From the NCBI RefSeq assembly GCF_900157305.1, contig NZ_LS974202.1:434001-498000 (forward strand): a stretch of DNA of 64,000 bases. Direction: 5' to 3'. This DNA comes from Mesotoga infera. GTDB taxonomy: Bacteria > Thermotogota > Thermotogae > Petrotogales > Kosmotogaceae. A program made the translations under genes and the position numbers. The first letter of the stretch is position 1. Every line of letters begins with the position of its first letter. Below the pieces are notes generated by a model that was not told where the DNA came from, searched no databases, and worked only from the letters and a program-made list of their open reading frames with translations. This document shows positions 1 through 64,000 of this stretch, in pieces.

Positions 1-48
1 AAAGAGACCACAGATCTGGGCTGTGAATAAAAACCGCTAACGGTGATG

Positions 49-121
49 GAGGTCAGAGATGACGGATAAAAGGTTAGAAAGGCAAGGTCTTGGTACACTC
101 TCACCTCTGTCCTCTGACCTC
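49..121. repeat. Fragment of dispersed intergenic repeat (inverted arms)
   Basis: A 10-bp inverted repeat, GAGGTCAGAG at 49-58 and CTCTGACCTC at 112-121, brackets purine/pyrimidine-rich text with AAGGTCTTG in the middle. The same layout (AGGTGAGAGGT, then AAGRTCTTGA, then TAACCTCT) recurs in the repeat islands near 12050-12110 and 36830-36885. The rest of 1-267 shows no gene. Confidence 0.5.
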
Positions 122-267
122 AGGTTCCCAAAGACAGATTCGTGCTATCGGATGAAAAACTGCCCGCTTTTCTGACTCTTTCTGCAACTCTTTTCGACGG
201 ATAGCGTGTTTTGTGGCACGTAGTTGCATAATAATCGCTGAAAAGTAATTTGGCAGGGAGTGTTGTT

Positions 268-1293
268 ATGAAAAGAGGTTTTTCACTCGTTGAGCTGTTG
301 ATAGTTCTCTCTGTTGTGGTTTCGTTGATCGGAGTTGCAACTCCTCTTGCGCTGAATGCAGTAAAAAAGGCCAGAGCCGCTGCCGTCGCTTCGGATTTTA
401 AGGCTCTCTCAAAATCCCTCAAAACTTCGATCTATCTCGACGAAAGTCTTCCGGCCTCTATCGATAGGCTTGGAAGAAACACGGACAGGGCTTACGGAGT
501 CGCCTGGAGTAAAAATGGGAGCGACTACGAATTCGTTATATTCACCGATAGAGAAGTTGACACAAAAGCTCTCGCTGCGATTCTGCCAGATAGTGGAAAG
601 GGATTTCCTTCTGGCCGGTATGAGTTCCTAGCTGGCGGGTTATCGAATACGGATCTATCCAGCGCTTATTACCGTTTCTCTAGCGATGGAAGTTCTATAA
701 GCGCGAGCGGGGCTTTAGTAGATTATAACTTTTCTTTACTCGAGGGTCTTCCCTTCATATCTTCCCCCCCACCCCACGGGACATGGACTATAGTCGAAGG
801 CGGTCTTTCCTCCCAGACCGGAAAGGGCAAGAGAAACAAGGGAATTCTCGAAAGCGATGAAAGCATGAGAGACTATGAAATAGATGTAGTTCTTCAGTAT
901 ATAGACCCCGATGTCGATTCAAAAGACGCGAGGGGGTACAAGGTTCTTTTCCGCGCACAGGGAAACAATGCCAACAGCGCTGCCGGTTACTATCTGGATT
1001 TCGCCCCGGTTCGTCCAAGATTGGTATTACAGGAATTAAAAAACGGTTACGCAGGGAACGATATAGCCTACGTGGAATTGAAAGAACTCGCCGGATCGAA
1101 CTGGAAGACTACTTTGAACAATACGGTTCATACCCTGAAGATAGTAGCAAAGGGCTCACAGTTCAAAGTATATTTCAATGGAGTTCATGCCCTTTCCGCC
1201 AGCGACTCCACATTTGAAAGCGGAAGAGTCGGACTGGAGACTTATGGAAACGTAAAGGTCATATTCAAGAGCGTTACCATCAGATCTCTATAG
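268..1293 (+). CDS. Type IV prepilin-like protein with LamG/DUF1080-like C-terminal domain
   Basis: Likely secreted pseudopilin or pilin of 341 residues. The N-terminus MKRGFSLVELL is a prepilin peptidase site: cleavage after Gly, Phe at +1 and Glu at +5, followed by a hydrophobic helix to about residue 28. The ATG at 268 is chosen over an upstream in-frame TTG at 250 because AGGGAG sits 7 bases before it and it puts the prepilin motif at the very start. Residues about 165-341 look like a concanavalin-type beta-sandwich (LamG/DUF1080-like): GYYLDF, then LKIVAKGSQFKVYFNG and GRVGLETYG. The same module opens the 1728-residue surface protein starting at 15102. No assembly genes (PilB, PilC, PilD) are nearby, so it is an orphan. 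The pilin call is firm; the ligand of the sandwich domain is unknown. Confidence 0.85.
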   Translation: MKRGFSLVELLIVLSVVVSLIGVATPLALNAVKKARAAAVASDFKALSKSLKTSIYLDESLPASIDRLGRNTDRAYGVAWSKNGSDYEFVIFTDREVDTKALAAILPDSGKGFPSGRYEFLAGGLSNTDLSSAYYRFSSDGSSISASGALVDYNFSLLEGLPFISSPPPHGTWTIVEGGLSSQTGKGKRNKGILESDESMRDYEIDVVLQYIDPDVDSKDARGYKVLFRAQGNNANSAAGYYLDFAPVRPRLVLQELKNGYAGNDIAYVELKELAGSNWKTTLNNTVHTLKIVAKGSQFKVYFNGVHALSASDSTFESGRVGLETYGNVKVIFKSVTIRSL

Positions 1294-1379
1294 AAACCGA
1301 TGGACCAACCGGATCGATTCCTGTGAAAAAAATTCTGCATAACGATGGTAAAGTATAGGATTACTCTTCTAGGAGAAGT

Positions 1380-2561
1380 ATGGACTCTAGTGCGAGCAAA
1401 TTAAGAACTTTTATAAACTTGATTAGAAAGGAAAGATCACAGAACAATTCCATAGTCCAAAAAGCTTTGGAGACGAATCTACGCAGGATGTACTATCTAG
1501 CCCTGGTAGTTATTCCAATGCATATCGCGTATGTGGTCATGTTCTGGATTACTGAACCTTCCTCTGGCGAAGAAGCTGTTTGGCGAACGGGTATAATAGT
1601 AGTCCATTCGATTCATCTGATCGTCAGTCTCGCTTTAGCGATAATTATTTCCAGAGCCAAAAGGCAAAACCATTTATCGAATAAGGCTGTCTTTATTCAG
1701 TACGCTTTTATCGTTTCGCTTTCAGCCATGGCGATCTCTCTGGTGACCATCGACCAGCACGTGACTACCAACATAACACCTTTTCTTGTTCTCTGTTTGG
1801 GATTGGCAGTTATCTTTCTTTTAAGACCGACGTCAGCTTTCATAATCTTTTCAGTTGTTCTAACGGCTTACCTGCTTTTGATCGGTATTGTCCAGAAGGA
1901 ACCCGCCATACTTTTGACCAACAGAGTGAACGGTATCACCTTCGTCGTATTCGGAATGTACCTTTCACTAATTTTATGGAATACAACCCGAAAGAATCTC
2001 TTCCAGGAAGAGGAGATCAAAAGGCAGCAGAAAGAACTCGAAGAAAAAAACGCAGAACTCCAGCGACTAGCATTTTTCGATACTCTCACCGGTCTTTACA
2101 ACAGGAGAAAATGGTTTGAATTTGCCGAGGAAGAGAGCCGATTGATCTGTAGATACAATATCAGGAGCAGTGTGGTGCTCATGGATATTGATCACTTCAA
2201 AAAAATAAATGACGACTATGGCCATCCTATAGGGGACAAGATTCTGAAGGAAATCGCGGACCTGTTGAAAAAAAACCTCCGTGCCGTGGATAAACTTTGC
2301 CGCTGGGGCGGAGAGGAGTTTATTTTTTTGCTTCCCAATACATCCGTCGAAGAGGCTAGAAAAGTTGCCGAAAAACTCCGAACTTTGATCGAGCAGGCCG
2401 AGTTTTCAATCGATGGAGAAAGCATAAGAGTAAAAGCGAGTTTCGGGATTGCATCTATAAAATGTGAGGAAAACCCCATAGATAGAGCTTATGAACGCGT
2501 TGACAGGGCTCTATATATGGCCAAGCAAGGTGGTCGGAACATAGTCGTGTCCGAAACATGA
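1380..2561 (+). CDS. Membrane-bound diguanylate cyclase (GGDEF)
   Basis: Makes cyclic di-GMP from two GTP. 393 residues: about six hydrophobic segments between residues 37 and 201, a short charged coiled coil at 205-230, then a GGDEF domain from about 235 to the end. The active-site signature is GGEEF, a catalytically competent variant. An inhibitory I-site RAVD lies exactly five residues before it, so product feedback is expected. DxLTGLYNRR and DIDHFKKIND are typical. AGGAGAAGT precedes the ATG. The membrane part does not match a sensor domain I can name (loosely MASE-like). It is monocistronic and lies next to the prepilin gene; c-di-GMP often controls pili and adhesion, but a functional link here is only inferred from position. 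Confidence 0.93.
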   Translation: MDSSASKLRTFINLIRKERSQNNSIVQKALETNLRRMYYLALVVIPMHIAYVVMFWITEPSSGEEAVWRTGIIVVHSIHLIVSLALAIIISRAKRQNHLSNKAVFIQYAFIVSLSAMAISLVTIDQHVTTNITPFLVLCLGLAVIFLLRPTSAFIIFSVVLTAYLLLIGIVQKEPAILLTNRVNGITFVVFGMYLSLILWNTTRKNLFQEEEIKRQQKELEEKNAELQRLAFFDTLTGLYNRRKWFEFAEEESRLICRYNIRSSVVLMDIDHFKKINDDYGHPIGDKILKEIADLLKKNLRAVDKLCRWGGEEFIFLLPNTSVEEARKVAEKLRTLIEQAEFSIDGESIRVKASFGIASIKCEENPIDRAYERVDRALYMAKQGGRNIVVSET

Positions 2562-2605
2562 GCCGATTATTCGACTTGCGGAGATTCTTGGTACATCGCA
2601 ATCGG

Positions 2606-3145
2606 TTACAACTTTCTGCCAAGACTATAAGCTTCTTCAAGGGCCCGTTCTCTAATTTCTATGGGATTTTCACTGCATAACCCGAACTTGCAGGCGAACT
2701 CCATGGAGAGAAACTCACAGATCTCTCTAAAACTCTTTTCAACTATCTCGGCACCGGAGTTGGGATCCTCTCCACCATAAGTCATAAGAAGGACCATTCT
2801 CTTCCCTTTGAATGATTTTTCAAAGTCCATCGCGTAAAGTCTGTCGACAAAGGTTTTCAACTGCGCTGTCATGTTCCACCAGTAGATAGGAGTAGCGAGC
2901 ACTATGACATCCGCGGCCTCTACTTCTCTATAAAGCTGCTGCATGTCGTCGCTTATGACACACACTTTCGGACCGGTCTTGCAATTGTCGCAGGCCATGC
3001 AGGGCTTTATGCTCTTCTCGTGTAGAATCGCGGTATACTCTTCAACACCGCTGTGATTCTCCCTGACTCCCTCCAGAAATCTTTTCAGAACCACAGAGGT
3101 GTTTCCCTTGATTCTCGGACTTGCAAGAACTGAAAATACTCTCAC
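2606..3145 (-). CDS. Iron-sulfur flavoprotein / NADPH-dependent FMN reductase family
   Basis: 179-residue flavodoxin-fold protein. It starts SPRIKGNTS, an FMN phosphate-binding loop of the WrbA/ISF type, and has ATPIYWWNMTAQLK around the flavin site. Residues about 49-62 contain C-x2-C-x2-C-x6-C (CMACDNCKTGPKVC), the compact cysteine motif that binds a 4Fe-4S cluster in archaeal and bacterial iron-sulfur flavoproteins. It likely moves electrons in the cytoplasm, for example in oxygen or quinone detoxification; the partner is unknown. The start is GTG, right after the stop of the flavodoxin-domain gene (5-bp gap), so the two form an operon. Confidence 0.85.
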   Translation of the reverse strand: MRVFSVLASPRIKGNTSVVLKRFLEGVRENHSGVEEYTAILHEKSIKPCMACDNCKTGPKVCVISDDMQQLYREVEAADVIVLATPIYWWNMTAQLKTFVDRLYAMDFEKSFKGKRMVLLMTYGGEDPNSGAEIVEKSFREICEFLSMEFACKFGLCSENPIEIRERALEEAYSLGRKL

Positions 3146-3150
3146 TTACA

Positions 3151-3702
3151 TCACTGCCCCTTCTTGATGAATTCTTCGACACTTTCTACCAGTGGCGCTA
3201 TGCTCTTCCTGTTTACCCAGTTCACCGGCGTGGAGTACGATGCCAGCATGCCTTTCTCGTCGTTCGTGAGGGAGGCTTTTCTCTTCTTTCTGATGAGCTT
3301 CTTCCTGAGAAGATACATCAGAAACCTGTCAACTAGATTCAGTCTTTTGTAATCGAAGGCTCCCCTGAAGTGATAATACTCCACTTTTTCCTTCATTTCA
3401 TCGGCAAAGTTGTTGTTTTTCACCTCTTCGATAACTTCGGGATGGGCAGGAGAAGCACCCACCGAGAAAACGATGACCTTTTTATCCCTGAGCATGTCGA
3501 AATTCCTCTTGATCACCGACAAACCGATTATACCCACCGCATAAAGCGCACCACCGAAGACAACTACGTCGTAGTTTCCGAGTCTTTTCATATCGAACGA
3601 AGAGATGTCGAAAATATCCGCCCCGGTATCTTCGGCAATCCATCTGGCATATTTTTCGCAGCTCCCGTATTTTGATTTGTATAGCACAACCACTCTCGAC
3701 AA
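3151..3702 (-). CDS. Flavodoxin-domain protein (HemG-like)
   Basis: Flavodoxin-fold protein of about 183 residues. The N-terminus VVLYKSKYGSCEKYARWIA is the FMN phosphate loop, and DYDVVVFGGALYA and SVGASPAH follow flavodoxin/protoporphyrinogen-oxidase-like (HemG, PF12724) patterns. TTG at 3702 is chosen because GGGGGA lies just upstream; the longer in-frame TTG at 3723 has no ribosome site. First gene of a two-gene operon with the iron-sulfur flavoprotein, which suggests a redox pair. No heme genes are adjacent, so a HemG function should not be assumed. Confidence 0.8.
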   Translation of the reverse strand: MSRVVVLYKSKYGSCEKYARWIAEDTGADIFDISSFDMKRLGNYDVVVFGGALYAVGIIGLSVIKRNFDMLRDKKVIVFSVGASPAHPEVIEEVKNNNFADEMKEKVEYYHFRGAFDYKRLNLVDRFLMYLLRKKLIRKKRKASLTNDEKGMLASYSTPVNWVNRKSIAPLVESVEEFIKKGQ

Positions 3703-3777
3703 AGCGATTCCCCCATAAAACAAGATTCTTCAAAGAATTGTACCATCAGTTGAATATCGTGTATCTCCAAGAAGAAA

Positions 3778-3797
3778 AGGCCCCGTTAAGGGCCTTC
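3778..3797 (-). terminator. Intrinsic terminator of the 3818-4327 gene
   Basis: Perfect 7-bp stem AAGGCCC/GGGCCTT with a 6-base loop, followed on the minus strand by TTTTCTTCTT. It lies about 20 bases past the stop codon of the secreted protein. Confidence 0.8.
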
Positions 3798-3817
3798 ACC
3801 ATTTTATTTCAAATCTA

Positions 3818-4327
3818 TCAGAAGTAAACGTCGAAACCCATCAATACGGGCAGAGGCCAGAAGTACAGAGAGTAATTGAGCCTGTCTGTCATCTTAGTAA
3901 TGTCGATGATGCTCAGAGCTGGCGATATCTGGGGCATGGAGAATTTCCCTTTGGAAAACGAGTACGTCGAAGAGCCTCGCAATCCAACCGCTACCATGAA
4001 CTTCCTTCCGAAGAAGGGGAACGACAGATTCTCGATGCCCGTGAAAAGCCTTCCGCTTATTCCAAGTTCAAAACTCGCTCCCCCTGGATCGGAGCTATAG
4101 GAGACCGTCGGACCGGCATAAAGCATCATCTGTGTGAAATCCAGCGGACCGACACTCCAGGGGTCGGTTAATTTGAACCCTATGTGGTAATATCCTCTGG
4201 CCGAGAAGGTTTGCAGGATGAAGGGAAAATACGCTATCGACCCTCCCATATTGTTGGTGTTGAAAGTATAGCCGAAAGTCGAAACGGCTAGAGCTACGAG
4301 AATCAGTAGAAGCAACGCTTTCTTCAT
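3818..4327 (-). CDS. Secreted protein, probable small outer-membrane beta-barrel
   Basis: 169 residues with a clear signal peptide (MKKALLLLILVALAVSTFG). The mature part is rich in alternating aromatic and glycine strands, and the chain ends in DVYF, a terminal phenylalanine typical of outer-membrane barrels recognised by BamA. GGGAGGTG precedes the ATG and its own terminator follows, so it is a single-gene unit. No family recognised. The barrel call rests on composition and terminal residue only. Confidence 0.75.
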   Translation of the reverse strand: MKKALLLLILVALAVSTFGYTFNTNNMGGSIAYFPFILQTFSARGYYHIGFKLTDPWSVGPLDFTQMMLYAGPTVSYSSDPGGASFELGISGRLFTGIENLSFPFFGRKFMVAVGLRGSSTYSFSKGKFSMPQISPALSIIDITKMTDRLNYSLYFWPLPVLMGFDVYF

Positions 4328-4461
4328 TTTTTCACCTCCCGGCCTTAGTATAACATTTCTCTCCTTTCCCGAGCCAGAAACCTTGAAACCTCTTTCCGGT
4401 CGCTAAAGTTAGAAACCGTCCTCTTGCCTGGAAAAGTGAAAAAAACGAGTTGTCTCTCAGT

Positions 4462-6387
4462 CTAGATCTTGCGTTTCAACTTGAGGATCGTAATAGACAG
4501 TCCCAGAGCGAGCATCGAGGCGTATATGGTGATGGTTTCGCTCCGGGTCAAATCGTCTGACTCTTCGGGAATTTGTGCAGCTTCTTCCCTCGCCCTGCCT
4601 CCGATATTGAAATCGGGCATCTCCGCCGGGGGTTGCATGTTTGGCCTCCCCTCGGCCATGCCACCAGCATCGGCAGGCATTCCTTGAGGAGCTTGCATAT
4701 CGGGGGGTTGCATATTCTGCACTCTTTCCTCCCTCGCGGCCCCGAACCTCATAGCGTCGGGATTTTGAAAGTTACGGTTCTGAACGACGATGTTTGCCAT
4801 CTGACTTTCCATTTTCAGAAGTATCCATTCCCTCATTTGAGCGGTAATTTCATGGCCTTTTACCACTGTGATTTCTTCTTCCGTAGAACCGACTGACCCA
4901 GTACCCGTCGCCTCGCCAGTCTCACTCGACGCGGTGCTCTCCCATTCTTTTATCAACTGGACGAGCGTTTCCTCGGGAAGCATCTCGAGAGGATCGATAT
5001 TCTCTGCATTCCTGTTGTTCCTCAAGGGCATCGCGTTAACCGGAGCATTCAAGCCCTCGTTGTCGGCCACGGGAATTCTTGAGAAAGAAATGTTCGCCGT
5101 ATCAGATCCATCGCTTTTGGAGGGAAGCTCCCCGCTAAGTTGCTTTAAGATCGCTTCTACTCTTACACTGTTGTAGTCGATCAGTCCTGAGCTCCGACCG
5201 TCAGTAGAATTGAAGGAGGCCAGGAATTGCTCGTACGAATACAAAGCCGTGGGGTCGTTCTTGACGTACGGATCGATCATCGCAGCGACTTCTTCGACCC
5301 GGCTATTGAAGAGTTCATCGTTCAGATAGCCGTCTATTATCCGCCGAAGATATTCATGGTATCTTTCCAGGTACTCTTCATTTGCCAGCAGCCTGTTCAC
5401 TATCGGAAGTGAAGCCATATTGACGGCCGGAGAATCTATGTAGAAAGTGTCGCCGCTTCCTCTGGCCCCGCCGAATCCCCCGAATCCCCCGAAGGCCATA
5501 TTGAAGTCCCAGGGTATCATCACGAATCGGCCGTTGTTGTCATAAAGATAGTAGTTGTGGCTCATTCCTCCCAGTATCGAGTCCATGCTCCCGGCGGCCA
5601 TACAAAGAGCGTAATACTTGAGAAAGGAGTCTATGTCCAGTACTTTTTCAAGCTCCTCGTAGGTACCTTCCTGCAAAACCTTCAACATCTCCACAATTGA
5701 GCTTCTGTCGCTAGTTTTCTCGTTGGTTTGAAGGGCAAGACCGGGGTAGCTTTGCGGATCGTCGTCTATGTAAACCAGGTTGGCACCGGTGCCTTCCGGT
5801 TTGTAAAGGTCTCCGTAACCGTAAGCAAAGTGATCGCGCACGAAGTTTTCATCAATGTTTTCGACTCCCAGATAAAGCCCGAAGTACTGGCCGTTTATAT
5901 ACAACGCGACGTAAGTCGTCCTCGGAGTTTCTAGACCAAGCATTTCCGAAATCTCGTACGTCAGGTACTCTCTCATGAACGAGGGGTCGGAGAAACCGTT
6001 GTTGAGGTTTATCTTGGTTATTCCGAAAAGGTTCTGACCCTTGATATAGTGGTTGAAGTCGAGCTTGAAGCTGTAACGGTTAGAAGTGGAGTTTCTTGCC
6101 TGTGCAAGCGAGGAGTTGCCTTTGGGTCTGATCCCGACGTTTTTTATGCGATAGCCGTTGTAAACTACGTTACACATGATGTATTCTTCCATACGCGCCT
6201 GATCGAACATATTCTGAAGCTCGGCCTCGTCAACCTCTATATATACATCTATAACTCTGTGGTGAGGGAAAAGAACGGCGTCCGTCGGATTTCTGACAGT
6301 CTGCGGATCTCCCTCGAAGGCACCGAAAAAGATCACTGTCAGTAAGCCAAACAATATCAATCCCGACACCTTTAAGAACTTTCTCAT
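4462..6387 (-). CDS. cotH: CotH kinase family protein
   Basis: 641 residues: N-terminal signal or anchor (1-24), CotH domain about 40-400, low-complexity Met/Pro/Gln/Ala-rich stretch about 545-610, and a C-terminal membrane helix ending KLKRKI. CotH proteins are atypical protein kinases, first known from spore coat. The hallmark pieces are visible: RPKGNSS, the substrate-side region NLNNGFSDPSFMREYLTYE, and MIPWDFNMAFGG, the metal-binding Asp-Phe-Asn region. A glycine-rich GGFGGFGGARG follows it. The location should be outside the cytoplasmic membrane. It is the last gene of an operon with DUF4956 and VTC proteins, a trio known in many bacteria. The target is unknown; autophosphorylation or surface protein phosphorylation are possibilities. 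Confidence 0.92.
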   Translation of the reverse strand: MRKFLKVSGLILFGLLTVIFFGAFEGDPQTVRNPTDAVLFPHHRVIDVYIEVDEAELQNMFDQARMEEYIMCNVVYNGYRIKNVGIRPKGNSSLAQARNSTSNRYSFKLDFNHYIKGQNLFGITKINLNNGFSDPSFMREYLTYEISEMLGLETPRTTYVALYINGQYFGLYLGVENIDENFVRDHFAYGYGDLYKPEGTGANLVYIDDDPQSYPGLALQTNEKTSDRSSIVEMLKVLQEGTYEELEKVLDIDSFLKYYALCMAAGSMDSILGGMSHNYYLYDNNGRFVMIPWDFNMAFGGFGGFGGARGSGDTFYIDSPAVNMASLPIVNRLLANEEYLERYHEYLRRIIDGYLNDELFNSRVEEVAAMIDPYVKNDPTALYSYEQFLASFNSTDGRSSGLIDYNSVRVEAILKQLSGELPSKSDGSDTANISFSRIPVADNEGLNAPVNAMPLRNNRNAENIDPLEMLPEETLVQLIKEWESTASSETGEATGTGSVGSTEEEITVVKGHEITAQMREWILLKMESQMANIVVQNRNFQNPDAMRFGAAREERVQNMQPPDMQAPQGMPADAGGMAEGRPNMQPPAEMPDFNIGGRAREEAAQIPEESDDLTRSETITIYASMLALGLSITILKLKRKI

Positions 6388-6399
6388 ACCATCGCCCCG

Positions 6400-7080
6400 C
6401 TAAGCAGCGTAATCACCGTTGTAACTTATAAGAACGGCGTTCGATACGCTGTCGATTGATTTGAGTTCATTGATGAAATCAATTTCCCCGTTTTTGATGC
6501 GCAATTCCACAGAAAGTTCGATATTTTCCCCCGTGACCGTTTTCGATTTAATGTTGTACCTTTTGACCTTGTCCTTCAGCTTTTCAAGTATCGCCTTCTC
6601 GGCTTCTGAATTTAAGTAGTCCAGCAGAAGTATGTAGGGCGATGTCTGTGACTTGAAGTTGGCGAAAACAAGAAGGATTATGCCGATGATCACCGAGCCC
6701 ATAACCGCGAGCAGATAAAAAGAGGCGCCCGTGACTATCCCCACGGCAATAGCCCAGAACATGAAGACTATGTCCATCGGGTCTTTAATAGCGGTTCTGA
6801 ACCTCACGATACTTAGAGCGCCCACCATTCCCAGCGAAAGCACGATGTTGGTCGTCACGGCCATTATTACCAGGGAGGTAACCATGGCTATCATGACCAG
6901 CGATACGTTGAAACTCTTGGTGTACATTATTCCCTGGAAGGTCCTCTTATATACCTGAAAGATGAAAATACCGATGAGAAAGGTTATGAGCAGTGTTATC
7001 GCCGTATCGGCAGCCGATATCTGCGATGCCGAGAAGTTTTCCAGAAAACTGTTTTTGAATATGTCTTTGAATGTCTCCAT
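6400..7080 (-). CDS. DUF4956 membrane protein
   Basis: 226 residues with about four membrane helices between residues 20 and 145 (for example ITLLITFLIGIFIFQVY and VIIGIILLVFANF), then a soluble alpha/beta C-terminal domain. The segment GMVGALSIVRFRTAIKDPMD is the DUF4956 signature between helices. The family is usually encoded beside VTC-domain polyphosphate polymerases, as here (13 bases from VTC, 12 bases from CotH). It may form the membrane part of a polyphosphate or phosphorylated-polymer complex. Family assignment is firm; biochemistry is unknown. Confidence 0.9.
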   Translation of the reverse strand: METFKDIFKNSFLENFSASQISAADTAITLLITFLIGIFIFQVYKRTFQGIMYTKSFNVSLVMIAMVTSLVIMAVTTNIVLSLGMVGALSIVRFRTAIKDPMDIVFMFWAIAVGIVTGASFYLLAVMGSVIIGIILLVFANFKSQTSPYILLLDYLNSEAEKAILEKLKDKVKRYNIKSKTVTGENIELSVELRIKNGEIDFINELKSIDSVSNAVLISYNGDYAA

Positions 7081-7093
7081 GCCTATCCTCCTA

Positions 7094-7786
7094 TTAATAC
7101 AAATAGTTGTATTTTCTGCCTATTACATATTTGGATGCGCTGCTCCTGAACCTTCCAATACTCTGAACGATGTTTTTTATGTGAGAGGGAAAGAATCCGT
7201 CGTACTTGATCTCGAGTATCATGAGATCGCTCCCGGAGCATGTGAAGGAACCGTTCCTGTCGAAGATATCTAGATTGTTGTTGCCCGTCGATAGATTCCT
7301 GTCAAAGGTAATTCTCAGGTTGGCCGCTCTGAGACAGTAAGCCTCGCGATTGTAGCGAACCAGTACTTTTGGTTTCAAAGTTCTGGTCTTTATTCCTTCG
7401 TAGAAATCTATGAACTCGTACGGTCTTTCCTCCAATAAGAAGGAAGCCCGGCCTTTCATTATCTCTTCGTATTCGTCTCTGTAAATGATACGGCTGACCT
7501 TATGAGTCAGGTCTCCGTTTCTGGTCTTCTTTTCCAGCTTGATAACGCTATCGCTGAAGTTGTATATCCGTATCCTGTATTTAGTTCTGTTGTTTGTTCC
7601 ACTGATTTTCTCGCGGTATGCCGAGTTGTAGATGTCGTCGAAATACAGACTGATTATTTCGTAGTCGCCTTTACCGTTGCCGTTTCGATCGACCTCCATG
7701 ATGTGCCCGATCTTGCTCTTGATAGAGAGATAATCGAAATAGTTTATATGATACTTGAGTTCGTGCCTTCCCCTGATCTCTTCCAT
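7094..7786 (-). CDS. VTC-domain polyphosphate polymerase-like protein
   Basis: 230 residues, essentially one VTC domain, the tunnel-shaped fold that in yeast Vtc4 makes polyphosphate from ATP. Expected basic tunnel residues are present: RHELKY near the N-terminus, KYRIRIY, KLEKKTR, KPKVLVRYNREAY, and the metal-binding LEIKYDG near the end. It lacks SPX and membrane domains, as is normal in bacteria. GGAGG lies before the ATG. First gene of the leftward operon. Its promoter faces the PhoB-like regulator gene across a symmetric operator, which fits control by phosphate. Confidence 0.92.
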   Translation of the reverse strand: MEEIRGRHELKYHINYFDYLSIKSKIGHIMEVDRNGNGKGDYEIISLYFDDIYNSAYREKISGTNNRTKYRIRIYNFSDSVIKLEKKTRNGDLTHKVSRIIYRDEYEEIMKGRASFLLEERPYEFIDFYEGIKTRTLKPKVLVRYNREAYCLRAANLRITFDRNLSTGNNNLDIFDRNGSFTCSGSDLMILEIKYDGFFPSHIKNIVQSIGRFRSSASKYVIGRKYNYLY

Positions 7787-7814
7787 TTGGTTCCTCCATT
7801 TTCATTGTCGATCG

Positions 7815-7820
7815 ATTTTA
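7815..7820 (-). promoter_or_regulatory. -10 element of the VTC/DUF4956/CotH operon
   Basis: TAAAAT on the minus strand, separated by exactly 9 bases from the left edge of the symmetric operator at 7830-7872. There is no -35 hexamer; the operator occupies that place, as in Pho-activated promoters. Leader of about 20 bases to the VTC start. Confidence 0.55.
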
Positions 7821-7829
7821 AGTAGCCTG

Positions 7830-7872
7830 TGTCACAGAATTATCACAGCTGCTCTGTGATCGATTTGTGACA
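7830..7872. promoter_or_regulatory. Mirror-symmetric Pho-box-like operator
   Basis: TGTCACA(5)ATCACAG(5)CTGTGAT(5)TGTGACA: each half carries two TCACA units 11 bp apart, and the second half is the exact inverse of the first around position 7851. Eleven-base direct repeats just upstream of a -10 box are the layout of PhoB/PhoP boxes. It lies between the polyphosphate operon and a PhoB-like regulator, so each half would activate one direction. The identification is inferred; the symmetry is directly visible. Confidence 0.7.
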
Positions 7873-7881
7873 TAGCGATAC

Positions 7882-7887
7882 TAGAAT
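7882..7887 (+). promoter_or_regulatory. -10 element of the response regulator/kinase operon
   Basis: TAGAAT, 9 bases from the right edge of the operator, the same distance as on the other side. No -35 hexamer is seen. GGGAGGT lies before the ATG at 7914. Confidence 0.5.
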
Positions 7888-7913
7888 AAAGTTATACCGG
7901 ACAGGGAGGTCGT

Positions 7914-8582
7914 ATGTTGAAAATCCTCTTCGCCGACGATGAAAGAAATATGCGGATACTGGTGTCCGATTTTCTCGAAATGGAAGGCTATAAGGTACTT
8001 CTGGCGGTTGATGGCGAGGAAGCTCTCCAGAAGTTTTATGAAAACCCCGATCTATCTCTCATCATTCTGGATATAATGATGCCGCGTATGAGTGGTATAG
8101 AAGTTCTCGAAGAAATCAGGGAGAGATGCCATATTCCAGTCATAATGCTCACCGCGAAATCTGCCGAAACCGACGAATTGGAAGGCTTCCAGTGTGGAGC
8201 AGACGAATACATATCCAAGCCCTTCAGTCCTAGAATACTCGTGGCCAGAGTGAATACGCTACTCAGGAGGAGTTATCCGATGCAGAAGGAAACGAAGATC
8301 GGAGTTCTTCATGTAAAACCTTCCAGTATGGAAGTTTACGTCAACGACAGGAGAATTGTCCTAAGTCGCACCGAGTTCAACCTTCTCAGCTGTTTTGTCG
8401 CCAACAGTGGAATAACGCTCACAAGGGACCAGCTCCTAGACAGCGTATGGGGATACGATTACCAGGGTACCGATAGAACAGTCGATACTCACATAAACAG
8501 ATTGAGATCGAAGTTGCAGGAAGCGAGCGAGTACATAGAAACTATCAGGGGGTACGGTTACAGGTTCGGGGTTCGCCAATGA
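7914..8582 (+). CDS. OmpR/PhoB-family response regulator
   Basis: 222 residues. Receiver domain 1-118: acidic pair in FADDERN, phospho-acceptor Asp in IILDIMMPRMSG (about residue 53), Thr in MLTAKSA, Lys in ISKPFSP. Winged-helix DNA-binding domain 128-222: LSRTEFNLL, RTVDTHINRLRSKL, IRGYGYRF. It overlaps the kinase gene by 4 bases (ATGA), so the two are translationally coupled. The upstream direct repeats of 11-bp period are what a PhoB-type dimer binds, suggesting autoregulation. PhoB is the best guess because of the neighbouring polyphosphate and phosphate-transport genes, but the subgroup cannot be proven from sequence alone. Confidence 0.93.
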   Translation: MLKILFADDERNMRILVSDFLEMEGYKVLLAVDGEEALQKFYENPDLSLIILDIMMPRMSGIEVLEEIRERCHIPVIMLTAKSAETDELEGFQCGADEYISKPFSPRILVARVNTLLRRSYPMQKETKIGVLHVKPSSMEVYVNDRRIVLSRTEFNLLSCFVANSGITLTRDQLLDSVWGYDYQGTDRTVDTHINRLRSKLQEASEYIETIRGYGYRFGVRQ

Positions 8583-10063
8583 GCTCAATTCGCAGGAAGC
8601 TCTTCTTACAGATTCTTGCAGTTATACTCTTTATCATTTCGACATTGTGGCTCGCAAATACCTTCATGCTTGAACCGTACTATATGAAAACGAAAAAGGA
8701 TCAGTTGATCAAAGCCAGGAATAGTATCAATTCCTTCGGAGTCTCGGATTATCAGGAAAAAGTCGATTTTCTTGTCGATATGGGCAACGAGCTCAACGCC
8801 ATGATTCTCATTTTTGATGGTTCGGGCGAGCCGGTCTATACGACGCACATTATTCCACAGGAGCCCGGTGGTTTAATACCCGGGATAGACACCAGAAGGA
8901 TACCTCCATCCAGGAAACCTCTCGAAACGGTTTACAGCGAAAAAATAGATTCTGGCACTGAAATCGAGCTTACTATAGACAGAATGGGAGAACAGGGGTT
9001 TCTAAGCCTGAAATCCAGGCTCGATAACGGCTTCACCCTTCATATGAGTATCCCTGTGTCCTCCATCGAGAGCAGCGTCTCGATCGTAAACGGCTTTCTT
9101 CTCGTAGTTGGACTGTTTTCCTCGGCGCTGGCTCTGGTTATAGCCTTCATCATTTCAAGAAGGTTCACGGGTTCCATCCTTCACATGAACAGAATCACCA
9201 GAAAGATGAAGGATCTGGATTTCTCCGAAAAGTGTGAAATCAAATCTAAAGACGAGTTTGGACAGCTTGCCAGTAGTATAGACGATCTTTCGGAATCCCT
9301 CGATATGACGCTGAAAAAACTCAGCCAGAAGAACGAGGCACTCAAAAAGGAGATAGAACACAAAAAAGTAGTTGAAGAAATGAGAAAGCAGTTCATAACC
9401 AACGTCTCTCATGAATTAAAGACACCCCTGTCGCTTATTCAGGGCTATGCCGAAGGATTGGAACTAAACATAGCCTCAAGCGACGAAAAGCGGAACTTCT
9501 ACTGTGGAGTGATCAAGGAAGAGACGGCGAAAATGGGCAGGCTCGTGAAGGACCTACTCGATCTCTCGATGATGGAAACGGGCAATTTAACACTCTATAA
9601 GAGCGAATTCTGCATCGATGAGCTGATAAAAAGGTTGATGGGAAAGTTCGAAAAGGTCTTTCTAAAAAAAGGAATCGAGCCGAAGTATGCAGAGGGTGAA
9701 AGAACGTTTGTCTATGCCGATTCTTTCAGGACGGAGCAGATACTAACCAACTACCTGAACAACGCCATTTACCATGTCGATGAAAGAAAGGAAATTTTTG
9801 TTAGAAAAGACATTCAAGAGAATTTGGTGATTGTGCGGGTGTTCAACTCAGGCCAGAACATACCCCAGGAAGAAGGCGAGAAGATCTGGACCAGTTTTTA
9901 TAGAGCCGACAATGCCAGAACAAGGGAAGAGGAGAGGTACGGCATAGGGCTTTCGATAGTCAAGGCCATCTGCGATCTGGATGGCAAAAGTTGTGGGTTT
10001 GTGAACCTTCCAGATGGTGTGGAGTTTTTCTTCGAGTTGGAAAGGGTAAAAAACCCGGATTAG
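8579..10063 (+). CDS. HAMP-domain sensor histidine kinase (PhoR-like candidate)
   Basis: 494 residues: TM1 about 9-30, extracytoplasmic sensor about 31-163, TM2 about 164-190, HAMP 190-245, coiled coil to 270, HisKA with the phospho-accepting His in NVSHELKTPLSLI (about residue 279), HATPase with NYLNNAIYHV (N box) and RYGIGLSIVKAI (G box). It phosphorylates the regulator encoded just upstream. The sensor domain is of moderate size, without a PAS domain I can see, unlike classical PhoR. The 3' end overlaps the convergent phosphate permease gene by 4 bases. Confidence 0.92.
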   Translation: MSSIRRKLFLQILAVILFIISTLWLANTFMLEPYYMKTKKDQLIKARNSINSFGVSDYQEKVDFLVDMGNELNAMILIFDGSGEPVYTTHIIPQEPGGLIPGIDTRRIPPSRKPLETVYSEKIDSGTEIELTIDRMGEQGFLSLKSRLDNGFTLHMSIPVSSIESSVSIVNGFLLVVGLFSSALALVIAFIISRRFTGSILHMNRITRKMKDLDFSEKCEIKSKDEFGQLASSIDDLSESLDMTLKKLSQKNEALKKEIEHKKVVEEMRKQFITNVSHELKTPLSLIQGYAEGLELNIASSDEKRNFYCGVIKEETAKMGRLVKDLLDLSMMETGNLTLYKSEFCIDELIKRLMGKFEKVFLKKGIEPKYAEGERTFVYADSFRTEQILTNYLNNAIYHVDERKEIFVRKDIQENLVIVRVFNSGQNIPQEEGEKIWTSFYRADNARTREEERYGIGLSIVKAICDLDGKSCGFVNLPDGVEFFFELERVKNPD

Positions 10064-10992
10064 TTCAATCCGAAAAAATTAAAGATAGCGAACACTGCAG
10101 CCGACACACAGCCTGCGATAAGCGGAGTTTGCAGCCAGCCCAGCAAGATCCTCCGGATCAGGCGGCCGTCGAAGTTTCTCGAACCTCGGGCCAATCCCAC
10201 ACCTACAACGGCCCCGACTATGGCCTGAGATACTGAGACCGGAACTCCTATATAAGCGTAAATGAGAACGGTGAGGCTCTGCGCCAGAATAGCCACGACA
10301 GAGGAAAAGGCTTCCAGGGAGACTATCCTCTTGCCCACCGTGTACATGACTTTCTTGCTGAAGATTATCGCGCCCGCAGCGATGCTCAACCCTCCTATTA
10401 GTGCGGCTTCGTCGACCGATATGCTTCCAACGAAAGTACCGGTAATATTAGCCACGTTGTTGGCTCCCAGAGCAAAGGAACCGAGAATTCCAATCAAGAT
10501 GGCGAGAACCTTGAGCGTTATATCCTGAACCACTATTGATCTTATCCTGCGAAAGAACCTAGCTACAATACCGTAAAGCACGTATCCGAGCAGGGCTGCG
10601 CCCAGAGGAGTGGTTATCCAGCAAATAAAGATCTTCATAACCACGAACCAGTCGATGTTTCCATTGAGAAGACCGATACCCATGATCGCGCCCACTACGG
10701 CCTGAGAGGAGGAAACAGGCAGACCGAATTGATTCAGGATTATCACAGACAAACCCGCAGCGGCCGACACGATCGCCGCCGTAACGAGAGTCTGGCTGCT
10801 CAAACTCGCAAGAGTTTCCAGTCCGTTCCTGCCGCCGATCATCGCCCCGGCGATTATCGAAAAACTCGCGGTTATCGCCGCGAACCTGTAATTAAGGAGC
10901 CCGTTGGTAACAGTTGTTCCGTATATGTTGGCTGCGTCGTTTCTTCCGAGGGCCCAGCCGAAGAAAACCGCAGGCAAAAAGGTTAAAATCAA
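10060..10992 (-). CDS. pit: PiT-family inorganic phosphate transporter
   Basis: About 310 residues, all membrane. The two PiT signatures, one per half, are visible: GRNDAANIYGTTV near the N-terminus and GANNVANITGTFVG in the second half, in a duplicated fold with about ten helices. It imports phosphate by cation symport. TTG at 10992 is preferred because GAAGGGAT lies just upstream and the TTG at 11010 is only about 7 bases from the predicted transcription start; the longer form adds six residues. Convergent with the sensor kinase. With the polyphosphate operon, it completes a phosphate theme. Confidence 0.9.
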   Translation of the reverse strand: MILTFLPAVFFGWALGRNDAANIYGTTVTNGLLNYRFAAITASFSIIAGAMIGGRNGLETLASLSSQTLVTAAIVSAAAGLSVIILNQFGLPVSSSQAVVGAIMGIGLLNGNIDWFVVMKIFICWITTPLGAALLGYVLYGIVARFFRRIRSIVVQDITLKVLAILIGILGSFALGANNVANITGTFVGSISVDEAALIGGLSIAAGAIIFSKKVMYTVGKRIVSLEAFSSVVAILAQSLTVLIYAYIGVPVSVSQAIVGAVVGVGLARGSRNFDGRLIRRILLGWLQTPLIAGCVSAAVFAIFNFFGLN

Positions 10993-11023
10993 CTCTATCC
11001 CTTCATCCAAAGTAATGAATAGT

Positions 11024-11032
11024 ATTATAGCA
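11024..11032 (-). promoter_or_regulatory. Extended -10 promoter of the phosphate transporter
   Basis: TGCTATAAT on the minus strand (TGn plus a perfect -10) with no good -35. The same 9-mer recurs at 14982-14990, 45060-45068 and 45101-45109. Confidence 0.6.
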
Positions 11033-11195
11033 CCACGCTAATAATTATGGGAAATCCTTTAATAGAACAAAAAACGCTCCAGAAACCCGCCGTTAGCGTG
11101 AGTACTTCTGCGTGAATCATTCGGTCCGCCTTTTTGCCGTGACCACCGGATCAGGCTTCATGAAACGTCTATGCTAATAATTCCAGTTTCCGGCG

Positions 11196-11273
11196 TTATT
11201 TATAGAGGATTATTAAAACCGCTATTACACTAAAAAACAGAGCGAGAAGCAAAAAAACAGTCGATGTATCCAC
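11196..11273 (-). CDS. Possible 25-residue single-pass membrane peptide
   Basis: GTG start preceded by GGAGGGAG with good spacing, then MDTSTVFLLLALFFSVIAVL and a short hydrophobic tail ending in Tyr-Lys. One membrane helix covers nearly all of it, similar in size to KdpF- or CydX-like subunits but not matching either. A weak hairpin with a T-run (11074-11099, minus) could end the transcript before the phosphate transporter promoter. The strong ribosome site and all-hydrophobic reading are the only evidence. Confidence 0.4.
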   Translation of the reverse strand: MDTSTVFLLLALFFSVIAVLIILYK

Positions 11274-11401
11274 AACTCTCCCTCCAGTATTCTGTAAAAC
11301 AATTGTACAACTTTACAAACCGAATTCAGAGGCTCTCTTCTGCAGGGTAGCTCCGAATAGAGGCATCTATTGTAGAATCAAAATGAAAGGACGGTGGTAT
11401 T

Positions 11402-11908
11402 ATGTACAACCGCTTGGAGGATTCAACAAGAATAATCATAGGAATAATAGGAGGAATAATCTACGCGGTCGGCGTTGGATTGATAATATTCAGTTTCGCC
11501 AGTTTCTTTCTAGCGCCGGCAATCGGAATGGTCTTCACAAGTATGTTCACTCTTGTGATCCTCGGAATTGTCGCCTCCTCTATAGGGAGAGCCCTGGTCG
11601 GAATGGCCAGAACGAGGAAATACAGCGGACCTCTGGATGACCAGAGATCTCTGCGAAGAGAGGTTCAAGAAGATATGACTTACAACTACACCTTTGTATC
11701 CGATAGAGAAGCAAAAACCGAGAGAAAGAAGTCTCAGAGTTACTCCAGATGTCCCGAATGCGATGCGGAGAACGACGACAGAGCCTCTACCTGTCAGAAC
11801 TGTGGAGCTTCTCTGGTGGGTTATAAAAAGTGCTCGCTCTGTTATAAACTGAACGAAATGGACAAAAGGTTCTGCTCCAACTGCGGCCACGATTTCAATC
11901 TCGATTAA
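11402..11908 (+). CDS. Membrane protein with double zinc-ribbon
   Basis: 168 residues. Two hydrophobic helices (about 9-32 and 37-62), a charged linker, then two rubredoxin-like zinc knuckle pairs: CPECDAENDDRASTCQNC and CSLCYKLNEMDKRFCSNC. Such DZR tails on small membrane proteins are common and usually of unknown function. ATG at 11402, with an AAAGGACGGT leader. Monocistronic; a repeat island follows. Confidence 0.8.
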   Translation: MYNRLEDSTRIIIGIIGGIIYAVGVGLIIFSFASFFLAPAIGMVFTSMFTLVILGIVASSIGRALVGMARTRKYSGPLDDQRSLRREVQEDMTYNYTFVSDREAKTERKKSQSYSRCPECDAENDDRASTCQNCGASLVGYKKCSLCYKLNEMDKRFCSNCGHDFNLD

Positions 11909-11924
11909 TATTGTTGCGCGGAAG

Positions 11925-12420
11925 AGCCGTCCTTCGTCAGTCGTCTCGGAGCATGGACCCGTCCTTGAAGAGAGTGAAAGAGCAGTTCCTCGTTCCGACG
12001 CTCAGCGTCCAGGTTCCGTTCTTCGAACCGGAGGTGAGAGGTAAGAGGCGGGAGGTGTGAAAAGCGTGAAGGTCTTGATCTTCTTACCTCTAACCTCATA
12101 CCTCTCATCTCGGCTCCTGCTCCTGCCTTCCCGTCATGCCGACACGCTTGACGTCATTCTGAGCTTGACTCAGAATCTGCTCTTTCAACGGTAAGGAACG
12201 AGATCCCGTATAGGAACACTACGGGATGACAGAATGGGGGCACTACGGGATGACAGTATAGGATCATCACGGGATGACCCTGAATAGGATCCCTGAATAG
12301 GAACATTTCAGGGCAGGCTCATCAGGGCAGGCTCTCTCTTCCAGTTATGCCGGACCCCGATCCGGCATCCTGCTCTTACCCTCATTATCCACAACCCATT
12401 AATCACCGCTCATCACGGCT
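11925..12420. repeat. Repeat island 1 (long element plus hairpin modules)
   Basis: Starts with a roughly 140-bp element also present at about 31540-31765 (inverted) and 36300-36470. Landmarks are GTCCTTCGTCAGTCGTC, GCATGGACCCGTCCTTG, TTCCGACGCTCAGCGTC, and AGGTGAGAGGTAAGAGG. It continues with hairpin modules: GTCATTCTGAG-loop-CTCAGAATC at 12153-12178, ATCCCGTA-loop-TACGGGATGAC around 12206-12230, and TATGCCGGA-loop-TCCGGCATCC around 12346-12371, plus single-arm remnants (ACGGGATGACAG). No coding sequence seen. Confidence 0.8.
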
Positions 12421-12465
12421 TTTAAGAGGGTTATCGTGTAAATTTTCCTTGAGATCATCCTGAGA

Positions 12466-12610
12466 ACAAAAAAAGGATTCCTGACTGGCGCCAGGAATCG
12501 AAGGGGGAATTGCTACGAAACGAGGAGTTGTCCGGATTGCGGCTAACTTAATCTCCTTTTTATCGGGTCCCTATCATATTTGTATGTCAAAAGTTAACCA
12601 GCAACCTTGC
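12466..12610 (-). ncRNA. Candidate structured small RNA (~145 nt)
   Basis: A near-consensus promoter and a strong terminator bracket 145 bases with no usable reading frame (the only ATG opens five codons). The 5' part folds into an 11-bp stem with one bulge: UUGC-U-GGUUAAC (12604-12593) with GUUAGCCGCAA (12547-12537). The enclosed AGGAG (12557-12553) can pair with CUCCU (12527-12523) outside the stem, a possible pseudoknot. No gene follows on that strand, so a riboswitch is unlikely. It does not match 4.5S, tmRNA or RNase P motifs that I know. 6S RNA was considered, but the long bulged rod is not seen. Confidence 0.55.
12476..12499 (-). terminator. Terminator of the candidate small RNA
   Basis: Stem GATTCCTG/CAGGAATC, 8 bp, followed on the minus strand by CTTTTTTTG. 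The loop itself contains the palindrome TGGCGCCA. Confidence 0.75.
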
Positions 12611-12616
12611 AGATAT

Positions 12617-12644
12617 ATTATACTATTAATTCTTGAAAAGTCAA
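12617..12644 (-). promoter_or_regulatory. Strong sigma-70-type promoter of the small RNA
   Basis: TTGACT, 16-base spacer, TATAAT on the minus strand. The block TTGACTTTTCAAG is shared with the promoter at 62078-62106. Confidence 0.75.
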
Positions 12645-12865
12645 ATATCTTCATTTATGTAAATTAATGTGTAAATTGTATATGCAATACTGCTCAATCA
12701 TTTTCTTTCCATATCTCAAAATCGACCAATGAAGCATTGATCCAAGTTCGCAATTTATTCCATTTCCGCTCGAGATGATATAATTAAATTTAGGATCGTT
12801 ACACAAGTCGGATGTTGATATGTTAACAGATTTCCGTTCTCCATAATTTTTTTCGGGGGTGTTCG

Positions 12866-14077
12866 ATGAGAGTACTGGTTACAGGTGCCAGGATGTGGTA
12901 TGCGCTCAACAGCATACGGCTTTTGGCCAGACAGGGTCATGAGGTCTTCGCTGCCGACAGCGGCAAGGTCAGCGGTGGTCTGTATTCGAGATATTTGAAA
13001 GGTAAATTCATATATCCTCCCGTTAGCGAGAAGAGCGACGAATTCATAGAGTGTCTTCTCAAAAAAATAGAAGAATTGAAGATAGACGTACTTTTCCCCA
13101 CCTTCGAAGAAGGCTTCGTTATAAGCAGATTCATGTACAGGTTCGAGGGGCGTGTCAGGGTTATCGTGCCCAGGCATGATCATATACAGGTTTTGCACGA
13201 TAAGTGGACAATGACTCAACTGGCCTCCTCTCTCTCGATCCCTGTCCCCGTTACAACACTTCTAAAGGACTTCGATACTGCCAGGATGAACTTCCCGCTT
13301 ATCGTGAAGCCACGCGACCAGAGGTCGGCCGAAGGGATCGTAAAAGTCCAAACGCTTTCTCAATTGAAAAAGCTTTCCGCCACTCTGGACGGCACAAAAA
13401 CGCTGGCCCAGGAATGGAAAACTCCCCACCAGATATGCACGACAGGGCTGGCTTTCAACGGCAAATTGAAGGGAAACGTTATCTATCACAACATAAGGGA
13501 GTATCCGGAGTCCGGCGGGGTTGGAACCTGCAGAGTATCGATGAAATGCGAAAAAGTGGAGTCGTACGTTTCCAGGATAGTGGAAGCCCTGGGATACTCG
13601 GGATTCATTTCGATGGATTTCCTCTACGACCGGAACGAAGATGAGTACTATCTCGTCGATGTCAACCCCAGAATGAGTCCTGGGCTTCTGGTTGCGCACA
13701 CCTCGGGGATTGATTTCGTCAGAGGTTATATGGACATGGTCGATGGCGGCGATATAAAAAGCTTCGGCGGGGTTGTTCCGGGCAGGGGAACGTACACTAC
13801 TGCCATGGAGATCGGCTGGTACTTCAGCACTCTGTTCAAGGGAAAGTTCAGGAACCTGAAGGGTTTCTTCAAGAGCAGAAAAGGGTTGAAGGACGACACC
13901 TGGGACATAAGGGACCCCATCCCCTTTTTCATCGTACTCTTTGCGATGGCTTATACGGCTGTCTTCGGTCCGTTTATGGGAGGACAGACTAAAGGTTTCT
14001 CGCTTGGCGCAACTTACGATTCCGAGAAGTTCTCAGTAGAAAAGGCCGAATCCGAGAAAAACAGAGAAGTCGGTTAA
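12866..14077 (+). CDS. ATP-grasp ligase-like protein with C-terminal membrane segment
   Basis: 403 residues. An N-terminal Rossmann-like preATP-grasp region (MRVLVTGARMWYALNSIRLL), then an ATP-grasp domain about 110-300 with FPLIVKPRDQRSAEGIVKV (ATP lysine loop) and YYLVDVNPRMSPG (metal-binding Asp/Asn strand). These resemble carbamoyl-phosphate synthase large-chain-like or peptide ligases. Residues about 340-365 (PIPFFIVLFAMAYTAVFGPF) look like a membrane or amphipathic segment. GGGGGTG precedes the ATG. No partner genes adjoin it, so the acid and amine it joins are unknown. Confidence 0.82.
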   Translation: MRVLVTGARMWYALNSIRLLARQGHEVFAADSGKVSGGLYSRYLKGKFIYPPVSEKSDEFIECLLKKIEELKIDVLFPTFEEGFVISRFMYRFEGRVRVIVPRHDHIQVLHDKWTMTQLASSLSIPVPVTTLLKDFDTARMNFPLIVKPRDQRSAEGIVKVQTLSQLKKLSATLDGTKTLAQEWKTPHQICTTGLAFNGKLKGNVIYHNIREYPESGGVGTCRVSMKCEKVESYVSRIVEALGYSGFISMDFLYDRNEDEYYLVDVNPRMSPGLLVAHTSGIDFVRGYMDMVDGGDIKSFGGVVPGRGTYTTAMEIGWYFSTLFKGKFRNLKGFFKSRKGLKDDTWDIRDPIPFFIVLFAMAYTAVFGPFMGGQTKGFSLGATYDSEKFSVEKAESEKNREVG

Positions 14078-14097
14078 TTATAAGTCGGTTGTTTAAT

Positions 14098-14147
14098 AAA
14101 AAGCGCTGTCCTTTCAAGGACAGCGAAGCGGTCTGAGGGTTAACTCA
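14098..14147 (-). ncRNA. Candidate micro-transcript (~50 nt) between promoter and terminator
   Basis: On the minus strand an extended -10 TGGTATAAT (14154-14162), with TTGACA 19 bases upstream of the hexamer (14179-14184), is followed within 30 bases by an 8-bp terminator stem CGCTGTCC/GGACAGCG (14104-14125) and a run of five T. The RNA would be little more than TGAG-loop-CTCA plus the terminator. It has no gene downstream on that strand. It may be a regulatory RNA or just an insulating terminator with a cryptic promoter. Confidence 0.35.
14104..14125 (-). terminator. Intrinsic terminator (minus strand)
   Basis: CGCTGTCC/GGACAGCG stem with a 6-base loop. The T-run lies on the minus strand only, so it does not serve the upstream plus-strand ATP-grasp gene. 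Confidence 0.65.
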
Positions 14148-14184
14148 TGTATAATTATACCATATCCGACAGTATCGATGTCAA

Positions 14185-14494
14185 GCTTTATCAAGTTGTC
14201 AAGTAGAGTCTCATAGAGAAAAACGCCCCGAAATATCTTTCGCACAGGGATGGAATACATTAGATGTAATAGCCAAACTTATAAATCGATTAAAGGTCCA
14301 AACAATCGATCAAGTTTCACAGAAGCCGGTATGCAGTCCTTCCGGAACTTTCAGCGATACAGGTTCTTCCACCGGCCCTGCAAAGTCGTCACTTGTTTCT
14401 GGTACGCACGAAGAGAAGAGTATTGGCAGTTCTCTACGGAGCGTTTTCTATAAAATTTTATAGATTGAAATCCTGTGTATTTGGGAGGAAATAT
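14185..14494. other. Non-coding gap, possible gene remnant
   Basis: No gene supported on the plus strand. On the minus strand about 47 codons ending near 14313 read like real protein (for example DDFAGPVEEPVSLKVPEG) but have no start codon after an upstream stop. This may be a decayed gene end or chance. Confidence 0.3.
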
Positions 14495-14911
14495 ATGGAA
14501 TGGTTCAGGGAAGAATACTCGGTGAGCGATAAAACGGAAAAAGTTCAGCGGAAAGTCGTGAATGACTATATAATCAACCGATCCTACTGGGGAAAAGGAA
14601 GAACCTGCGAACAGATGAATAGGGCCATGAACAACTCAATTTGTTTCAGTCTTTTCAAGCGAGAGGAACAGATAGGATTCGCAAGGGTTATAACCGACTA
14701 TGCGCTCATCTTTTACCTGGCCGATGTCTTCGTTCTCGAGGAGCATAGAAGAAAGGGATTGGGCAGGTGGCTTATCGAATGTGTTCTCGATTACCCACCG
14801 ATCAAAAATATCAAGGGAATGCTTAACACTAAAGATGCACACAGTCTTTACGAAAAGTATGGGTTCAAAATACTGGATGACCCTCGAAGCACAATGATTA
14901 GAAGACCGTGA
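14495..14911 (+). CDS. GNAT family N-acetyltransferase
   Basis: 138 residues, a single GNAT domain. FARVITDYALIFYLADVFV gives strands 3-4, and EEHRRKGLGRWLIECVL is the acetyl-CoA pyrophosphate loop (R/Q-x-x-G-x-G/A). The C-terminus AHSLYEKYGFKI is the usual final strand region. ATG at 14495 is chosen because GGGAGG lies 8 bases upstream and it gives the usual family length; an upstream in-frame ATG would add 34 unlikely residues. Substrate unknown. Confidence 0.87.
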   Translation: MEWFREEYSVSDKTEKVQRKVVNDYIINRSYWGKGRTCEQMNRAMNNSICFSLFKREEQIGFARVITDYALIFYLADVFVLEEHRRKGLGRWLIECVLDYPPIKNIKGMLNTKDAHSLYEKYGFKILDDPRSTMIRRP

Positions 14912-14981
14912 AAGAGACAATGTCTAGAAGTAAATCTCATTAGATAATTACTAGTATCGTGGAGATTTATTATGCTAATAT

Positions 14982-14990
14982 TGCTATAAT
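14982..14990 (+). promoter_or_regulatory. Extended -10 promoter of the giant surface-protein operon
   Basis: TGCTATAAT in an AT-rich stretch without a clear -35. It gives a leader of about 105 bases to the ATG at 15102. Confidence 0.55.
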
Positions 14991-15101
14991 ATAATAAAAT
15001 ACATGCCGTACAAAAGTTTAGATATATCAATACATTCACATGCTTATTTACGTTCTCCGTTCACTTTCGGATACTGAGCGATAAGGGTGGGAGGGTGTTT
15101 T

Positions 15102-18100
15102 ATGCGCTTAAGATTTCTCTTTATCGTTCTGTTTTTGTTATCTGGAGCTGTTAGTTTAATAGCTTTGCAGAATTATGTAGATCCCGCAGGTTATCCGGCT
15201 CCCTGGCCGGATAATCCGAGCCTCCCACTCGCTTCTTACGAGTTCAACAGTCTTAACGACCTTATAGATTACTACCCCACCAATTACTGGAATGTAGCCG
15301 GCGGTATTCTATCGCTTACCGGTTCTGGCGAGCGCAGAGCGATACTGGATGGTGATGAAGGCTGGGACGATTACGTTGTGAGGAGCTTTGGCAGAATCAC
15401 CGGCGGGATTCAGTCCGGCGGTTCCGGTTATGCGATATATGTCAGGGTTACAGGTACTGCCAGGAACATAAACGCCTACGCTTTTCAGGTCGATCCAGGA
15501 CTCGGAAATAGATTTGCATTGAGAAAGGTCACAGATGGTAGAGAGTCCGGTGTTCTGGTCTGGGGAGCCCCGGCCGCAGATTTCGACTGGTTGGAATGGC
15601 ATGAAGTAACCATAGTGGCAAGGGAAAATTCATTCACTATGTATGTCGATGGAATTGAGGTTTTAAGATACACCGACAATGACAACCCTTTCATGAACGG
15701 TAGAGTCGGTCTCAGGTCCTGGGGACCAACACAGGTCGAATTTGACTATGTTCGAGTGAATGAAAGCGGTTCGGCAACTAGCGAGTGGATCCCGTACACT
15801 TATTCGAGAGGACCGATCTACGATGCTTCAGGCAACAGCGACAACTCCAATGGTGGAACCAGTCCCAGGCAGGAAGGAGATTTTGTCAGTTCTCAGAATT
15901 TGCCTTCGATACAGTTCTTCGCCGACTGCGACAATCTCATGTTCAGAATGGTGCTTGCCAGTAACCCTCTACAACTAACCGGTTCAGGGGCTCCCTATAA
16001 ATCTTCTACATGGAATATACTAATAGATATTGACGGCGACGGTTATAGAGACTTCGCAATTGAACTCGACGGAACCGATCAAGGAGTTGCACCTGACGAT
16101 ATCAAGGTGTTTTATAGTACTGGCAAGAATCAGCTTTTGCCCGACAGTGATCTTATATGGAAACAGGATAGTGCAAAACACTTGACCAGCCCGACTAATG
16201 CCGATGGTGAACCTGGTAGACCAGCAGACTGGGACCGCGACCCCTCGCCTTTGGTACGGGATTTTGGAAGAACCAGAGTTATCGAGTACGTTGATCCCTC
16301 GCTAGGTACTGTTTATCTTCTGGATATCCAGGTGCCACTGGCAGCTCTAGACGCTACTTCCAGAGGCGGCCCGAAACTCACTACCGACGATATCTTTCAG
16401 CTTGCGTTCACTACCAGCTCGAACACAAACAATCCAATACAGAAGGATCTCGCCTTTCAAGGGACTTATAGTATGGCTCTTAACAAGCCTATCCCCTTTG
16501 GAGACCTTGTGAATTCATGTGGACATATTTCGCAGATTCCTCTGACATCGAGTATCAGCGTTTCCGGTTGCGGTCCTTCCATGATCGAGGCTTTTGTGCT
16601 CGACTCGCATACCGCCGTCTCAGGAGTAATACGTTCGACGGTAACAAGCGTTAAGTTCTACTATTATTTTGACTATAACGGTAATGGAGTTGCCGACGAC
16701 GGGTTCGAGTGGGTCTTGATCGGAGACGCAACGGCCGTGGACCAGTTCAACCCCTGGAGGTTCCAGTGGAATAATTCTCAGGTGCCTCAGGGAGACTACA
16801 TAATTAAGGCAGTAGTGAGAGACAATCAAGGCAACACAATGGACTCCTATGTGCAGTACAATAGCGGCGAACTCAGAAAAGTAGCACTCTTGGAAAATAC
16901 TTGTAGCAGTATCTCGCTGACAGTCTCCGGAAAAGCCTTTGAAGACCGAGGAGACAATGGTGGGCCTTTTGTTTCGGGTGTCGATCTGCCAAAGACTAAC
17001 GTTAGGGTGAGAATTTACAGAGAGGCCGACGGTAACGATGTGATCAGTAACGGCGACGTGTTTGTCGCAGAGACTAATACCGATGCCAATGGCAACTACT
17101 CTTTCGGACCTTTGCCTCAATATAGATACTACGTCGTTGTGGATTCGAAGAGCGTCGCTCCGACAGCACTCAATCCCGGATTTCCACCTGCGACTCCCTG
17201 GGCCGAACAGACCTTCAAACGCGAGTTCGTGAACGGCGCTTACTACGATGTTCAGGCCTTCGGCGGCATAAACCCGGAGGTCTCAGATAATTTCGCGACC
17301 GGAAGCACCGCGGTCAGCGCCAGTAACTTCCAGCATCTCTCGGTAGTGGATCTCTCTGATGGCACACAGACAGTAACGGGAATCGATCATGGCTTCTCGT
17401 TCAACGTGATTGTCAACACAAACGATACGGGAGATAACGGCTTCAGAGTTGCCGGCAATCAGGGAACGCTGCGGCAGTTTGTGCTGAACTCAAATTCAAT
17501 TGCCGGAGCCAATGCGGCGAGATTCGTCATGCAGACCTCTCAAAATTCATCTTCAGGTAGCAATAGTTGGTGGACAATACAGCCTATGTCAGCCTTACCG
17601 GACATTACCGACATCCAGACAACTATTGACGGTACTGTATACACTGTGCAGGGGAACATCATAAACAGTAACGGCTCAAACTTTGGGGGCGGTCTTGCCG
17701 GAGTCGATAAAATTGCCATACCCCCACTCAACGGCAAAGAGATCGAGATAGACTCTAACGGTCTAGAGTATGTCCTGAGAACTTCGGCAACCGCGCAAGG
17801 CTTCTCGTTGAAGAACATCGCTTTCTTTAACGGTGGTGGCACTATCGGCGACGTTACCGCCCCGGTAGTCATCAACGGCCAGAACTTCAATCTTGATAAT
17901 ATTGTGAGCGGGGCAAGAGCCGATGGATCTAGACCTGAAGATAGCAGTCTAAACAGAAGATACGGTCTGGTTATCAACGCGAGCGGAACTCTAAAAGACT
18001 CGTATATCGCTTACAACGGCTCCGGTCTTCTGCTGACTGGAAATACCATAGATGTAAACAGGATAATTGTACTGGACAACGGCATCGGTCCTTCGGGAAC

Positions 18101-20288
18101 CGACGGAAATGGCGTTTCGATAGTCTCTCCGGCGATTTCAGTTACTTTAAGGAACTCTATCGTAGAATCGAATGGCGGAAGCCACGCCGGCGTGACTCAC
18201 GGAAACGGTGTCTATACACAGGGAGACAAACTGACGCTTCTGGAGAATACAACGATCGTCGATTCAACCGCTTCGGCCATATCGCTCAACGAATCTGTGG
18301 GAGCAGTTATAAGAAAGTCAATCGTCAACGGCTCTCTTAGCGGCCCCGGTATAAGAGTTAGCAGCGATTCAAGTTACGGCGACTTTTCGCTAAACTCTTT
18401 TGGTGATAATCGCGGTCTTGCGATTGATCTTCTCAGATCACCATCTTCAGACATAATTGAGGGTGTGAATCCCAACGACGGGCTTCTCAATGCAAACTAT
18501 GGCAATATGGGAGTCGATCACCCTGTAATAGCTCTGGCAACGCGAAGCGGGAGCGCTCTGTCTATTCAGGGATTTGTCGGTCAGAACACTCCCAGCGCAG
18601 TCTTTGCCGGTTCTGTCGTTGAAATATACTCTGCAAGAGCAGGGGACGGAGACTCTTATTCGGGAGAGGACTACGGTGAAGGAATAAAGTATATCGGGTC
18701 ACTCATAGTAGATTCTCAGGGAAACTTCGAGGGCAATGTCTCCCCTGTCTCCGAGGACACAAAGGTCATAACAGCTATAACCCGTTACGAAAGCTTCAGT
18801 AACGTTCTCGGCATTCCTGCTTACGCCACTTCCGAGTTCGGTCCGAATAAATCAGTTGGTTCGGGTCTGAAGATCAGCGGTTACGTCTATGAAGATCTCA
18901 ATTTCAACAGGACCCGCGACTATGCCGAACCCGGTATTGCGGGAGTCAGGCTGAAGCTCTGGAAGTTTGATGGAAGCGGCTGGACTTTCCAGTCTTACAC
19001 TCAGACGGACAATGAAGGTTTTTATAGCTTCGATGTTTCACAGGGAACTTACAGAGTTGTGGAAGACGCCCAGAATCTCTTCAATTCATCAACTGAAGGA
19101 TCTGATCCTGTTGGATACATATCCACGACTCCGAACTGGGTTGAAGTGATAGTAGATACAGTAAACAAAACGGCCGATTTCGGTGATTTCAGAGGTTTTA
19201 TTGTGAAAGGCTTTATCTTCGATGACTCCGGTGCAGGCGTCATCTCTCAGGCCAATAATGCTACAAGAGATCCGGGAGAGGCGCAAATACCGGGAGTGCT
19301 GGTTACACTGACAAACGGGTCGGATAAATATACAAGATACACAGACCAGGACGGTCTTTACAGATTCTTCGTCTCCGGAGATCCTGTCTATCCAATTGTA
19401 ATAAGAGAGACGGATCTTCCGGCGTATACATCAACGGGCGACCATGATAGCGGCGGGTCTGCCCCTCTTGATGAGAGGAATACTATAACGATAAATTCAA
19501 ATGTTGATTCTTTTGCCTTCTACAATTTCGCAGATGTGAAGAGATTGCTCATCGAAGGTATAAACACCGTTTCGGGACTTCCGGGAAATACCGTTAACCT
19601 CGATCATTCTCTGCTCGTTGCAACTTATGGTAGCGTTTCTCTGGAGACCATTTCATCTCAAGGCTTCGGTATAGCTGTTTATGAACTCGATTCGGCAGGG
19701 AATGTGCTGGGCCTGTGGGATAGTAATATCGCAAGGTCTCCGGCAAGGTATTATTTCAGATTGACAGTCAACATACCTACAGAAGCCATCAGCGGCACAT
19801 TCGATACGATAATAGTCAGAGCAGTACAAGACTGGTCTAATTCTGTGGGAAGCGATCGTGCCGAGACTTACGATACAATTACCGTTGGAGCCGAGGGCCT
19901 GTCGCTACGCAAAGAGACCCGCAATTTCTCGATCTCGGGTGACTGGGGATTGTCATCTGAAGGAAAGCCCGGGGAGATAATCGAGTACCGGATCTCATTT
20001 GCCAACAATGGAACTCTTTCGATTCCTTCTGTTGTGATAACCGATCCTCTGGATAGAGATTTGCAGTTACTTCAGAGCAGTTATTCGATGGGCAGCTCTC
20101 ACGGTAACGTGATTCTCTCTGTCGATGGCAGCGAGCGTCTGCTGGTCGCCGAAGACGGTGGCGACTTAAATCTCGATTGGGCCTTCTGCGAGGGGGGAGT
20201 TCTGACGGTTAATATCACAAAGATAATCGGTGCGTTGCAGCCAGGCTCCTCTGGCTGGCTGATATTCAAGACGAGACTTAGAAGATAA
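15102..20288 (+). CDS. Giant secreted multidomain surface protein (LamG-like, SdrD-B, beta-helix, DUF11)
   Basis: 1728 residues. Signal peptide 1-22. LamG/DUF1080-like sandwich about 40-220 (MYVDGIEVLRY, GRVGLRSWG). A region with D-x-D-x-D-G loops (ILIDIDGDGYRDFAI) about 235-500. SdrD-B-like collagen-adhesin fold about 615-740 (TNTDANGNYSFGPLP). A right-handed parallel beta-helix about 770-1150 with LRQFVLNSN and many short Asn/Gly strands. Two more SdrD-B folds about 1260-1460 (SGYVYEDLNFNRTRD, TDQDGLYRFF). A C-terminal DUF11 domain about 1605-1728 (GKPGEIIEYRISFANNGT). ATG at 15102 follows GGGAGGG; the GTG at 15087 is within that site. No sorting signal or terminal aromatic, so retention is probably through partners in the operon. 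Adhesin or sheath component is an inference. Confidence 0.88.
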   Translation: MRLRFLFIVLFLLSGAVSLIALQNYVDPAGYPAPWPDNPSLPLASYEFNSLNDLIDYYPTNYWNVAGGILSLTGSGERRAILDGDEGWDDYVVRSFGRITGGIQSGGSGYAIYVRVTGTARNINAYAFQVDPGLGNRFALRKVTDGRESGVLVWGAPAADFDWLEWHEVTIVARENSFTMYVDGIEVLRYTDNDNPFMNGRVGLRSWGPTQVEFDYVRVNESGSATSEWIPYTYSRGPIYDASGNSDNSNGGTSPRQEGDFVSSQNLPSIQFFADCDNLMFRMVLASNPLQLTGSGAPYKSSTWNILIDIDGDGYRDFAIELDGTDQGVAPDDIKVFYSTGKNQLLPDSDLIWKQDSAKHLTSPTNADGEPGRPADWDRDPSPLVRDFGRTRVIEYVDPSLGTVYLLDIQVPLAALDATSRGGPKLTTDDIFQLAFTTSSNTNNPIQKDLAFQGTYSMALNKPIPFGDLVNSCGHISQIPLTSSISVSGCGPSMIEAFVLDSHTAVSGVIRSTVTSVKFYYYFDYNGNGVADDGFEWVLIGDATAVDQFNPWRFQWNNSQVPQGDYIIKAVVRDNQGNTMDSYVQYNSGELRKVALLENTCSSISLTVSGKAFEDRGDNGGPFVSGVDLPKTNVRVRIYREADGNDVISNGDVFVAETNTDANGNYSFGPLPQYRYYVVVDSKSVAPTALNPGFPPATPWAEQTFKREFVNGAYYDVQAFGGINPEVSDNFATGSTAVSASNFQHLSVVDLSDGTQTVTGIDHGFSFNVIVNTNDTGDNGFRVAGNQGTLRQFVLNSNSIAGANAARFVMQTSQNSSSGSNSWWTIQPMSALPDITDIQTTIDGTVYTVQGNIINSNGSNFGGGLAGVDKIAIPPLNGKEIEIDSNGLEYVLRTSATAQGFSLKNIAFFNGGGTIGDVTAPVVINGQNFNLDNIVSGARADGSRPEDSSLNRRYGLVINASGTLKDSYIAYNGSGLLLTGNTIDVNRIIVLDNGIGPSGTDGNGVSIVSPAISVTLRNSIVESNGGSHAGVTHGNGVYTQGDKLTLLENTTIVDSTASAISLNESVGAVIRKSIVNGSLSGPGIRVSSDSSYGDFSLNSFGDNRGLAIDLLRSPSSDIIEGVNPNDGLLNANYGNMGVDHPVIALATRSGSALSIQGFVGQNTPSAVFAGSVVEIYSARAGDGDSYSGEDYGEGIKYIGSLIVDSQGNFEGNVSPVSEDTKVITAITRYESFSNVLGIPAYATSEFGPNKSVGSGLKISGYVYEDLNFNRTRDYAEPGIAGVRLKLWKFDGSGWTFQSYTQTDNEGFYSFDVSQGTYRVVEDAQNLFNSSTEGSDPVGYISTTPNWVEVIVDTVNKTADFGDFRGFIVKGFIFDDSGAGVISQANNATRDPGEAQIPGVLVTLTNGSDKYTRYTDQDGLYRFFVSGDPVYPIVIRETDLPAYTSTGDHDSGGSAPLDERNTITINSNVDSFAFYNFADVKRLLIEGINTVSGLPGNTVNLDHSLLVATYGSVSLETISSQGFGIAVYELDSAGNVLGLWDSNIARSPARYYFRLTVNIPTEAISGTFDTIIVRAVQDWSNSVGSDRAETYDTITVGAEGLSLRKETRNFSISGDWGLSSEGKPGEIIEYRISFANNGTLSIPSVVITDPLDRDLQLLQSSYSMGSSHGNVILSVDGSERLLVAEDGGDLNLDWAFCEGGVLTVNITKIIGALQPGSSGWLIFKTRLRR

Positions 20289-20304
20289 TCGGGAGGGAAT
20301 ATAG

Positions 20305-20814
20305 ATGAAGAAGTGTTTCCTTACTATCGTTTTTCTTTCAGCACTCTTTTTACTTGGATTTGCCAACGAGGAACCTATAAAGGTCAGCATCGAAAGTTAT
20401 AAGGTCTGGGATTCTCAGAGCGCGACGGAGACATACGAAGAACTCGACGAAGTCTTTCCGGGTGATGAGATTCTTTATGTACTCACATATGAGAACTTAT
20501 CGGAATCAACAATCGAAGGTCTCCAGATGATCGCGTTGATCCCCGAAGGCACTTTCTATATAAGGGGAAGCGCAACGGGAGAGAGGCGTGAACATCTGGA
20601 CTGGGAGAGTCGCGAAGTTGAGCTCTACTTCAGTTTCGATGGAGGAGAGACTTTCGGAAAACCACCGCTATTCACTGAAGAAGTGAGAGGGGGGATGGCA
20701 GTAAGGAGATTAGTAAATCCTACGGCTTATACAAACATAATGTGGGTCTATGAAAGACAGTTTAAACCCTCAGATATATTGAAAGTGCTTTACAGAGTTA
20801 AGGTATCCAATTAA
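20305..20814 (+). CDS. Small secreted DUF11-domain protein
   Basis: 169 residues: signal peptide 1-20, then one DUF11-like Ig fold. VFPGDEILYVLTYENLSEST and IEGLQMIALIPEGTFYIRGS are the usual strands (x-PGD-x-V-x-Y-x-I-x-x-x-N and DxLPxG positions). GGGAGGG before the ATG; 16 bases from the preceding gene and 20 from the next. It could act as a chaperone-like or capping subunit for the larger DUF11 proteins; that role is a guess. Confidence 0.82.
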   Translation: MKKCFLTIVFLSALFLLGFANEEPIKVSIESYKVWDSQSATETYEELDEVFPGDEILYVLTYENLSESTIEGLQMIALIPEGTFYIRGSATGERREHLDWESREVELYFSFDGGETFGKPPLFTEEVRGGMAVRRLVNPTAYTNIMWVYERQFKPSDILKVLYRVKVSN

Positions 20815-20834
20815 AACACACAGGAGGTGAGTCT

Positions 20835-23327
20835 ATGAGTAAGAAACTTCTACTGGTGCTCCTTGCGGTCATGATAGCTGTTGCCGCGATTGCCGCACCA
20901 CCTGCCGCCGGCACCAAAATCAAGAACCAGGCCGCGGCTACATATACCGATGGCAGGGGAGTAACCAGAACAATCCTATCGAACCAGGTAATAACCACGG
21001 TACTACCTGTCTATTCGGTACTCGTCACACCCGATCTGATAGAACAACCGGGTGCCGCCGGACAGACAATGCAGTTTCAGTTCAGGATCGACAATCTCGC
21101 AAACACAGTCGATACTTTCAACACGAGTGTGAATATCGATCCCGCATCGACATTTACTCCGCAAAATATCGAAGTCTTCTACGACGAAAACGGCAACGGT
21201 GTCGTTGACCCCGGTGAAGAACTTTGGAACAACACAATCCCGATATCATCGGGTGACTTCAGGTATGTCATAGTCAGGTACAGGGTGCCAAGCGCGGCTG
21301 CGGCCGGAACCACCGCCACGGTCTATCTTGATGTTGACTCGGTAAGCGATCCGGTAAATGCTTTCGATCACGACAACGCGGCGCGCACAACGGTCTATAA
21401 CGATGCCGTGCTGACGCTCTTCAAATCTGCCACCCCGCAGGAAGTCAAGGCCGGCGACGAAGTCGTTTACACGATTTCCGGAGCTAACGTCGGTAACAAG
21501 GCAGCTTCAGACATAACCATAATCGACGTTCTGCCGGCAAGTCTTGAATATCTTGGCTTCCTTGACAAAGTTCCGGCAGGTATGACTGTCAATGTAACAG
21601 GCAATACAGTGACCCTGCATATCGCCAATCTCACTGCAGGCTCGGGTTTCCAGATTAGACTTAGAGTACAGGTGAAAGCGGATACACTTGCAGGTATCAT
21701 CGAGAATGTGGCAACGATGACTTACAAAACGACTGCGCTCGAAACTGTGAGCAGGAGCTCCAACGTTTCTACTATCATGGTAGGTGGACCGGGCAATGAG
21801 ACGACTAAGGTCTGGATCGGTCCCAAGGGTAATCCCGAAGCGGTAGATCCGAACGATATCACGATAAAGCCCGGTGTTGCCGGTACTCTAGTAGAGTTCA
21901 CGAATACGGTGAAGAATGCCGGTCTCTCGACGGACATAATAAACATTACAGTCGCTGAGGTTTTTCCTGAGGGCCTGGATAATGTTGTCGCTATCTCCTT
22001 TTTCACCGAGAATCTTACTCCCCTACCGGATACCGACGACAACGGGATGCAGGACACCGGCCCGCTTGCACCGGGAGAGACCTTCGACATTACAGTCAAG
22101 ATCTTCATACCCGCAGATATTGATGTTAGCGTCACCTCGATTACCGCTATCATGAAAGCAATCTCTTCGATATCTCCAGCCATTTTCGATAAGACCACAG
22201 ACAAGGTCGAACCAATAACCTTCCCGTCCGTAGCTATCGGAAATATGTCTGGAACGGCCACCGATACTACCGTAGATAAGAACTCGGTAAACAAGAACGC
22301 CGATCCCGGCTCTTATGCATATTTCCCTCTGGACGTTGTAAATAACTCCGATGCTGCCGATACTTTCAGCCTCTCGGCCGATCTTCCGGCGGGCTATACG
22401 GTGAGGTTCTATATCGATACCAACGGAGACGGAGTTCTCGATCCAGATGAGATGATACCTATAACAAATACCGGTCAGGTATCTCCAAACAGTGGTATCA
22501 GAATCATAGCGAGAGTAACCGTTCCCGAAGGAGCCCTCTACACAGGAGTGGCAGTTCCCGTAACGTTCTATGCGACTTCTCTGACCAGACCCACAGTGGA
22601 AGATTCTCAAACAAACACGATCACCGTAAACGCCGTCAGGCACATTACGCTATTGCCATCCAGAAATGGATCGGCCGCTCCCGGACAGAATATCGACTAC
22701 GAGCACACTCTGACAAACACGGGTAATGTGGCGGTGACCGTCAAGCTCTATCCAAGCTCGACCAGAGGCTGGAACTTCACTTTCCTTCAGGGCGGAAACC
22801 CGGTAAATCTAGATGCAACTTGGCCACTCGAGCCCGGCCAGAGTGTAACGGGTATATTCAGGCTTGAGGTCCCGAGTGACGAACCTCTCGGCGTGACTGA
22901 TGTCGCCTATCTAAGGGCCGAGGTTCAGGAGGACACTAATGTTACGGCAACTGTTATAGATATCACGGTTGTTGTATCGGAAAAGGTCACTCTGGAGAAG
23001 GCCGTCAATAAGACCGATGCAAAGCCCGGCGAACAGCTCATCTACACTATAACCTACGCCGACGTCGGAACGGAACCAATCAATAATCTGATCATTTACG
23101 ACACGATCCCGTTCTACACCTCTCTTGATCCTGTAATAGTAACCGACACGATCAACTTCACCGAACCGTCTCAGGTGAGTACCGATTACGGAGTAACGTG
23201 GGAGGACTGGGCAACGTTCGACAAAAACAATCTAGCCTCTGTAACCACCGTTAAGTGGATAATCGGAACACTGACTGCCGGTGGGTCAGGCACGGTTGTC
23301 TTCCCGGTGTTGATAGACGGTTATTGA
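20835..23327 (+). CDS. Secreted tandem-DUF11 surface protein
   Basis: 830 residues: signal peptide 1-20; a roughly 40-residue N-terminal module (GTKIKNQAAATYTD to TTVLPVY) also found at the start of the 2198-residue protein; then four or five DUF11 Ig-like repeats about 190-830 (EVKAGDEVVYTISGANVGN, DAKPGEQLIYTITYADVGT). Two D-x-N-G-x-G-x-x-D loops (FYDENGNGVVDPGEELW, YIDTNGDGVLDPDEM) look like calcium sites. DUF11 repeats in other bacteria can carry internal isopeptide bonds. AGGAGGTGA is the strongest ribosome site in the operon, and a hairpin pair follows, so this may be the most abundant product, perhaps a lattice or fibre protein. Confidence 0.87.
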   Translation: MSKKLLLVLLAVMIAVAAIAAPPAAGTKIKNQAAATYTDGRGVTRTILSNQVITTVLPVYSVLVTPDLIEQPGAAGQTMQFQFRIDNLANTVDTFNTSVNIDPASTFTPQNIEVFYDENGNGVVDPGEELWNNTIPISSGDFRYVIVRYRVPSAAAAGTTATVYLDVDSVSDPVNAFDHDNAARTTVYNDAVLTLFKSATPQEVKAGDEVVYTISGANVGNKAASDITIIDVLPASLEYLGFLDKVPAGMTVNVTGNTVTLHIANLTAGSGFQIRLRVQVKADTLAGIIENVATMTYKTTALETVSRSSNVSTIMVGGPGNETTKVWIGPKGNPEAVDPNDITIKPGVAGTLVEFTNTVKNAGLSTDIINITVAEVFPEGLDNVVAISFFTENLTPLPDTDDNGMQDTGPLAPGETFDITVKIFIPADIDVSVTSITAIMKAISSISPAIFDKTTDKVEPITFPSVAIGNMSGTATDTTVDKNSVNKNADPGSYAYFPLDVVNNSDAADTFSLSADLPAGYTVRFYIDTNGDGVLDPDEMIPITNTGQVSPNSGIRIIARVTVPEGALYTGVAVPVTFYATSLTRPTVEDSQTNTITVNAVRHITLLPSRNGSAAPGQNIDYEHTLTNTGNVAVTVKLYPSSTRGWNFTFLQGGNPVNLDATWPLEPGQSVTGIFRLEVPSDEPLGVTDVAYLRAEVQEDTNVTATVIDITVVVSEKVTLEKAVNKTDAKPGEQLIYTITYADVGTEPINNLIIYDTIPFYTSLDPVIVTDTINFTEPSQVSTDYGVTWEDWATFDKNNLASVTTVKWIIGTLTAGGSGTVVFPVLIDGY

Positions 23328-23335
23328 TCCAATTG

Positions 23336-23405
23336 CCATGGCCTTCGGGCCATGGTTCTTCATCTCTGTGATCTCCAAAGAGCTGTTCCGGAGATCACAG
23401 AGATG
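23336..23405 (+). terminator. Double hairpin between surface-protein genes
   Basis: First hairpin CCATGGCC-TTCG-GGCCATGG (23336-23355), 8 bp with a UUCG tetraloop. Second CATCTCTGTGATCTCC/GGAGATCACAGAGATG, 16 perfect base pairs with a 13-base loop (23361-23405). There is no strong T-run, so partial termination or mRNA protection is more likely than full termination. It would raise expression of the 830-residue protein over the giant one downstream. Confidence 0.65.
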
Positions 23406-23424
23406 AGGACAGCGAGGTGATTAG

Positions 23425-26400
23425 GTGCGCGGCAAGATCGTAATGCTTCTTATATTAATCTTTGTGACAACCGCGGTTGTCCCGGCACCGGCTGCCGGTT
23501 CTAAAATAGAGAACTTTGCCTTTGCCAGATACAGAGATATCGATGGCAATCATATTACGATCTTCTCGGATAAGGTCGTCACTACGGTATTGCCCGTCTA
23601 TGGTTTCACGATAAAGCCCGACGGGACATTCGAGAAACCCGGTCAGGAAAGAGATGGTTTCGAAGGAAGCACAGTTGATCTGAACTATGTAGTACAGAAT
23701 TTCGGTAATAGCCCGACGACGATCTCGCTCTCAGCCTCTCAGATCTTTGAAGACGGCCCCTCGGGTGCCCCGGTGCTCAGAGTTATCGGCATTTATCTCG
23801 ATGAAGGAGAAGAGGGTCTCTCGGGACAGGCAAAAACACCGGTAAATAGTGTCGACCTCGAAATCGATGGTTCAAAAAAGCTGATAGTAAGAGTTATCCT
23901 CGAAGAAACCGGTGATTTGACCGATAAAGGTTTTATCAACATAGTCGGAATAGACCCGACCGGCAACACCGATGACGACAACATAGCCCAGATAAAGGTA
24001 GAAGAGAAGGAGATTGTCGCCTCCACAAAATCCAGACTCCTGGAGACCGTTCTCCCGGGTAACTCGCAGTCCTTCTCGGTGAGCCTCACAAACAACTCGG
24101 AGTACGAACTGGACAGCCTAGTTCTCAAAGACTTCATAGACTACGGGGGCAATCTGGTTGACGGAGTTCTCGATTCCGCTTCTCTCTTTTCGAATTACGA
24201 TTTCTCCGCCCGCTACTTCAACGGTTCGGATTGGTTGCCCGAGCCGCCACAGAACGATGAAGAGATAAAGGGCTTCGAGCTCACCTTCGGTCCGGTCAGT
24301 CCGGGGCAGTCTGTCGAAGTGTCTTTCGATATCTTCTTCCCAAAGAACGTTCCAGCAGGCAGGCGCTACAACACCGCCAGTGTTTCTTACTCGAGGCTTG
24401 GAACAACATGGTCCTCAAAGACAAATACTGTCGATTTTACCATTCTGGCTCTGGGAGTCCCTCTTCTAGGTCCTTTCGGATACCCGGACGCGCCGGAAAT
24501 GACTCTTGAGGATACTACGCTCAGCACTGTCACAGTTTTCGATGGCGATACTGTCATATTCCATCACACTCTCAAGAACGACGGAAACACACAGGGTGTA
24601 ATGGATCTGCTTATTGAAAGTGCCAACTTTCAGCTAGAGGGCTGGGAGTTCGTCTTCAAAGACGATACGGGAGTTCCTCTGACGGACACAGACGGAAGCG
24701 GTTATGTGGATGTCGGGGTCGTCGCTCCAGGGCAAGAGGTAGATATAATTCTGGAGGCAACTATTCCCGAAGGCGTTAGTGGCAGCAATTTCGAGAAAGG
24801 CTTTAAGTTCATACCCAAAACCGTAATGGGCAACGAGGAGAACAGAACGATAGATATAATTCCACATATCAGGAAGTCAGACAGCCTGAGCATATCCAAA
24901 GTCGTTCTTTCGAGCTCTCTTGTTATGCCGAAGGCCGAAGTGCGTTTCTTTATCTCGGTGGAGAACGAGTCCGAGAGTTCGACCGGAAAGATCACGGTTA
25001 GCGATCCTATTTCCACGCTCCTTTCGGCTCCGTACGAAATTGAGGTTTCAAAGGAGGCTACGGTTTCATTCAACAGTCAAGAGAGAATACTCACGGTCGA
25101 GCTTGACTTTCTCGATCCCTTCGAGAGCGTGGAGATTTCCTTTAAGTGCACTACGGTTGACGATATCGCTGAAGGGACCGTAATAGAGAACACGGCAACC
25201 GTCTCGGGCGATGGAACTTTCGAAGACTCCGAAAGGGTCTCCGTGAAGATCTTCCACGGTAGTCTGGAGCTGATGAAGCTGGCCTCTCCTTCGATCGTTG
25301 AACTGGGGTCAGAGATTACCTACACTATCGAGGTGTCAAACCCCAGTACCATAGCAACTGTAACTGAACTCAGGCTAGAGGATAGAATCCCGCCGGGGAC
25401 CTCTTACGTAGAGGGAAGCGCGAGCATCGACGGCGAACCCTTAGAACCTCTGATACTTGAAGATATGCTGATCTTCGATAATTTTAGAGACCTGAAGCCT
25501 GGAGAGAAGTCAAAGGTAGTTTACCGTCTGAGACTCGACGAGTTTACCGGAGAATCCCTGAAAAACACGGTCAGGGCTATCGGTACGATTCTGTCTCAAG
25601 AGTACAGCGCGCAAGTGATAACAGAACCCTTCGTCGTCGACGTGCGCGTTTTCAGGCCTATGAATACGGGCACTGGAATCATAGGCAGGATTTATGTAGA
25701 TGAAAACGGAAACGGCTTCTACGACAAAGATGACAGCAAACCTCTGCCCGTCAGACTGCTCCTTCAGGACGGCTCCTTCGTCGTTACGGATAAGGACGGA
25801 CTGTTTCATTTCGACAGGCTGAAACCGGGGCTCCACACCGTCAAGGTAGATATTGACGTGACACCTTACAGGCTTTCGCCGAATCAGGATAGCCGATCGC
25901 TTGGAGACGACAGATCTTTCATGATCGAGACTCTGCCGGGGATGTACACCATCCTAGATATACCACTGATCCACAGGGAGAGAATCGTCGAGACGATAAC
26001 ATATAGAAATCCTCTGACTCTCAAAGGCTTTGACGCCGCGTCGCTAATAGTCTCTGGAAATCAGAGCCTAGATCCCTCTATGTTCTCCGATTACGGTTAT
26101 ATAGTCACACCGTTGAACGGACAGGAATTTGTCGGCGTTGACAGACTCATGGTAGAGGTGGCAATGCCCATAGAAAGCCGCCACACTCTCTACGTAAACG
26201 GTATTGTCGTTCCCGAGAGCCAGATAGGACAGAAGGCCAACGACGCAGACGGCCTCTGGCTTTTTGTGAAGTACTTCAATGTGAAGTTGAATCCCGGAAG
26301 GAATAGAATAAGGCTAGACTGGCAGGATGGAACTGCAAAAGGCAGCAAGGAGATAGAGGTATATCTCTCCGGAGAGCCCTTTGAAATCAGAGTCTCGACC

Positions 26401-29400
26401 GAGCCACTTACACTGACCGCCGACGGCGTGACAGAGGCTTTGGTCGTAATCTCGCTGGTCGATGAAAGGGGCGTCCCATCATCGGTCGGTGGAACTCTTA
26501 TTATTGAAGGTCTCGATCCTCATACTGTTTCCGAACCGGCTGAATGGGACGGAACGAGACTGAAGCTCGAAAATGGCGTATCTAAACTTAAATTGAAGCC
26601 CACGGCTCAGGCCTATTCAGTAGATTTCTCTGTAAGGTACGGTGATCTTTCAAAAGATGTTCGTCTGGAGTATGCAGTCGAATCGCGTCCACCGCTTATA
26701 ACCGGAAGCGCACAGCTTCAGTACAGCTTCAAAGATCGTTATCTCTCCTTTAAAGGCGGTGTCTTCGGTCGCCTCAATATCGACAGAGGTTTGCTTACCT
26801 TCCGTTTCGGTGAAGAATCATCGGCCGATTTCGATACGTATATCACCCATGGCGACGAATCGATAAAGGGTACGCTGGCGCCCTCATCTCGCCCGTATTT
26901 TCTGCGCTATGAGATCGGGCATTTCAACGTTCAACTTGGAGACTATAAGTTCGAGACCCGCGGAAGTACCGGCTTCCTGTCAAGTGGAACTGGTCTTTCC
27001 AGCGAATACAGCAGCGATGTTTTCTCCTACAAACTCTTTCTGAATCCAGTTTACAGGAGAAAGAGGACCGAGGAGTTCAGAGGAGAGGGCATAAGAGGCC
27101 CCTATTACCTGTCTGAAATACCGGTTTTTGGAAGCGAAACTATAAGTCTTATAACAAGAGATAGCGAAGGCGAGATAATCACTCGGCGGGTTTTGAGAAG
27201 AGGCGAAGACTACACACTCTACAATTCGAATAGACTACTGATCTTCAGTAAACCGGTTCCTTATTTCGATCTAGACTTCAACCCGATCTGGATCGAAGCC
27301 GTCTATTCAACCGATTCGACCTCGCCGGGCGATCTCGACATGATGGCGTATCTAACTTACTCTCCTTCGGGCTGGAAGTATTCGCTTACCGGGCTATTCA
27401 GAGGTCTGAGTGAAGGCTACCGGTTTGTCTCTTTGAAGGCGGACGGAAGTATTTCCGAAGGCCTTTCGCCTTCGCTGGAACTGCTGGTCTCCTCGGACAG
27501 CGGAGACTTCGGATTGCGGGCCGCAGGGGCGCTGAAGTTCGCCAGCAAGATAGTCGTCGGTAATCTGGAAGCTCATCTGGACAGAAACTTCAAGGCACCT
27601 GACAATCCCAGAGCCTTTTCAGGCTTCGGTTTAGGTCTTGAACTCAATCCAAAGCTATTTGAGCTGAAGTTGCTCTCGGGATACAGCTTCGATGAAAAGG
27701 CTAAGACGGGAACACTCTCGCTTGAGCTGCTGAGAGACTTCAAAGTAGGTCAGGTTATGACTGAAGTCTCGCTCAAGGAGACTCTGATACATAAGCAGAA
27801 CGGTCTGGAAAATGAAGTTCGGCTCACCGCAAGACCGAGGTTATCGCTGGACAAGACAAGGCTCAGCGGGGAAATCAGTCTGGGGCTGAGAGGGGTCGGT
27901 CCGTTCGCCGGTCTCTCTTTGAGGACCGACTTTGGTATCAGCGAGTCTCTCTTTGCAGGAGGAGACGTAGTATTTGACCATTCCGGAGCGGGCAGGGTAA
28001 AACTGTCGCTGACTCCATACATATTGAAGAAACTTGGCAAGGTCTCTGTAACGGCAAAAGAGAGGATAGAGTTTCTGCCGGATCTAAGGTTCACCACAAT
28101 TATTGGCTTTGGCTATACGCTGGATACGGGGAAGATAGATCTCGAGGCGACTCTTTCGGACAGGATCTCGATTGGAGCCGGCTACACGGCCTCCTATTCT
28201 CCGGGCATCGTCAATCTGGATTTCCTCTTACAGGGCAAACACACTCTCGTTGGCTCGAACACCGAGGACTTCTACGCCCTGCATGTAGGTATAGAGAACC
28301 GTGAGATTGAGTCCCTTAAACTCAGGCTGGATACAGATCTTAGATTCGACACCGGATTTGCCCTGTCGCGATTCCTTATAGAGAGCCGGGGAGAGTATCT
28401 CGGTCTTGATAGGCTTAAACCGGCCTATCACATTCTCTACACGAACGACCTGAAGACCCGGAGCAGCCGATTTGAAGTTCAGGCTGGCCTCGCATATGTT
28501 CCCCAGCTGAGGAGTCCTCTGGCTCTCCTTTCGGAGGGAGCTTACTATATAAGCAGAAACGCAGAAGAAACGACTTCCGAAGGCCGGCTGACTCTTGACA
28601 CTGTCTTCTGGTATGACAGAACCTTCAACTTCGCTCTGACCGGAGAGATATATCTCAAGAAAAACATGGTCTACACAATAAACGGACTCAGAGCGGAGAA
28701 GTCTTTTGCCGATCTCTTCTATATCACCGGTGCCGGATATCTTGTAAACGACAATAGAGGCGGTTTCTATAACAGATTCATAATCCAGGTCGGTCTCACC
28801 CTGTGGCCAGATACAGTCATCTACGCCGGTTACGGCTTCGGTTCGCTGAAGGAGAGCTTCCTTGGAAATCTGAGAAAGGACGGCTTCTACTTTGGAGTAA
28901 AAATCAAATTGGACGACAGCTGGTTCTTCACGAGCAGAAACACCGGAAAGTTGAACCTCTACTTCTTCCTCGACAAGGATCTCGATACAAAATACGATAC
29001 AGGTGAGATGCCCGCAAGCGTCAAGGTGAGAATAGATGGCAAAGAGTACGAGAGCAATGAAAGTGGAGTCATATCTGTCGAATTGCCCGTCGGTCTTTAC
29101 AGAGTCGAACTCGTAGAATACCCCGATTCACTTGCTTCCTTGCTTGAGAATTCTCCGGAGCTTCAGGTAACTGAGTACGGATCCAGAGACTTCTACTGGC
29201 CGTTTATGGAGTCACCGGCGTACGTGGATATACGCATCTTCGTCGACTCGAATTCTTCGGGTACATACGATGAGCAAGAGGAATACCTGAAGAGCTTCTC
29301 TATAAACATAGGCGAGGACGTAGTGTTTACCGAAGACGGAACGCTTACCATCCCGGTCTCGGCGGGAATTATAAGAATCTCGCTGGATCTGGCCTCACTC

Positions 29401-30021
29401 GGTTCGGGTGTCAGTATCACGACCGGTTCTTTGAACAGACAGCTAGAGCTGAAGCCGGGAGAGAGAAAGAGTGTCGAATTTGGTGTCGCCTTCCAGCGGA
29501 AAATCGAGGTGGTCCTTTTCAGAGACCTGAACGCGAACGGTCTGAGAGAGAGTGACGAGCCCCTTCTCGACGCTTCGGGCATCCTCGCCATCGGAGGCAA
29601 ACCCTTCAGGATAGGTTCCCTGACGGTTCTCGAGGGAGTACCTTCCGGCAGGAGTCCGGTCAGTCTGACTATGGACAGGGGCTTTGAAAAGCTCTATTCG
29701 AGAACCACCGCCATCGATACGGTTGAAGTGGCCGACACGGGAGATACTGTCCTCGAAATAGGGTTCGCCGAAAAGAGCTCACTCATGTTGTCTTTCCTCG
29801 ATGAGAAGGGCGACTATTTCTACGATGTCATAACGGTGAAGATCGATGGCATCGAGTTTCAGGCCTTTGGTATAATCGAGCTGGTGGGACTCGTCTTCGG
29901 AGAGCACTCGGTCGAGATAACCGGACTTCCGAAGGGGTTCAGGTGCGACCGGTACATCTACGAAATCTGGCTGGAGCCTGGCGGAAGAGGCGAATTAGAA
30001 GTGGTTATAGTGAAGGATTGA
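23425..30021 (+). CDS. Giant outer-membrane protein: DUF11/SdrD domains plus predicted beta-barrel
   Basis: 2198 residues, GTG start with GAGGTGA upstream. Signal peptide 1-23; N-terminal module shared with the 830-residue protein (GSKIENFAFARYRD to TTVLPVY); four DUF11-like folds about 190-735; an SdrD-B fold about 750-835 (VTDKDGLFHFDRLKPG); an Ig-like region to about 1085. Residues about 1090-1835 (26690-28930) are long runs of alternating polar/hydrophobic strands with aromatic girdles, as in outer-membrane barrels. Inside this, GIRGPYYLSEIPVFGSETI and RRGEDYTLYNSNRLLIFSKP resemble a motif found in other DUF11/barrel surface proteins. After the barrel come three more SdrD-like folds (LDKDLDTKYDTGEMP, VDSNSSGTYDEQEE, RDLNANGLRESDEP). 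It could be the outer-membrane anchor of the operon's secreted proteins. Barrel and anchor role are inferred. Confidence 0.85.
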   Translation: MRGKIVMLLILIFVTTAVVPAPAAGSKIENFAFARYRDIDGNHITIFSDKVVTTVLPVYGFTIKPDGTFEKPGQERDGFEGSTVDLNYVVQNFGNSPTTISLSASQIFEDGPSGAPVLRVIGIYLDEGEEGLSGQAKTPVNSVDLEIDGSKKLIVRVILEETGDLTDKGFINIVGIDPTGNTDDDNIAQIKVEEKEIVASTKSRLLETVLPGNSQSFSVSLTNNSEYELDSLVLKDFIDYGGNLVDGVLDSASLFSNYDFSARYFNGSDWLPEPPQNDEEIKGFELTFGPVSPGQSVEVSFDIFFPKNVPAGRRYNTASVSYSRLGTTWSSKTNTVDFTILALGVPLLGPFGYPDAPEMTLEDTTLSTVTVFDGDTVIFHHTLKNDGNTQGVMDLLIESANFQLEGWEFVFKDDTGVPLTDTDGSGYVDVGVVAPGQEVDIILEATIPEGVSGSNFEKGFKFIPKTVMGNEENRTIDIIPHIRKSDSLSISKVVLSSSLVMPKAEVRFFISVENESESSTGKITVSDPISTLLSAPYEIEVSKEATVSFNSQERILTVELDFLDPFESVEISFKCTTVDDIAEGTVIENTATVSGDGTFEDSERVSVKIFHGSLELMKLASPSIVELGSEITYTIEVSNPSTIATVTELRLEDRIPPGTSYVEGSASIDGEPLEPLILEDMLIFDNFRDLKPGEKSKVVYRLRLDEFTGESLKNTVRAIGTILSQEYSAQVITEPFVVDVRVFRPMNTGTGIIGRIYVDENGNGFYDKDDSKPLPVRLLLQDGSFVVTDKDGLFHFDRLKPGLHTVKVDIDVTPYRLSPNQDSRSLGDDRSFMIETLPGMYTILDIPLIHRERIVETITYRNPLTLKGFDAASLIVSGNQSLDPSMFSDYGYIVTPLNGQEFVGVDRLMVEVAMPIESRHTLYVNGIVVPESQIGQKANDADGLWLFVKYFNVKLNPGRNRIRLDWQDGTAKGSKEIEVYLSGEPFEIRVSTEPLTLTADGVTEALVVISLVDERGVPSSVGGTLIIEGLDPHTVSEPAEWDGTRLKLENGVSKLKLKPTAQAYSVDFSVRYGDLSKDVRLEYAVESRPPLITGSAQLQYSFKDRYLSFKGGVFGRLNIDRGLLTFRFGEESSADFDTYITHGDESIKGTLAPSSRPYFLRYEIGHFNVQLGDYKFETRGSTGFLSSGTGLSSEYSSDVFSYKLFLNPVYRRKRTEEFRGEGIRGPYYLSEIPVFGSETISLITRDSEGEIITRRVLRRGEDYTLYNSNRLLIFSKPVPYFDLDFNPIWIEAVYSTDSTSPGDLDMMAYLTYSPSGWKYSLTGLFRGLSEGYRFVSLKADGSISEGLSPSLELLVSSDSGDFGLRAAGALKFASKIVVGNLEAHLDRNFKAPDNPRAFSGFGLGLELNPKLFELKLLSGYSFDEKAKTGTLSLELLRDFKVGQVMTEVSLKETLIHKQNGLENEVRLTARPRLSLDKTRLSGEISLGLRGVGPFAGLSLRTDFGISESLFAGGDVVFDHSGAGRVKLSLTPYILKKLGKVSVTAKERIEFLPDLRFTTIIGFGYTLDTGKIDLEATLSDRISIGAGYTASYSPGIVNLDFLLQGKHTLVGSNTEDFYALHVGIENREIESLKLRLDTDLRFDTGFALSRFLIESRGEYLGLDRLKPAYHILYTNDLKTRSSRFEVQAGLAYVPQLRSPLALLSEGAYYISRNAEETTSEGRLTLDTVFWYDRTFNFALTGEIYLKKNMVYTINGLRAEKSFADLFYITGAGYLVNDNRGGFYNRFIIQVGLTLWPDTVIYAGYGFGSLKESFLGNLRKDGFYFGVKIKLDDSWFFTSRNTGKLNLYFFLDKDLDTKYDTGEMPASVKVRIDGKEYESNESGVISVELPVGLYRVELVEYPDSLASLLENSPELQVTEYGSRDFYWPFMESPAYVDIRIFVDSNSSGTYDEQEEYLKSFSINIGEDVVFTEDGTLTIPVSAGIIRISLDLASLGSGVSITTGSLNRQLELKPGERKSVEFGVAFQRKIEVVLFRDLNANGLRESDEPLLDASGILAIGGKPFRIGSLTVLEGVPSGRSPVSLTMDRGFEKLYSRTTAIDTVEVADTGDTVLEIGFAEKSSLMLSFLDEKGDYFYDVITVKIDGIEFQAFGIIELVGLVFGEHSVEITGLPKGFRCDRYIYEIWLEPGGRGELEVVIVKD

Positions 30022-30025
30022 TATT

Positions 30026-30457
30026 ATGGACTTTTTCAGAACTCTCAACGAGATTGCTTTCTATCTCTCCTTCGTACTGTGGGCCGGTGGCGGTGTTACG
30101 GTATCGGTTTTCTTGCTGCCGTTGCGCGACCCGAACACAACGCCGCAGGTGCAGGGTTTTCTGTACTCTCTCTGGGAGAACCTCAGAATCGTCGCGATAG
30201 CCGTTTCGATCATCATGCTCGGCACGAGCCTGACGAGGCTTATCATCGATCCGGCCGTCAACGTTTTCTGGACGGTGGTATACTTCGTCACCTTTTCGCT
30301 GACAGTTTTCAGCCGGTACATGGCCGACAGGCTTATAAAGATGGGAGCCAGCGATCCACGGTCTATGCTGGAGGTAGAAAAGAGAAACTTCGCTCTCTAT
30401 CTGTCTTACTCGGACGCCTGTATCGTCCTGACGGTAATCGCGACGACCCTTATGTAG
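30026..30457 (+). CDS. Four-helix membrane protein, unknown function
   Basis: 143 residues with hydrophobic helices about 8-32, 48-70, 77-97 and 120-142. The pattern (YLSFVLWAGGGVTVSVFLLP at the start, SRYMADR between helices 3 and 4) recalls DUF4149/TMEM205-like proteins, but the match is loose. It starts 4 bases after the giant gene stop, so it is likely co-transcribed. Confidence 0.7.
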   Translation: MDFFRTLNEIAFYLSFVLWAGGGVTVSVFLLPLRDPNTTPQVQGFLYSLWENLRIVAIAVSIIMLGTSLTRLIIDPAVNVFWTVVYFVTFSLTVFSRYMADRLIKMGASDPRSMLEVEKRNFALYLSYSDACIVLTVIATTLM

Positions 30458-30540
30458 CAGTAGCGATGAGTTCTAGCTTGCAGGCAGAGAGTTCGACAGA
30501 ATGCAAGTGCGGAAACAAACTCCATAGGAGGCCCGTCCAT

Positions 30541-31263
30541 ATGACAGGAAGAGAATACTCCTTCAAACAGAAGATCATCGAAACGATTCACGAAGTTATG
30601 GTCAGAGACATGTCGGTCGGTATAGACGGTGCCGCTTATGTAAGCATATTCGTGCCGTCGCTTGAAGTCTCAGGTCAGAGTTCCGTCGACGGCTACTTCA
30701 AGGCCGGCTACTATCCCTCTTCGAAGGGGAGAGCAGCGCATCTGGGCATAAGCTTGAAAGTAGACAACAAGCGGCACGAGGGCATGACACTCTCTCTCGA
30801 AGCGACCAGTGTTTTGCAGGAATGGTATGAAGAGGCGTACGCGGATATCAAGAGGAGATTCAAATCCATCGTGGATCGAGTCGTTGGCGATGAGCTTCCG
30901 GTTGTCTTCTCGCTCGTAGGCGAGGACTTTCCAAAATTCACTCCCGCACTGCAGATAGAAGATGAGGACTTGAAGCATGAAAGCTACAAAGTACTAAAGC
31001 ACGCCATCGTCAGGTTTTTCAAGCTGCACGGCACTGAAAGGTACGCAAAAGTTGAGCACCTGGACGATTACCTCACAGAATCGATCCCGCCCCCGCCCGT
31101 AAGCGAAGATCGACTGCCGCCGACGGCCTTCGACATAGAACACGAAAGAGATCTCTATGACATTTACGTTACCGGACCGGGTCTGGTGTTGTCTTTCAAA
31201 ATGAAGCTGTCTGATATACCCAACCCCCGGCTTAAACAGTTGCTCGAGCGCGAAGAATATTAG
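30541..31263 (+). CDS. Conserved hypothetical protein, cytoplasmic
   Basis: 240 residues, no signal peptide or membrane helix. ATG at 30541 is chosen because AGGAGG lies 9 bases upstream; the frame is open further upstream but overlaps the membrane-protein gene. Acidic and alpha/beta in character (MSVGIDGAAYVSIFVPSLEV, LSLEATSVLQEWYEEAYADI), with a proline run SIPPPPV near residue 185. I do not recognise the family. It may be the last gene of the surface operon. Confidence 0.7.
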   Translation: MTGREYSFKQKIIETIHEVMVRDMSVGIDGAAYVSIFVPSLEVSGQSSVDGYFKAGYYPSSKGRAAHLGISLKVDNKRHEGMTLSLEATSVLQEWYEEAYADIKRRFKSIVDRVVGDELPVVFSLVGEDFPKFTPALQIEDEDLKHESYKVLKHAIVRFFKLHGTERYAKVEHLDDYLTESIPPPPVSEDRLPPTAFDIEHERDLYDIYVTGPGLVLSFKMKLSDIPNPRLKQLLEREEY

Positions 31264-31766
31264 ACGCGAAAGGTGAAAAAGTGATGATGTCAAGCGTATC
31301 GGCATGACGGGAAGGGAGGAAAGACCGGGATCCTGGCTAGGAGCACGCCAGGATGACCTGAAGGGAGTAAGACTGTCATCCCGGGCTCCGGTCCGGGATC
31401 CACTCCTTAGAAAACCGTGATTCTGAGTCAAGCTCAGAATGATGTCAAGCGTATCGGCATGACGGGAAGAAAGAAGGACTGTTATTCCGTGAATACCCCG
31501 TCCTGTCATCCCGTAGTGTTCCTATACGGGATCTCGCTCTTCTCGCTCTTTCGAAGGACGGGGCCATGTTCCGGGACGACTGACAAAGGACGGCTCCTAA
31601 CGCTCTTCTCACCTCCCACCTCTTACCTCTCACCTCCGGTTCGAAGAACGGGACCCGGACGCTGAGCGTCGGAACGAGGAACTGCTCTTTCACTCTCTCC
31701 AAGGGTGGGTCCATGCTCCGGGAAACATGACGCGGGACGGTTCTCTCCGCTTTTTCGAGGGACGGT
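31264..31766. repeat. Repeat island 2
   Basis: Hairpin modules: GATCCTGGC/GCCAGGATGAC (about 31329-31356), GTCATCCCGG-loop-CCGGGATCC (31376-31401), GATTCTGAG/CTCAGAATGAT (31419-31443), GTCATCCCGTA-loop-TACGGGATC (31505-31532), and two copies of GATGTCAAGCGTATCGGCATGAC (about 31285 and 31441). From about 31540 it holds an inverted copy of the long element of island 1 with the GACGCT-AGCGTC dyad. Short open frames inside are not convincing genes. Confidence 0.8.
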
Positions 31767-33578
31767 TCAATCCCCCAGAAGGTTGTCAAGCTCCTCGAGT
31801 TCTCTTTCGAGGTTTTCTTTCTCTTCGAGCAAGGCCAGTATCTTCTCTTCCGATGACTCTATGATGGCCTGAAATTCCTGAAGTTTCTCGTAATTAGTGA
31901 CGTACAAACCCATTTTCAACTGAGCTTGCTCTATCTTTCTCGACAATTCCTCTTCTTCATTATGGAGAAGATCGTACCTTTCGGAAAGCGATTTCCGCCT
32001 GTTGGTGAGCTTTCTTTTCTCCTGGAAGGAGAGCCTTGAGGCTTCGTTGTCGTTGCTTTCCCTGACCGTCCTGTTACGGTTCAGGTATTCCTGGACCGAA
32101 CGCACGGGTTTGAATTTCAACCTGTCTATCATCACGAAATGATCGCAGATGTTCTGCACGAATTCCCTATCGTGCGAGACCAGTATTATACAGCCTTCGT
32201 ACTCCCTCAGAACATCCTCCAGGCTCTCTATGGACCAGATGTCGAGGTTGTTCGTCGGCTCGTCCATCACCAGAACGTTCGGCTTTGAGAGAATCAATTT
32301 CGCCAGCGCCAGTTTCGTCTTCTCTCCACCACTCAGAGACGAGATGGGCTTAAAGACGTCTTCACCCGGGAAACCGAACCGTCCTATGTATTTGCGTACC
32401 TCGTAATCGGGCTGCCCCGGCATCAGCTGCCATATCTCCGTCAGGACATCGTTGCCAAGGTTTAGATCTTCGGTGAGCTGCGAGAGGTATCCCCATCGAA
32501 CGTTGTGGCCCCACTCTACCTCACCGGAAGTTTTTTCCAGATCCTGGGTTATTATCTTCAGAAGAGTGGTTTTTCCGCTACCGTTTGGACCGAGAAGGCC
32601 TAACTTTTCGCGCCTGTGGACTTCCAGACCTGCGTTTCTGAACAGCTCTTTGCCTTCGAATCCAAAGGAAAGCCCTTCAACTTTGAGGACTATATAACCG
32701 GTCCTGTCGGGCTGGGGAAGTCTGAACCTGGGAGCCCGGACCTCCTCGTCGGGTAGATCTAAAGATTCAAGCTGTTCTATGAGTCTATCGCGCTGTTTCT
32801 CTTTGTTGATGGCCTGCTTTATGAATTTCTCCTGTCCCCAGAGCCTGTAACGTTTGGCGACTGCGTCGAGTCTTTCGATCTCCTTCTCCAGATTTTCTCT
32901 GGCTCTCGTTCCGCTTTTCATGAGTATCTCGCGATCGAAGAGATACTTGTCGTAATCGCCCGGGAAGTCCCACATCGAACCGCCGTTCAGCTCCCAGAAC
33001 CTGTTGCCGACCTTCCTTATCAGGTACCTGTCGTGGGTTACGACTACCAGCGCACCCTGGTAGCTCTTCAGGAACCCGACCAGCCATTCGGTTGACTCAA
33101 GGTCAAGATGGTTGGTAGGTTCGTCCAGGAGCAGAAGGTCGTAATCTACGAGGAAAAGCTTTCCCAGAGATATTCTCGTCAGCTCGCCTCCGCTGAAGGT
33201 CTTCAACTTTCTGTTCCAGTCCTCCTCGGAGAATTCCAGACCCACCAGCGTACTCCTGACCCGCCTTTCGAAGGAGTAGTACTCCTGGGTGTCTGGCAAC
33301 AAAAGGGATTTATCGCTCATATAGTAGTCGATGAGCGTTATATCACTGTCTGGAATCCTGTTCTGTATCTGGTACCCGATTTTTACCGAAGCGGAGTGAA
33401 AAATCTCCCCCTCGCTGGGTTTCAGCTCCCCGGCTATTATCTTCATGAGGGTTGACTTTCCGCAACCGTTTTTTCCTATGAGTATGATCTTATCTTTTTT
33501 GTCTATGGAAGTCGAGACATCGTCGAAGAGAAAATCCTGACCGTAATCGTGTCCGACTTTACTCAGCGAAACAAGCAT
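31767..33578 (-). CDS. ABC-F family ATPase (ribosome-associated type)
   Basis: About 603 residues, two ABC domains and no membrane part. First domain: IGKNGCGKST, FSGGELTRISLGK, LLLLDEPTNHLDLES. Second: LGPNGSGKTT, LSGGEKTKLALAK, VLVMDEPTNNLDIWS. The linker between them (about 215-275) is charged and helical, and a C-terminal coiled coil runs from about 535 (RRKSLSERYDLL onward), as in Uup/YdiF-type proteins. ABC-F proteins act on ribosomes, or on DNA branch points for Uup. ATG at 33578 is preferred because AAAGGA sits before it; ATG at 33593 adds MKGKK. Monocistronic; bordered downstream by a repeat island. Confidence 0.93.
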   Translation of the reverse strand: MLVSLSKVGHDYGQDFLFDDVSTSIDKKDKIILIGKNGCGKSTLMKIIAGELKPSEGEIFHSASVKIGYQIQNRIPDSDITLIDYYMSDKSLLLPDTQEYYSFERRVRSTLVGLEFSEEDWNRKLKTFSGGELTRISLGKLFLVDYDLLLLDEPTNHLDLESTEWLVGFLKSYQGALVVVTHDRYLIRKVGNRFWELNGGSMWDFPGDYDKYLFDREILMKSGTRARENLEKEIERLDAVAKRYRLWGQEKFIKQAINKEKQRDRLIEQLESLDLPDEEVRAPRFRLPQPDRTGYIVLKVEGLSFGFEGKELFRNAGLEVHRREKLGLLGPNGSGKTTLLKIITQDLEKTSGEVEWGHNVRWGYLSQLTEDLNLGNDVLTEIWQLMPGQPDYEVRKYIGRFGFPGEDVFKPISSLSGGEKTKLALAKLILSKPNVLVMDEPTNNLDIWSIESLEDVLREYEGCIILVSHDREFVQNICDHFVMIDRLKFKPVRSVQEYLNRNRTVRESNDNEASRLSFQEKRKLTNRRKSLSERYDLLHNEEEELSRKIEQAQLKMGLYVTNYEKLQEFQAIIESSEEKILALLEEKENLERELEELDNLLGD

Positions 33579-33660
33579 CTTTTTTCCTTTCATTCAATCT
33601 TCTCAGTCAATATGATACTATACAACGGGGTTTTTTTATCGAAGTCCTTTACGGGATATA

Positions 33661-34302
33661 ATGTTGTTAGGGCACGTGATATCTTTGAGTATGCGATTCG
33701 ATTGGTGGTGTTTGCCATTGAAAGTTGGATTTTCTCTGTTGATTGTTGCTACTGCATTTCTGGTGATGCTTTATATATGGGGCTTTTATTTTTTCAAGAG
33801 TCCCAGCCAGGTTTTCGAAGAGTACGAACGCGCGCTGGTGGAGTACGCGCACCAGATGCGAATAGTGGAAGAGGCCGGTTTGAAGGCCGGGCTTGGTGTT
33901 AGAGAGCTGTCGGATCTTAGAGAAGCTGCCATAGTCGATCTCGAGGGAGATATGAAAAGAATTGTTGCGGACTTCGAGAAGGAATGGTCGGCGATGCGGA
34001 GAATCTACCTGGAATACGCCAGAAGATCGGGAAGCTGGTTCATCGAAGGGTTAACCGGTGTTATCGTCACACGGGACAATCCCGATTATTACACTCTGCT
34101 GGCTTTCTATAACCTTATAGACGATCCCGACAACTATTGTCTTTTATTCATACCGGAGACGAATGGTTCCAGTGTTTTCAGCGAGTTTTCCGGTGCAAGG
34201 ATTTATTATCTCCAGAAGACTATATGGGGTTACAGGATCGAGTGGAGCAAATCGCTCATCGATCTCCTGTTGGGTAAAGACCTCACTTCGATAGCCGTCT
34301 AA
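33661..34302 (+). CDS. Hypothetical membrane-anchored protein
   Basis: Up to 213 residues: one membrane helix (about 20-45) then a soluble helical part with YERALVEYAHQMRIVEEAG and later an alpha/beta stretch. No family recognised. The start is uncertain: a TATAAT at 33656-33661 overlaps the first ATG, so GTG at 33676 or ATG at 33691 (MRFDWW) may be the real start. It reads divergently from the ABC-F gene and is followed 26 bases later by the glycine-rich membrane protein. Confidence 0.65.
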   Translation: MLLGHVISLSMRFDWWCLPLKVGFSLLIVATAFLVMLYIWGFYFFKSPSQVFEEYERALVEYAHQMRIVEEAGLKAGLGVRELSDLREAAIVDLEGDMKRIVADFEKEWSAMRRIYLEYARRSGSWFIEGLTGVIVTRDNPDYYTLLAFYNLIDDPDNYCLLFIPETNGSSVFSEFSGARIYYLQKTIWGYRIEWSKSLIDLLLGKDLTSIAV

Positions 34303-34328
34303 AAGGAACATCAGGCCGGAGGACAGCG

Positions 34329-34832
34329 ATGTTTCTCAAAAGATTCGCAACTGTTCTACTCATATTCATCGTAACCGCTACGCTGGTGGCCAGTCCGGAA
34401 ATGGTGGCCCGACAAACATTCGCGGCTATTCTCGGCGGATTTGCCGGCAGTGTTTCGGGAGCCGTCATCGGCACGATAATGGGTGGCCTGATCAATCCGA
34501 CCGGCTGGGGCGATCTCGTTGGTCTTATACTCGGCTATATTGTTGGCGCACCGATCGGCAGCTCCCTCACCACCCTCTTCTGGTCGTCCGGCCGACTGGA
34601 AGGAAGCGCATTGCTCTCAATAGCTGGAAGCATAGGCGGTGTGGCCCTTCCTTACGCCCTGAACGGATTGATAGCCAATTTCTTCCCCGCGAACGATTTC
34701 AACCCCTCCGGGATAGTCCTGATGATCTCTTTACCCCTGTACTCGGCGTTCGGAGCGGTGCTTGGCTATAATTATCCCCGACTTATTTCCGGTGATCCAC
34801 CTCTGGTAGATCTATCGACAACGGTCAAATGA
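34329..34832 (+). CDS. Secreted or membrane protein with glycine-zipper segments
   Basis: 167 residues: signal peptide (MFLKRFATVLLIFIVTATLVA) and several Gly-rich hydrophobic segments (ILGGFAGSVSGAVIGTIMGG, GLILGYIVGAPIG, SIAGSIGGVALPYA) typical of glycine-zipper envelope proteins. GGAGGACAG before the ATG. Function unknown. Confidence 0.72.
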   Translation: MFLKRFATVLLIFIVTATLVASPEMVARQTFAAILGGFAGSVSGAVIGTIMGGLINPTGWGDLVGLILGYIVGAPIGSSLTTLFWSSGRLEGSALLSIAGSIGGVALPYALNGLIANFFPANDFNPSGIVLMISLPLYSAFGAVLGYNYPRLISGDPPLVDLSTTVK

Positions 34833-34964
34833 TTCGCCATCGGAAGAACTATACCGGATTTTGGCTTGTTGAGAGGCTAAATTAAGGGGCTTTCTGTGAT
34901 AACATTTTCCTGATGAAGCAAAAATAAACCTGCAGACCCAATCCATTGAACCCAGGAGGAAACG

Positions 34965-36272
34965 ATGTTCTGGAAAGAGAAACGAGTCGAGAGGAAACTG
35001 GAAAGAGAGATCGGAAGAAAGGAAAGAGAGCTGGCCGGCAGCACCGATCCCCTGCAGCGTGGCTCTCTGCTTGAGGAACTGGTCTGGTTGAAGGAAGAGA
35101 GGGGCGATCTATTCGGAGCGATCTCGGCGTTGCTGGACAAATTCAAAGAGGATCGGAAAGTCGATACTCTGAAAAAGCTTCGTCCGATTCTAGAGAAGCA
35201 CAGTGAATTAGATCTCCGGGAACTAGAAGAGAGGCTCTTCGAGTCGGGCAAAAATCTCGATCGTACATCGGAAAACGATCTACTGGAAGAGATTTACAAT
35301 ATCGACGGAAAGCTGGCTCTTCGACTTTCGTTGAGGTTTTTCGATGTTTCCAAAGAACACGCCTGCGGTTTGCGCGCGATAGATATCATGGAAAGACTGC
35401 TATCGGAAAACGGCAGAGAGCACGATGTCTCTGTTGTGGAGACTGCGGAGGAGTACCGCAGTCTTGTGGGCGAACTTGTAGAGATTTCGCCGGACAGAGG
35501 CGGGCAAATACTGGCCAGGGCTGCCGAATTTTCCGAAGAGAGACTGGGAAATCTCGAGTTCTTTCTAGACTTTTCGCTACGCCGTTTCGAGATAGAGCCG
35601 TCTCATGAGGTCAGATGCGGCATATTGAACAGCGTAATCGAGAAATTCGATAACCTCGCAACCGTTTTCGAAGAGAGAGAAGAAGAATTGCTCAACCGAT
35701 TGGAGGCTTTCCTTTCACCGGAGATGGAATGCAAGAGTGTCGATTTGCTCCTCGAGCGTATGATAGAAACTGCCCACTCGATAAACGACTCCAGAGAAGA
35801 ACTTTACCTCGACAGGAAGCTGAAGCGGGTCGATCTCCAATCGTTGAAGAGCGAGACCGTGGTGATAGAGAGAGCTTCAAAAAAGGGTCTTCCCGATATT
35901 TCTCAGTGGAAGAGACTGGCAAAGATGTACCGGTGTGTAATCGACCTCTCTCAAGACCTGGAAGAGAAGATCCTGTACATTCGCAAGCTAGGTGCCCTTC
36001 TGAGAGACAAGCTCGAGGATTACGAAGGCTCTTTGAGGGTTTTCGAAGAGGGAATGAAGTTGAAGGAAAGCGATATAACTCTGTGGCTGGTTAAAGGGAT
36101 GACACTTGAGAAGATGGCGCAGAATCATCCAGATTCGGAAGCAAGTTGCGATATATGGAAAGCCGCTTACGACCATTACTTGAAGATAGCCGAAAAGTTC
36201 GATGAACAGGAGATAAAGCTCTCTGCGATCGAAAAGTGCGCCATCATACAATCCGAAAAGCTCAGTGTCTAG
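34965..36272 (+). CDS. Hypothetical protein with helical (TPR-like) repeats
   Basis: 435 residues, soluble, highly charged and almost all helical. The N-terminus is coiled coil (KRVERKLEREIGRKERELAG); the C-terminal third (about 300-430) shows helix pairs like tetratricopeptide repeats (YEGSLRVFEEGMKLKESD, DITLWLVKGMTLEKMAQ). AGGAGGAAACG precedes the ATG. Possible scaffold; no family named. Repeat island 3 follows. Confidence 0.72.
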   Translation: MFWKEKRVERKLEREIGRKERELAGSTDPLQRGSLLEELVWLKEERGDLFGAISALLDKFKEDRKVDTLKKLRPILEKHSELDLRELEERLFESGKNLDRTSENDLLEEIYNIDGKLALRLSLRFFDVSKEHACGLRAIDIMERLLSENGREHDVSVVETAEEYRSLVGELVEISPDRGGQILARAAEFSEERLGNLEFFLDFSLRRFEIEPSHEVRCGILNSVIEKFDNLATVFEEREEELLNRLEAFLSPEMECKSVDLLLERMIETAHSINDSREELYLDRKLKRVDLQSLKSETVVIERASKKGLPDISQWKRLAKMYRCVIDLSQDLEEKILYIRKLGALLRDKLEDYEGSLRVFEEGMKLKESDITLWLVKGMTLEKMAQNHPDSEASCDIWKAAYDHYLKIAEKFDEQEIKLSAIEKCAIIQSEKLSV

Positions 36273-36284
36273 TAAGGCACGGAT

Positions 36285-36890
36285 GCAGACCAGAAGCGGG
36301 AAGAGCGTTAAGAGCCGTCCTTGGTCCTTCGTCCAGGAGCATGGACCCGTCCTTGGAAAGAGCGAAAGAACAGTTCCTTGTTCCGACGCTGCGCGTCCAG
36401 ATTCCGTTCTTCGAACCGGAGGTGAGAGGTAAGAGGCGGGAGGTGAGAAGAGCGTTAGGAGCCGTCCTTCGTCAGTCGTCCCGGAACATGGACCCGTCCT
36501 TCGAAAGAGCGAGAAGAACGAGATCCCGTATAGGAACACTACGGGATGACAGGATGGGGGCGTTAACGGGATGACAATCCTTCCTCCTCCCCGTCATTCT
36601 GAGCTTGACTCAGAATCTGCTCTTTCAAGCGTAAGGAGCGAGATCCCGGGTCGGAGCCCGGGATGACAGGATTGGTGCATTACGGGATGACAGTATAAGT
36701 GCACTACGGGATGACAGGACGGGGTATTCACGGAATAACAGTCCTTCTTTCTTCCCGTCATGCCGGACTCCGATCCGGCATCTCCGTCCTTGGAAAGAGC
36801 GGGTTCCTCGTGGCAAAACAGAGGTGAGAGGTCCGAAGAGCGATAAGATCTTGACTTTCTAACCTGTTACCTCTAACCTCTGCTCTAGAG
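36285..36890. repeat. Repeat island 3
   Basis: Direct copy of the long element of island 1 at about 36305-36470 (GCATGGACCCGTCC, TTCCGACGCTGCGCGTC, AGGTGAGAGGTAAGAGG). Then modules: ATCCCGTA/TACGGGATGAC (36522-36550), GTCATTCTGAG/CTCAGAATC (36593-36617), GATCCCGGG/CCCGGGATGAC (36641-36667), GTCATGCCGGA/TCCGGCATC (36757-36782), with several single arms ending in GGGATGACAG. It ends with the AGGTGAGAGGT...TAACCTCTAACCTCT dyad at 36830-36885. Confidence 0.8.
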
Positions 36891-36947
36891 ATAGATACAC
36901 GACAGACCTATGGGTGAATGACGAACTTAAAAGGAGAGATGATAGAC

Positions 36948-38648
36948 ATGGTTGAGAAGCTGGATGGAAGAAAAGTGAAATCCCTCATAGAACTTCTATC
37001 GGGCTTTCATAGAGTTCGAGGAAGCAAGGATTACCACGATTCGATGATGGCCGCAATCGATTACCTGAAAAGATCCGGCATGCCGTCCAGAAGATTCAAA
37101 GTCTTCTCCTATTCTGCCGACGGAAAAACGGTCAATGGCAACGTAGCCACTACTCTGGCCTGGGAACCGATCTACGGAGAGATGTGGCTGGAAAGGCCAG
37201 AACGGTTTTTCATAACATCCACCTCCATATCGAAGGTCGCGCTAGTTTCCGGAAGCGCCGGGAGCGAGGGTTGGAAGGAACTGAGTCTGGTGCAGTTCGA
37301 AGGAAAGAAAGACTACTCCAGCAAGGCCGTCCTCGCCAGCGACGATCCGGTGAAGGTCTTCCAGCAGGCCGTCGTCGAGGGGGGAGCGAGCTGTCTAATA
37401 TTCAACTACATGAGGAAGTCTTTCGAAGAGATCGGCAGAAGCCTGGAAAAGCTTCCGGAGATGACAAACTACCTTTCCATTCCTTACGACAGAGAGGCTG
37501 CCGAAAAAAAGGCGGTCGCCTTCTCCATCACCAAAGAGAAATACGATCTTCTGGCCGACGCCGTAGCCAGGGGCGGTGCTGTTGTGAGATTCCGATCGGA
37601 AGTCAGGCTCACTGAAGGCGAGCTCGAAGTGCTTCAAATAGATGCCACGGGTGTGGAAAACGGCCCCGGCGTAATCATAACGGCGCACCTGTGCCACCCG
37701 TCGCCGGGTGCCGACGATAATGCCAGTGGAGCGGCCCTGGCCGTCGAGCTTGCACGGATACTCCACCAGGTCGAGTTTCCCTTCCCCGTCAGGATCGCCC
37801 TGGTACCCGAGTATCTTGGAAGCGTTCCATACGCGCTTCAATTAAAGAGAGAGAAGAAGCTGCCGCTCTTCACGGTTAACCTGGATATGGTCGGCGCCGA
37901 TCAGGATAAGACAGGTTCCACCTTCATTCTTTCGAAGGTTCCGCCGTACCTTCCGCAGAAGTGGGGACGGATTCTAGAGTATTACATAAATCAGCTGATG
38001 CCAAGAAATGGAGGATATCCCCTGAAACGCTTCGGCGAGATACCCTTCATGGCCGGTTCCGACCACTGTGTCTTTACCACCCTCGGCGTACCTTCGCCTT
38101 TCCTTGGTCATCTGCCAGACAGGTATTACCATTCGGACTTCGACACACCCTCCATGATGGACCGAGTGGAACTGGAGTGGGTTGGAAAAGCGGTCCTGAA
38201 GACGCTCGAACATATCATAGCGCCAGACCCGCTGGCAACAGCGGCCGCGAAGGGAAAGATGATCGGAGAGCTCCACGAAATACTCACGCGAATAGCCGGT
38301 AGAGAGGGGTCGGGTGAGCTTCTCGATCTGCTCATATCCAATTACGAGGGCGATGTTCTCAGGGACAATTTTGCCGAGGCGTGCGGCCTTTCCTCTTCCA
38401 GACCTCTCGAACCAACTTTTGAAAGTTCGCTTGGGCTGGAGTGGATGAAGATCGTTCCACAGGAATTGAAGAACGAAGTGGGACCGGAACTTCTCAGCAT
38501 GGCCGATTTCATGGTCGGCGGTTCGCTGGTTATCGGAAGCAGGGAAGCAGTGGAGCTCCTCACCGGAATTCATTACGGGGTACCCATAGAGAAGGTGAGA
38601 ACCTTGACGGGTTGGATGATAGAAAGATCGCTTTTGAGGTCGTCTTAG
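36948..38648 (+). CDS. DUF4910/M28-type zinc aminopeptidase
   Basis: 566 residues from ATG 36948 (AAGGAG 11 bases upstream; ATG 36918 would add ten residues and has no proper site). The zinc peptidase centre is readable: AHLCHPSPGADDNASGAALA gives the first His and bridging Asp, VPEYLGS the catalytic Glu region, NLDMVGAD the Asp, and YYHSDFDTPS the last His. It resembles the DUF4910/DUF2172 aminopeptidase-like group within M28. A PA-like insertion (about 100-200) precedes the catalytic core. No signal peptide, so likely cytoplasmic peptide breakdown. Confidence 0.85.
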   Translation: MVEKLDGRKVKSLIELLSGFHRVRGSKDYHDSMMAAIDYLKRSGMPSRRFKVFSYSADGKTVNGNVATTLAWEPIYGEMWLERPERFFITSTSISKVALVSGSAGSEGWKELSLVQFEGKKDYSSKAVLASDDPVKVFQQAVVEGGASCLIFNYMRKSFEEIGRSLEKLPEMTNYLSIPYDREAAEKKAVAFSITKEKYDLLADAVARGGAVVRFRSEVRLTEGELEVLQIDATGVENGPGVIITAHLCHPSPGADDNASGAALAVELARILHQVEFPFPVRIALVPEYLGSVPYALQLKREKKLPLFTVNLDMVGADQDKTGSTFILSKVPPYLPQKWGRILEYYINQLMPRNGGYPLKRFGEIPFMAGSDHCVFTTLGVPSPFLGHLPDRYYHSDFDTPSMMDRVELEWVGKAVLKTLEHIIAPDPLATAAAKGKMIGELHEILTRIAGREGSGELLDLLISNYEGDVLRDNFAEACGLSSSRPLEPTFESSLGLEWMKIVPQELKNEVGPELLSMADFMVGGSLVIGSREAVELLTGIHYGVPIEKVRTLTGWMIERSLLRSS

Positions 38649-38650
38649 CC

Positions 38651-39346
38651 ATGTTTCTCAGGTTTTTATGGCTCTCTCTTTTGCTGGCTGCTGTAACTGT
38701 TGCGGCCGGTAATGTCGGGCTGCAGGTCGATGCGGGCGTCTCCATGCCCTGGAGCGGATACCTTAAAAACATAGAAACCGGAGAGAGGGTCGAAATAATA
38801 AAACGGGCGAACTTTCGCGCTTTTTTCCAGACGACTATCGGTTACACCTTTTTTGAAGAACACTCGATAGAAGCAATGATCTCACCATTTTCGATCGAAA
38901 GTCGTCTGGAACAGGACGGCGATGAAGGACCGACCGAATATACTTCCAGATACGTTCAGGACACTTACCGGTTGAGATACAGGTATCTTCTTCCGCCCCT
39001 GGAAAGGTTCTGTCTCCAGATAGGGTTGCACGCCACGCTGCAAATGAAAGAGCTGGTTATAGATGGTTCAAGGGAATACACGAACAAATGGATTAACTTC
39101 TCCTTCGGACCGTCGGCCCTTATCAGTATTTCTATGAACGAGATAGTCTCCCTGATAATCGAAGTCGAAGCCGGCATAGGGGCCGATAACGGTTTTCTGG
39201 ATATCTTTGCCGGCCTGAATCTCAGCGGTCCCTTCTATTTTGTTCGGGCCGGGATAAGAAATCTTTCAACTAACGGCTTTTCCGGCGTAGAGGCTCTCAG
39301 CACTTCCTTCTGGAATTTTGGAGCACAGTTCAGGGCCGTTTTCTGA
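38651..39346 (+). CDS. Secreted protein, probable outer-membrane beta-barrel
   Basis: 231 residues: signal peptide about 1-19 (MFLRFLWLSLLLAAVTVAAG), then amphipathic strands rich in Tyr/Phe/Gly and a terminal phenylalanine (AQFRAVF). ATG at 38651, two bases after the peptidase stop, with GAGG in the end of the peptidase gene. Likely co-expressed with the peptidase. Family not recognised. Confidence 0.75.
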   Translation: MFLRFLWLSLLLAAVTVAAGNVGLQVDAGVSMPWSGYLKNIETGERVEIIKRANFRAFFQTTIGYTFFEEHSIEAMISPFSIESRLEQDGDEGPTEYTSRYVQDTYRLRYRYLLPPLERFCLQIGLHATLQMKELVIDGSREYTNKWINFSFGPSALISISMNEIVSLIIEVEAGIGADNGFLDIFAGLNLSGPFYFVRAGIRNLSTNGFSGVEALSTSFWNFGAQFRAVF

Positions 39347-39349
39347 TTA

Positions 39350-39946
39350 TCAATCTACGAATCTCAACGGTTCCAGAGAAGAGATCCTGACCAGTCCAAG
39401 CACCGGAACGCCGAACTCTTCCAGTAGATTCCGGCCCTCTTCGAAAGTCTTTTCTATGACGGCCGCGAATCCGCACAGTTTCGCTCCGGTCTTCTGTACG
39501 AGCCTTCCTAGAGCCGCAATGGTCTGACCACTGGCGAGAAAGTCATCCACGATTAGTACCCTGTCGGACTCTCCAAGGAATTCGAGCGAAACGTTAAGCT
39601 CTACGGTTCCTCCTTTGGTGTGAGAGGGCGCGGTTTCGGTGATGTACCGTTTCATGGTTATGGGCTTCTTCTTCCTGGCAAAAAGCAGCGGGACTCCCAT
39701 GCACTCGGCGGTCGCCAGCGCCGGGGCGATGCCGGAGCTTTCCACTGTGAGCACCTTGGTTATCTCCGCGTCCTTGAAGGTATCACAGATCAAATTGCCG
39801 GCCATTTTGATGAGCCGGGGATCTATCTGATGGTTCAGAAAGGAATCAACTTTCAGTATTCCTCCTCCAAGTACCGATCCCTTTTCAACTATCGCTTCCT
39901 GAATGCTCCTGACAGCTAATTCTCTTGAAACCTGTATGATTTCCAT
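39350..39946 (-). CDS. xpt: Xanthine phosphoribosyltransferase
   Basis: 198 residues. Salvages xanthine to XMP with PRPP. The PRPP loop VLIVDDFLASGQT, the N-terminal LKVDSFLNHQIDP and the base-side ESSGIAPALATAECMGVP are all typical of Xpt (PurR/Xpt family). GGAGGTAGAGGC before the ATG. It lies 48 bases downstream of the transporter gene on the same strand; no purine riboswitch is visible in that gap. Convergent, 3 bases apart, with the barrel protein. Confidence 0.94.
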   Translation of the reverse strand: MEIIQVSRELAVRSIQEAIVEKGSVLGGGILKVDSFLNHQIDPRLIKMAGNLICDTFKDAEITKVLTVESSGIAPALATAECMGVPLLFARKKKPITMKRYITETAPSHTKGGTVELNVSLEFLGESDRVLIVDDFLASGQTIAALGRLVQKTGAKLCGFAAVIEKTFEEGRNLLEEFGVPVLGLVRISSLEPLRFVD

Positions 39947-39994
39947 GCCTCTACCTCCGGGAATATATACTGATATGATCGACTTCCAATATGT

Positions 39995-40624
39995 CTATCC
40001 TTTGAAGTATTCGTCTCTTCTTGGAACTAGTTTGATGGTCGGGAGCGAGATAAGGGTGACCGCCATCTTGACGATGATGTTGGATAAAGTGATAGATAGG
40101 ACGGTAACGAGCGGCAAAACCCCGGCAAAGGCGATGAACGAAAAGATGAAACTGTCTATGACCAGAGCGACGCCGTTTGAAAAGAGGACTGCCTTTATGT
40201 CGCCGAACTTCCGGTACACCCTGTCGAAAACCTCCGTGTCTATGAGTTCGGAGAAGACTTCAGCTATCATGCTCGCGATCGTTATTCTCCAGAAAGGCAT
40301 CAAGATGCTTTCGTAGGCTCCCTGAAGATTCCAGGTGGGGTCGGCCGGCATTTTGCCGATCAACCAGAATAACCCAGCCATGAGCAGGTTGAGAATTCCG
40401 GCAGTTATCACGACCTGTCTCGACCTCTCTTTTCCCCACGTCTTGTGCACGAAATCCCTGAGGGTGAAGGTGAAGGGATAGATAACGGTCCCTCCATCGA
40501 TTGCCAGATGAAGGAAGGGAAGCGTGGTGATCTTTATCGAGAGAATATCCGCGAATATCTGAAAGGAAATGTATAGTGAGACGCTTAATATTCCTATATC
40601 TATAATACTTCTTCGATTTTTCAT
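39995..40624 (-). CDS. VUT-family (YhhQ) queuosine-precursor transporter-like protein
   Basis: 209 residues, about six membrane helices. The VUT/DUF165 signature is present: GGTVIYPFTFTLRDFVHKTWG and later FWRITIASMIAEVFSELIDTEVFD, with LFSNGVALVIDSFIFSFIAF. YhhQ of Escherichia coli takes up queuine precursors (preQ0/preQ1). No preQ1 riboswitch could be found in its leader. Being next to xpt, a purine-like cargo is also possible. Confidence 0.88.
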   Translation of the reverse strand: MKNRRSIIDIGILSVSLYISFQIFADILSIKITTLPFLHLAIDGGTVIYPFTFTLRDFVHKTWGKERSRQVVITAGILNLLMAGLFWLIGKMPADPTWNLQGAYESILMPFWRITIASMIAEVFSELIDTEVFDRVYRKFGDIKAVLFSNGVALVIDSFIFSFIAFAGVLPLVTVLSITLSNIIVKMAVTLISLPTIKLVPRRDEYFKG

Positions 40625-40805
40625 TCTTCCGGCCGACTCCTGCTCACGTCAATCGTATCCAACGAACTTGAACTATCAAGAGGAATTATACATATATTCG
40701 CGAAAGATAGAGTTTATGTATTTTGAAATTCGAATAAAGCTGTTTATTCAGGGAGCCACAAATGGTATCATTTTCCTTGAAGGATTAAAAGCGGCGGGAG
40801 AGGTT

Positions 40806-41246
40806 ATGGAAGATCACACTCCGGAGATAAGATTCCACACAGATTTAGAATATATCCTCACTTACGTGGTTATAGGAACACGCTACCTGGATAAGTGGGT
40901 TTTCGTAAGGCACAAGCTGCGCCGGACCTGGGAGATACCCGGGGGTCACATTGAAGAGGATGAAACTCCCCTCGAGGCTGCACAAAGAGAGTTGCAGGAG
41001 GAGACGGGGGCCCGGTTTTTCGAACTCTACGAGATCTGTTCATACTCGGTTTTGAAAAATGGAGCAGCAACCTCAGGAAAGCTCTTTTACGCTAAGGTTA
41101 CCGAACTTGGAGAGCTTCACCCCGGGAGTGAGATCGGGAAGATAGCGCTCCGGGTAGGTCTTCCGGTCAGGCTGACTTATCCGGAGATTCAGCCGTGGCT
41201 TTTCAAAAAAATCGTGAAGTGGGAGAGAAACTTTGAGCGAAGCTGA
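40806..41246 (+). CDS. Nudix hydrolase
   Basis: 146 residues with a complete Nudix box: GHIEEDETPLEAAQRELQEE followed by TG (G-x5-E-x7-R-E-x2-E-E). It hydrolyses a nucleoside diphosphate linked to something; substrate unknown. ATG at 40806 is chosen because GGGAGAGG lies just upstream; the open frame to the left (from 40569) overlaps the divergent transporter gene and has no ribosome site. The end overlaps the AAC(3)-like gene by 14 bases. Confidence 0.88.
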   Translation: MEDHTPEIRFHTDLEYILTYVVIGTRYLDKWVFVRHKLRRTWEIPGGHIEEDETPLEAAQRELQEETGARFFELYEICSYSVLKNGAATSGKLFYAKVTELGELHPGSEIGKIALRVGLPVRLTYPEIQPWLFKKIVKWERNFERS

Positions 41247-42054
41247 TGCCGTTTCAAGAAGCCGTTTCGGACCCGTTACCGTTATTTCGCTCCGCAAGGA
41301 TTTTGAGAACCTTGGAATTAAAAAGGGTATGAGACTCCTGGTTCACTCTTCGCTCAGTAAGATGGGCTGGGTTTGCGGTGGTCCCGTGGCCGTTATAAGA
41401 GCAATCGAAGAAGTAATCGGTATTGACGGAACTCTCATCATGCCGGCACATTCGGGCGATCTCAGCGAACCTTCGAGCTGGCAGAACCCTCCGGTACCGG
41501 AATCGTGGTATGGGATAATCCGAAAGACCATGCCTCCGTTCGACCGCTCAGCGACACCTACAAGAGGGATGGGCAAAATACCGGAGACTTTCAGAAAGAT
41601 GAAGGCCGTAGTCAGGAGCAATCATCCGCAGGTCTCGTTCGTTGCCAGGGGAAAGGACGCTCTGTACATAACGGACGATCACCAGCTGGACTTCGGTATG
41701 GGCGAAGGATCACCGCTTGCAAGAATGTACGAGCTCAGGGCCTTCATACTCCTGATCGGGGTCACCCACTCTAACAACAGTTCTCTTCATCTGGCCGAAT
41801 ACAGGGCCGAGTATCCTTCAAAGGAAGTCTGTAAAGATGGCGCTCCGATTGTGGAAAAAGGCCAGAGGATTTGGAAAGAGTTCTTCGACATCTCACTCAG
41901 CACAGACGACTTCGAGGATATTGGCAAGGCCTTCGAAAGCGAATATCCCTACCTGGTGAACCGTGGAAAGGTCGGTTACGCCGACAGCCTTCTGATTCCG
42001 CAAAAAGAACTCGTGGATTTCGCCACTAGATGGATGAGCGAGAATAGAGAGTAA
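41233..42054 (+). CDS. AAC(3)-family N-acetyltransferase-like protein
   Basis: 273 residues, the antibiotic_NAT fold (AAC(3)/YokD). LLVHSSLSKMGWVCGGP is the first signature, LIMPAHSGDLSEP the second, and LIGVTHSNNSSLHLAEYRAE carries the conserved His. Start is TTG at 41233, with GGGAGAG 7 bases upstream. YokD-like members often have no resistance role, so aminoglycoside modification is not implied. Translationally coupled to the Nudix hydrolase. Confidence 0.87.
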   Translation: MSEADAVSRSRFGPVTVISLRKDFENLGIKKGMRLLVHSSLSKMGWVCGGPVAVIRAIEEVIGIDGTLIMPAHSGDLSEPSSWQNPPVPESWYGIIRKTMPPFDRSATPTRGMGKIPETFRKMKAVVRSNHPQVSFVARGKDALYITDDHQLDFGMGEGSPLARMYELRAFILLIGVTHSNNSSLHLAEYRAEYPSKEVCKDGAPIVEKGQRIWKEFFDISLSTDDFEDIGKAFESEYPYLVNRGKVGYADSLLIPQKELVDFATRWMSENRE

Positions 42055-42134
42055 GCGGCCGGTAACGGTCGGTTTCATTCAGGCTTCCCGTAATAGTTTA
42101 TAATATTCCTGAGAAGTCGAAAGGAGGAATAGCT

Positions 42135-42881
42135 ATGACAAAGCTAGTCGTTGTAAGACACGGGGAAAGCACCTGGAACAAGGAGAACAGGTTCACCGGC
42201 TGGACCGATGTCGATCTTTCCGAGAAGGGAAAGGAAGAGGCGAAAAAGGCCGGCGAAATCTTGAAGGCTGAAGGCTTTAAGTTCGATCTAGCCTATACAT
42301 CCGTTTTGAAGAGGGCCATAAGAACGCTCTGGTATATTCTGGACGAGATGGATCTGATGTGGATACCTGTTATAAGGGACTGGAGGCTCAACGAGAGGCA
42401 TTACGGCGCCTTGCAGGGCCTGAACAAGGCCGAAACGGCCGCCAAACACGGGGAAGAACAGGTGAAGATCTGGAGGAGAAGCTACGACATACAGCCGCCC
42501 GCGCTCGAAGAGAGCGACGAGAGGTTCCCGGGCCACGACCCGAGGTATGGAAATCTCACGGCCGACCAGCTTCCAAAAACCGAGTGTCTGAAGGATACCG
42601 TTGCGAGGTTTCTGCCGCTGTGGAAAAATGAAATCTCAAACGACATAAAATCCGGGAAGAAGGTTCTGATAGTGGCCCATGGAAACAGCCTCAGGGCTCT
42701 GGTCAAGTACCTGGACAACATTCCCGATGACGAGATAGTCGGTTTGAACATACCTACGGGAATCCCTCTCGTTTACGAACTCGACGACGATCTGAAACCG
42801 ATAAAGCATTATTACCTCGGCGACCCCGAAGAGATCGCCAAAGCCCAGCAGGCCGTGGCGAATCAGGGCAAGGCGAAATAG
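42135..42881 (+). CDS. gpmA: 2,3-bisphosphoglycerate-dependent phosphoglycerate mutase
   Basis: 248 residues, usual length. [19 protein letters not shown] contains the phospho-His RHGE loop; [20 protein letters not shown] and [18 protein letters not shown] (second catalytic His) are diagnostic. Interconverts 3- and 2-phosphoglycerate in glycolysis. AAAGGAGG before the ATG, a TATAAT at 42099-42104, and its own terminator make it a single-gene unit. Confidence 0.96.
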
Positions 42882-42902
42882 TCGCTAGGGAGCATAAAGA
42901 GG

Positions 42903-42936
42903 AAATCGGGAACCGAAGAAAGGTTCCCGATTTTTT
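42903..42936 (+). terminator. Terminator of gpmA
   Basis: 12-bp perfect stem AAATCGGGAACC/GGTTCCCGATTT with a 7-base loop and six T. The best intrinsic terminator in the window. Confidence 0.93.
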
Positions 42937-43001
42937 ATACACAGGCAAGATCCCGGTCGCTGAAACCACCACTAGATAATAAAATAGACCGGAGGTGAGA
43001 G

Positions 43002-44234
43002 ATGTCAGTATTCGCTTTTCTCATGGATCTGGCGAGGAAGGAGTTCAAGATCGATTCTCTTTCCGGCCGCGGCAGGATGGATTTCGATCGACCGGCGGGT
43101 CTGTATATACATATCCCTTTCTGCAGCGAGAGATGCGATTTTTGTCCCTACAACAAAGTGAGATACGATCCTGAAGTGGCGGCCATTTACCCTCAGGCTC
43201 TGGAGAGGGAACTGGAACTCCAGGGAGTGAAGAGCTTCAACTCTCTATATATTGGCGGCGGCACGCCGACACTGGATATGGATCTCCTTGAAAATGTAAT
43301 CAACCGTTTCTCGAATTCGGTTGATGGAGAACTTGCGCTGGAAGTCCATCCGGCCGATGCAACAGCCGAAAAACTCGAGAGAATAAAAAGAACGGGAATC
43401 GATTTCGTCAGTTTGGGAATACAGTCCTTCGACGACCACACCCTGCGGAAGATGGGCAGAAAAAGACAGAACGCGACCCTTTCCAGAGAAGCGATCGAGA
43501 GAGTCGTCCTTGCCGGCTTCGGCTTTGTCGATGTTGACTTGATCTTCGATTTTGAACTGGGAAGTGAGAGCACTGCTCGGGACCTGGAAATCGCCATGGA
43601 TTACGGGCCACATCAGATCTCTGTTTATCCCATGATGAGATTCACCGGAACGGCTCTGGCCGGAACGAAAAACGATCCTGAAAGGGAGTTGCAGGTTCTC
43701 GAGATACTTGAAGAGAGAGCCCGAAACAGAGGTTACTCCCGGGACACACTATGGACTTTCAAAAAGCATGGCGAATCGAAGAGATACAGCTCCGTCTCGC
43801 GTGAGTTTTTCCTGGGGCTCGGAACCAGCGCTTCTTCTTTCAACGGCAGACAATTCACAACCAACACTTTCTCCCTGGACGAATACTACCACTACATCGA
43901 CAGAGGCCGTATTCCGGTAAGAAGGGTGATAGAGATGAACATTCTTCAGGCTTCTCTGTATTACTCTTTCTGGGCCCTGTACGGCGGGGAGCTCGATCTG
44001 GAAAGGCTGAGGTCACTCTTTGGAGAGCCGGACCGCCGGCTATCGGAACTGCTGGAGCTGGCCAGAAAGACTGGATATCTGCGACAGGAGAGCGAAAAAC
44101 TGGTTCCAACAAAAAAAGGCTACAGGGAGCTCCATAAGATAGAAGAGTGGCTCACCTATAATTTCATCGATGTGATCTGGACGGAGTTGAGGGAAGAGGC
44201 GGCAAAAAGACCTCACACGGGGTCTGCCTGGTAG
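43002..44234 (+). CDS. HemW-like radical SAM protein
   Basis: 410 residues. The cluster motif CSERCDFC (C-x3-C-x2-C) follows LYIHIPF, and IGGGTPT, EVHPADAT and VSLGIQSFDDHTLRKMGR match HemW/oxygen-independent coproporphyrinogen oxidase-like enzymes. HemW proteins are heme chaperones; true HemN has an extra N-terminal part and further residues. A C-terminal winged-helix-like part (about 330-400) is present. GGAGGTGAG before the ATG. No heme genes nearby, so the substrate is open. Its 3' end overlaps rbgA by 22 bases. Confidence 0.87.
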   Translation: MSVFAFLMDLARKEFKIDSLSGRGRMDFDRPAGLYIHIPFCSERCDFCPYNKVRYDPEVAAIYPQALERELELQGVKSFNSLYIGGGTPTLDMDLLENVINRFSNSVDGELALEVHPADATAEKLERIKRTGIDFVSLGIQSFDDHTLRKMGRKRQNATLSREAIERVVLAGFGFVDVDLIFDFELGSESTARDLEIAMDYGPHQISVYPMMRFTGTALAGTKNDPERELQVLEILEERARNRGYSRDTLWTFKKHGESKRYSSVSREFFLGLGTSASSFNGRQFTTNTFSLDEYYHYIDRGRIPVRRVIEMNILQASLYYSFWALYGGELDLERLRSLFGEPDRRLSELLELARKTGYLRQESEKLVPTKKGYRELHKIEEWLTYNFIDVIWTELREEAAKRPHTGSAW

Positions 44235-45040
44235 AAGGTGTCGGGATCCTCGAAGGAGAAGCGGCCAGCCTTTCCCGAAGCAACATCTCTGAGAAAAGTG
44301 TGCGCACCCCTTGTGGTATCGTACTGACCCTGTCTGGCTAGAAAGTTCCTCTTCCTGCAGAACTTATCGATCAAATCCTCGGAGTTTTCGAAAGATGTTC
44401 CTGCATATTCGAACAGGCTCTCCCTTCCGTACCTGCCCACGATGAGATCGAGAACTCTCTCGAAGGCGTCCATTGGATCGAACTGTTCATAAGGCAGAGA
44501 GCCCACGGCCAGCAATTTTGTAGTTATGTGTGCCGAGTGAAGGTTGGTGTAGAGTATTCCCGGTGTGTCGAGAACGGCGATCTGCTGGGATACGTTGATC
44601 CACTGAACACCGCGGGTGATTCCCGGACGGTTGCCGGCCGCGAGAGATTTCTTGCCCTTCAGCCTGTTTATGAAGGTGGACTTTCCCACGTTCGGCATCC
44701 CCACCACCATGAACCTCTTTTCGAAAAACCTGCTCTTAACCAGCGGCACCACTTCCCTGATTATGAATTGCCTCGCGTCGCTGTTCACCAGGCTGGCCTC
44801 TATGACCCCCGTGCCCTGCGAGGAGAAGTACTGCTTCCACAAATGCGTTATTTGAGGATCGGCGAGATCGCTTTTGTTGAGAACGACGATCCTCTGCTTG
44901 TTGTGAAAGAGTTTCTCGGCTTCGTAAGCTCTGCTGGTCAAGGGAATCCTCGCGTCCAGCAGCTCGACCACGGCATCGACCGATTTGATATTTTCCTGAA
45001 TCTGTCTCTTGGCTTTCTGGATGTGCCCGGGATAATACAT
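44213..45040 (-). CDS. rbgA: Ribosome biogenesis GTPase RbgA (YlqF)
   Basis: 275 residues, circularly permuted GTPase: G4 LNKSDLAD comes before G1 GMPNVGKSTFINRL, followed by GITRG (G2) and DTPG (G3). The start YYPGHIQKAKRQI is typical of YlqF. Needed for late 50S assembly. GGAGGTAGAG before the ATG and an extended -10 at 45060-45068. Divergent from the DUF4438 gene. Confidence 0.95.
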   Translation of the reverse strand: MYYPGHIQKAKRQIQENIKSVDAVVELLDARIPLTSRAYEAEKLFHNKQRIVVLNKSDLADPQITHLWKQYFSSQGTGVIEASLVNSDARQFIIREVVPLVKSRFFEKRFMVVGMPNVGKSTFINRLKGKKSLAAGNRPGITRGVQWINVSQQIAVLDTPGILYTNLHSAHITTKLLAVGSLPYEQFDPMDAFERVLDLIVGRYGRESLFEYAGTSFENSEDLIDKFCRKRNFLARQGQYDTTRGAHTFLRDVASGKAGRFSFEDPDTFYQADPV

Positions 45041-45059
45041 GACTCTACCTCCAGACTGG

Positions 45060-45068
45060 ATTATAGCA
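45060..45068 (-). promoter_or_regulatory. Extended -10 promoter of rbgA
   Basis: TGCTATAAT on the minus strand, about 20 bases before the ATG; no clear -35. Confidence 0.6.
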
Positions 45069-45100
45069 TGGTTACAATTCCCCGGTCTTCTCGCTTCTGT

Positions 45101-45109
45101 TGCTATAAT
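45101..45109 (+). promoter_or_regulatory. Extended -10 promoter of the DUF4438 gene
   Basis: TGCTATAAT on the plus strand, about 30 bases before the GTG start; identical to the rbgA element and facing away from it. Confidence 0.6.
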
Positions 45110-45139
45110 AGAATCGAAGCAACGAAAGGAGGTAGTACT

Positions 45140-45991
45140 GTGAAGACCAACAAAGACACAGTTGTGAAGATATCAGTTTCCGGCGAGGTGGCGCATCCCC
45201 TAATGAGAAGCCCTTTCAGGCTGGAGACCGATGGCACACCAAGGCTTTTCCCCGGGACGGGAGGAATTACCTACAATTTCGCTCTGGGCGACAGTGCCTT
45301 CAAAATGACCGGCGATCACGTGGAACCGGATGTTTCAACGAAAAATCCCGACAACGACAAAAACGCCGCCTACGTAGCCTACTCGTGCATAGGCAATTCG
45401 GCCCTAGTTATCAGCGGCGACGCCAAGGGAGAGCGTGGAGTGGTAACCGGTAAGCACGGAGGCATAAACCATGTTTTGATCCACTTCAAGGAAGAGGTCA
45501 AAGAGAAGATGGCCATAGGCGACAGGATACAGGTGACCGGTTACGGCCAGGGTCTCGTTCTGGAAGACTACCCCGGAATAAGGGTATATAACATAGACCC
45601 CTATCTTCTCGAGAAAGTACCGGCAGTGGAATCGGACGGAAGGATACACTTTCCCGTCAGAGCGATAGTTCCGGGGTATTTGATGGGATCGGGCTCCGGC
45701 TCGGGAAACCCCGCCGGAGGGGATTACGATATAATCACCAACGACCGTTCCCTGGTAAAACGCGTAGGCCTCGACAAATTGAGGATCGGGGACTTCGTCG
45801 CGTTGGAGAACCACAACGACTCCTTCGGACTTGGCGGCTACATGGAAGGCTCGGTAACCATAGGCGTCGTAGTTCATGGCGATTGCATCATAACCGGCCA
45901 CGGACCTGGAGTAACGGTGATAATGGCCGACGGCGAAGGAATAATCGTACCGGAGGTTTCTGAAAAGTCGAACATAGTTGACTTCATCTGA
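45140..45991 (+). CDS. DUF4438 domain protein
   Basis: 283 residues, GTG start with AAAGGAGGT upstream. The whole chain matches the DUF4438 pattern I know from Thermotoga maritima TM1086: VSGEVAHPLMRSPFRL, PGTGGITYNFALGDSAF, GDHVEPDVS, GVVTGKHGGINHVLIHF. Function is unknown; the fold is probably a beta-rich oligomer. The open frame extends left to 44528 but that part is antisense to rbgA and is not used. First gene of a probable run with the GHL10 protein, aminotransferase and RpiR regulator. Confidence 0.92.
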   Translation: MKTNKDTVVKISVSGEVAHPLMRSPFRLETDGTPRLFPGTGGITYNFALGDSAFKMTGDHVEPDVSTKNPDNDKNAAYVAYSCIGNSALVISGDAKGERGVVTGKHGGINHVLIHFKEEVKEKMAIGDRIQVTGYGQGLVLEDYPGIRVYNIDPYLLEKVPAVESDGRIHFPVRAIVPGYLMGSGSGSGNPAGGDYDIITNDRSLVKRVGLDKLRIGDFVALENHNDSFGLGGYMEGSVTIGVVVHGDCIITGHGPGVTVIMADGEGIIVPEVSEKSNIVDFI

Positions 45992-46041
45992 GAATCGCGT
46001 AGCGTGGCAAATCGAAAGATCTTTTATTCCGGAGGGCCGGT

Positions 46042-47055
46042 ATGAGAGATCCTGGCTTTGGCGTATGGGCCGTGAGGTCAATGCTATTGAATTCCACCTG
46101 TGTAGAAAAGATGATCTCGAAGCTGCAGGAGATTTCGGCGGGTCGCGCTTACGTGCAGGTCGTAGGCAGGGGCGATTCGCAGTACAGATCCGGTATTCTT
46201 CCGTGGGCCGAAGAACTGGATGGCCCTTTCGACGGTCTCTCGAAGACGATCGAGATGGCTCGCGGCAGCGGCCTGAAAATTTCGGCGTGGATGAACGTGA
46301 ATCTGGTTTGGAAGTTCGGCGATAGGCCTTCCTCGAAAGAACACGTGGTTAACTCCCATCCGGAATGGATAACCCGCGACGAGCGGGGCGTCTCGATGCT
46401 GGAATACTTCTCTTGTGATATAGAAGAGGTCTTCGGACCCTTCATCGACCCGGGTATCCCACAGGTCAGGCATTTCACGGCCGCGATCGCCGATGAGCTG
46501 GCCTCCTACGATGTGGAAGAAGTTCATCTAGACTTCATCAGGTACCCTTTCAGGACCTTCGGTTACGCACAGGCGGCCCTTCGCGAATACAGGGAATGGC
46601 TGCGGACCGCAAGCCTGAAAGACACGGCGGAGAACTTCGACAGATTCAGAATAGAATCGACGGGCGAGCAGGTACGGCTCATAAGCGAGAAGGTGAGATC
46701 GAGGGGTAAAAAACTCTCCTGCGCCGTCTTCGACGACTACAGCGGGAGGGCGGTTAGGGAAAGGCTTCAGCCCTGGCTCGAGTGGCTTGAGGAGGGACTG
46801 ATAGATTCGGCCGTTGTTATGGCCTACGGAAGAGAACCGGACGAGGTGATCTCCCGTGTCGAAAATATTCGCAACATACATGGATCGTTGAAGGGTATAA
46901 GAGTGGGACTGGGAGCTTTCAACTACGCCGGGAGGTGGGACGATTTCATCGGTCTCGTGAAAAGTGTGAGGAAGATGGATCCCGACGAGATAACCTTCTT
47001 TGCGTTGAGCTCGATCGACAAAGAGCTCGCCGGGAAGTTGAAAGCTCTCGGCTGA
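46042..47055 (+). CDS. GHL10-type glycosyl hydrolase-like protein
   Basis: 337 residues, a TIM-barrel-like chain resembling the GHL10 (DUF187) group: FGVWAVRSMLLN, YVQVVGRGDSQYRSGILP, LKISAWMNVNLVW, VEEVHLDFIRYPFRTFG. In this group the D-x-x-R-Y-P strand sits by the active site. No signal peptide, so cytoplasmic, unlike many GHL10 proteins. GGAGGGCCGGT before the ATG. Confidence 0.82.
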   Translation: MRDPGFGVWAVRSMLLNSTCVEKMISKLQEISAGRAYVQVVGRGDSQYRSGILPWAEELDGPFDGLSKTIEMARGSGLKISAWMNVNLVWKFGDRPSSKEHVVNSHPEWITRDERGVSMLEYFSCDIEEVFGPFIDPGIPQVRHFTAAIADELASYDVEEVHLDFIRYPFRTFGYAQAALREYREWLRTASLKDTAENFDRFRIESTGEQVRLISEKVRSRGKKLSCAVFDDYSGRAVRERLQPWLEWLEEGLIDSAVVMAYGREPDEVISRVENIRNIHGSLKGIRVGLGAFNYAGRWDDFIGLVKSVRKMDPDEITFFALSSIDKELAGKLKALG

Positions 47056-47070
47056 TGGGAGGTTGTAACT

Positions 47071-48180
47071 TTGAGATTGAGAGATTTCAAGCTCGAGGTC
47101 TATTTCGAAGAATACGAGTTCAAGGCGCCGTATCTTTTGGCCCAATCAGACTGCGAGTCTTTGTCTGCAAGAGAGCTGTTGGAACTGTCAGGAAAGTCAT
47201 CCGACGGATTTCTGGATACCTGGCTGGGATACACTCAGGTCAGGGGCGAGCCGTCCCTCAGAGAGAAGATAGCCGGCCTTTACGAGACCGCATCGATGGA
47301 AGACGTGCTAGTCCACTGCGGAGCCGAGGAGGCGATCTTCAACTTCATGAACGTCTTCCTCGAGAAGGGAGATCATGTGATCTGCCAGTTCCCTGTTTAC
47401 CAGTCTCTTTACGAAGTGGCCCGTTCAATAGGCTGCGAGGTGAGTCCCTGGGAATTGCGGCAGACTGAAAGAGGATGGGAGTTCGATCTGAACCTTCTGG
47501 AGAGATCGATCAGACCCGAAACGCGCCTGCTGGTGATAAACAACCCCAACAACCCGACAGGTTACCTTATAAACAACGAAGAACTGGAAGAGATAGCCGC
47601 TCTTGCCTACAGGAAGGGCATATTCGTTTTCTCGGATGAGGTTTACCGTGGTCTCGAGCTTTCCGAAGAGACCCCCAAACAGAGGGCCTTCATGGATATC
47701 TGCGAAAATTCCCTATCGCTTGGGGTGATGTCTAAATCCTACGGTCTGGCCGGCTTGAGGATCGGCTGGATAGCTTCTCACGCGAAAGATATCGTGGAAA
47801 GCATGACCAGGTACAAGCACTATACAACCATCTGCAACAGCGCGCCCTCTGAATATCTCGCCGAAAGGGCTCTGGAGTGCGGAGAAAAGATCCTGGCCAG
47901 AAACGTGGGGATAATAAAAAACAACATAACCCTGGCCGAAAGCCTGCTCCTGCCCACCGGGCTCATAAGGCTGAACAGACCCGGAGCCGGACCGATAGCC
48001 TTCAACGAATATCTCGGAGGCGACGTCGATAACTTCTGTGAAAAACTGCTGGAAGATACAGGCGTCCTTCTTCTCCCGGGAAGCGTTTACGATTTCCCGG
48101 GTAATTACTTCAGAATGGGGTACGGTCGGAGCGGTTTCGAAGAAGGAGTGCAGAGATTGAAGAGTTTCCTGACCGGTTGA
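47071..48180 (+). CDS. PLP-dependent aminotransferase, class I/II
   Basis: 369 residues. NNPNNPTGYL, FSDEVYRGLEL and the PLP-binding lysine in MSKSYGLAGLRIGW are all in place; YTQVRGEPSLREKIAGLY is the usual N-terminal substrate loop. TTG start with GGGAGG 8 bases upstream, 15 bases after the GHL10 gene. Substrate cannot be told. Confidence 0.92.
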   Translation: MRLRDFKLEVYFEEYEFKAPYLLAQSDCESLSARELLELSGKSSDGFLDTWLGYTQVRGEPSLREKIAGLYETASMEDVLVHCGAEEAIFNFMNVFLEKGDHVICQFPVYQSLYEVARSIGCEVSPWELRQTERGWEFDLNLLERSIRPETRLLVINNPNNPTGYLINNEELEEIAALAYRKGIFVFSDEVYRGLELSEETPKQRAFMDICENSLSLGVMSKSYGLAGLRIGWIASHAKDIVESMTRYKHYTTICNSAPSEYLAERALECGEKILARNVGIIKNNITLAESLLLPTGLIRLNRPGAGPIAFNEYLGGDVDNFCEKLLEDTGVLLLPGSVYDFPGNYFRMGYGRSGFEEGVQRLKSFLTG

Positions 48181-48210
48181 ATAGGGTTATCATCTATTCG
48201 AGGTGATGTT

Positions 48211-49059
48211 ATGGTTCAAAAGGAAAATGTTTTACTCACGGTCGAGACACTGAAGGATTCATTCACCAAAACCGAATCCAGGATAGCCTCTTTCGTTCTG
48301 GAAAATCCCAAGAAGGTCATATACATGTCGCTCACCGAACTCTCCGACGCCCTCAAGGTCAGCGAAGGATCTATCGTCCGGTTCTGTCAAAAGGCCGGAT
48401 TCTCGGGCTTCCATCCCTTCAAGATCGCGATGGCCATGTCGGAAAGCCCCGCGAGAGACGAGATCGGGGGAGTCTCCGACCCGGAAAGCCTGAGTGAATT
48501 GAAAAACTATGTGGCTCAGAGATACATGGATGTCATACGCGACACTAGCGAATTCATTTCCGAGGAGACCCTCAGGGAGTGCGTCAACGCCGTGCTCGCA
48601 GCAGGAACCGTACTGCTGGTGGGTGTCGGTGCGTCGGGAAACACCGCGCAGGATGCTTTCTACAAATTCATGAGGATAGGTCTCAATTTCAAATACTCTT
48701 CCGACGCACATCTTCAGGCGATGATGGCCTCACAGCTTACGGAAAAGGATGTTCTCATGGCGATCTCTCAGAGCGGAAGCACGCTGGAGATAGTGGATAT
48801 AGCCAACATAGCCAAAAAAAGCGGCGCCACCGTGATATGCGTCACAGGGTACGCCCGCTCCCCGCTCGCCAAAGTCTCCAGTCATGTTCTATTGACCCCC
48901 ACAAGGGAGACGCCCTTCGAAAGCGGTGCGATCAGATCGAAAGTAGCCCAGCTTTATGTTCTGGAGTTGCTCTTCATGGCGGTTTTTCAAAGGATGCGAG
49001 AAACAGGCCAGAAAAGTATCGAAAAAACGGCCGAGGCAGTCGCCAAATGGATATACTAA
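48211..49059 (+). CDS. MurR/RpiR-family transcriptional regulator
   Basis: 282 residues: N-terminal helix-turn-helix (1-77; LTELSDALKVSEGSIVRFCQ) and a SIS sugar-phosphate isomerase-like domain (about 125-265; LLVGVGASGNTAQD, MAISQSGSTLEIVDIA). Such regulators sense phosphosugars. GAGGTGATG before the ATG. Last of the four-gene run, which suggests that the run handles a sugar or amino sugar. Confidence 0.92.
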   Translation: MVQKENVLLTVETLKDSFTKTESRIASFVLENPKKVIYMSLTELSDALKVSEGSIVRFCQKAGFSGFHPFKIAMAMSESPARDEIGGVSDPESLSELKNYVAQRYMDVIRDTSEFISEETLRECVNAVLAAGTVLLVGVGASGNTAQDAFYKFMRIGLNFKYSSDAHLQAMMASQLTEKDVLMAISQSGSTLEIVDIANIAKKSGATVICVTGYARSPLAKVSSHVLLTPTRETPFESGAIRSKVAQLYVLELLFMAVFQRMRETGQKSIEKTAEAVAKWIY

Positions 49060-49086
49060 TTTACCGGCCCGTCATGGCCGAAAGAA

Positions 49087-49115
49087 TTGACTTTAACATA
49101 TTTCCGTGTTATAAT
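49087..49115 (+). promoter_or_regulatory. Near-consensus promoter with no gene behind it
   Basis: TTGACT, 17 bases, TATAAT. Transcription would begin at about 49122 and meet a terminator at once. Confidence 0.65.
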
Positions 49116-49122
49116 ATAATTT

Positions 49123-49156
49123 GAAGATGCTTAAAAGGCGTCTTTTCTTTTTCTCC
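49123..49156 (+). terminator. Terminator after the RpiR gene
   Basis: GAAGATGC/GCGTCTTT stem (8 pairs, two G-U) with a 7-base loop, then TCTTTTTCT. It would stop the rpiR run and also any RNA from the promoter at 49087. Confidence 0.65.
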
Positions 49157-49628
49157 TAATTCAACGTGGAGAATCCTCCTACGCCAACGGCCAACCGTTC
49201 TCCGAGGATCATAGTTTCGCTTTCAAAGAGGTCGGACCGAATTTTATAAAACCACTATCACTCGGCGATCCCTCGGCAAAACCACCATGTAAAGGGTACT
49301 TGAATTGAACCGGCAAACTCCTTTTTCTAGCCACTATCGGTCAGCAATTCACGGTGCGGAAAATCAACGACCTTTTCCCAAGAGTCTTGAGCCGACCTAG
49401 CTGAGCATTCCGCTGTGCCTCCCAGTCCTTCCCAGACACTTATGGTAGGCAGGTAAAACTAACGCATAGTAGTCAGATAGTAGGGTACGGAATAAACATA
49501 TGGCCACCGTTATCGTAACTCAGAAACTCATAATAACTCTCTAATAAGTACTGGATTATCGAAACATTCACCGAATTTTCTCAGCTCTTTTGTGTTGGCG
49601 CTCATTCGGAAAGGCAATTGATAAAAGC
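49157..49628. other. Non-coding gap, possible decayed gene
   Basis: No intact gene on either strand. On the minus strand around 49340-49440 a stop-broken frame reads DWEAQRNAQLGRLKTLGK, which looks protein-like (reminiscent of alpha/beta hydrolase tails), but it cannot be confirmed. No repeat module is seen. Confidence 0.3.
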
Positions 49629-50456
49629 CTATTTGGAACTACCCATTGTCAATCCACGGACTAAGTCGTTCTGTACAAGGAGTCCAAAGATAACCATTGG
49701 AAGCACTGTGATTATTGCCGCCGCACTCATAACACCCCATTCTATATTCCTTTCGCTTACGAACATGTTTACCAGAACAGGTAAGGGCCTGGTGTCCCGT
49801 CCGGTAAGAACTAGGGCAAACAGGAATTCATTCCACGCAATGAGGGCACAGAGTATGGATGTAGCGGAGAGCCCCGGCATTACGAGGGGGAGTACCACTC
49901 TCCTCAAAGACTGGAATCTGGTGCAGCCGTCTATCATCGCAGCTTCCTCGAGAGATGAAGGAATTTCCTGAAAGAAGCCACGCATCATCCAGATCGCGAA
50001 AGGTACACTGAAAAAGGAAAGAGCGAGAACAATCGGGAGGTAAGTATTAGAAATTCCTAGATATCTGGCTATCATGAAGAAAGGCAGTACCATTACTATG
50101 GGAGGTGTCATTCTTGCTATCAGTACTACGAAAGCGATAGTGTTTGCATGCTTCCAGTCGAACCTGGCGAGAGCGTAAGCTGCCGGCACACCTAAGAAAA
50201 GGGCTATTACAGTTGAAAGGAATGTGATCGCAACACTGTTAATCAATGATCTCACAAACTCTGAATTCCCGAAGAATTTCGCGTAGTTCTGAAGCGTAAG
50301 TCTTTCGGGAAACCATTTTGGTGGCATCGAGAACTGGTCGGCTTCAAACTTGAATGAGGAAAGAAGTATCCACGCAAGCGGTACAAGAGTCCAGATAAGA
50401 GCCATAGTAATTACTGCGAAAACCACTATTCTCGTGATAAGTCTTCTCCTAATCAT
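49629..50456 (-). CDS. ABC sugar-type importer permease (MalG-like)
   Basis: About 275 residues, six membrane helices. The EAA loop MIDGCTRFQSLRRVVLPLVMPG (residues split over the E-A-A-x3-D-G motif) near the C-terminus contacts the ATPase. ATG at 50456 overlaps the MalF stop by 8 bases and has GGAAAG upstream; GTG at 50471 is an alternative. Last gene of the operon; no ATPase gene follows. Confidence 0.92.
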   Translation of the reverse strand: MIRRRLITRIVVFAVITMALIWTLVPLAWILLSSFKFEADQFSMPPKWFPERLTLQNYAKFFGNSEFVRSLINSVAITFLSTVIALFLGVPAAYALARFDWKHANTIAFVVLIARMTPPIVMVLPFFMIARYLGISNTYLPIVLALSFFSVPFAIWMMRGFFQEIPSSLEEAAMIDGCTRFQSLRRVVLPLVMPGLSATSILCALIAWNEFLFALVLTGRDTRPLPVLVNMFVSERNIEWGVMSAAAIITVLPMVIFGLLVQNDLVRGLTMGSSK

Positions 50457-51336
50457 AGTTCTTTCCACCACCTATAATCTTCATGTATAGTATTGTGAAG
50501 ACTACCGCTATCGCGAAAGTGAGCATGTTTATTGCTGAAGAAAAGCCAATGTTATACGCCTGAAAGGCCGTCCTGTAACCGTAGAATGCGAGCGTTTCCG
50601 TTGCCGTTCCGGGACCTCCACCTGTCATAATGAACACAATATCGAAGACACGCAAAGATGTAAGCGTTCTGATAACTACCGCGACGAGTATCGAGGGTTT
50701 GAGGAGTGGAAGGGTTATATAAAAAAATCTTTGAATTGAACCGGCACCATCGACAAATGCAGCTTCATACGGTTCATAAGGAATGGACTTCAGGCCTGCA
50801 AGCAATACCAGGGTCACAAAAGGAATGTATTCCCACGCATCGGCAACGATTAGAACGGGCATGGCTGCCGAAGGGTTGGAAAGCAAGGGTTTATCTACCA
50901 GTTCTCCAAGGCCTATCTGTTTCAGGATGTAAATAATCGGTCCATAGTCGCTGTTTAGAACAAACCGCCATACGTATCCCACGACAACCGGGGCGATCAT
51001 GAAAGGTATAAGTAGAATCGACTGAACTATCTTCCAGCCTTTAAACTCTGTGTCAAGCGCGAGTGCGATACCCAGCCCTACAAGGAGTTCAATGAAGACC
51101 GCTCCCACAACGAAGTTGAAAGTCCTTCCCACTGTATCCAGTGTGAAAGAATCTGTAAAGAGCCTTGCATAATTGCTGAAGCCTGCCATTTTTATTCCCA
51201 GATCAGGCCTGAGCAGATTCCAACGGAAAAAGGACATGACAACAGTATATGTAAGCGGGATCATGAAGATAACCACTATAAATACAAGTGCAGGAAGAAT
51301 GTACGCAAAACCTCTTGTTTTATGTCGCAACTTCAT
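50449..51336 (-). CDS. ABC sugar-type importer permease (MalF-like)
   Basis: About 295 residues, six membrane helices, EAA loop PYEAAFVDGAGSIQRFFYIT. Works with MalG-like and the binding protein. ATG at 51336 is preferred because GGGGGA lies 5 bases before it; ATG at 51348 adds four residues. A stable hairpin lies between it and the binding-protein gene. Confidence 0.92.
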   Translation of the reverse strand: MKLRHKTRGFAYILPALVFIVVIFMIPLTYTVVMSFFRWNLLRPDLGIKMAGFSNYARLFTDSFTLDTVGRTFNFVVGAVFIELLVGLGIALALDTEFKGWKIVQSILLIPFMIAPVVVGYVWRFVLNSDYGPIIYILKQIGLGELVDKPLLSNPSAAMPVLIVADAWEYIPFVTLVLLAGLKSIPYEPYEAAFVDGAGSIQRFFYITLPLLKPSILVAVVIRTLTSLRVFDIVFIMTGGGPGTATETLAFYGYRTAFQAYNIGFSSAINMLTFAIAVVFTILYMKIIGGGKNYD

Positions 51337-51358
51337 TCTGTCCCCCATGACAAGAAGT

Positions 51359-51378
51359 GCCGGGTCTTTCGACCCGGC
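51359..51378 (-). promoter_or_regulatory. mRNA hairpin between binding protein and permeases
   Basis: On the minus strand GCCGGGTC-GAAA-GACCCGGC: 8 perfect pairs with a GAAA tetraloop, 12 bases past the binding-protein stop. No T-run. It probably protects the upstream message so that more binding protein than permease is made. Confidence 0.65.
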
Positions 51379-51389
51379 TTCGAATCAAA

Positions 51390-52673
51390 TCAATAGTACC
51401 CTCCGTCTCTCATAAGTCTATCAACTTCCCTAACTGCATCGTTCAAAGCCTGTTCGGCCGTCTTTGTTCCGGCCAGGAACTCGGAAACTGCCGGAGCGAT
51501 TATTCCACTCACTATACTTCCGCCTTCCGGTATCAAAGGAACGATAGGAGTGGGAATACAATTCTCCATAGCCGCGGCGAAGTCGCCTATCCAGGGGAAG
51601 GACTTCACAAGCTCAGGGCTGTTCAGAGCCGAAAACCTTGCCGGTATATTGCCTGTAGGAGCGGCCTCTACTTCGTTCTTTGTTTCTGTTACATACAAAA
51701 GCCACTCAAGCGCCGCTTCCTTGTCGGGCGCTTTGCTGCTGACAGAAAAGCCCCAGGAGATATAAAGCATGGGAAGCTTCTGCCCCAGCTTTTCTTCAGG
51801 CCTCGGGAATCCTACGAATCCGGCCTTACCGACGATAGAGGACCTAGATTCATCCTCGACGTAGAACATTCCAGTAGTCCAGACCTCCGCCATTGCGCTG
51901 CGTCCGCTGATGAATTCATTCAAAGCTTCCTGGAAATCGTAATTCATTGCGGCCGGGTTCGCAAACTGGAACATGTACTTCACTTCCTCAAGTGCCTCTA
52001 TAGCCGCTTTTGAGTTGAAGATCGGACGCATATTCATGTCTAGAAGCGCTCCGCCTTTCGCCCAAAGCCTTTGCATGAAGTGAGTCGCAAGAAATATGCT
52101 TCTTCTTCCCATCAGGGTTACTCCGTAAAGATTCGGCGGTCTGTTGAAGAACTCGGCAATATCCCTGTACTGCTCCAAAGTCTTGGGCGGCAGAAGCTCA
52201 TAGCCGTACTTGCTGAGAAAGTTGGCCTTCTCCACTGGGTCTTCGAAGAGATCCTTTCTGTAGATTATGCCTCCGAGCTCGTTCATATAGGGGATAATGT
52301 ACGTTTTGCCATTAAGCTTTGCGTTTCTTATTCCGGGAATATCCGCCTCGTTGATCTTTTCGTATCCGGGAATATCGCTTATCGGGTAGATGTAGTTCGC
52401 AATCGAAAGAGCCGGATACCAGAGCATTGAAATATAAGGCACGTCGATCTCGACCCTTCCGGATGTGTAACCAAGCATCAGCTGATCAAGGTAATTAGCG
52501 TAAGGAAACTGCTGAATCTCTACCTCGATTCCCGTCTCCTTCGTGAAGCCCTCCATTCTGGTCTTCCAGGCATCCGTGTGAATTCCAACTTCACTTGAAA
52601 GACGCAAAGGAGCTGCAAGACACGAAACCATCAATAGAACAAAGAGCAAAATCATCATAAACCTGGTTCTCAT
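51390..52673 (-). CDS. ABC extracellular solute-binding protein (family 1)
   Basis: 427 residues. N-terminal signal with Cys at about 19 (LLMVSCLAAP), which could be a weak lipobox. Then a family-1 solute-binding chain: GIEVEIQQFPYANYLDQLML, DVPYISMLWYP, SGRSAMAEVWTTG, EAALEWLLYVTET. Normally binds sugars or oligosaccharides; here the upstream nucleoside phosphorylase suggests a nucleoside or ribosyl compound. That cargo is inferred. Confidence 0.92.
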   Translation of the reverse strand: MRTRFMMILLFVLLMVSCLAAPLRLSSEVGIHTDAWKTRMEGFTKETGIEVEIQQFPYANYLDQLMLGYTSGRVEIDVPYISMLWYPALSIANYIYPISDIPGYEKINEADIPGIRNAKLNGKTYIIPYMNELGGIIYRKDLFEDPVEKANFLSKYGYELLPPKTLEQYRDIAEFFNRPPNLYGVTLMGRRSIFLATHFMQRLWAKGGALLDMNMRPIFNSKAAIEALEEVKYMFQFANPAAMNYDFQEALNEFISGRSAMAEVWTTGMFYVEDESRSSIVGKAGFVGFPRPEEKLGQKLPMLYISWGFSVSSKAPDKEAALEWLLYVTETKNEVEAAPTGNIPARFSALNSPELVKSFPWIGDFAAAMENCIPTPIVPLIPEGGSIVSGIIAPAVSEFLAGTKTAEQALNDAVREVDRLMRDGGYY

Positions 52674-52694
52674 TGAATCCCCTCCCTTCGGTAA

Positions 52695-53483
52695 TTAAAC
52701 AAGGTCTCCATCGTACAGTTTCTTTATTGCGGTCAGCGTTATTTCGATAGCTTCTTGCACCGAATTCTCGATTACATCTCTCTTGGGACTTTTGACAGAG
52801 AGATCCACCTTTGGGCCAGCAGATTGTCTGTATCTGTTTGCATAGCAAATGCCAATAAAACCGGCCTTCACGTTTCTTAGATAGGAAATTACAAAGAGCG
52901 CCGAAGCCTCCATTTCGAGCGATACTACCCTCCTCCTGCTCCAGCTTTGGAAGTATTCGGGATCGCGTTTGTAGAAGCAGGAGTGTGTCCAGTTGATACC
53001 GGTGACGATCTTTCTTTTCCTCTCTCTGGCAGATGCTGTCAGCGATGAATAGACATCTGGAGAAGGTACTGCCGGGAAATTCGCCGGGACATAGTAATTC
53101 GAGGCTCCATCATCACGCACGCAACCGTAAGGGACTACTATATCTCCTTCATTTACGTAATCCTGGAGACCCGCCACACTGCCTATTCTTATCAATACTT
53201 TTGCTCCTATGTTGATCAATTCCTCATATACAATGCTTGCAGAGGGGCCTCCCATACCTGTTGAAGTAACCGAAACCGGGTGTCCCTTATACTTGCCGGT
53301 ATAGGTTATTAAGCCTCTGTTTTCAGCCATCTTTCTCGCGTCACTGAGTCCGGCAACGATCTTTTCAACTCTCCCCTGGTCGCCCGGAACTATAACAACG
53401 GGTGCGATGTCTCCCGCTTGGCACTCGATGTGATACTGTAATTTGTCTTCCAATCCCACTGGCTCTCTGTAGTCCTCCATCAT
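52695..53483 (-). CDS. Nucleoside phosphorylase (uridine phosphorylase-like)
   Basis: 262 residues, PNP/UDP family 1. APVVIVPGDQGRVEKIV (phosphate loop), TGMGGPSASIVYEELI, LIRIGSVAGLQ, and VVSLEMEASALFVISYL with the ribose-binding Glu-Met-Glu. Splits a nucleoside with phosphate to base and ribose-1-phosphate. GAGGTGACACC before the ATG; 9 bases after the regulator gene. Which base is used cannot be decided from sequence. Confidence 0.9.
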   Translation of the reverse strand: MMEDYREPVGLEDKLQYHIECQAGDIAPVVIVPGDQGRVEKIVAGLSDARKMAENRGLITYTGKYKGHPVSVTSTGMGGPSASIVYEELINIGAKVLIRIGSVAGLQDYVNEGDIVVPYGCVRDDGASNYYVPANFPAVPSPDVYSSLTASARERKRKIVTGINWTHSCFYKRDPEYFQSWSRRRVVSLEMEASALFVISYLRNVKAGFIGICYANRYRQSAGPKVDLSVKSPKRDVIENSVQEAIEITLTAIKKLYDGDLV

Positions 53484-53492
53484 GGTGTCACC

Positions 53493-54236
53493 TCAAATCT
53501 TCTTTCTAAGAACATGTATTCTGAAGACCTCAGTATTTATGAAATCCTCTGAATAAAGCATTGGCAAATTGTTCATATCCCGGTGGACCTCCTTAAGAAG
53601 CACGATCGATGTGTTCGGTTTCATATCGAGCAAACGGGCGAGCTCTTCGTCGACCAGCTTCGATTCAATTTCGGCAATAGCGTATCTTATAGGTTCCTTG
53701 AAATTTTCCTCCAGCAGATCAAATAGGACGAGTTCTTTTGCCCTACTTTGTCCAAGAATCCTGAGCAGCGCCTCCGTGCCGCCGGGAATCCTTTCCGAAG
53801 CGATATATGTTCTCGCAAATATCGCAGGAATACCGTCGGCGGCATACACCCTTTCTGTGAGGACAAGCTTTTCCCTTTCCGGCATCTCCAGTTTCACCGC
53901 CAGTTCATTATCTGCAAGGACCTCTCGAAATCTGTCGTGTACTAAATCGGGTGTCTTTCCCGAACTCGAAATGATTCGTGTCAAACCTCTCAGATATTCG
54001 ATACCTGTATGGACAAACCCGCTGTCCTTAACAACGAAAGTCCCGAGCCCTTGCCTTCTGACCACAAGACCATCTCTCTCCAGTGCGGTTATTACTTCTC
54101 TAATAACCGTTCTGCTAGCGCCGTAGTCCTCACACAACTTCTCTATTGATGGGAGTTGTGTTCCATCACTCATCTTCTGAACCATCTGCTCTATCTGTTT
54201 ATATATGATCTTGTAAAGAGATTCCCTCTTGGCCAT
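53493..54236 (-). CDS. GntR/HutC-family transcriptional regulator
   Basis: 247 residues: winged helix 1-75 (LPSIEKLCEDYGASRTVIREV) and UTRA effector domain about 95-240 (LVLTERVYAADGIPAIFARTYI, LLKEVHRDMNNLPMLYSEDF). First gene of the nucleoside uptake operon, likely its repressor. GGAGG lies before the ATG. The perfect palindrome just upstream is the probable operator. Confidence 0.92.
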   Translation of the reverse strand: MAKRESLYKIIYKQIEQMVQKMSDGTQLPSIEKLCEDYGASRTVIREVITALERDGLVVRRQGLGTFVVKDSGFVHTGIEYLRGLTRIISSSGKTPDLVHDRFREVLADNELAVKLEMPEREKLVLTERVYAADGIPAIFARTYIASERIPGGTEALLRILGQSRAKELVLFDLLEENFKEPIRYAIAEIESKLVDEELARLLDMKPNTSIVLLKEVHRDMNNLPMLYSEDFINTEVFRIHVLRKKI

Positions 54237-54263
54237 ATTCGATATACCTCCAGAAATTCAAGT

Positions 54264-54279
54264 CATCATACGTATGATG
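54264..54279. promoter_or_regulatory. Probable operator of the GntR regulator
   Basis: CATCATACGTATGATG, a perfect 16-bp palindrome, with another half site (TCATAC on the minus strand) beside it. A TGTATACT element at about 54293-54300 (minus) could be the -10, placing the operator just after the transcription start, a repressor position. Confidence 0.7.
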
Positions 54280-54522
54280 TATGACGTATTCTGAGTATAC
54301 AAAATCCAGATTCATACACCATCTCTATTAATCGGGTAAAAAAGTAACTCTGGGGTATCCTCGATCGGTTGAGTGCAATTTCCTTGACGACAGTCATCAT
54401 TACGATGTTTTTCATATCGGCGATATGGGGCGTCGCTCATCAAATTTTTTTACAATGAATGAAAGAGATTCCACGCTTTTTTCACGCTATCCGGTTTACA
54501 TTCGAAATGGAGGTGAGATCAT

Positions 54523-55404
54523 ATGAGGTTGCTCCCGACTTTAGTAATTGTCATTACAGGTATTCTTTGCCTTGCGAACGGAAATTACATATTGCACTCG
54601 GACATTCCATACAAATCTCTCGAGAAGAATCCTCTCAACTTTCTAGATATATACAGACCCGACGAATTAGAAAGCAAAACCGGTGGGATTCCTGTAATGA
54701 TAATGATTCACGGTGGTGCCTGGAGAACTGGAGATAAGGCTCATAAGAATGTCACTGCGAATAAAGTCCCATACTTCATCTCTAACAACTGGATATTTGT
54801 GAGCATAAACTACAGACTATCACCGGAAGTGAAACACCCGGCACATGTCGAAGATGTAGCTGCCGCTATTGCCTGGGTCAGGGAAAACATATCTACTTAT
54901 GGAGGAAATGCAGAAAAAATCTTCCTCATGGGACACTCTGCGGGAGCACATCTTGCGGCTCTCGTTTCTACCGATGAGAGCTATCTGGCCAGATATGGAA
55001 TCGGATTAGATTCAATTAAGGGAGTCGTACTGCTTGACGGAGCCGGCTACGATATTCGCGCGGCTCTTGAGAATTACGATAGAGGAATCGTCATGAACTT
55101 GATTTATCTCAGCGCTTTTGGCCGACAAGAGGAGACATGGTATGATGCTTCGCCGATCAATCATGTCGCTCCAGGAAAATCTATTCCTCCGTTCCTGATA
55201 GTTTATGCCTGCGAACGTATAGAGTCGAAAGAGATTTCCAGTAACTTCGCCCTGAAACTCCGGCTTTCCGGAGTGCCAATTCGTCTGTACAATGCCAAGG
55301 ATAAAAATCACGCCGGTGTGAATATCGATCTGGGATTAACCCAGGATGATTTGACTATCACGGTAGCAAACTTTCTGAACGAGCTACTCAATTCTCACGA
55401 GTGA
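54523..55404 (+). CDS. Secreted alpha/beta hydrolase (esterase/lipase type)
   Basis: 293 residues with a signal peptide (MRLLPTLVIVITGILCLANG). Oxyanion motif MIHGGAWRTGD, nucleophile in LMGHSAGAHLAALVS (Ser about 149), and the terminal His in KDKNHAGVN. BD-FAE/Aes-like esterase. GGAGGTGAG before the ATG. Divergent from the nucleoside operon; substrate unknown. Confidence 0.9.
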   Translation: MRLLPTLVIVITGILCLANGNYILHSDIPYKSLEKNPLNFLDIYRPDELESKTGGIPVMIMIHGGAWRTGDKAHKNVTANKVPYFISNNWIFVSINYRLSPEVKHPAHVEDVAAAIAWVRENISTYGGNAEKIFLMGHSAGAHLAALVSTDESYLARYGIGLDSIKGVVLLDGAGYDIRAALENYDRGIVMNLIYLSAFGRQEETWYDASPINHVAPGKSIPPFLIVYACERIESKEISSNFALKLRLSGVPIRLYNAKDKNHAGVNIDLGLTQDDLTITVANFLNELLNSHE

Positions 55405-55429
55405 TAAGAACGATTGTTTTATGAGTACG

Positions 55430-55505
55430 AGAGTGATGTGAAGGGATTGTCATAGTCGTCGTCGAAGAACAAAGCTCCTGGCTACGCGACGAAGAACCGC
55501 TCTTT
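55430..55505. repeat. Short fragment of the dispersed repeat
   Basis: Text such as GTCGTCGTCGAAGAAC and CGACGAAGAACCGCTCTTTC echoes the flanks of the island elements. It lies between convergent genes. Confidence 0.35.
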
Positions 55506-55509
55506 CGGT

Positions 55510-56166
55510 TTACAGAGCCAGCAATTCTCCGTTGGTGATTTCCCTAGATCCGGCCGGTAAATCGGAAAAGCTTTCCACAGGTTCGCTCGCGACTATTTTA
55601 ATGCCGTCCCTTTCGTAAAGGTAAAGTCCGTGGTCGAGGTCGTTTTTCTCCGCGTTCATTCTCAGTACCCAGATGCTTTCGAAATCTGTCAGAAAAGCGT
55701 TGAGCGAAGTGTAGCGAAAATTGTCCGCCACGAAATTGGCAGCCCTGCCAAGCGCCTCTGCAGGGCTGCGCCTTTCCATGTGGTTCAAAACAAGTTCGAA
55801 ATATCTCTGGGTATCGATCGTTCCGGGAATGCTGGCAAAGTCGAAGATCGTCCCATTATGGCAGAAGGCGTAGCCTTTTCCCCTTACCACACCGTAAAAA
55901 GGGTGGACATGGTCGGAGTTGACAGCATATCCCGTGGAGGCTTTGCGTGCGTGTACGATTCCCAGCCTGCTTTCGATAAGCGGCGGCGTGTCTTCCCAGA
56001 TGGACCTAACGGAGTTGTATCCCAACCTTGCGTCTCCGGCTATCGCGAGACCGAAGCCATCTCCGTGCGGGTTGTTCAGACCGTCTCTGGCCATTTTCCG
56101 AAGTATATCAACGATCCAGAGTGGTTCAATTTTAGTCGGGCTCTTGAAAGCCAGCATCCTGCACAT
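55510..56166 (-). CDS. Class II glutamine amidotransferase
   Basis: 218 residues. The catalytic Cys is residue 2 (MCRMLAFKS), and NPHGDGFGLAI, VHARKAST and YAFCHNGTIFD are typical of GATase type 2 (YafJ/Gn-AT_II). It hydrolyses glutamine to ammonia; the acceptor is unknown. Starts 2 bases after pdxT, so it is in the cofactor operon although PdxT already supplies ammonia for PdxS. Confidence 0.9.
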   Translation of the reverse strand: MCRMLAFKSPTKIEPLWIVDILRKMARDGLNNPHGDGFGLAIAGDARLGYNSVRSIWEDTPPLIESRLGIVHARKASTGYAVNSDHVHPFYGVVRGKGYAFCHNGTIFDFASIPGTIDTQRYFELVLNHMERRSPAEALGRAANFVADNFRYTSLNAFLTDFESIWVLRMNAEKNDLDHGLYLYERDGIKIVASEPVESFSDLPAGSREITNGELLAL

Positions 56167-56168
56167 GA

Positions 56169-56768
56169 TTACATCCGGGGTGTAGCATCCTCTATGCTGT
56201 TGCCCACCATGTCCAGAAAGTATCTCTGGAGTCTTACGTCGTCGGTCAGCTCGGGATGAAATGAAGCGGCTATGATGTTTCTCTCTCTGACTAGCACGGG
56301 AGTTCCCCCGAAACTGGCCATCACTTCGACCTCTTTGCCGGTGGTAGCGATTTTCGGAGCCCTTATGAAAACGGCCCTGAAGGGAACGTCTCCAAAGTAG
56401 TTAACATACAGATCGGCCTCGAAGCTGTCAACCTGCCTGCCGTAACCGTTTCTCTCTATCGTGACATCGAGAACGCCCAGGGTGTCCTGTGCGGGGTAGT
56501 TCTCTATTCCCCTAGAAAGGAGGATCATACCGGCACAGGTGGCGAATACCGGCATGCCAGAATTTATACTTTTTCTGAGTGGTTCCCAGATTGCAAATCT
56601 CTTCAGTAGCTTCGTCATGGTGGTCGATTCGCCGCCGGGCATTATCAAAGCATCAACTGCTTTGAGTGCGTCGCTATCTCTTATCCATACGGCCTCATGA
56701 CCGAGCTTCTTAATTACAGCCAGGTGCTCTTGAATATCTCCCTGAATACCGAGAACTCCGATTTTCAA
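56169..56768 (-). CDS. pdxT: Pyridoxal 5'-phosphate synthase, glutaminase subunit
   Basis: 199 residues. LGIQGDIQEHL at the start, IMPGGESTTM, catalytic Cys in VFATCAGMILLS, and His-Glu in AASFHPELTDD. Delivers ammonia to PdxS. TTG start, 3 bases after the pdxS stop. Confidence 0.96.
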   Translation of the reverse strand: MKIGVLGIQGDIQEHLAVIKKLGHEAVWIRDSDALKAVDALIMPGGESTTMTKLLKRFAIWEPLRKSINSGMPVFATCAGMILLSRGIENYPAQDTLGVLDVTIERNGYGRQVDSFEADLYVNYFGDVPFRAVFIRAPKIATTGKEVEVMASFGGTPVLVRERNIIAASFHPELTDDVRLQRYFLDMVGNSIEDATPRM

Positions 56769-56771
56769 TTT

Positions 56772-57650
56772 TTACCAGCCTCTCTCTTCCATCCGGACTT
56801 CGAGCTTGCCGATCTCCAGACCTTCCATGGCTTCTCCCACATCTTCGGAGATCTCCGCCAGTCTGTGCGGGTCGTTGTAGTATAGAACGGCTTCGACTAT
56901 GGCTCTGGCCATTTTCGCCGGATCTTTCGATTTGAAGATGCCCGATCCCACGAACACTCCGTCACAGCCAAGCATCATCATGAGCGCGGCATCGGCCGGT
57001 GTGGCGACTCCGCCAGCCGCAAAGTTGACCACCGGGAGTCTGCCGAGTTCCCTTACCTGGCTCAGTATTTCGACCGCAGCCCCTATCTCTTTACCGTAGT
57101 GGACGAGCTCGGCATCGTTCATCATCTGAACTTTTCTAACTTCTTCGTTAACGGTTCTCATGTGCTTTACCGCCTCTATTATGTTTCCCGTGCCGGCCTC
57201 ACCCTTGGTCCTTATCATGGCCGCACCTTCGGATATTCTTCTGACGGCCTCTCCGAGGTTTCTCGCGCCGCAGACGAACGGCACTGTGAAGAGTCTCTTA
57301 TCTATGTGGTACCTGTCATCGGCCGGTGTTAGAACCTCCGATTCGTCGATGAAGTCAACGCCAATGGCTTCCAGTATCTTTGCTTCGGCGATGTGTCCTA
57401 TGCGGGCTTTGGCCATCACCGGAATGGAGACCGCCTCCATGATCTCTTTTATAAGGCCGATCTTCGCCATCCTGGCGACTCCGCCTTCTTTTCTTATATC
57501 GGCCGGTACTCTCTCGAGCGCCATAACTGCAACTGCTCCGGCTTCCTGAGCGATTTTTGCCTGCTCCGGATTGGTAACATCCATGATTACGCCGTTTTTG
57601 AACATCTCGGCGAATCCTTTTTTCACCGTCCACGTTCCCTTAACTTCCAT
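56772..57650 (-). CDS. pdxS: Pyridoxal 5'-phosphate synthase, synthase subunit
   Basis: 292 residues, (beta/alpha)8 barrel. [20 protein letters not shown]-type start, [20 protein letters not shown], MVKARIGHxxEA region ([15 protein letters not shown]) and [16 protein letters not shown]. Makes PLP from ribose-5-phosphate, glyceraldehyde-3-phosphate and ammonia. ATG at 57650 is chosen by homology and GAGAGG upstream; it overlaps the preceding gene by 11 bases. Confidence 0.96.
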
Positions 57651-58968
57651 GTTCAACACCTCTCTCTTTATTTTCATTCCAGTAATCGCTTTCAACACGG
57701 GATAACCTCGAAAGGTCTCCCTTTCCCCTTCCGACTTTTGCACATGGCCGACCATCGACTTCCACGATGTCCGCTGTGAAGTCGAGTTTTTCCTTCAGAA
57801 GAGACGAGCCCACGCCGTAAACGTCGGCCGGTACTTCGAGTTTTTCGAAGAGATCGATCTTCTCGGCTGTGAATCCACCGGAGACGACTATTTTCAGGCC
57901 ATGCATACCGTTTTTGTCGAACTCTTCTCTGGCTCTCCAGACGAGCTCCGGACATACCCCGAGCGAGGACTTGTCTTTGGGAACCACCGATTTATCCCTC
58001 AGGCTGCCAGACGTATCGAACCTCACGCCCCAGATTCTGCCCTTTCCCGCGCCTATAACGGGCGAAGGGTCTGTCTTACCAAGAATGAATTCCCTCCCGG
58101 TTAGGGCAGTGTAAGCCTTCGCCACCACATCGTAAGTGGTACCTATCACGTCGTTGTTCCAGTCAACCAGGACTATCCTGTTCACTTTTGAGTCAATGTA
58201 TTTGTCGAACTCCAGAGCCGCCTGTGCCGTGTCGCCACCGTAGACGGCTATTAAAGCGTGTGGTATAGTTCCCATGCTCTCGACGCCCCAGTAGTCGGCA
58301 TTGGCGTCGGTCGATACACCGAAGGCGCCAGCTTTGAGAGCGGCATATCCGTCGGTAGCCTGGGTCCAGAAGTGATCGAAGCGTGCGCTGAAGAAGAGGA
58401 TCTCTTTTCCCCTCGCAGCCCTGACGACCGATTTAACGGCCGTCGCAGTCGAAGAGGCCCTTGCGATGACACCTAGAAGTATGGTCTCAAGATATCCGAA
58501 GTAGCGCGGATCGCCTTCTACTGTCATTATCGGTTCCATATCCCGGGCTTCGTCACCGTCGTACAGGGCTTTAACATCGAGCTCTTCCCATTTATCCCGC
58601 CAAAGATCGTTCAATTTCATCTTGAGATCCCACTTCCTTGAGGAAAGCTCGACAAGCGCCTCGCGATCCATGTCCCATGCGGCGTGGTTTATCAGCTTTT
58701 CGACTTCGAGTATTTCTTCGAAAAGCCTTTTGGCGCGTCTCTCATCGGAATAGTAACCGGTTCCGAACCTCAGTATCGCCAGCGCTTCATCGATGCCGAC
58801 GACGGTGGCATCCCTTCTGGGAAAAAACTGGTAAAGCACTCTGGTATTCTTGTTTGCGCATTTCAAAACTTCGACAAGCCTTGTGAAGTATTTGTCCGAA
58901 TAGTAGCCAGCCCTCATCTTGTCGATGGGTACTTTGAACACTCTGGGATCGAGCCTGAGCCTCTCCAT
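57640..58968 (-). CDS. Nicotinate phosphoribosyltransferase-family protein
   Basis: 442 residues. Starts [12 protein letters not shown], as many NAPRTases. [41 protein letters not shown]-type loop ([15 protein letters not shown]) and [11 protein letters not shown] fit the family. Converts nicotinate to its mononucleotide for NAD. First gene of an operon with pdxS, pdxT and the amidotransferase. A TATAAT lies around 59048-59053 on the minus strand. Confidence 0.9.
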
Positions 58969-59110
58969 AGACGCCCCCTACATATTTATGTCAATCGCCT
59001 TCGACTCAACATCAAAAGACACCGGAAAAGAACCCCGGTAACCTGATTATATAATAATAAGATAGTTTCGGCTTGTTAGTTTTGTTAATTGCATCGGGTC
59101 GGAGCGATCC

Positions 59111-59135
59111 AAAAGAAAACCGGCCTTGCGGCCGG
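59111..59135 (-). terminator. Terminator of the DUF2089/LiaF-like operon
   Basis: On the minus strand CCGGCC-GCAA-GGCCGG then TTTTCTTTT: GNRA tetraloop hairpin with a T-run, 15 bases after the last gene. Confidence 0.85.
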
Positions 59136-59150
59136 GCTTCTGCTTTTCTA

Positions 59151-60119
59151 TCATATCCAGTCGATAGAGATTTTCGACATGTCAGATTTGACGTTGATCT
59201 GGCAGGTAGATATTGCGCGATCGATGTTGGTAGACACATAGCCCCTTTCTCTCTCCATAAGGTTGTTGAAGTTGCTCCAGTTGAGTTCGCCTTCGTGGAC
59301 TATGCTTATGCCGACATCCTTGGGAACTCTTATGTTGAGGGAGGTTACCTCGCAATCGATGTCTATTATGCAATCTCTGAGCGCCGATGGAATTATTGAG
59401 AGTCTAGATAGGGAGGTCTTCACCCTGGCCCTGTCAAGGTTGAGGTTAGAAAAATCCAGCACCGTGTCGGCACCATCCAGGTTCGCCTCAAACCTCAAAA
59501 GGGGCTTGGGGCTTATTTCCATGTTCATTCTCGATTTCGAAAGAACGCTTGATACACCGGCCTTAGCCTTACATCTGGCTTTCAGAGTCGCCCTGTTCTT
59601 GTCCATGTTGTACTGCAAGTTGCCGTTGAAACTCAATTTATCGAAACTTATATTCGCATCTATACCGTTCGAAGAGTTGTCCATCAGAAGAACCTTGGTC
59701 AGGTTGGCCTCTACCTCCACATCGATCTCTCCGAACTCTTCGGGACGGGAGATGTTGACGGTTTGACGCGTCGAGGAAGGCTCTTTGTCCGCTCGAAAAA
59801 AGCTCTTTCTGAAAAGCACCACTATTCCCCATCCAACTATGTATGAACCTATCATCGCGACCACCAGTTCCCAGAAGCCCCATCCTCTGAAGTTCTTTAT
59901 CACGTTGAAGCCGATCAAAAGATCTACAACGAGAATCGCTCCGAAGATCAGGCTCCCCATGTGCTCGGCCTTGAATCTCCTGAAGACCTTGAAACCGTTG
60001 TACAGGAAAATTATAGCTAAGAAGATCTCAACGGCGAAGGAGAAGCTGGGTAGCACGTGGGTGACCGACAGAATTATGAGTAACCCCAGGAAGATCGCCA
60101 CTATCGCGCCGAACTTCAC
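59151..60119 (-). CDS. LiaF-like membrane protein
   Basis: 322 residues: four short membrane helices in residues 1-110 (MKFGAIVAIFLGLLIILSVT, then IVGWGIVVLFRKSFF), followed by a beta-rich soluble domain similar to the LiaF/YvqF C-terminal domain (RVKTSLSRLSIIPSALRDC, LNIRVPKDVGISIVHEG). LiaF-type proteins tune envelope-stress responses. The start overlaps the DUF4097 gene by 4 bases. Last gene of its operon. Confidence 0.8.
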   Translation of the reverse strand: MKFGAIVAIFLGLLIILSVTHVLPSFSFAVEIFLAIIFLYNGFKVFRRFKAEHMGSLIFGAILVVDLLIGFNVIKNFRGWGFWELVVAMIGSYIVGWGIVVLFRKSFFRADKEPSSTRQTVNISRPEEFGEIDVEVEANLTKVLLMDNSSNGIDANISFDKLSFNGNLQYNMDKNRATLKARCKAKAGVSSVLSKSRMNMEISPKPLLRFEANLDGADTVLDFSNLNLDRARVKTSLSRLSIIPSALRDCIIDIDCEVTSLNIRVPKDVGISIVHEGELNWSNFNNLMERERGYVSTNIDRAISTCQINVKSDMSKISIDWI

Positions 60120-61267
60120 TTTTCATCACCTTCCTTTTTTTCAAGTGATTCCGGTGGTTCGGGTGGTTCCGGTGGTTCGGGAGATGGTGGGACTCGAGGA
60201 GGCTCGTGCCATTCGATTTTATCGTCTATTTCTTCGACGGCCTCTATAATCTTCCCGTCTTCGCTTTCTTCATAGCCTGATTCTTCTGGTTTTCGGGCAC
60301 GCCTGGCCTCTTCGTCGACCCGGAGCATATCTTCTATTTCGACCGATGAATAGCCGAGAATCGAAAGCATCTCAAAAGCGTAATCCCTCGTCAGCTTGCC
60401 TTCTTCGTACAATCTGACTATCTTGCTGGTCTCCCGGTCCTGAAGGTTTTCATCGATGCTTGAGACCCTCTCGGTCTTTTTAGCCGCCACCGGTTCGCCG
60501 TCTGCCTTCTGCTTAACTTCTTTTGCGGGTTTGCCACCATAGGCTGTGCTTATTACGAGATCGCCGGAAACGCTGCTCATCTTCAGGTACTCCTGTGGCT
60601 GACCTTCACTTGTGCGGTAGTGCTTTTTCTCGACTTTGATCAGTTTGATATCGGAATTTATGTCCCCGCTGACAGAGGAAATCGCGGCATCGACCTTCGG
60701 CTCGCCAGAATAAGAAACGTAAACGTCTCCGCTAACCGAAGAGATGCTGGTTTCTCTCTCCATGGGCGGCAATCCTTTGATCGTGAGATCTCCGGATACG
60801 GAGTTGAACTTGCCCCTGCGATAGTTTGAAGCAATGAAAGAGAGATCGCCGCTCACAGTGTTCAAATTGAATTCGGAGGCCGAGCAACTCTCGATCATGG
60901 TGTCGCCGCTCACGTTGTTGACTTTGAGCATCCGCAGTTCGAAATCGGCCAATCTTATATCCCCAGAGGCGTTGTTCAGATCGAGTTCGAGGATATTTCT
61001 GGGTACCTGGAGCCGTATGTTTTCAACTTTAGCCTGTACATCGAAGAGGTTCTTGATGAACGGAATGCTTATATTGACACTCCTCTGAAATCTTATATGG
61101 AGTTTACTGCCGGATCTGTCGGCTTCGGGAACATAATCGTTCGTAGAGACACTCACGAAGGCCACGATGTTGCCCTGCTCGACAAGCTCGACTTGAATAT
61201 CGGCACTCGCGGCACTTACCTTCAAAGCTTCTATACCGGCGCTGTCAAATTCGAATTTCTTCTCCAT
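60116..61267 (-). CDS. DUF4097 beta-repeat protein with SHOCT-like helix and Pro/Glu tail
   Basis: 383 residues. Residues about 95-250 hold seven spaced copies of (A/V)SGD (NNASGD, NNVSGD, NTVSGD, NSVSGD, then SSVSGD three times), the turns of a regular beta-solenoid as in DUF4097 (putative adhesin) proteins. Then a SHOCT-like helical hairpin (SKIVRLYEEGKLTRDYAFEM, about 281-300), an acidic stretch and a PPEPPEPPE tail. No signal peptide, so despite the family name it is probably cytoplasmic. Confidence 0.85.
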   Translation of the reverse strand: MEKKFEFDSAGIEALKVSAASADIQVELVEQGNIVAFVSVSTNDYVPEADRSGSKLHIRFQRSVNISIPFIKNLFDVQAKVENIRLQVPRNILELDLNNASGDIRLADFELRMLKVNNVSGDTMIESCSASEFNLNTVSGDLSFIASNYRRGKFNSVSGDLTIKGLPPMERETSISSVSGDVYVSYSGEPKVDAAISSVSGDINSDIKLIKVEKKHYRTSEGQPQEYLKMSSVSGDLVISTAYGGKPAKEVKQKADGEPVAAKKTERVSSIDENLQDRETSKIVRLYEEGKLTRDYAFEMLSILGYSSVEIEDMLRVDEEARRARKPEESGYEESEDGKIIEAVEEIDDKIEWHEPPRVPPSPEPPEPPEPPESLEKKEGDEK

Positions 61268-61279
61268 GATAATTCCCCC

Positions 61280-61642
61280 TCAATCCTCTATCCTTATCGT
61301 TATTCTCCTGCCGTCCGTTTCTATTTCGACGCTTTCTCCGGTCTTTATTACTTCTTCAAGCACTTCTTTGATATTCATGTCGATCTTCTCGTTCCCGATC
61401 TTGAAGTCGGCGTCCTTTTCTTTGATGAAATTTCCAACGAAACTGGCCAGCCTGACGGGAAGTTTTATGTTCGCCTCTATCTTGCCGCTGTTCATATTGA
61501 ACACTTCTATGTTGAACTTTCTTTTGGATCCTGTCGTACTGTACGTTTCCACAAATTCTCCAAGAAGATCCGTGCCCTGCTCGGGAGAAATCTTTCCGTC
61601 AGCCACGAGCTTCAGGATTTTAGTCACCTCGGCCTTATCCAT
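61280..61642 (-). CDS. SHOCT-like domain protein
   Basis: 120 residues: N-terminal helical hairpin (VTKILKLVADGKISPEQGTD, residues 5-24) like the YvlB/SHOCT-like domain, then a beta-rich part ending ESVEIETDGRRITIRIED. 12 bases before the DUF4097 gene and 8 bases after DUF2089. Confidence 0.8.
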   Translation of the reverse strand: MDKAEVTKILKLVADGKISPEQGTDLLGEFVETYSTTGSKRKFNIEVFNMNSGKIEANIKLPVRLASFVGNFIKEKDADFKIGNEKIDMNIKEVLEEVIKTGESVEIETDGRRITIRIED

Positions 61643-61650
61643 GTAATCAC

Positions 61651-62025
61651 CTACTTCTTCTTTCTCACTTTTCTGAGCATCTCAAGAGCCTCGTCTGGCT
61701 GCAACTCTCCCGACTCGAGTTTCTCGAGTATCTTGGAAGCCTCTTCGCGGTCCTTATCCACCACCTGGTAGCCCATTCCACGCACTATGTCTTCCAGCCT
61801 GTTCCTGGCCGTCGGATACGAGATATCCAGTTCCTTTTGGACTTCGGAGAGATTTCCCCGGTTCTTGATAAAAACTTTCAAAAAATCCAGCTGTTCGGGC
61901 GAGAGCTTCATTATATCGTCCAGCTCGAACCTCCCCTTTATACTGGTTCCACAACTATCGCACTTGTACTCTGTGATCGTCATCTTTCCCCCACAGACGG
62001 GACAGTTGGTTATAGAGTATTTCAT
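61651..62025 (-). CDS. DUF2089 zinc-ribbon/HTH protein
   Basis: 124 residues: zinc ribbon CPVCGG ... CDSCGT at 8-26, then a helix-turn-helix (LSEVQKELDISYPTARNRLE) and a C-terminal helical hairpin (ILEKLESGELQPDEALEML). Probable transcription regulator of its own operon. GGAGGTGCATCG before the ATG. Confidence 0.9.
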   Translation of the reverse strand: MKYSITNCPVCGGKMTITEYKCDSCGTSIKGRFELDDIMKLSPEQLDFLKVFIKNRGNLSEVQKELDISYPTARNRLEDIVRGMGYQVVDKDREEASKILEKLESGELQPDEALEMLRKVRKKK

Positions 62026-62077
62026 CGATGCACCTCCAAAACATGAGTCGATTCAACAATTGTTCTCAGCTGTGTTC

Positions 62078-62106
62078 ATTATACAACTTAAAACTTGAAA
62101 AGTCAA
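62078..62106 (-). promoter_or_regulatory. Promoter of the DUF2089 operon
   Basis: TTGACT, 17 bases, TATAAT on the minus strand. Shares TTGACTTTTCAAG with the small-RNA promoter at 12617-12644. A small palindrome AACAATTGTT (62055-62064) lies in the leader. Confidence 0.8.
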
Positions 62107-62112
62107 ATATGT

Positions 62113-62130
62113 ACTTAAATATATTTAAGT
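62113..62130. promoter_or_regulatory. 18-bp perfect palindrome upstream of the DUF2089 promoter
   Basis: ACTTAAATATATTTAAGT, six bases upstream of the -35. Likely binding site of a dimeric regulator; the DUF2089 protein or a heat/envelope-stress regulator are candidates. Confidence 0.6.
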
Positions 62131-62206
62131 CCACTTCAATTTATTCGAAGCATCGTTGAGTAATTTACATAGGTGCATTGAAATCCCCGTCTGTGAGTTT
62201 CGAGCC

Positions 62207-64000
62207 TCAATACTGAAGAGTTTCGAGTTGCCTGAGAAGCAGATTTCCCTGCGGAGTGGAGGGATCTATATTCATGGTCGTGATGAACCTATGACCCTCC
62301 AGCATATCTAGATAACCGTAAAATCCGGCCAGCCAGCCGTATGTAATTCCTATCAGTCTCCTCGAAAAGCCTTCGCTCTCGATCATTGGCCGACCGGCTA
62401 TCAGCCCCGCGTGACACTTTCTGAAGTGACCACCCGGAGCAAAGGCGGAAAGATCTTTTGCGTTCCAGAATATCCCACTTATCCAGTCTCCCGAAAGGAG
62501 ACCCTCTTTCTCCACGGTTCTGGCCGAATAAGGATTGATACCAATGTTCATTCCGGGTCTCTCTAGTACTAGGACGGTGTTGTCTTCCAATTCTAAAGGA
62601 CCGATTTCCGAGGTCTTAATCAGTTTAAGCTTTGCTTCCCCCCGTTTGCAAAGCAGGAGCGGAACGATGGAGACGGCCCTCCCGACGCGAACGGTCAACG
62701 CTCTCACACCCTCGTTCATGGAAGACGTATCTAGCGACAGGGTAACCGTCTCTCCCTCCAAACCGTCTATCCTGCGCTCGATAAAAAGGCCGTCGGACTC
62801 CACGGATATCGTTTCGCCATAAAGTCTTTTCAAAAGCCTTACCAGAAGCCTGGCCTCCTGGCCCAGCCAGAGCGTGTCGTTCTCAAGATACGCCACGAAG
62901 AAGTCGTTTTCGAGTAGCGCACCGAGCCTTTCTGGGGGAAATTTGAAGTCTCTATCGAAAGTTAAAAGTCCGTTGCACTCCCAGAAAATATCGCTCGACT
63001 CCGTTATCACGAATCCGCGTATCCTATCGTGAAGCCTTATTTTATCGATCTCCATCCTCAAGTTTTCTAGCTGATTCTCAACCGATATTTCGAAGAGCTC
63101 GTCGTACGAATACTCCCGAGCAATTTCACTGGCCAGAAATCTTTCGCCCGCCCCCCCGGGATGGGTCATGGCTACATTTTTAAAGATGTGGGAAAACCAG
63201 TGAGGCCAGTCTCCCTTCTCGAGCCATTTCTTCGGAGGCAGCGACCAGTTTCCGAACTCCGAAACCAAGAGCGGTTCTTCCACGAAGTTGTCTCTGTACT
63301 CTCGCAGATAGAAGGATGCCGGGTCGTTAGAGTAAGACTCTATCAGAAAATTCCAAAGCGTTCCACGGTCTATCGAACTCGCATAGAAGTGGTAGTCGTT
63401 CAGATCGCTCTTCAGGTGGTAGTTGCCCATGCAGGCCGAGTTGTCGGTGAAGACAATAGAAGGGTAATCGCGCTTCAATTCGTCGAAGCTTCTCGCAAGC
63501 CAGCCTGCCTGTTCCCGATCGGTTAGATCTATCCCCCACGACTCGTTCATAATCGAATAGACGCACAGAGAAGGATGGTGGAGGTCGCGCTCGAGCGCTC
63601 CCCGTATAGTTTCGAGGAGTTCCAACGAGCCGGCGGGAGAAAAATCGTCGAAATAGGGCGAATCCTGCCAGACTAGGAGCCCGATTTCGTCGGCGAGATC
63701 CATATAAAGCGGATCCGGTACTTTTACGTGATGTCTCAAAGTGTTAATGCCCATTTTCTTCAATTTACGGAAGCTCTCGCCCAGGTACTCCCTGGAAGGC
63801 ACTGTGTAAAGAGTTTCGGGATAGAAGTCCTGATCCAGTACACCCTTGATATAGAAATCCCTCCCGTTGAGAAGGAGACGGCCTGAAGCTGTTTGGAAGT
63901 CCTTGAACCCGGTTCTGACACTCAACCAATCGTGGATGCCCCTCGAGCTGATCTCCAGAACGAGATCGTAGAGGTTCGGCTCTCCGGGTGACCACGGAAG
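62207..64000 (-). CDS. Glycoside hydrolase family 2 protein (5' end beyond the window)
   Basis: 597 codons visible, open to the right edge. The frame continues past the internal TTG at 63925 into WSPGEPNLYDLVLEIS, the classic end of the GH2 jelly-roll/Ig region, so that TTG is not the start. TIM-barrel marks: FYIKGVLDQDFYPETLYTVP, KMGINTLRHHVKVPDPLYMD, acid/base Glu in YSIMNESWGID, nucleophile Glu in VITESSDIFW or LLVSEFGNWS. The C-terminal part holds further beta domains. Sugar specificity unknown (galactosidase, glucuronidase or mannosidase types all possible). Confidence 0.9.
   Translation of the reverse strand, partial: LPWSPGEPNLYDLVLEISSRGIHDWLSVRTGFKDFQTASGRLLLNGRDFYIKGVLDQDFYPETLYTVPSREYLGESFRKLKKMGINTLRHHVKVPDPLYMDLADEIGLLVWQDSPYFDDFSPAGSLELLETIRGALERDLHHPSLCVYSIMNESWGIDLTDREQAGWLARSFDELKRDYPSIVFTDNSACMGNYHLKSDLNDYHFYASSIDRGTLWNFLIESYSNDPASFYLREYRDNFVEEPLLVSEFGNWSLPPKKWLEKGDWPHWFSHIFKNVAMTHPGGAGERFLASEIAREYSYDELFEISVENQLENLRMEIDKIRLHDRIRGFVITESSDIFWECNGLLTFDRDFKFPPERLGALLENDFFVAYLENDTLWLGQEARLLVRLLKRLYGETISVESDGLFIERRIDGLEGETVTLSLDTSSMNEGVRALTVRVGRAVSIVPLLLCKRGEAKLKLIKTSEIGPLELEDNTVLVLERPGMNIGINPYSARTVEKEGLLSGDWISGIFWNAKDLSAFAPGGHFRKCHAGLIAGRPMIESEGFSRRLIGITYGWLAGFYGYLDMLEGHRFITTMNIDPSTPQGNLLLRQLETLQY

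Follow-up and report, generated by a model that had tools for sequence, protein, structure and literature searches.

A 43-bp mirror-image element lies between a VTC-domain gene and the divergently oriented gene of an OmpR/PhoB-family response regulator in Mesotoga infera. We estimate a probability of about three in four that the adjacent regulator uses it to activate its own operon and the VTC-DUF4956-CotH operon through two OmpR/PhoB-type boxes placed back to back, a reading drawn from sequence and conservation. The window analysed, a stretch of 64,000 nucleotides, comes from a genome contained in a single 2.97-Mb contig, and its relevant features are listed in Table 1.

Two direct-repeat boxes form a mirror pair

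The element reads TGTCACA-GAATT-ATCACAG-CTGCT-CTGTGAT-CGATT-TGTGACA, agreeing base for base with the arrangement TGTCACA-N5-ATCACAG-N5-CTGTGAT-N5-TGTGACA given by a first-pass annotation of this DNA. That annotation also described the two halves as exact inverses, which is accurate for the repeat units (14/14 positions) and inaccurate for the within-half spacers, GAATT and CGATT, and for the centre; pairing across the 43-mer amounts to 15/21 positions. On either side, exactly 9 bases separate the element edge from a -10 hexamer, TAAAAT on the minus strand and TAGAAT on the plus strand, and the reported absence of a -35 was borne out. No sigma-70-like promoter was found within 7780-7920; the best -35 match was 2-3/6 and was not conserved in any of the eight promoters of the four species described below, and an extended -10 was found at neither promoter. 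With start positions placed from the -10 hexamers, the predicted leaders measure about 20 nt on both sides and carry good ribosome-binding sites.

Table 1. Features of the divergent region, in window coordinates
Feature	Position	Strand	Remarks and basis
CotH kinase-family protein	4462-6387	minus	
DUF4956/MgtC-like membrane protein	6400-7080	minus	
VTC-domain (polyphosphate-polymerase-like) gene	7094-7786	minus	Pfam VTC, 2e-38
Ribosome-binding site GGAGG before VTC	7793-7797	minus	sequence
-10 hexamer TAAAAT, predicted VTC operon promoter	7820-7815	minus	TAGAAT in G008; sequence, conservation
43-bp mirror operator (putative)	7830-7872	.	two OmpR/PhoB-type direct-repeat boxes back to back; sequence, conservation in four species
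Repeat unit TGTCACA	7830-7836		sequence
Repeat unit ATCACAG	7842-7848		sequence
Repeat unit CTGTGAT	7854-7860		sequence
Repeat unit TGTGACA	7866-7872		sequence
Left box	7830-7848	minus	CTGTGAT-AATT-CTGTGAC-A; predicted to serve the VTC promoter; sequence, conservation
Centre, 5 bp	7849-7853	.	length constant, 0/5 bases invariant
Right box	7854-7872	plus	CTGTGAT-CGAT-TTGTGAC-A; predicted to serve the regulator promoter; conservation, E. coli phoA geometry
-10 hexamer TAGAAT, predicted regulator operon promoter	7882-7887	plus	sequence, conservation
Ribosome-binding site GGGAGG before regulator	7904-7909	plus	sequence
OmpR/PhoB-family response regulator	7914-8582	plus	Pfam Response_reg and Trans_reg_C; presumed binder of the element
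Membrane histidine kinase	8579-10063	plus	extracytoplasmic region, HAMP, HisKA, HATPase
PHO4/PiT-family transporter, short	10060-11010		convergent, after the kinase gene

The mirror element exceeds chance. A score combining the dyad with the 11-bp repeat reached 27 for the element and no more than 21 anywhere else in the window, and its maxima over 30 simulated 64-kb windows were 20-24. The four unit centres fall inside 86 degrees of helix rotation, and all four protomers could therefore share one face of the DNA.

The element is conserved unit by unit in four species

We searched the Kosmotogaceae with a pattern comprising one half and its -10 (20 fixed bases, 3 mismatches allowed), for which about 0.2 matches per genome are expected by our own arithmetic. 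Both sides matched with 0-1 mismatch in four species (G000, G006, G008 and G009), and the other 13 of 17 genomes gave no match. The element with both -10s in place is thus present in 4/10 Mesotoga-group and 4/17 Kosmotogaceae genomes. The first-pass annotation had made its reading depend on the TCACA units being retained in close relatives such as other Mesotoga and Kosmotoga, and retained they are: 27 of the 28 unit columns are invariant across the four species, as are 11/12 columns of the -10 hexamers, compared with 5/10 in the within-half spacers, 6/18 in the N9 stretches, 0/5 in the centre and 11/70 in the leaders (Fisher p ~1e-16 for units and -10s versus leaders, N9 and centre). All eight half-promoters show exactly the same spacing, and the centre has retained its five-base length but not its sequence. 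Since the four species are related, this conservation partly reflects ancestry; the leaders have nevertheless strongly diverged.

Chance, or a purely structural palindrome such as a cruciform, a dispersed repeat, a CRP site or a transcribed hairpin, has hardly any prospect of explaining these data. TCACA palindromes do occur dispersed in two Bacteroidales MAGs; here, however, the element is single-copy, conserved unit by unit and scores beyond the simulation. Because it lies upstream of both -10s, it would not be transcribed from these promoters, and an RNA element was rejected as nothing rose above the Rfam gathering threshold. A CRP/FNR-type site, TGTGA-N6-TCACA, was likewise rejected for its repeat order, since the two TCACA units come before the two TGTGA units. 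The conservation pattern in effect refutes this explanation.

G000/G009 and G008 have different sequences around the module, which therefore looks like an accessory cassette. In G006 (L131:2138-2803) the frame of the regulator gene is interrupted around residue 193, immediately ahead of the recognition helix, so that this copy is either misassembled or a pseudogene, and in G009 a large part of the gene is masked with N.

Position and geometry point to divergent class II activation

Tandem repeats at the -35 region are the usual binding sites of OmpR-family regulators (PMC3413638). The features of such boxes recur here: 7-bp repeats with a 4-bp spacer, giving an 11-bp period, in both halves and all four species; an occupied -35 region with N10 to the -10 in all eight half-promoters; and an OmpR-family regulator gene adjoining the element. 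Repeats at the -35 position with a spacing identical to that of the E. coli phoA promoter support class II activation in both directions. The annotation had likewise read the geometry as that of a PhoB-type activator serving both sides, and this part of its proposal gains support from the phoA spacing, the -10s conserved in four species, the adjoining regulator gene and the co-occurrence of the element with the VTC operon.

In the mechanism that we propose, each box, consisting of two CTGTGAT-like 7-bp repeats separated by 4 bp and ending 10 bp before the -10, would replace the -35. The adjacent regulator, the probable binder, would when phosphorylated occupy each box as a tandem dimer and recruit sigma-70 polymerase in both directions. 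A single signal passing through the membrane kinase could then raise both operons together, and the regulator/kinase operon would thereby be under positive autoregulation. As the signal, phosphate is less likely than a cue from the cell envelope or elsewhere outside the cytoplasm. We infer activation, as opposed to repression, from position. Alternatively, the adjacent regulator could use these sites to repress both promoters or to hold down its own expression, as the sites cover both -35 regions and OmpR-family members can repress from promoter-overlapping sites (PMC4168254). We consider this improbable: the lack of a conserved -35 in eight promoters would leave little basal promoter to repress, and a fixed distance to the -10 is what class II activators typically show.

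Whichever way the element acts, its binder might be another response regulator, for instance the pst-linked one or that at G000:1792069, given that every genome encodes several paralogous regulators of the OmpR family whose recognition helices are similar. These paralogues, however, occur family-wide without the element, while the element, the VTC gene and orthologues of the adjacent regulator (intact or partial) are confined to the same four genomes of the family, which makes a different binder a quite improbable proposition. Genome-wide statements here rest on pattern searches and sequence stretches. Allowing up to 3 mismatches, we counted 83/65 half-sites in the M. infera genome, against 73/60 for the reversed control. 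Just two further full matches turned up, both weak and neither promoter-placed, one overlapping the start of a coding frame and the other lying within or at the edge of opposite-strand genes; pattern searches thus returned no second convincing site in this genome. With half-sites no commoner than in the control and no promoter-placed matches, the adjacent regulator seems dedicated to its divergent pair of operons.

The mirror layout of the proposed divergent activation is a natural example on which to study whether a pair of class II promoters placed back to back is active simultaneously or in competition. More tentatively, and with the odds against it, the four units may constitute one cooperative bidirectional switch, in which two outward-facing dimers around a fixed head-to-head centre would serve two polymerases and tie a VTC-DUF4956-CotH operon independent of Pel obligately to a two-component system of its own, the cassette possibly moving between species as a unit. 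If that were true, the mirrored Butyrivibrio element described below would mean that the layout arose more than once.

A phosphate identity is somewhat disfavoured

The first-pass annotation had called the element a Pho-box pair driving two phosphate operons, a label that stems from the family name and the neighbouring genes. Taken functionally, it would make this a true Pho-regulon element, with a regulator that senses phosphate starvation, and several observations lean that way. The repeats share 12/14 bases with the E. coli phoA box. The best NCBIfam model for the regulator is PhoB (TIGR02154), and its closest solved relative is RegX3, which belongs to the SenX3-RegX3 system that responds to phosphate starvation (PMC7525159). 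The predicted model of the kinase, of low confidence (pLDDT 60) and with a PAS-like mixed fold, weakly matches WalK and the extracytoplasmic PAS domain 3cwf. The VTC profile retrieved the yeast polyphosphate polymerase Vtc4 from the PDB (2.6e-9), where the single sequence found no match, and a PHO4-family transporter gene lies next door.

Against this, the genus has a separate pst-linked regulator/kinase pair. PstB-family matches occurred in every Kosmotogaceae genome searched, with 12/17 passing the PstB cut-off, and the inspected pst loci carry a response regulator gene after pstB and a phoU-like gene, joined in G000 by a PhoR/PnpS-like kinase gene. The regulator beside the element is about 39% identical to the pst-linked one and falls into a separate clade; the two are not orthologues. 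In 11 pst upstream regions no such box was found, the best scores being 0 to 10.6, mostly within those of shuffles, versus 25.5-29.8 for the element halves. The PhoB model score of the adjacent regulator, 211 bits, lies under the cut-off of 296 and is no better than that of another family member; since the pst-linked regulator (score 213) fails too, this shortfall is not decisive. As for the transporter, its best NCBIfam match was the CysP sulfate permease, below the cut-off of that model, and we rejected it as a module member because it is not beside the kinase gene in G006 and sits at other places in relatives. Finally, repeats of this type also serve regulators of non-phosphate systems (PMC4832192, PMC4168254). 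The phosphate identity is therefore unproven and somewhat disfavoured, and we regard a genuine Pho-regulon element as rather unlikely.

The VTC operon lies outside any Pel locus

Among the 17 Kosmotogaceae genomes, VTC family members turned up in the four that bear the element and in no others. Five further Thermotogota genomes with VTC loci have neither an OmpR-family regulator gene beside them nor a TCACA repeat. VTC-domain genes are patchy in Thermotogota as a whole (9/103 genomes), and at the inspected loci they stand next to DUF4956 and often CotH.

CotH, polyphosphate polymerase and DUF4956 have been described as an accessory set at the Pel loci of streptococci and clostridia (PMC7112168). 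In Streptococcus intermedius, mutants of the CotH and MgtC/DUF4956-like genes showed altered Pel levels and less aggregation, and the authors did not find synteny of the three genes beyond the Pel locus in their analysis (PMC12345266). The same three gene families are clustered in Mesotoga; the difference is that the Mesotoga set comes without PelG and is tied to a divergent two-component system. PelG was absent from all 17 Kosmotogaceae genomes. A Pel link was therefore rejected, and the VTC-DUF4956-CotH set of Mesotoga appears to work outside Pel. A seemingly dedicated two-component system tied to such an operon away from any Pel locus is new. The element yields precise, testable promoter predictions for a bacterial operon of the VTC-DUF4956-CotH type, a polyphosphate-polymerase-like set so far discussed as a Pel-locus accessory in streptococci. 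Our guess is that the operon has a role at the envelope or surface; as it lacks PelG and has its own two-component system, learning the cue of the kinase would point to its function.

Related boxes in a wider genome collection

Again by our own arithmetic, chance alone should yield about 0.2 matches to the whole-mirror pattern (20 fixed bases) across the 257-Gb collection. Beyond the Mesotoga relatives, it matched two Bacteroidales MAGs, in both as a dispersed palindrome, one place in Pedobacter and one in Butyrivibrio. The dispersed palindrome, ACGTTTCACATCGCTTTCACA-N7-TGTGAAACGTTTGTGAAACGT, was seen in nine copies in these two Bacteroidales/Prevotellaceae MAGs (L067, L069, L070, L072-L074 and L076-L078).

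The genome of Butyrivibrio sp. RUI266 (G103) contains 24 copies of TGTGA-N6-TGTGA, compared with 5 of the reversed control. About 10 copies of the core TGTGACAGTTCTGTGA or close variants (L079, L162-L178) are followed 11-12 bases on by a -10-like hexamer. Most genes downstream encode proteins that are secreted or belong to the envelope (lipoprotein-like, LysM, Big_2); no pst gene was among those examined. One copy is mirrored, with -10-like hexamers at equal distance on both sides that match at only 4/6 positions each; its minus-side gene encodes a lipoprotein-like hydrolase of the HAD family, which could be a phosphatase. With the -10 at a constant distance of 12 bases, the TGTGACAGTTCTGTGA boxes ahead of these genes look like a large regulon, apparently undescribed. 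They resemble the Mesotoga boxes in repeat, period, fixed distance to the -10 and the presence of one mirror pair, and differ in having many targets and a -10 spacing one base longer. The Butyrivibrio case shows that this class of box works as a regulon signal elsewhere, with no clear phosphate theme.

Comparison with known OmpR-family sites

The right half, read toward the plus promoter, is CTGTGAT-CGAT-TTGTGAC-N10-TAGAAT, and the intergenic region before E. coli phoA (L144, NZ_AP018488.1) contains CTGTCAT-AAAG-TTGTCAC-N10-TATAGT, where we take TATAGT to be the phoA -10. Both have two 7-bp repeats (the 12 of 14 equal bases given above), a 4-bp spacer, 10 bp to the -10 and no -35. They differ in that phoA has one box serving one direction, whereas Mesotoga has two boxes back to back; the core is GA in Mesotoga and CA in phoA, and the Mesotoga regulator gene is not the pst-linked one. 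At the E. coli promoter, PhoB sites overlap the -35 (PMC3348028).

The box of Mycobacterium tuberculosis PhoP, TCACAGC-N4-TCACAGC, requires exactly 4 bp between its 7-bp repeats (PMC4832192). With the same spacer of 4, the left half of the Mesotoga element, TCACAGA-ATTA-TCACAGC, matches it at 13/14 positions, and the right half read on the minus strand, TCACAAA-TCGA-TCACAGA, at 11/14, a likeness of site that implies no orthology between the regulators. PhoP is a different OmpR-family regulator belonging to a non-phosphate system, and to our knowledge its box does not occur as a mirror pair. The WalR/VicR box, TGTWAH-N5-TGTWAH (PMC4168254), has in common with the Mesotoga boxes an 11-bp direct repeat of a TGT-A core and an OmpR-family regulator, but the Mesotoga units TGTGAT and TGTGAC carry G at the W position (position 4) and thus depart from its consensus. 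The AgrR box of Cupriavidus metallidurans (PMC7380067) likewise combines inverted and direct repeats with class II activation, divergent operons and autoregulation; its core is a 6-4-6 inverted repeat of ATTACA, whereas the Mesotoga core consists of tandem boxes, and the inversion joins two of them.
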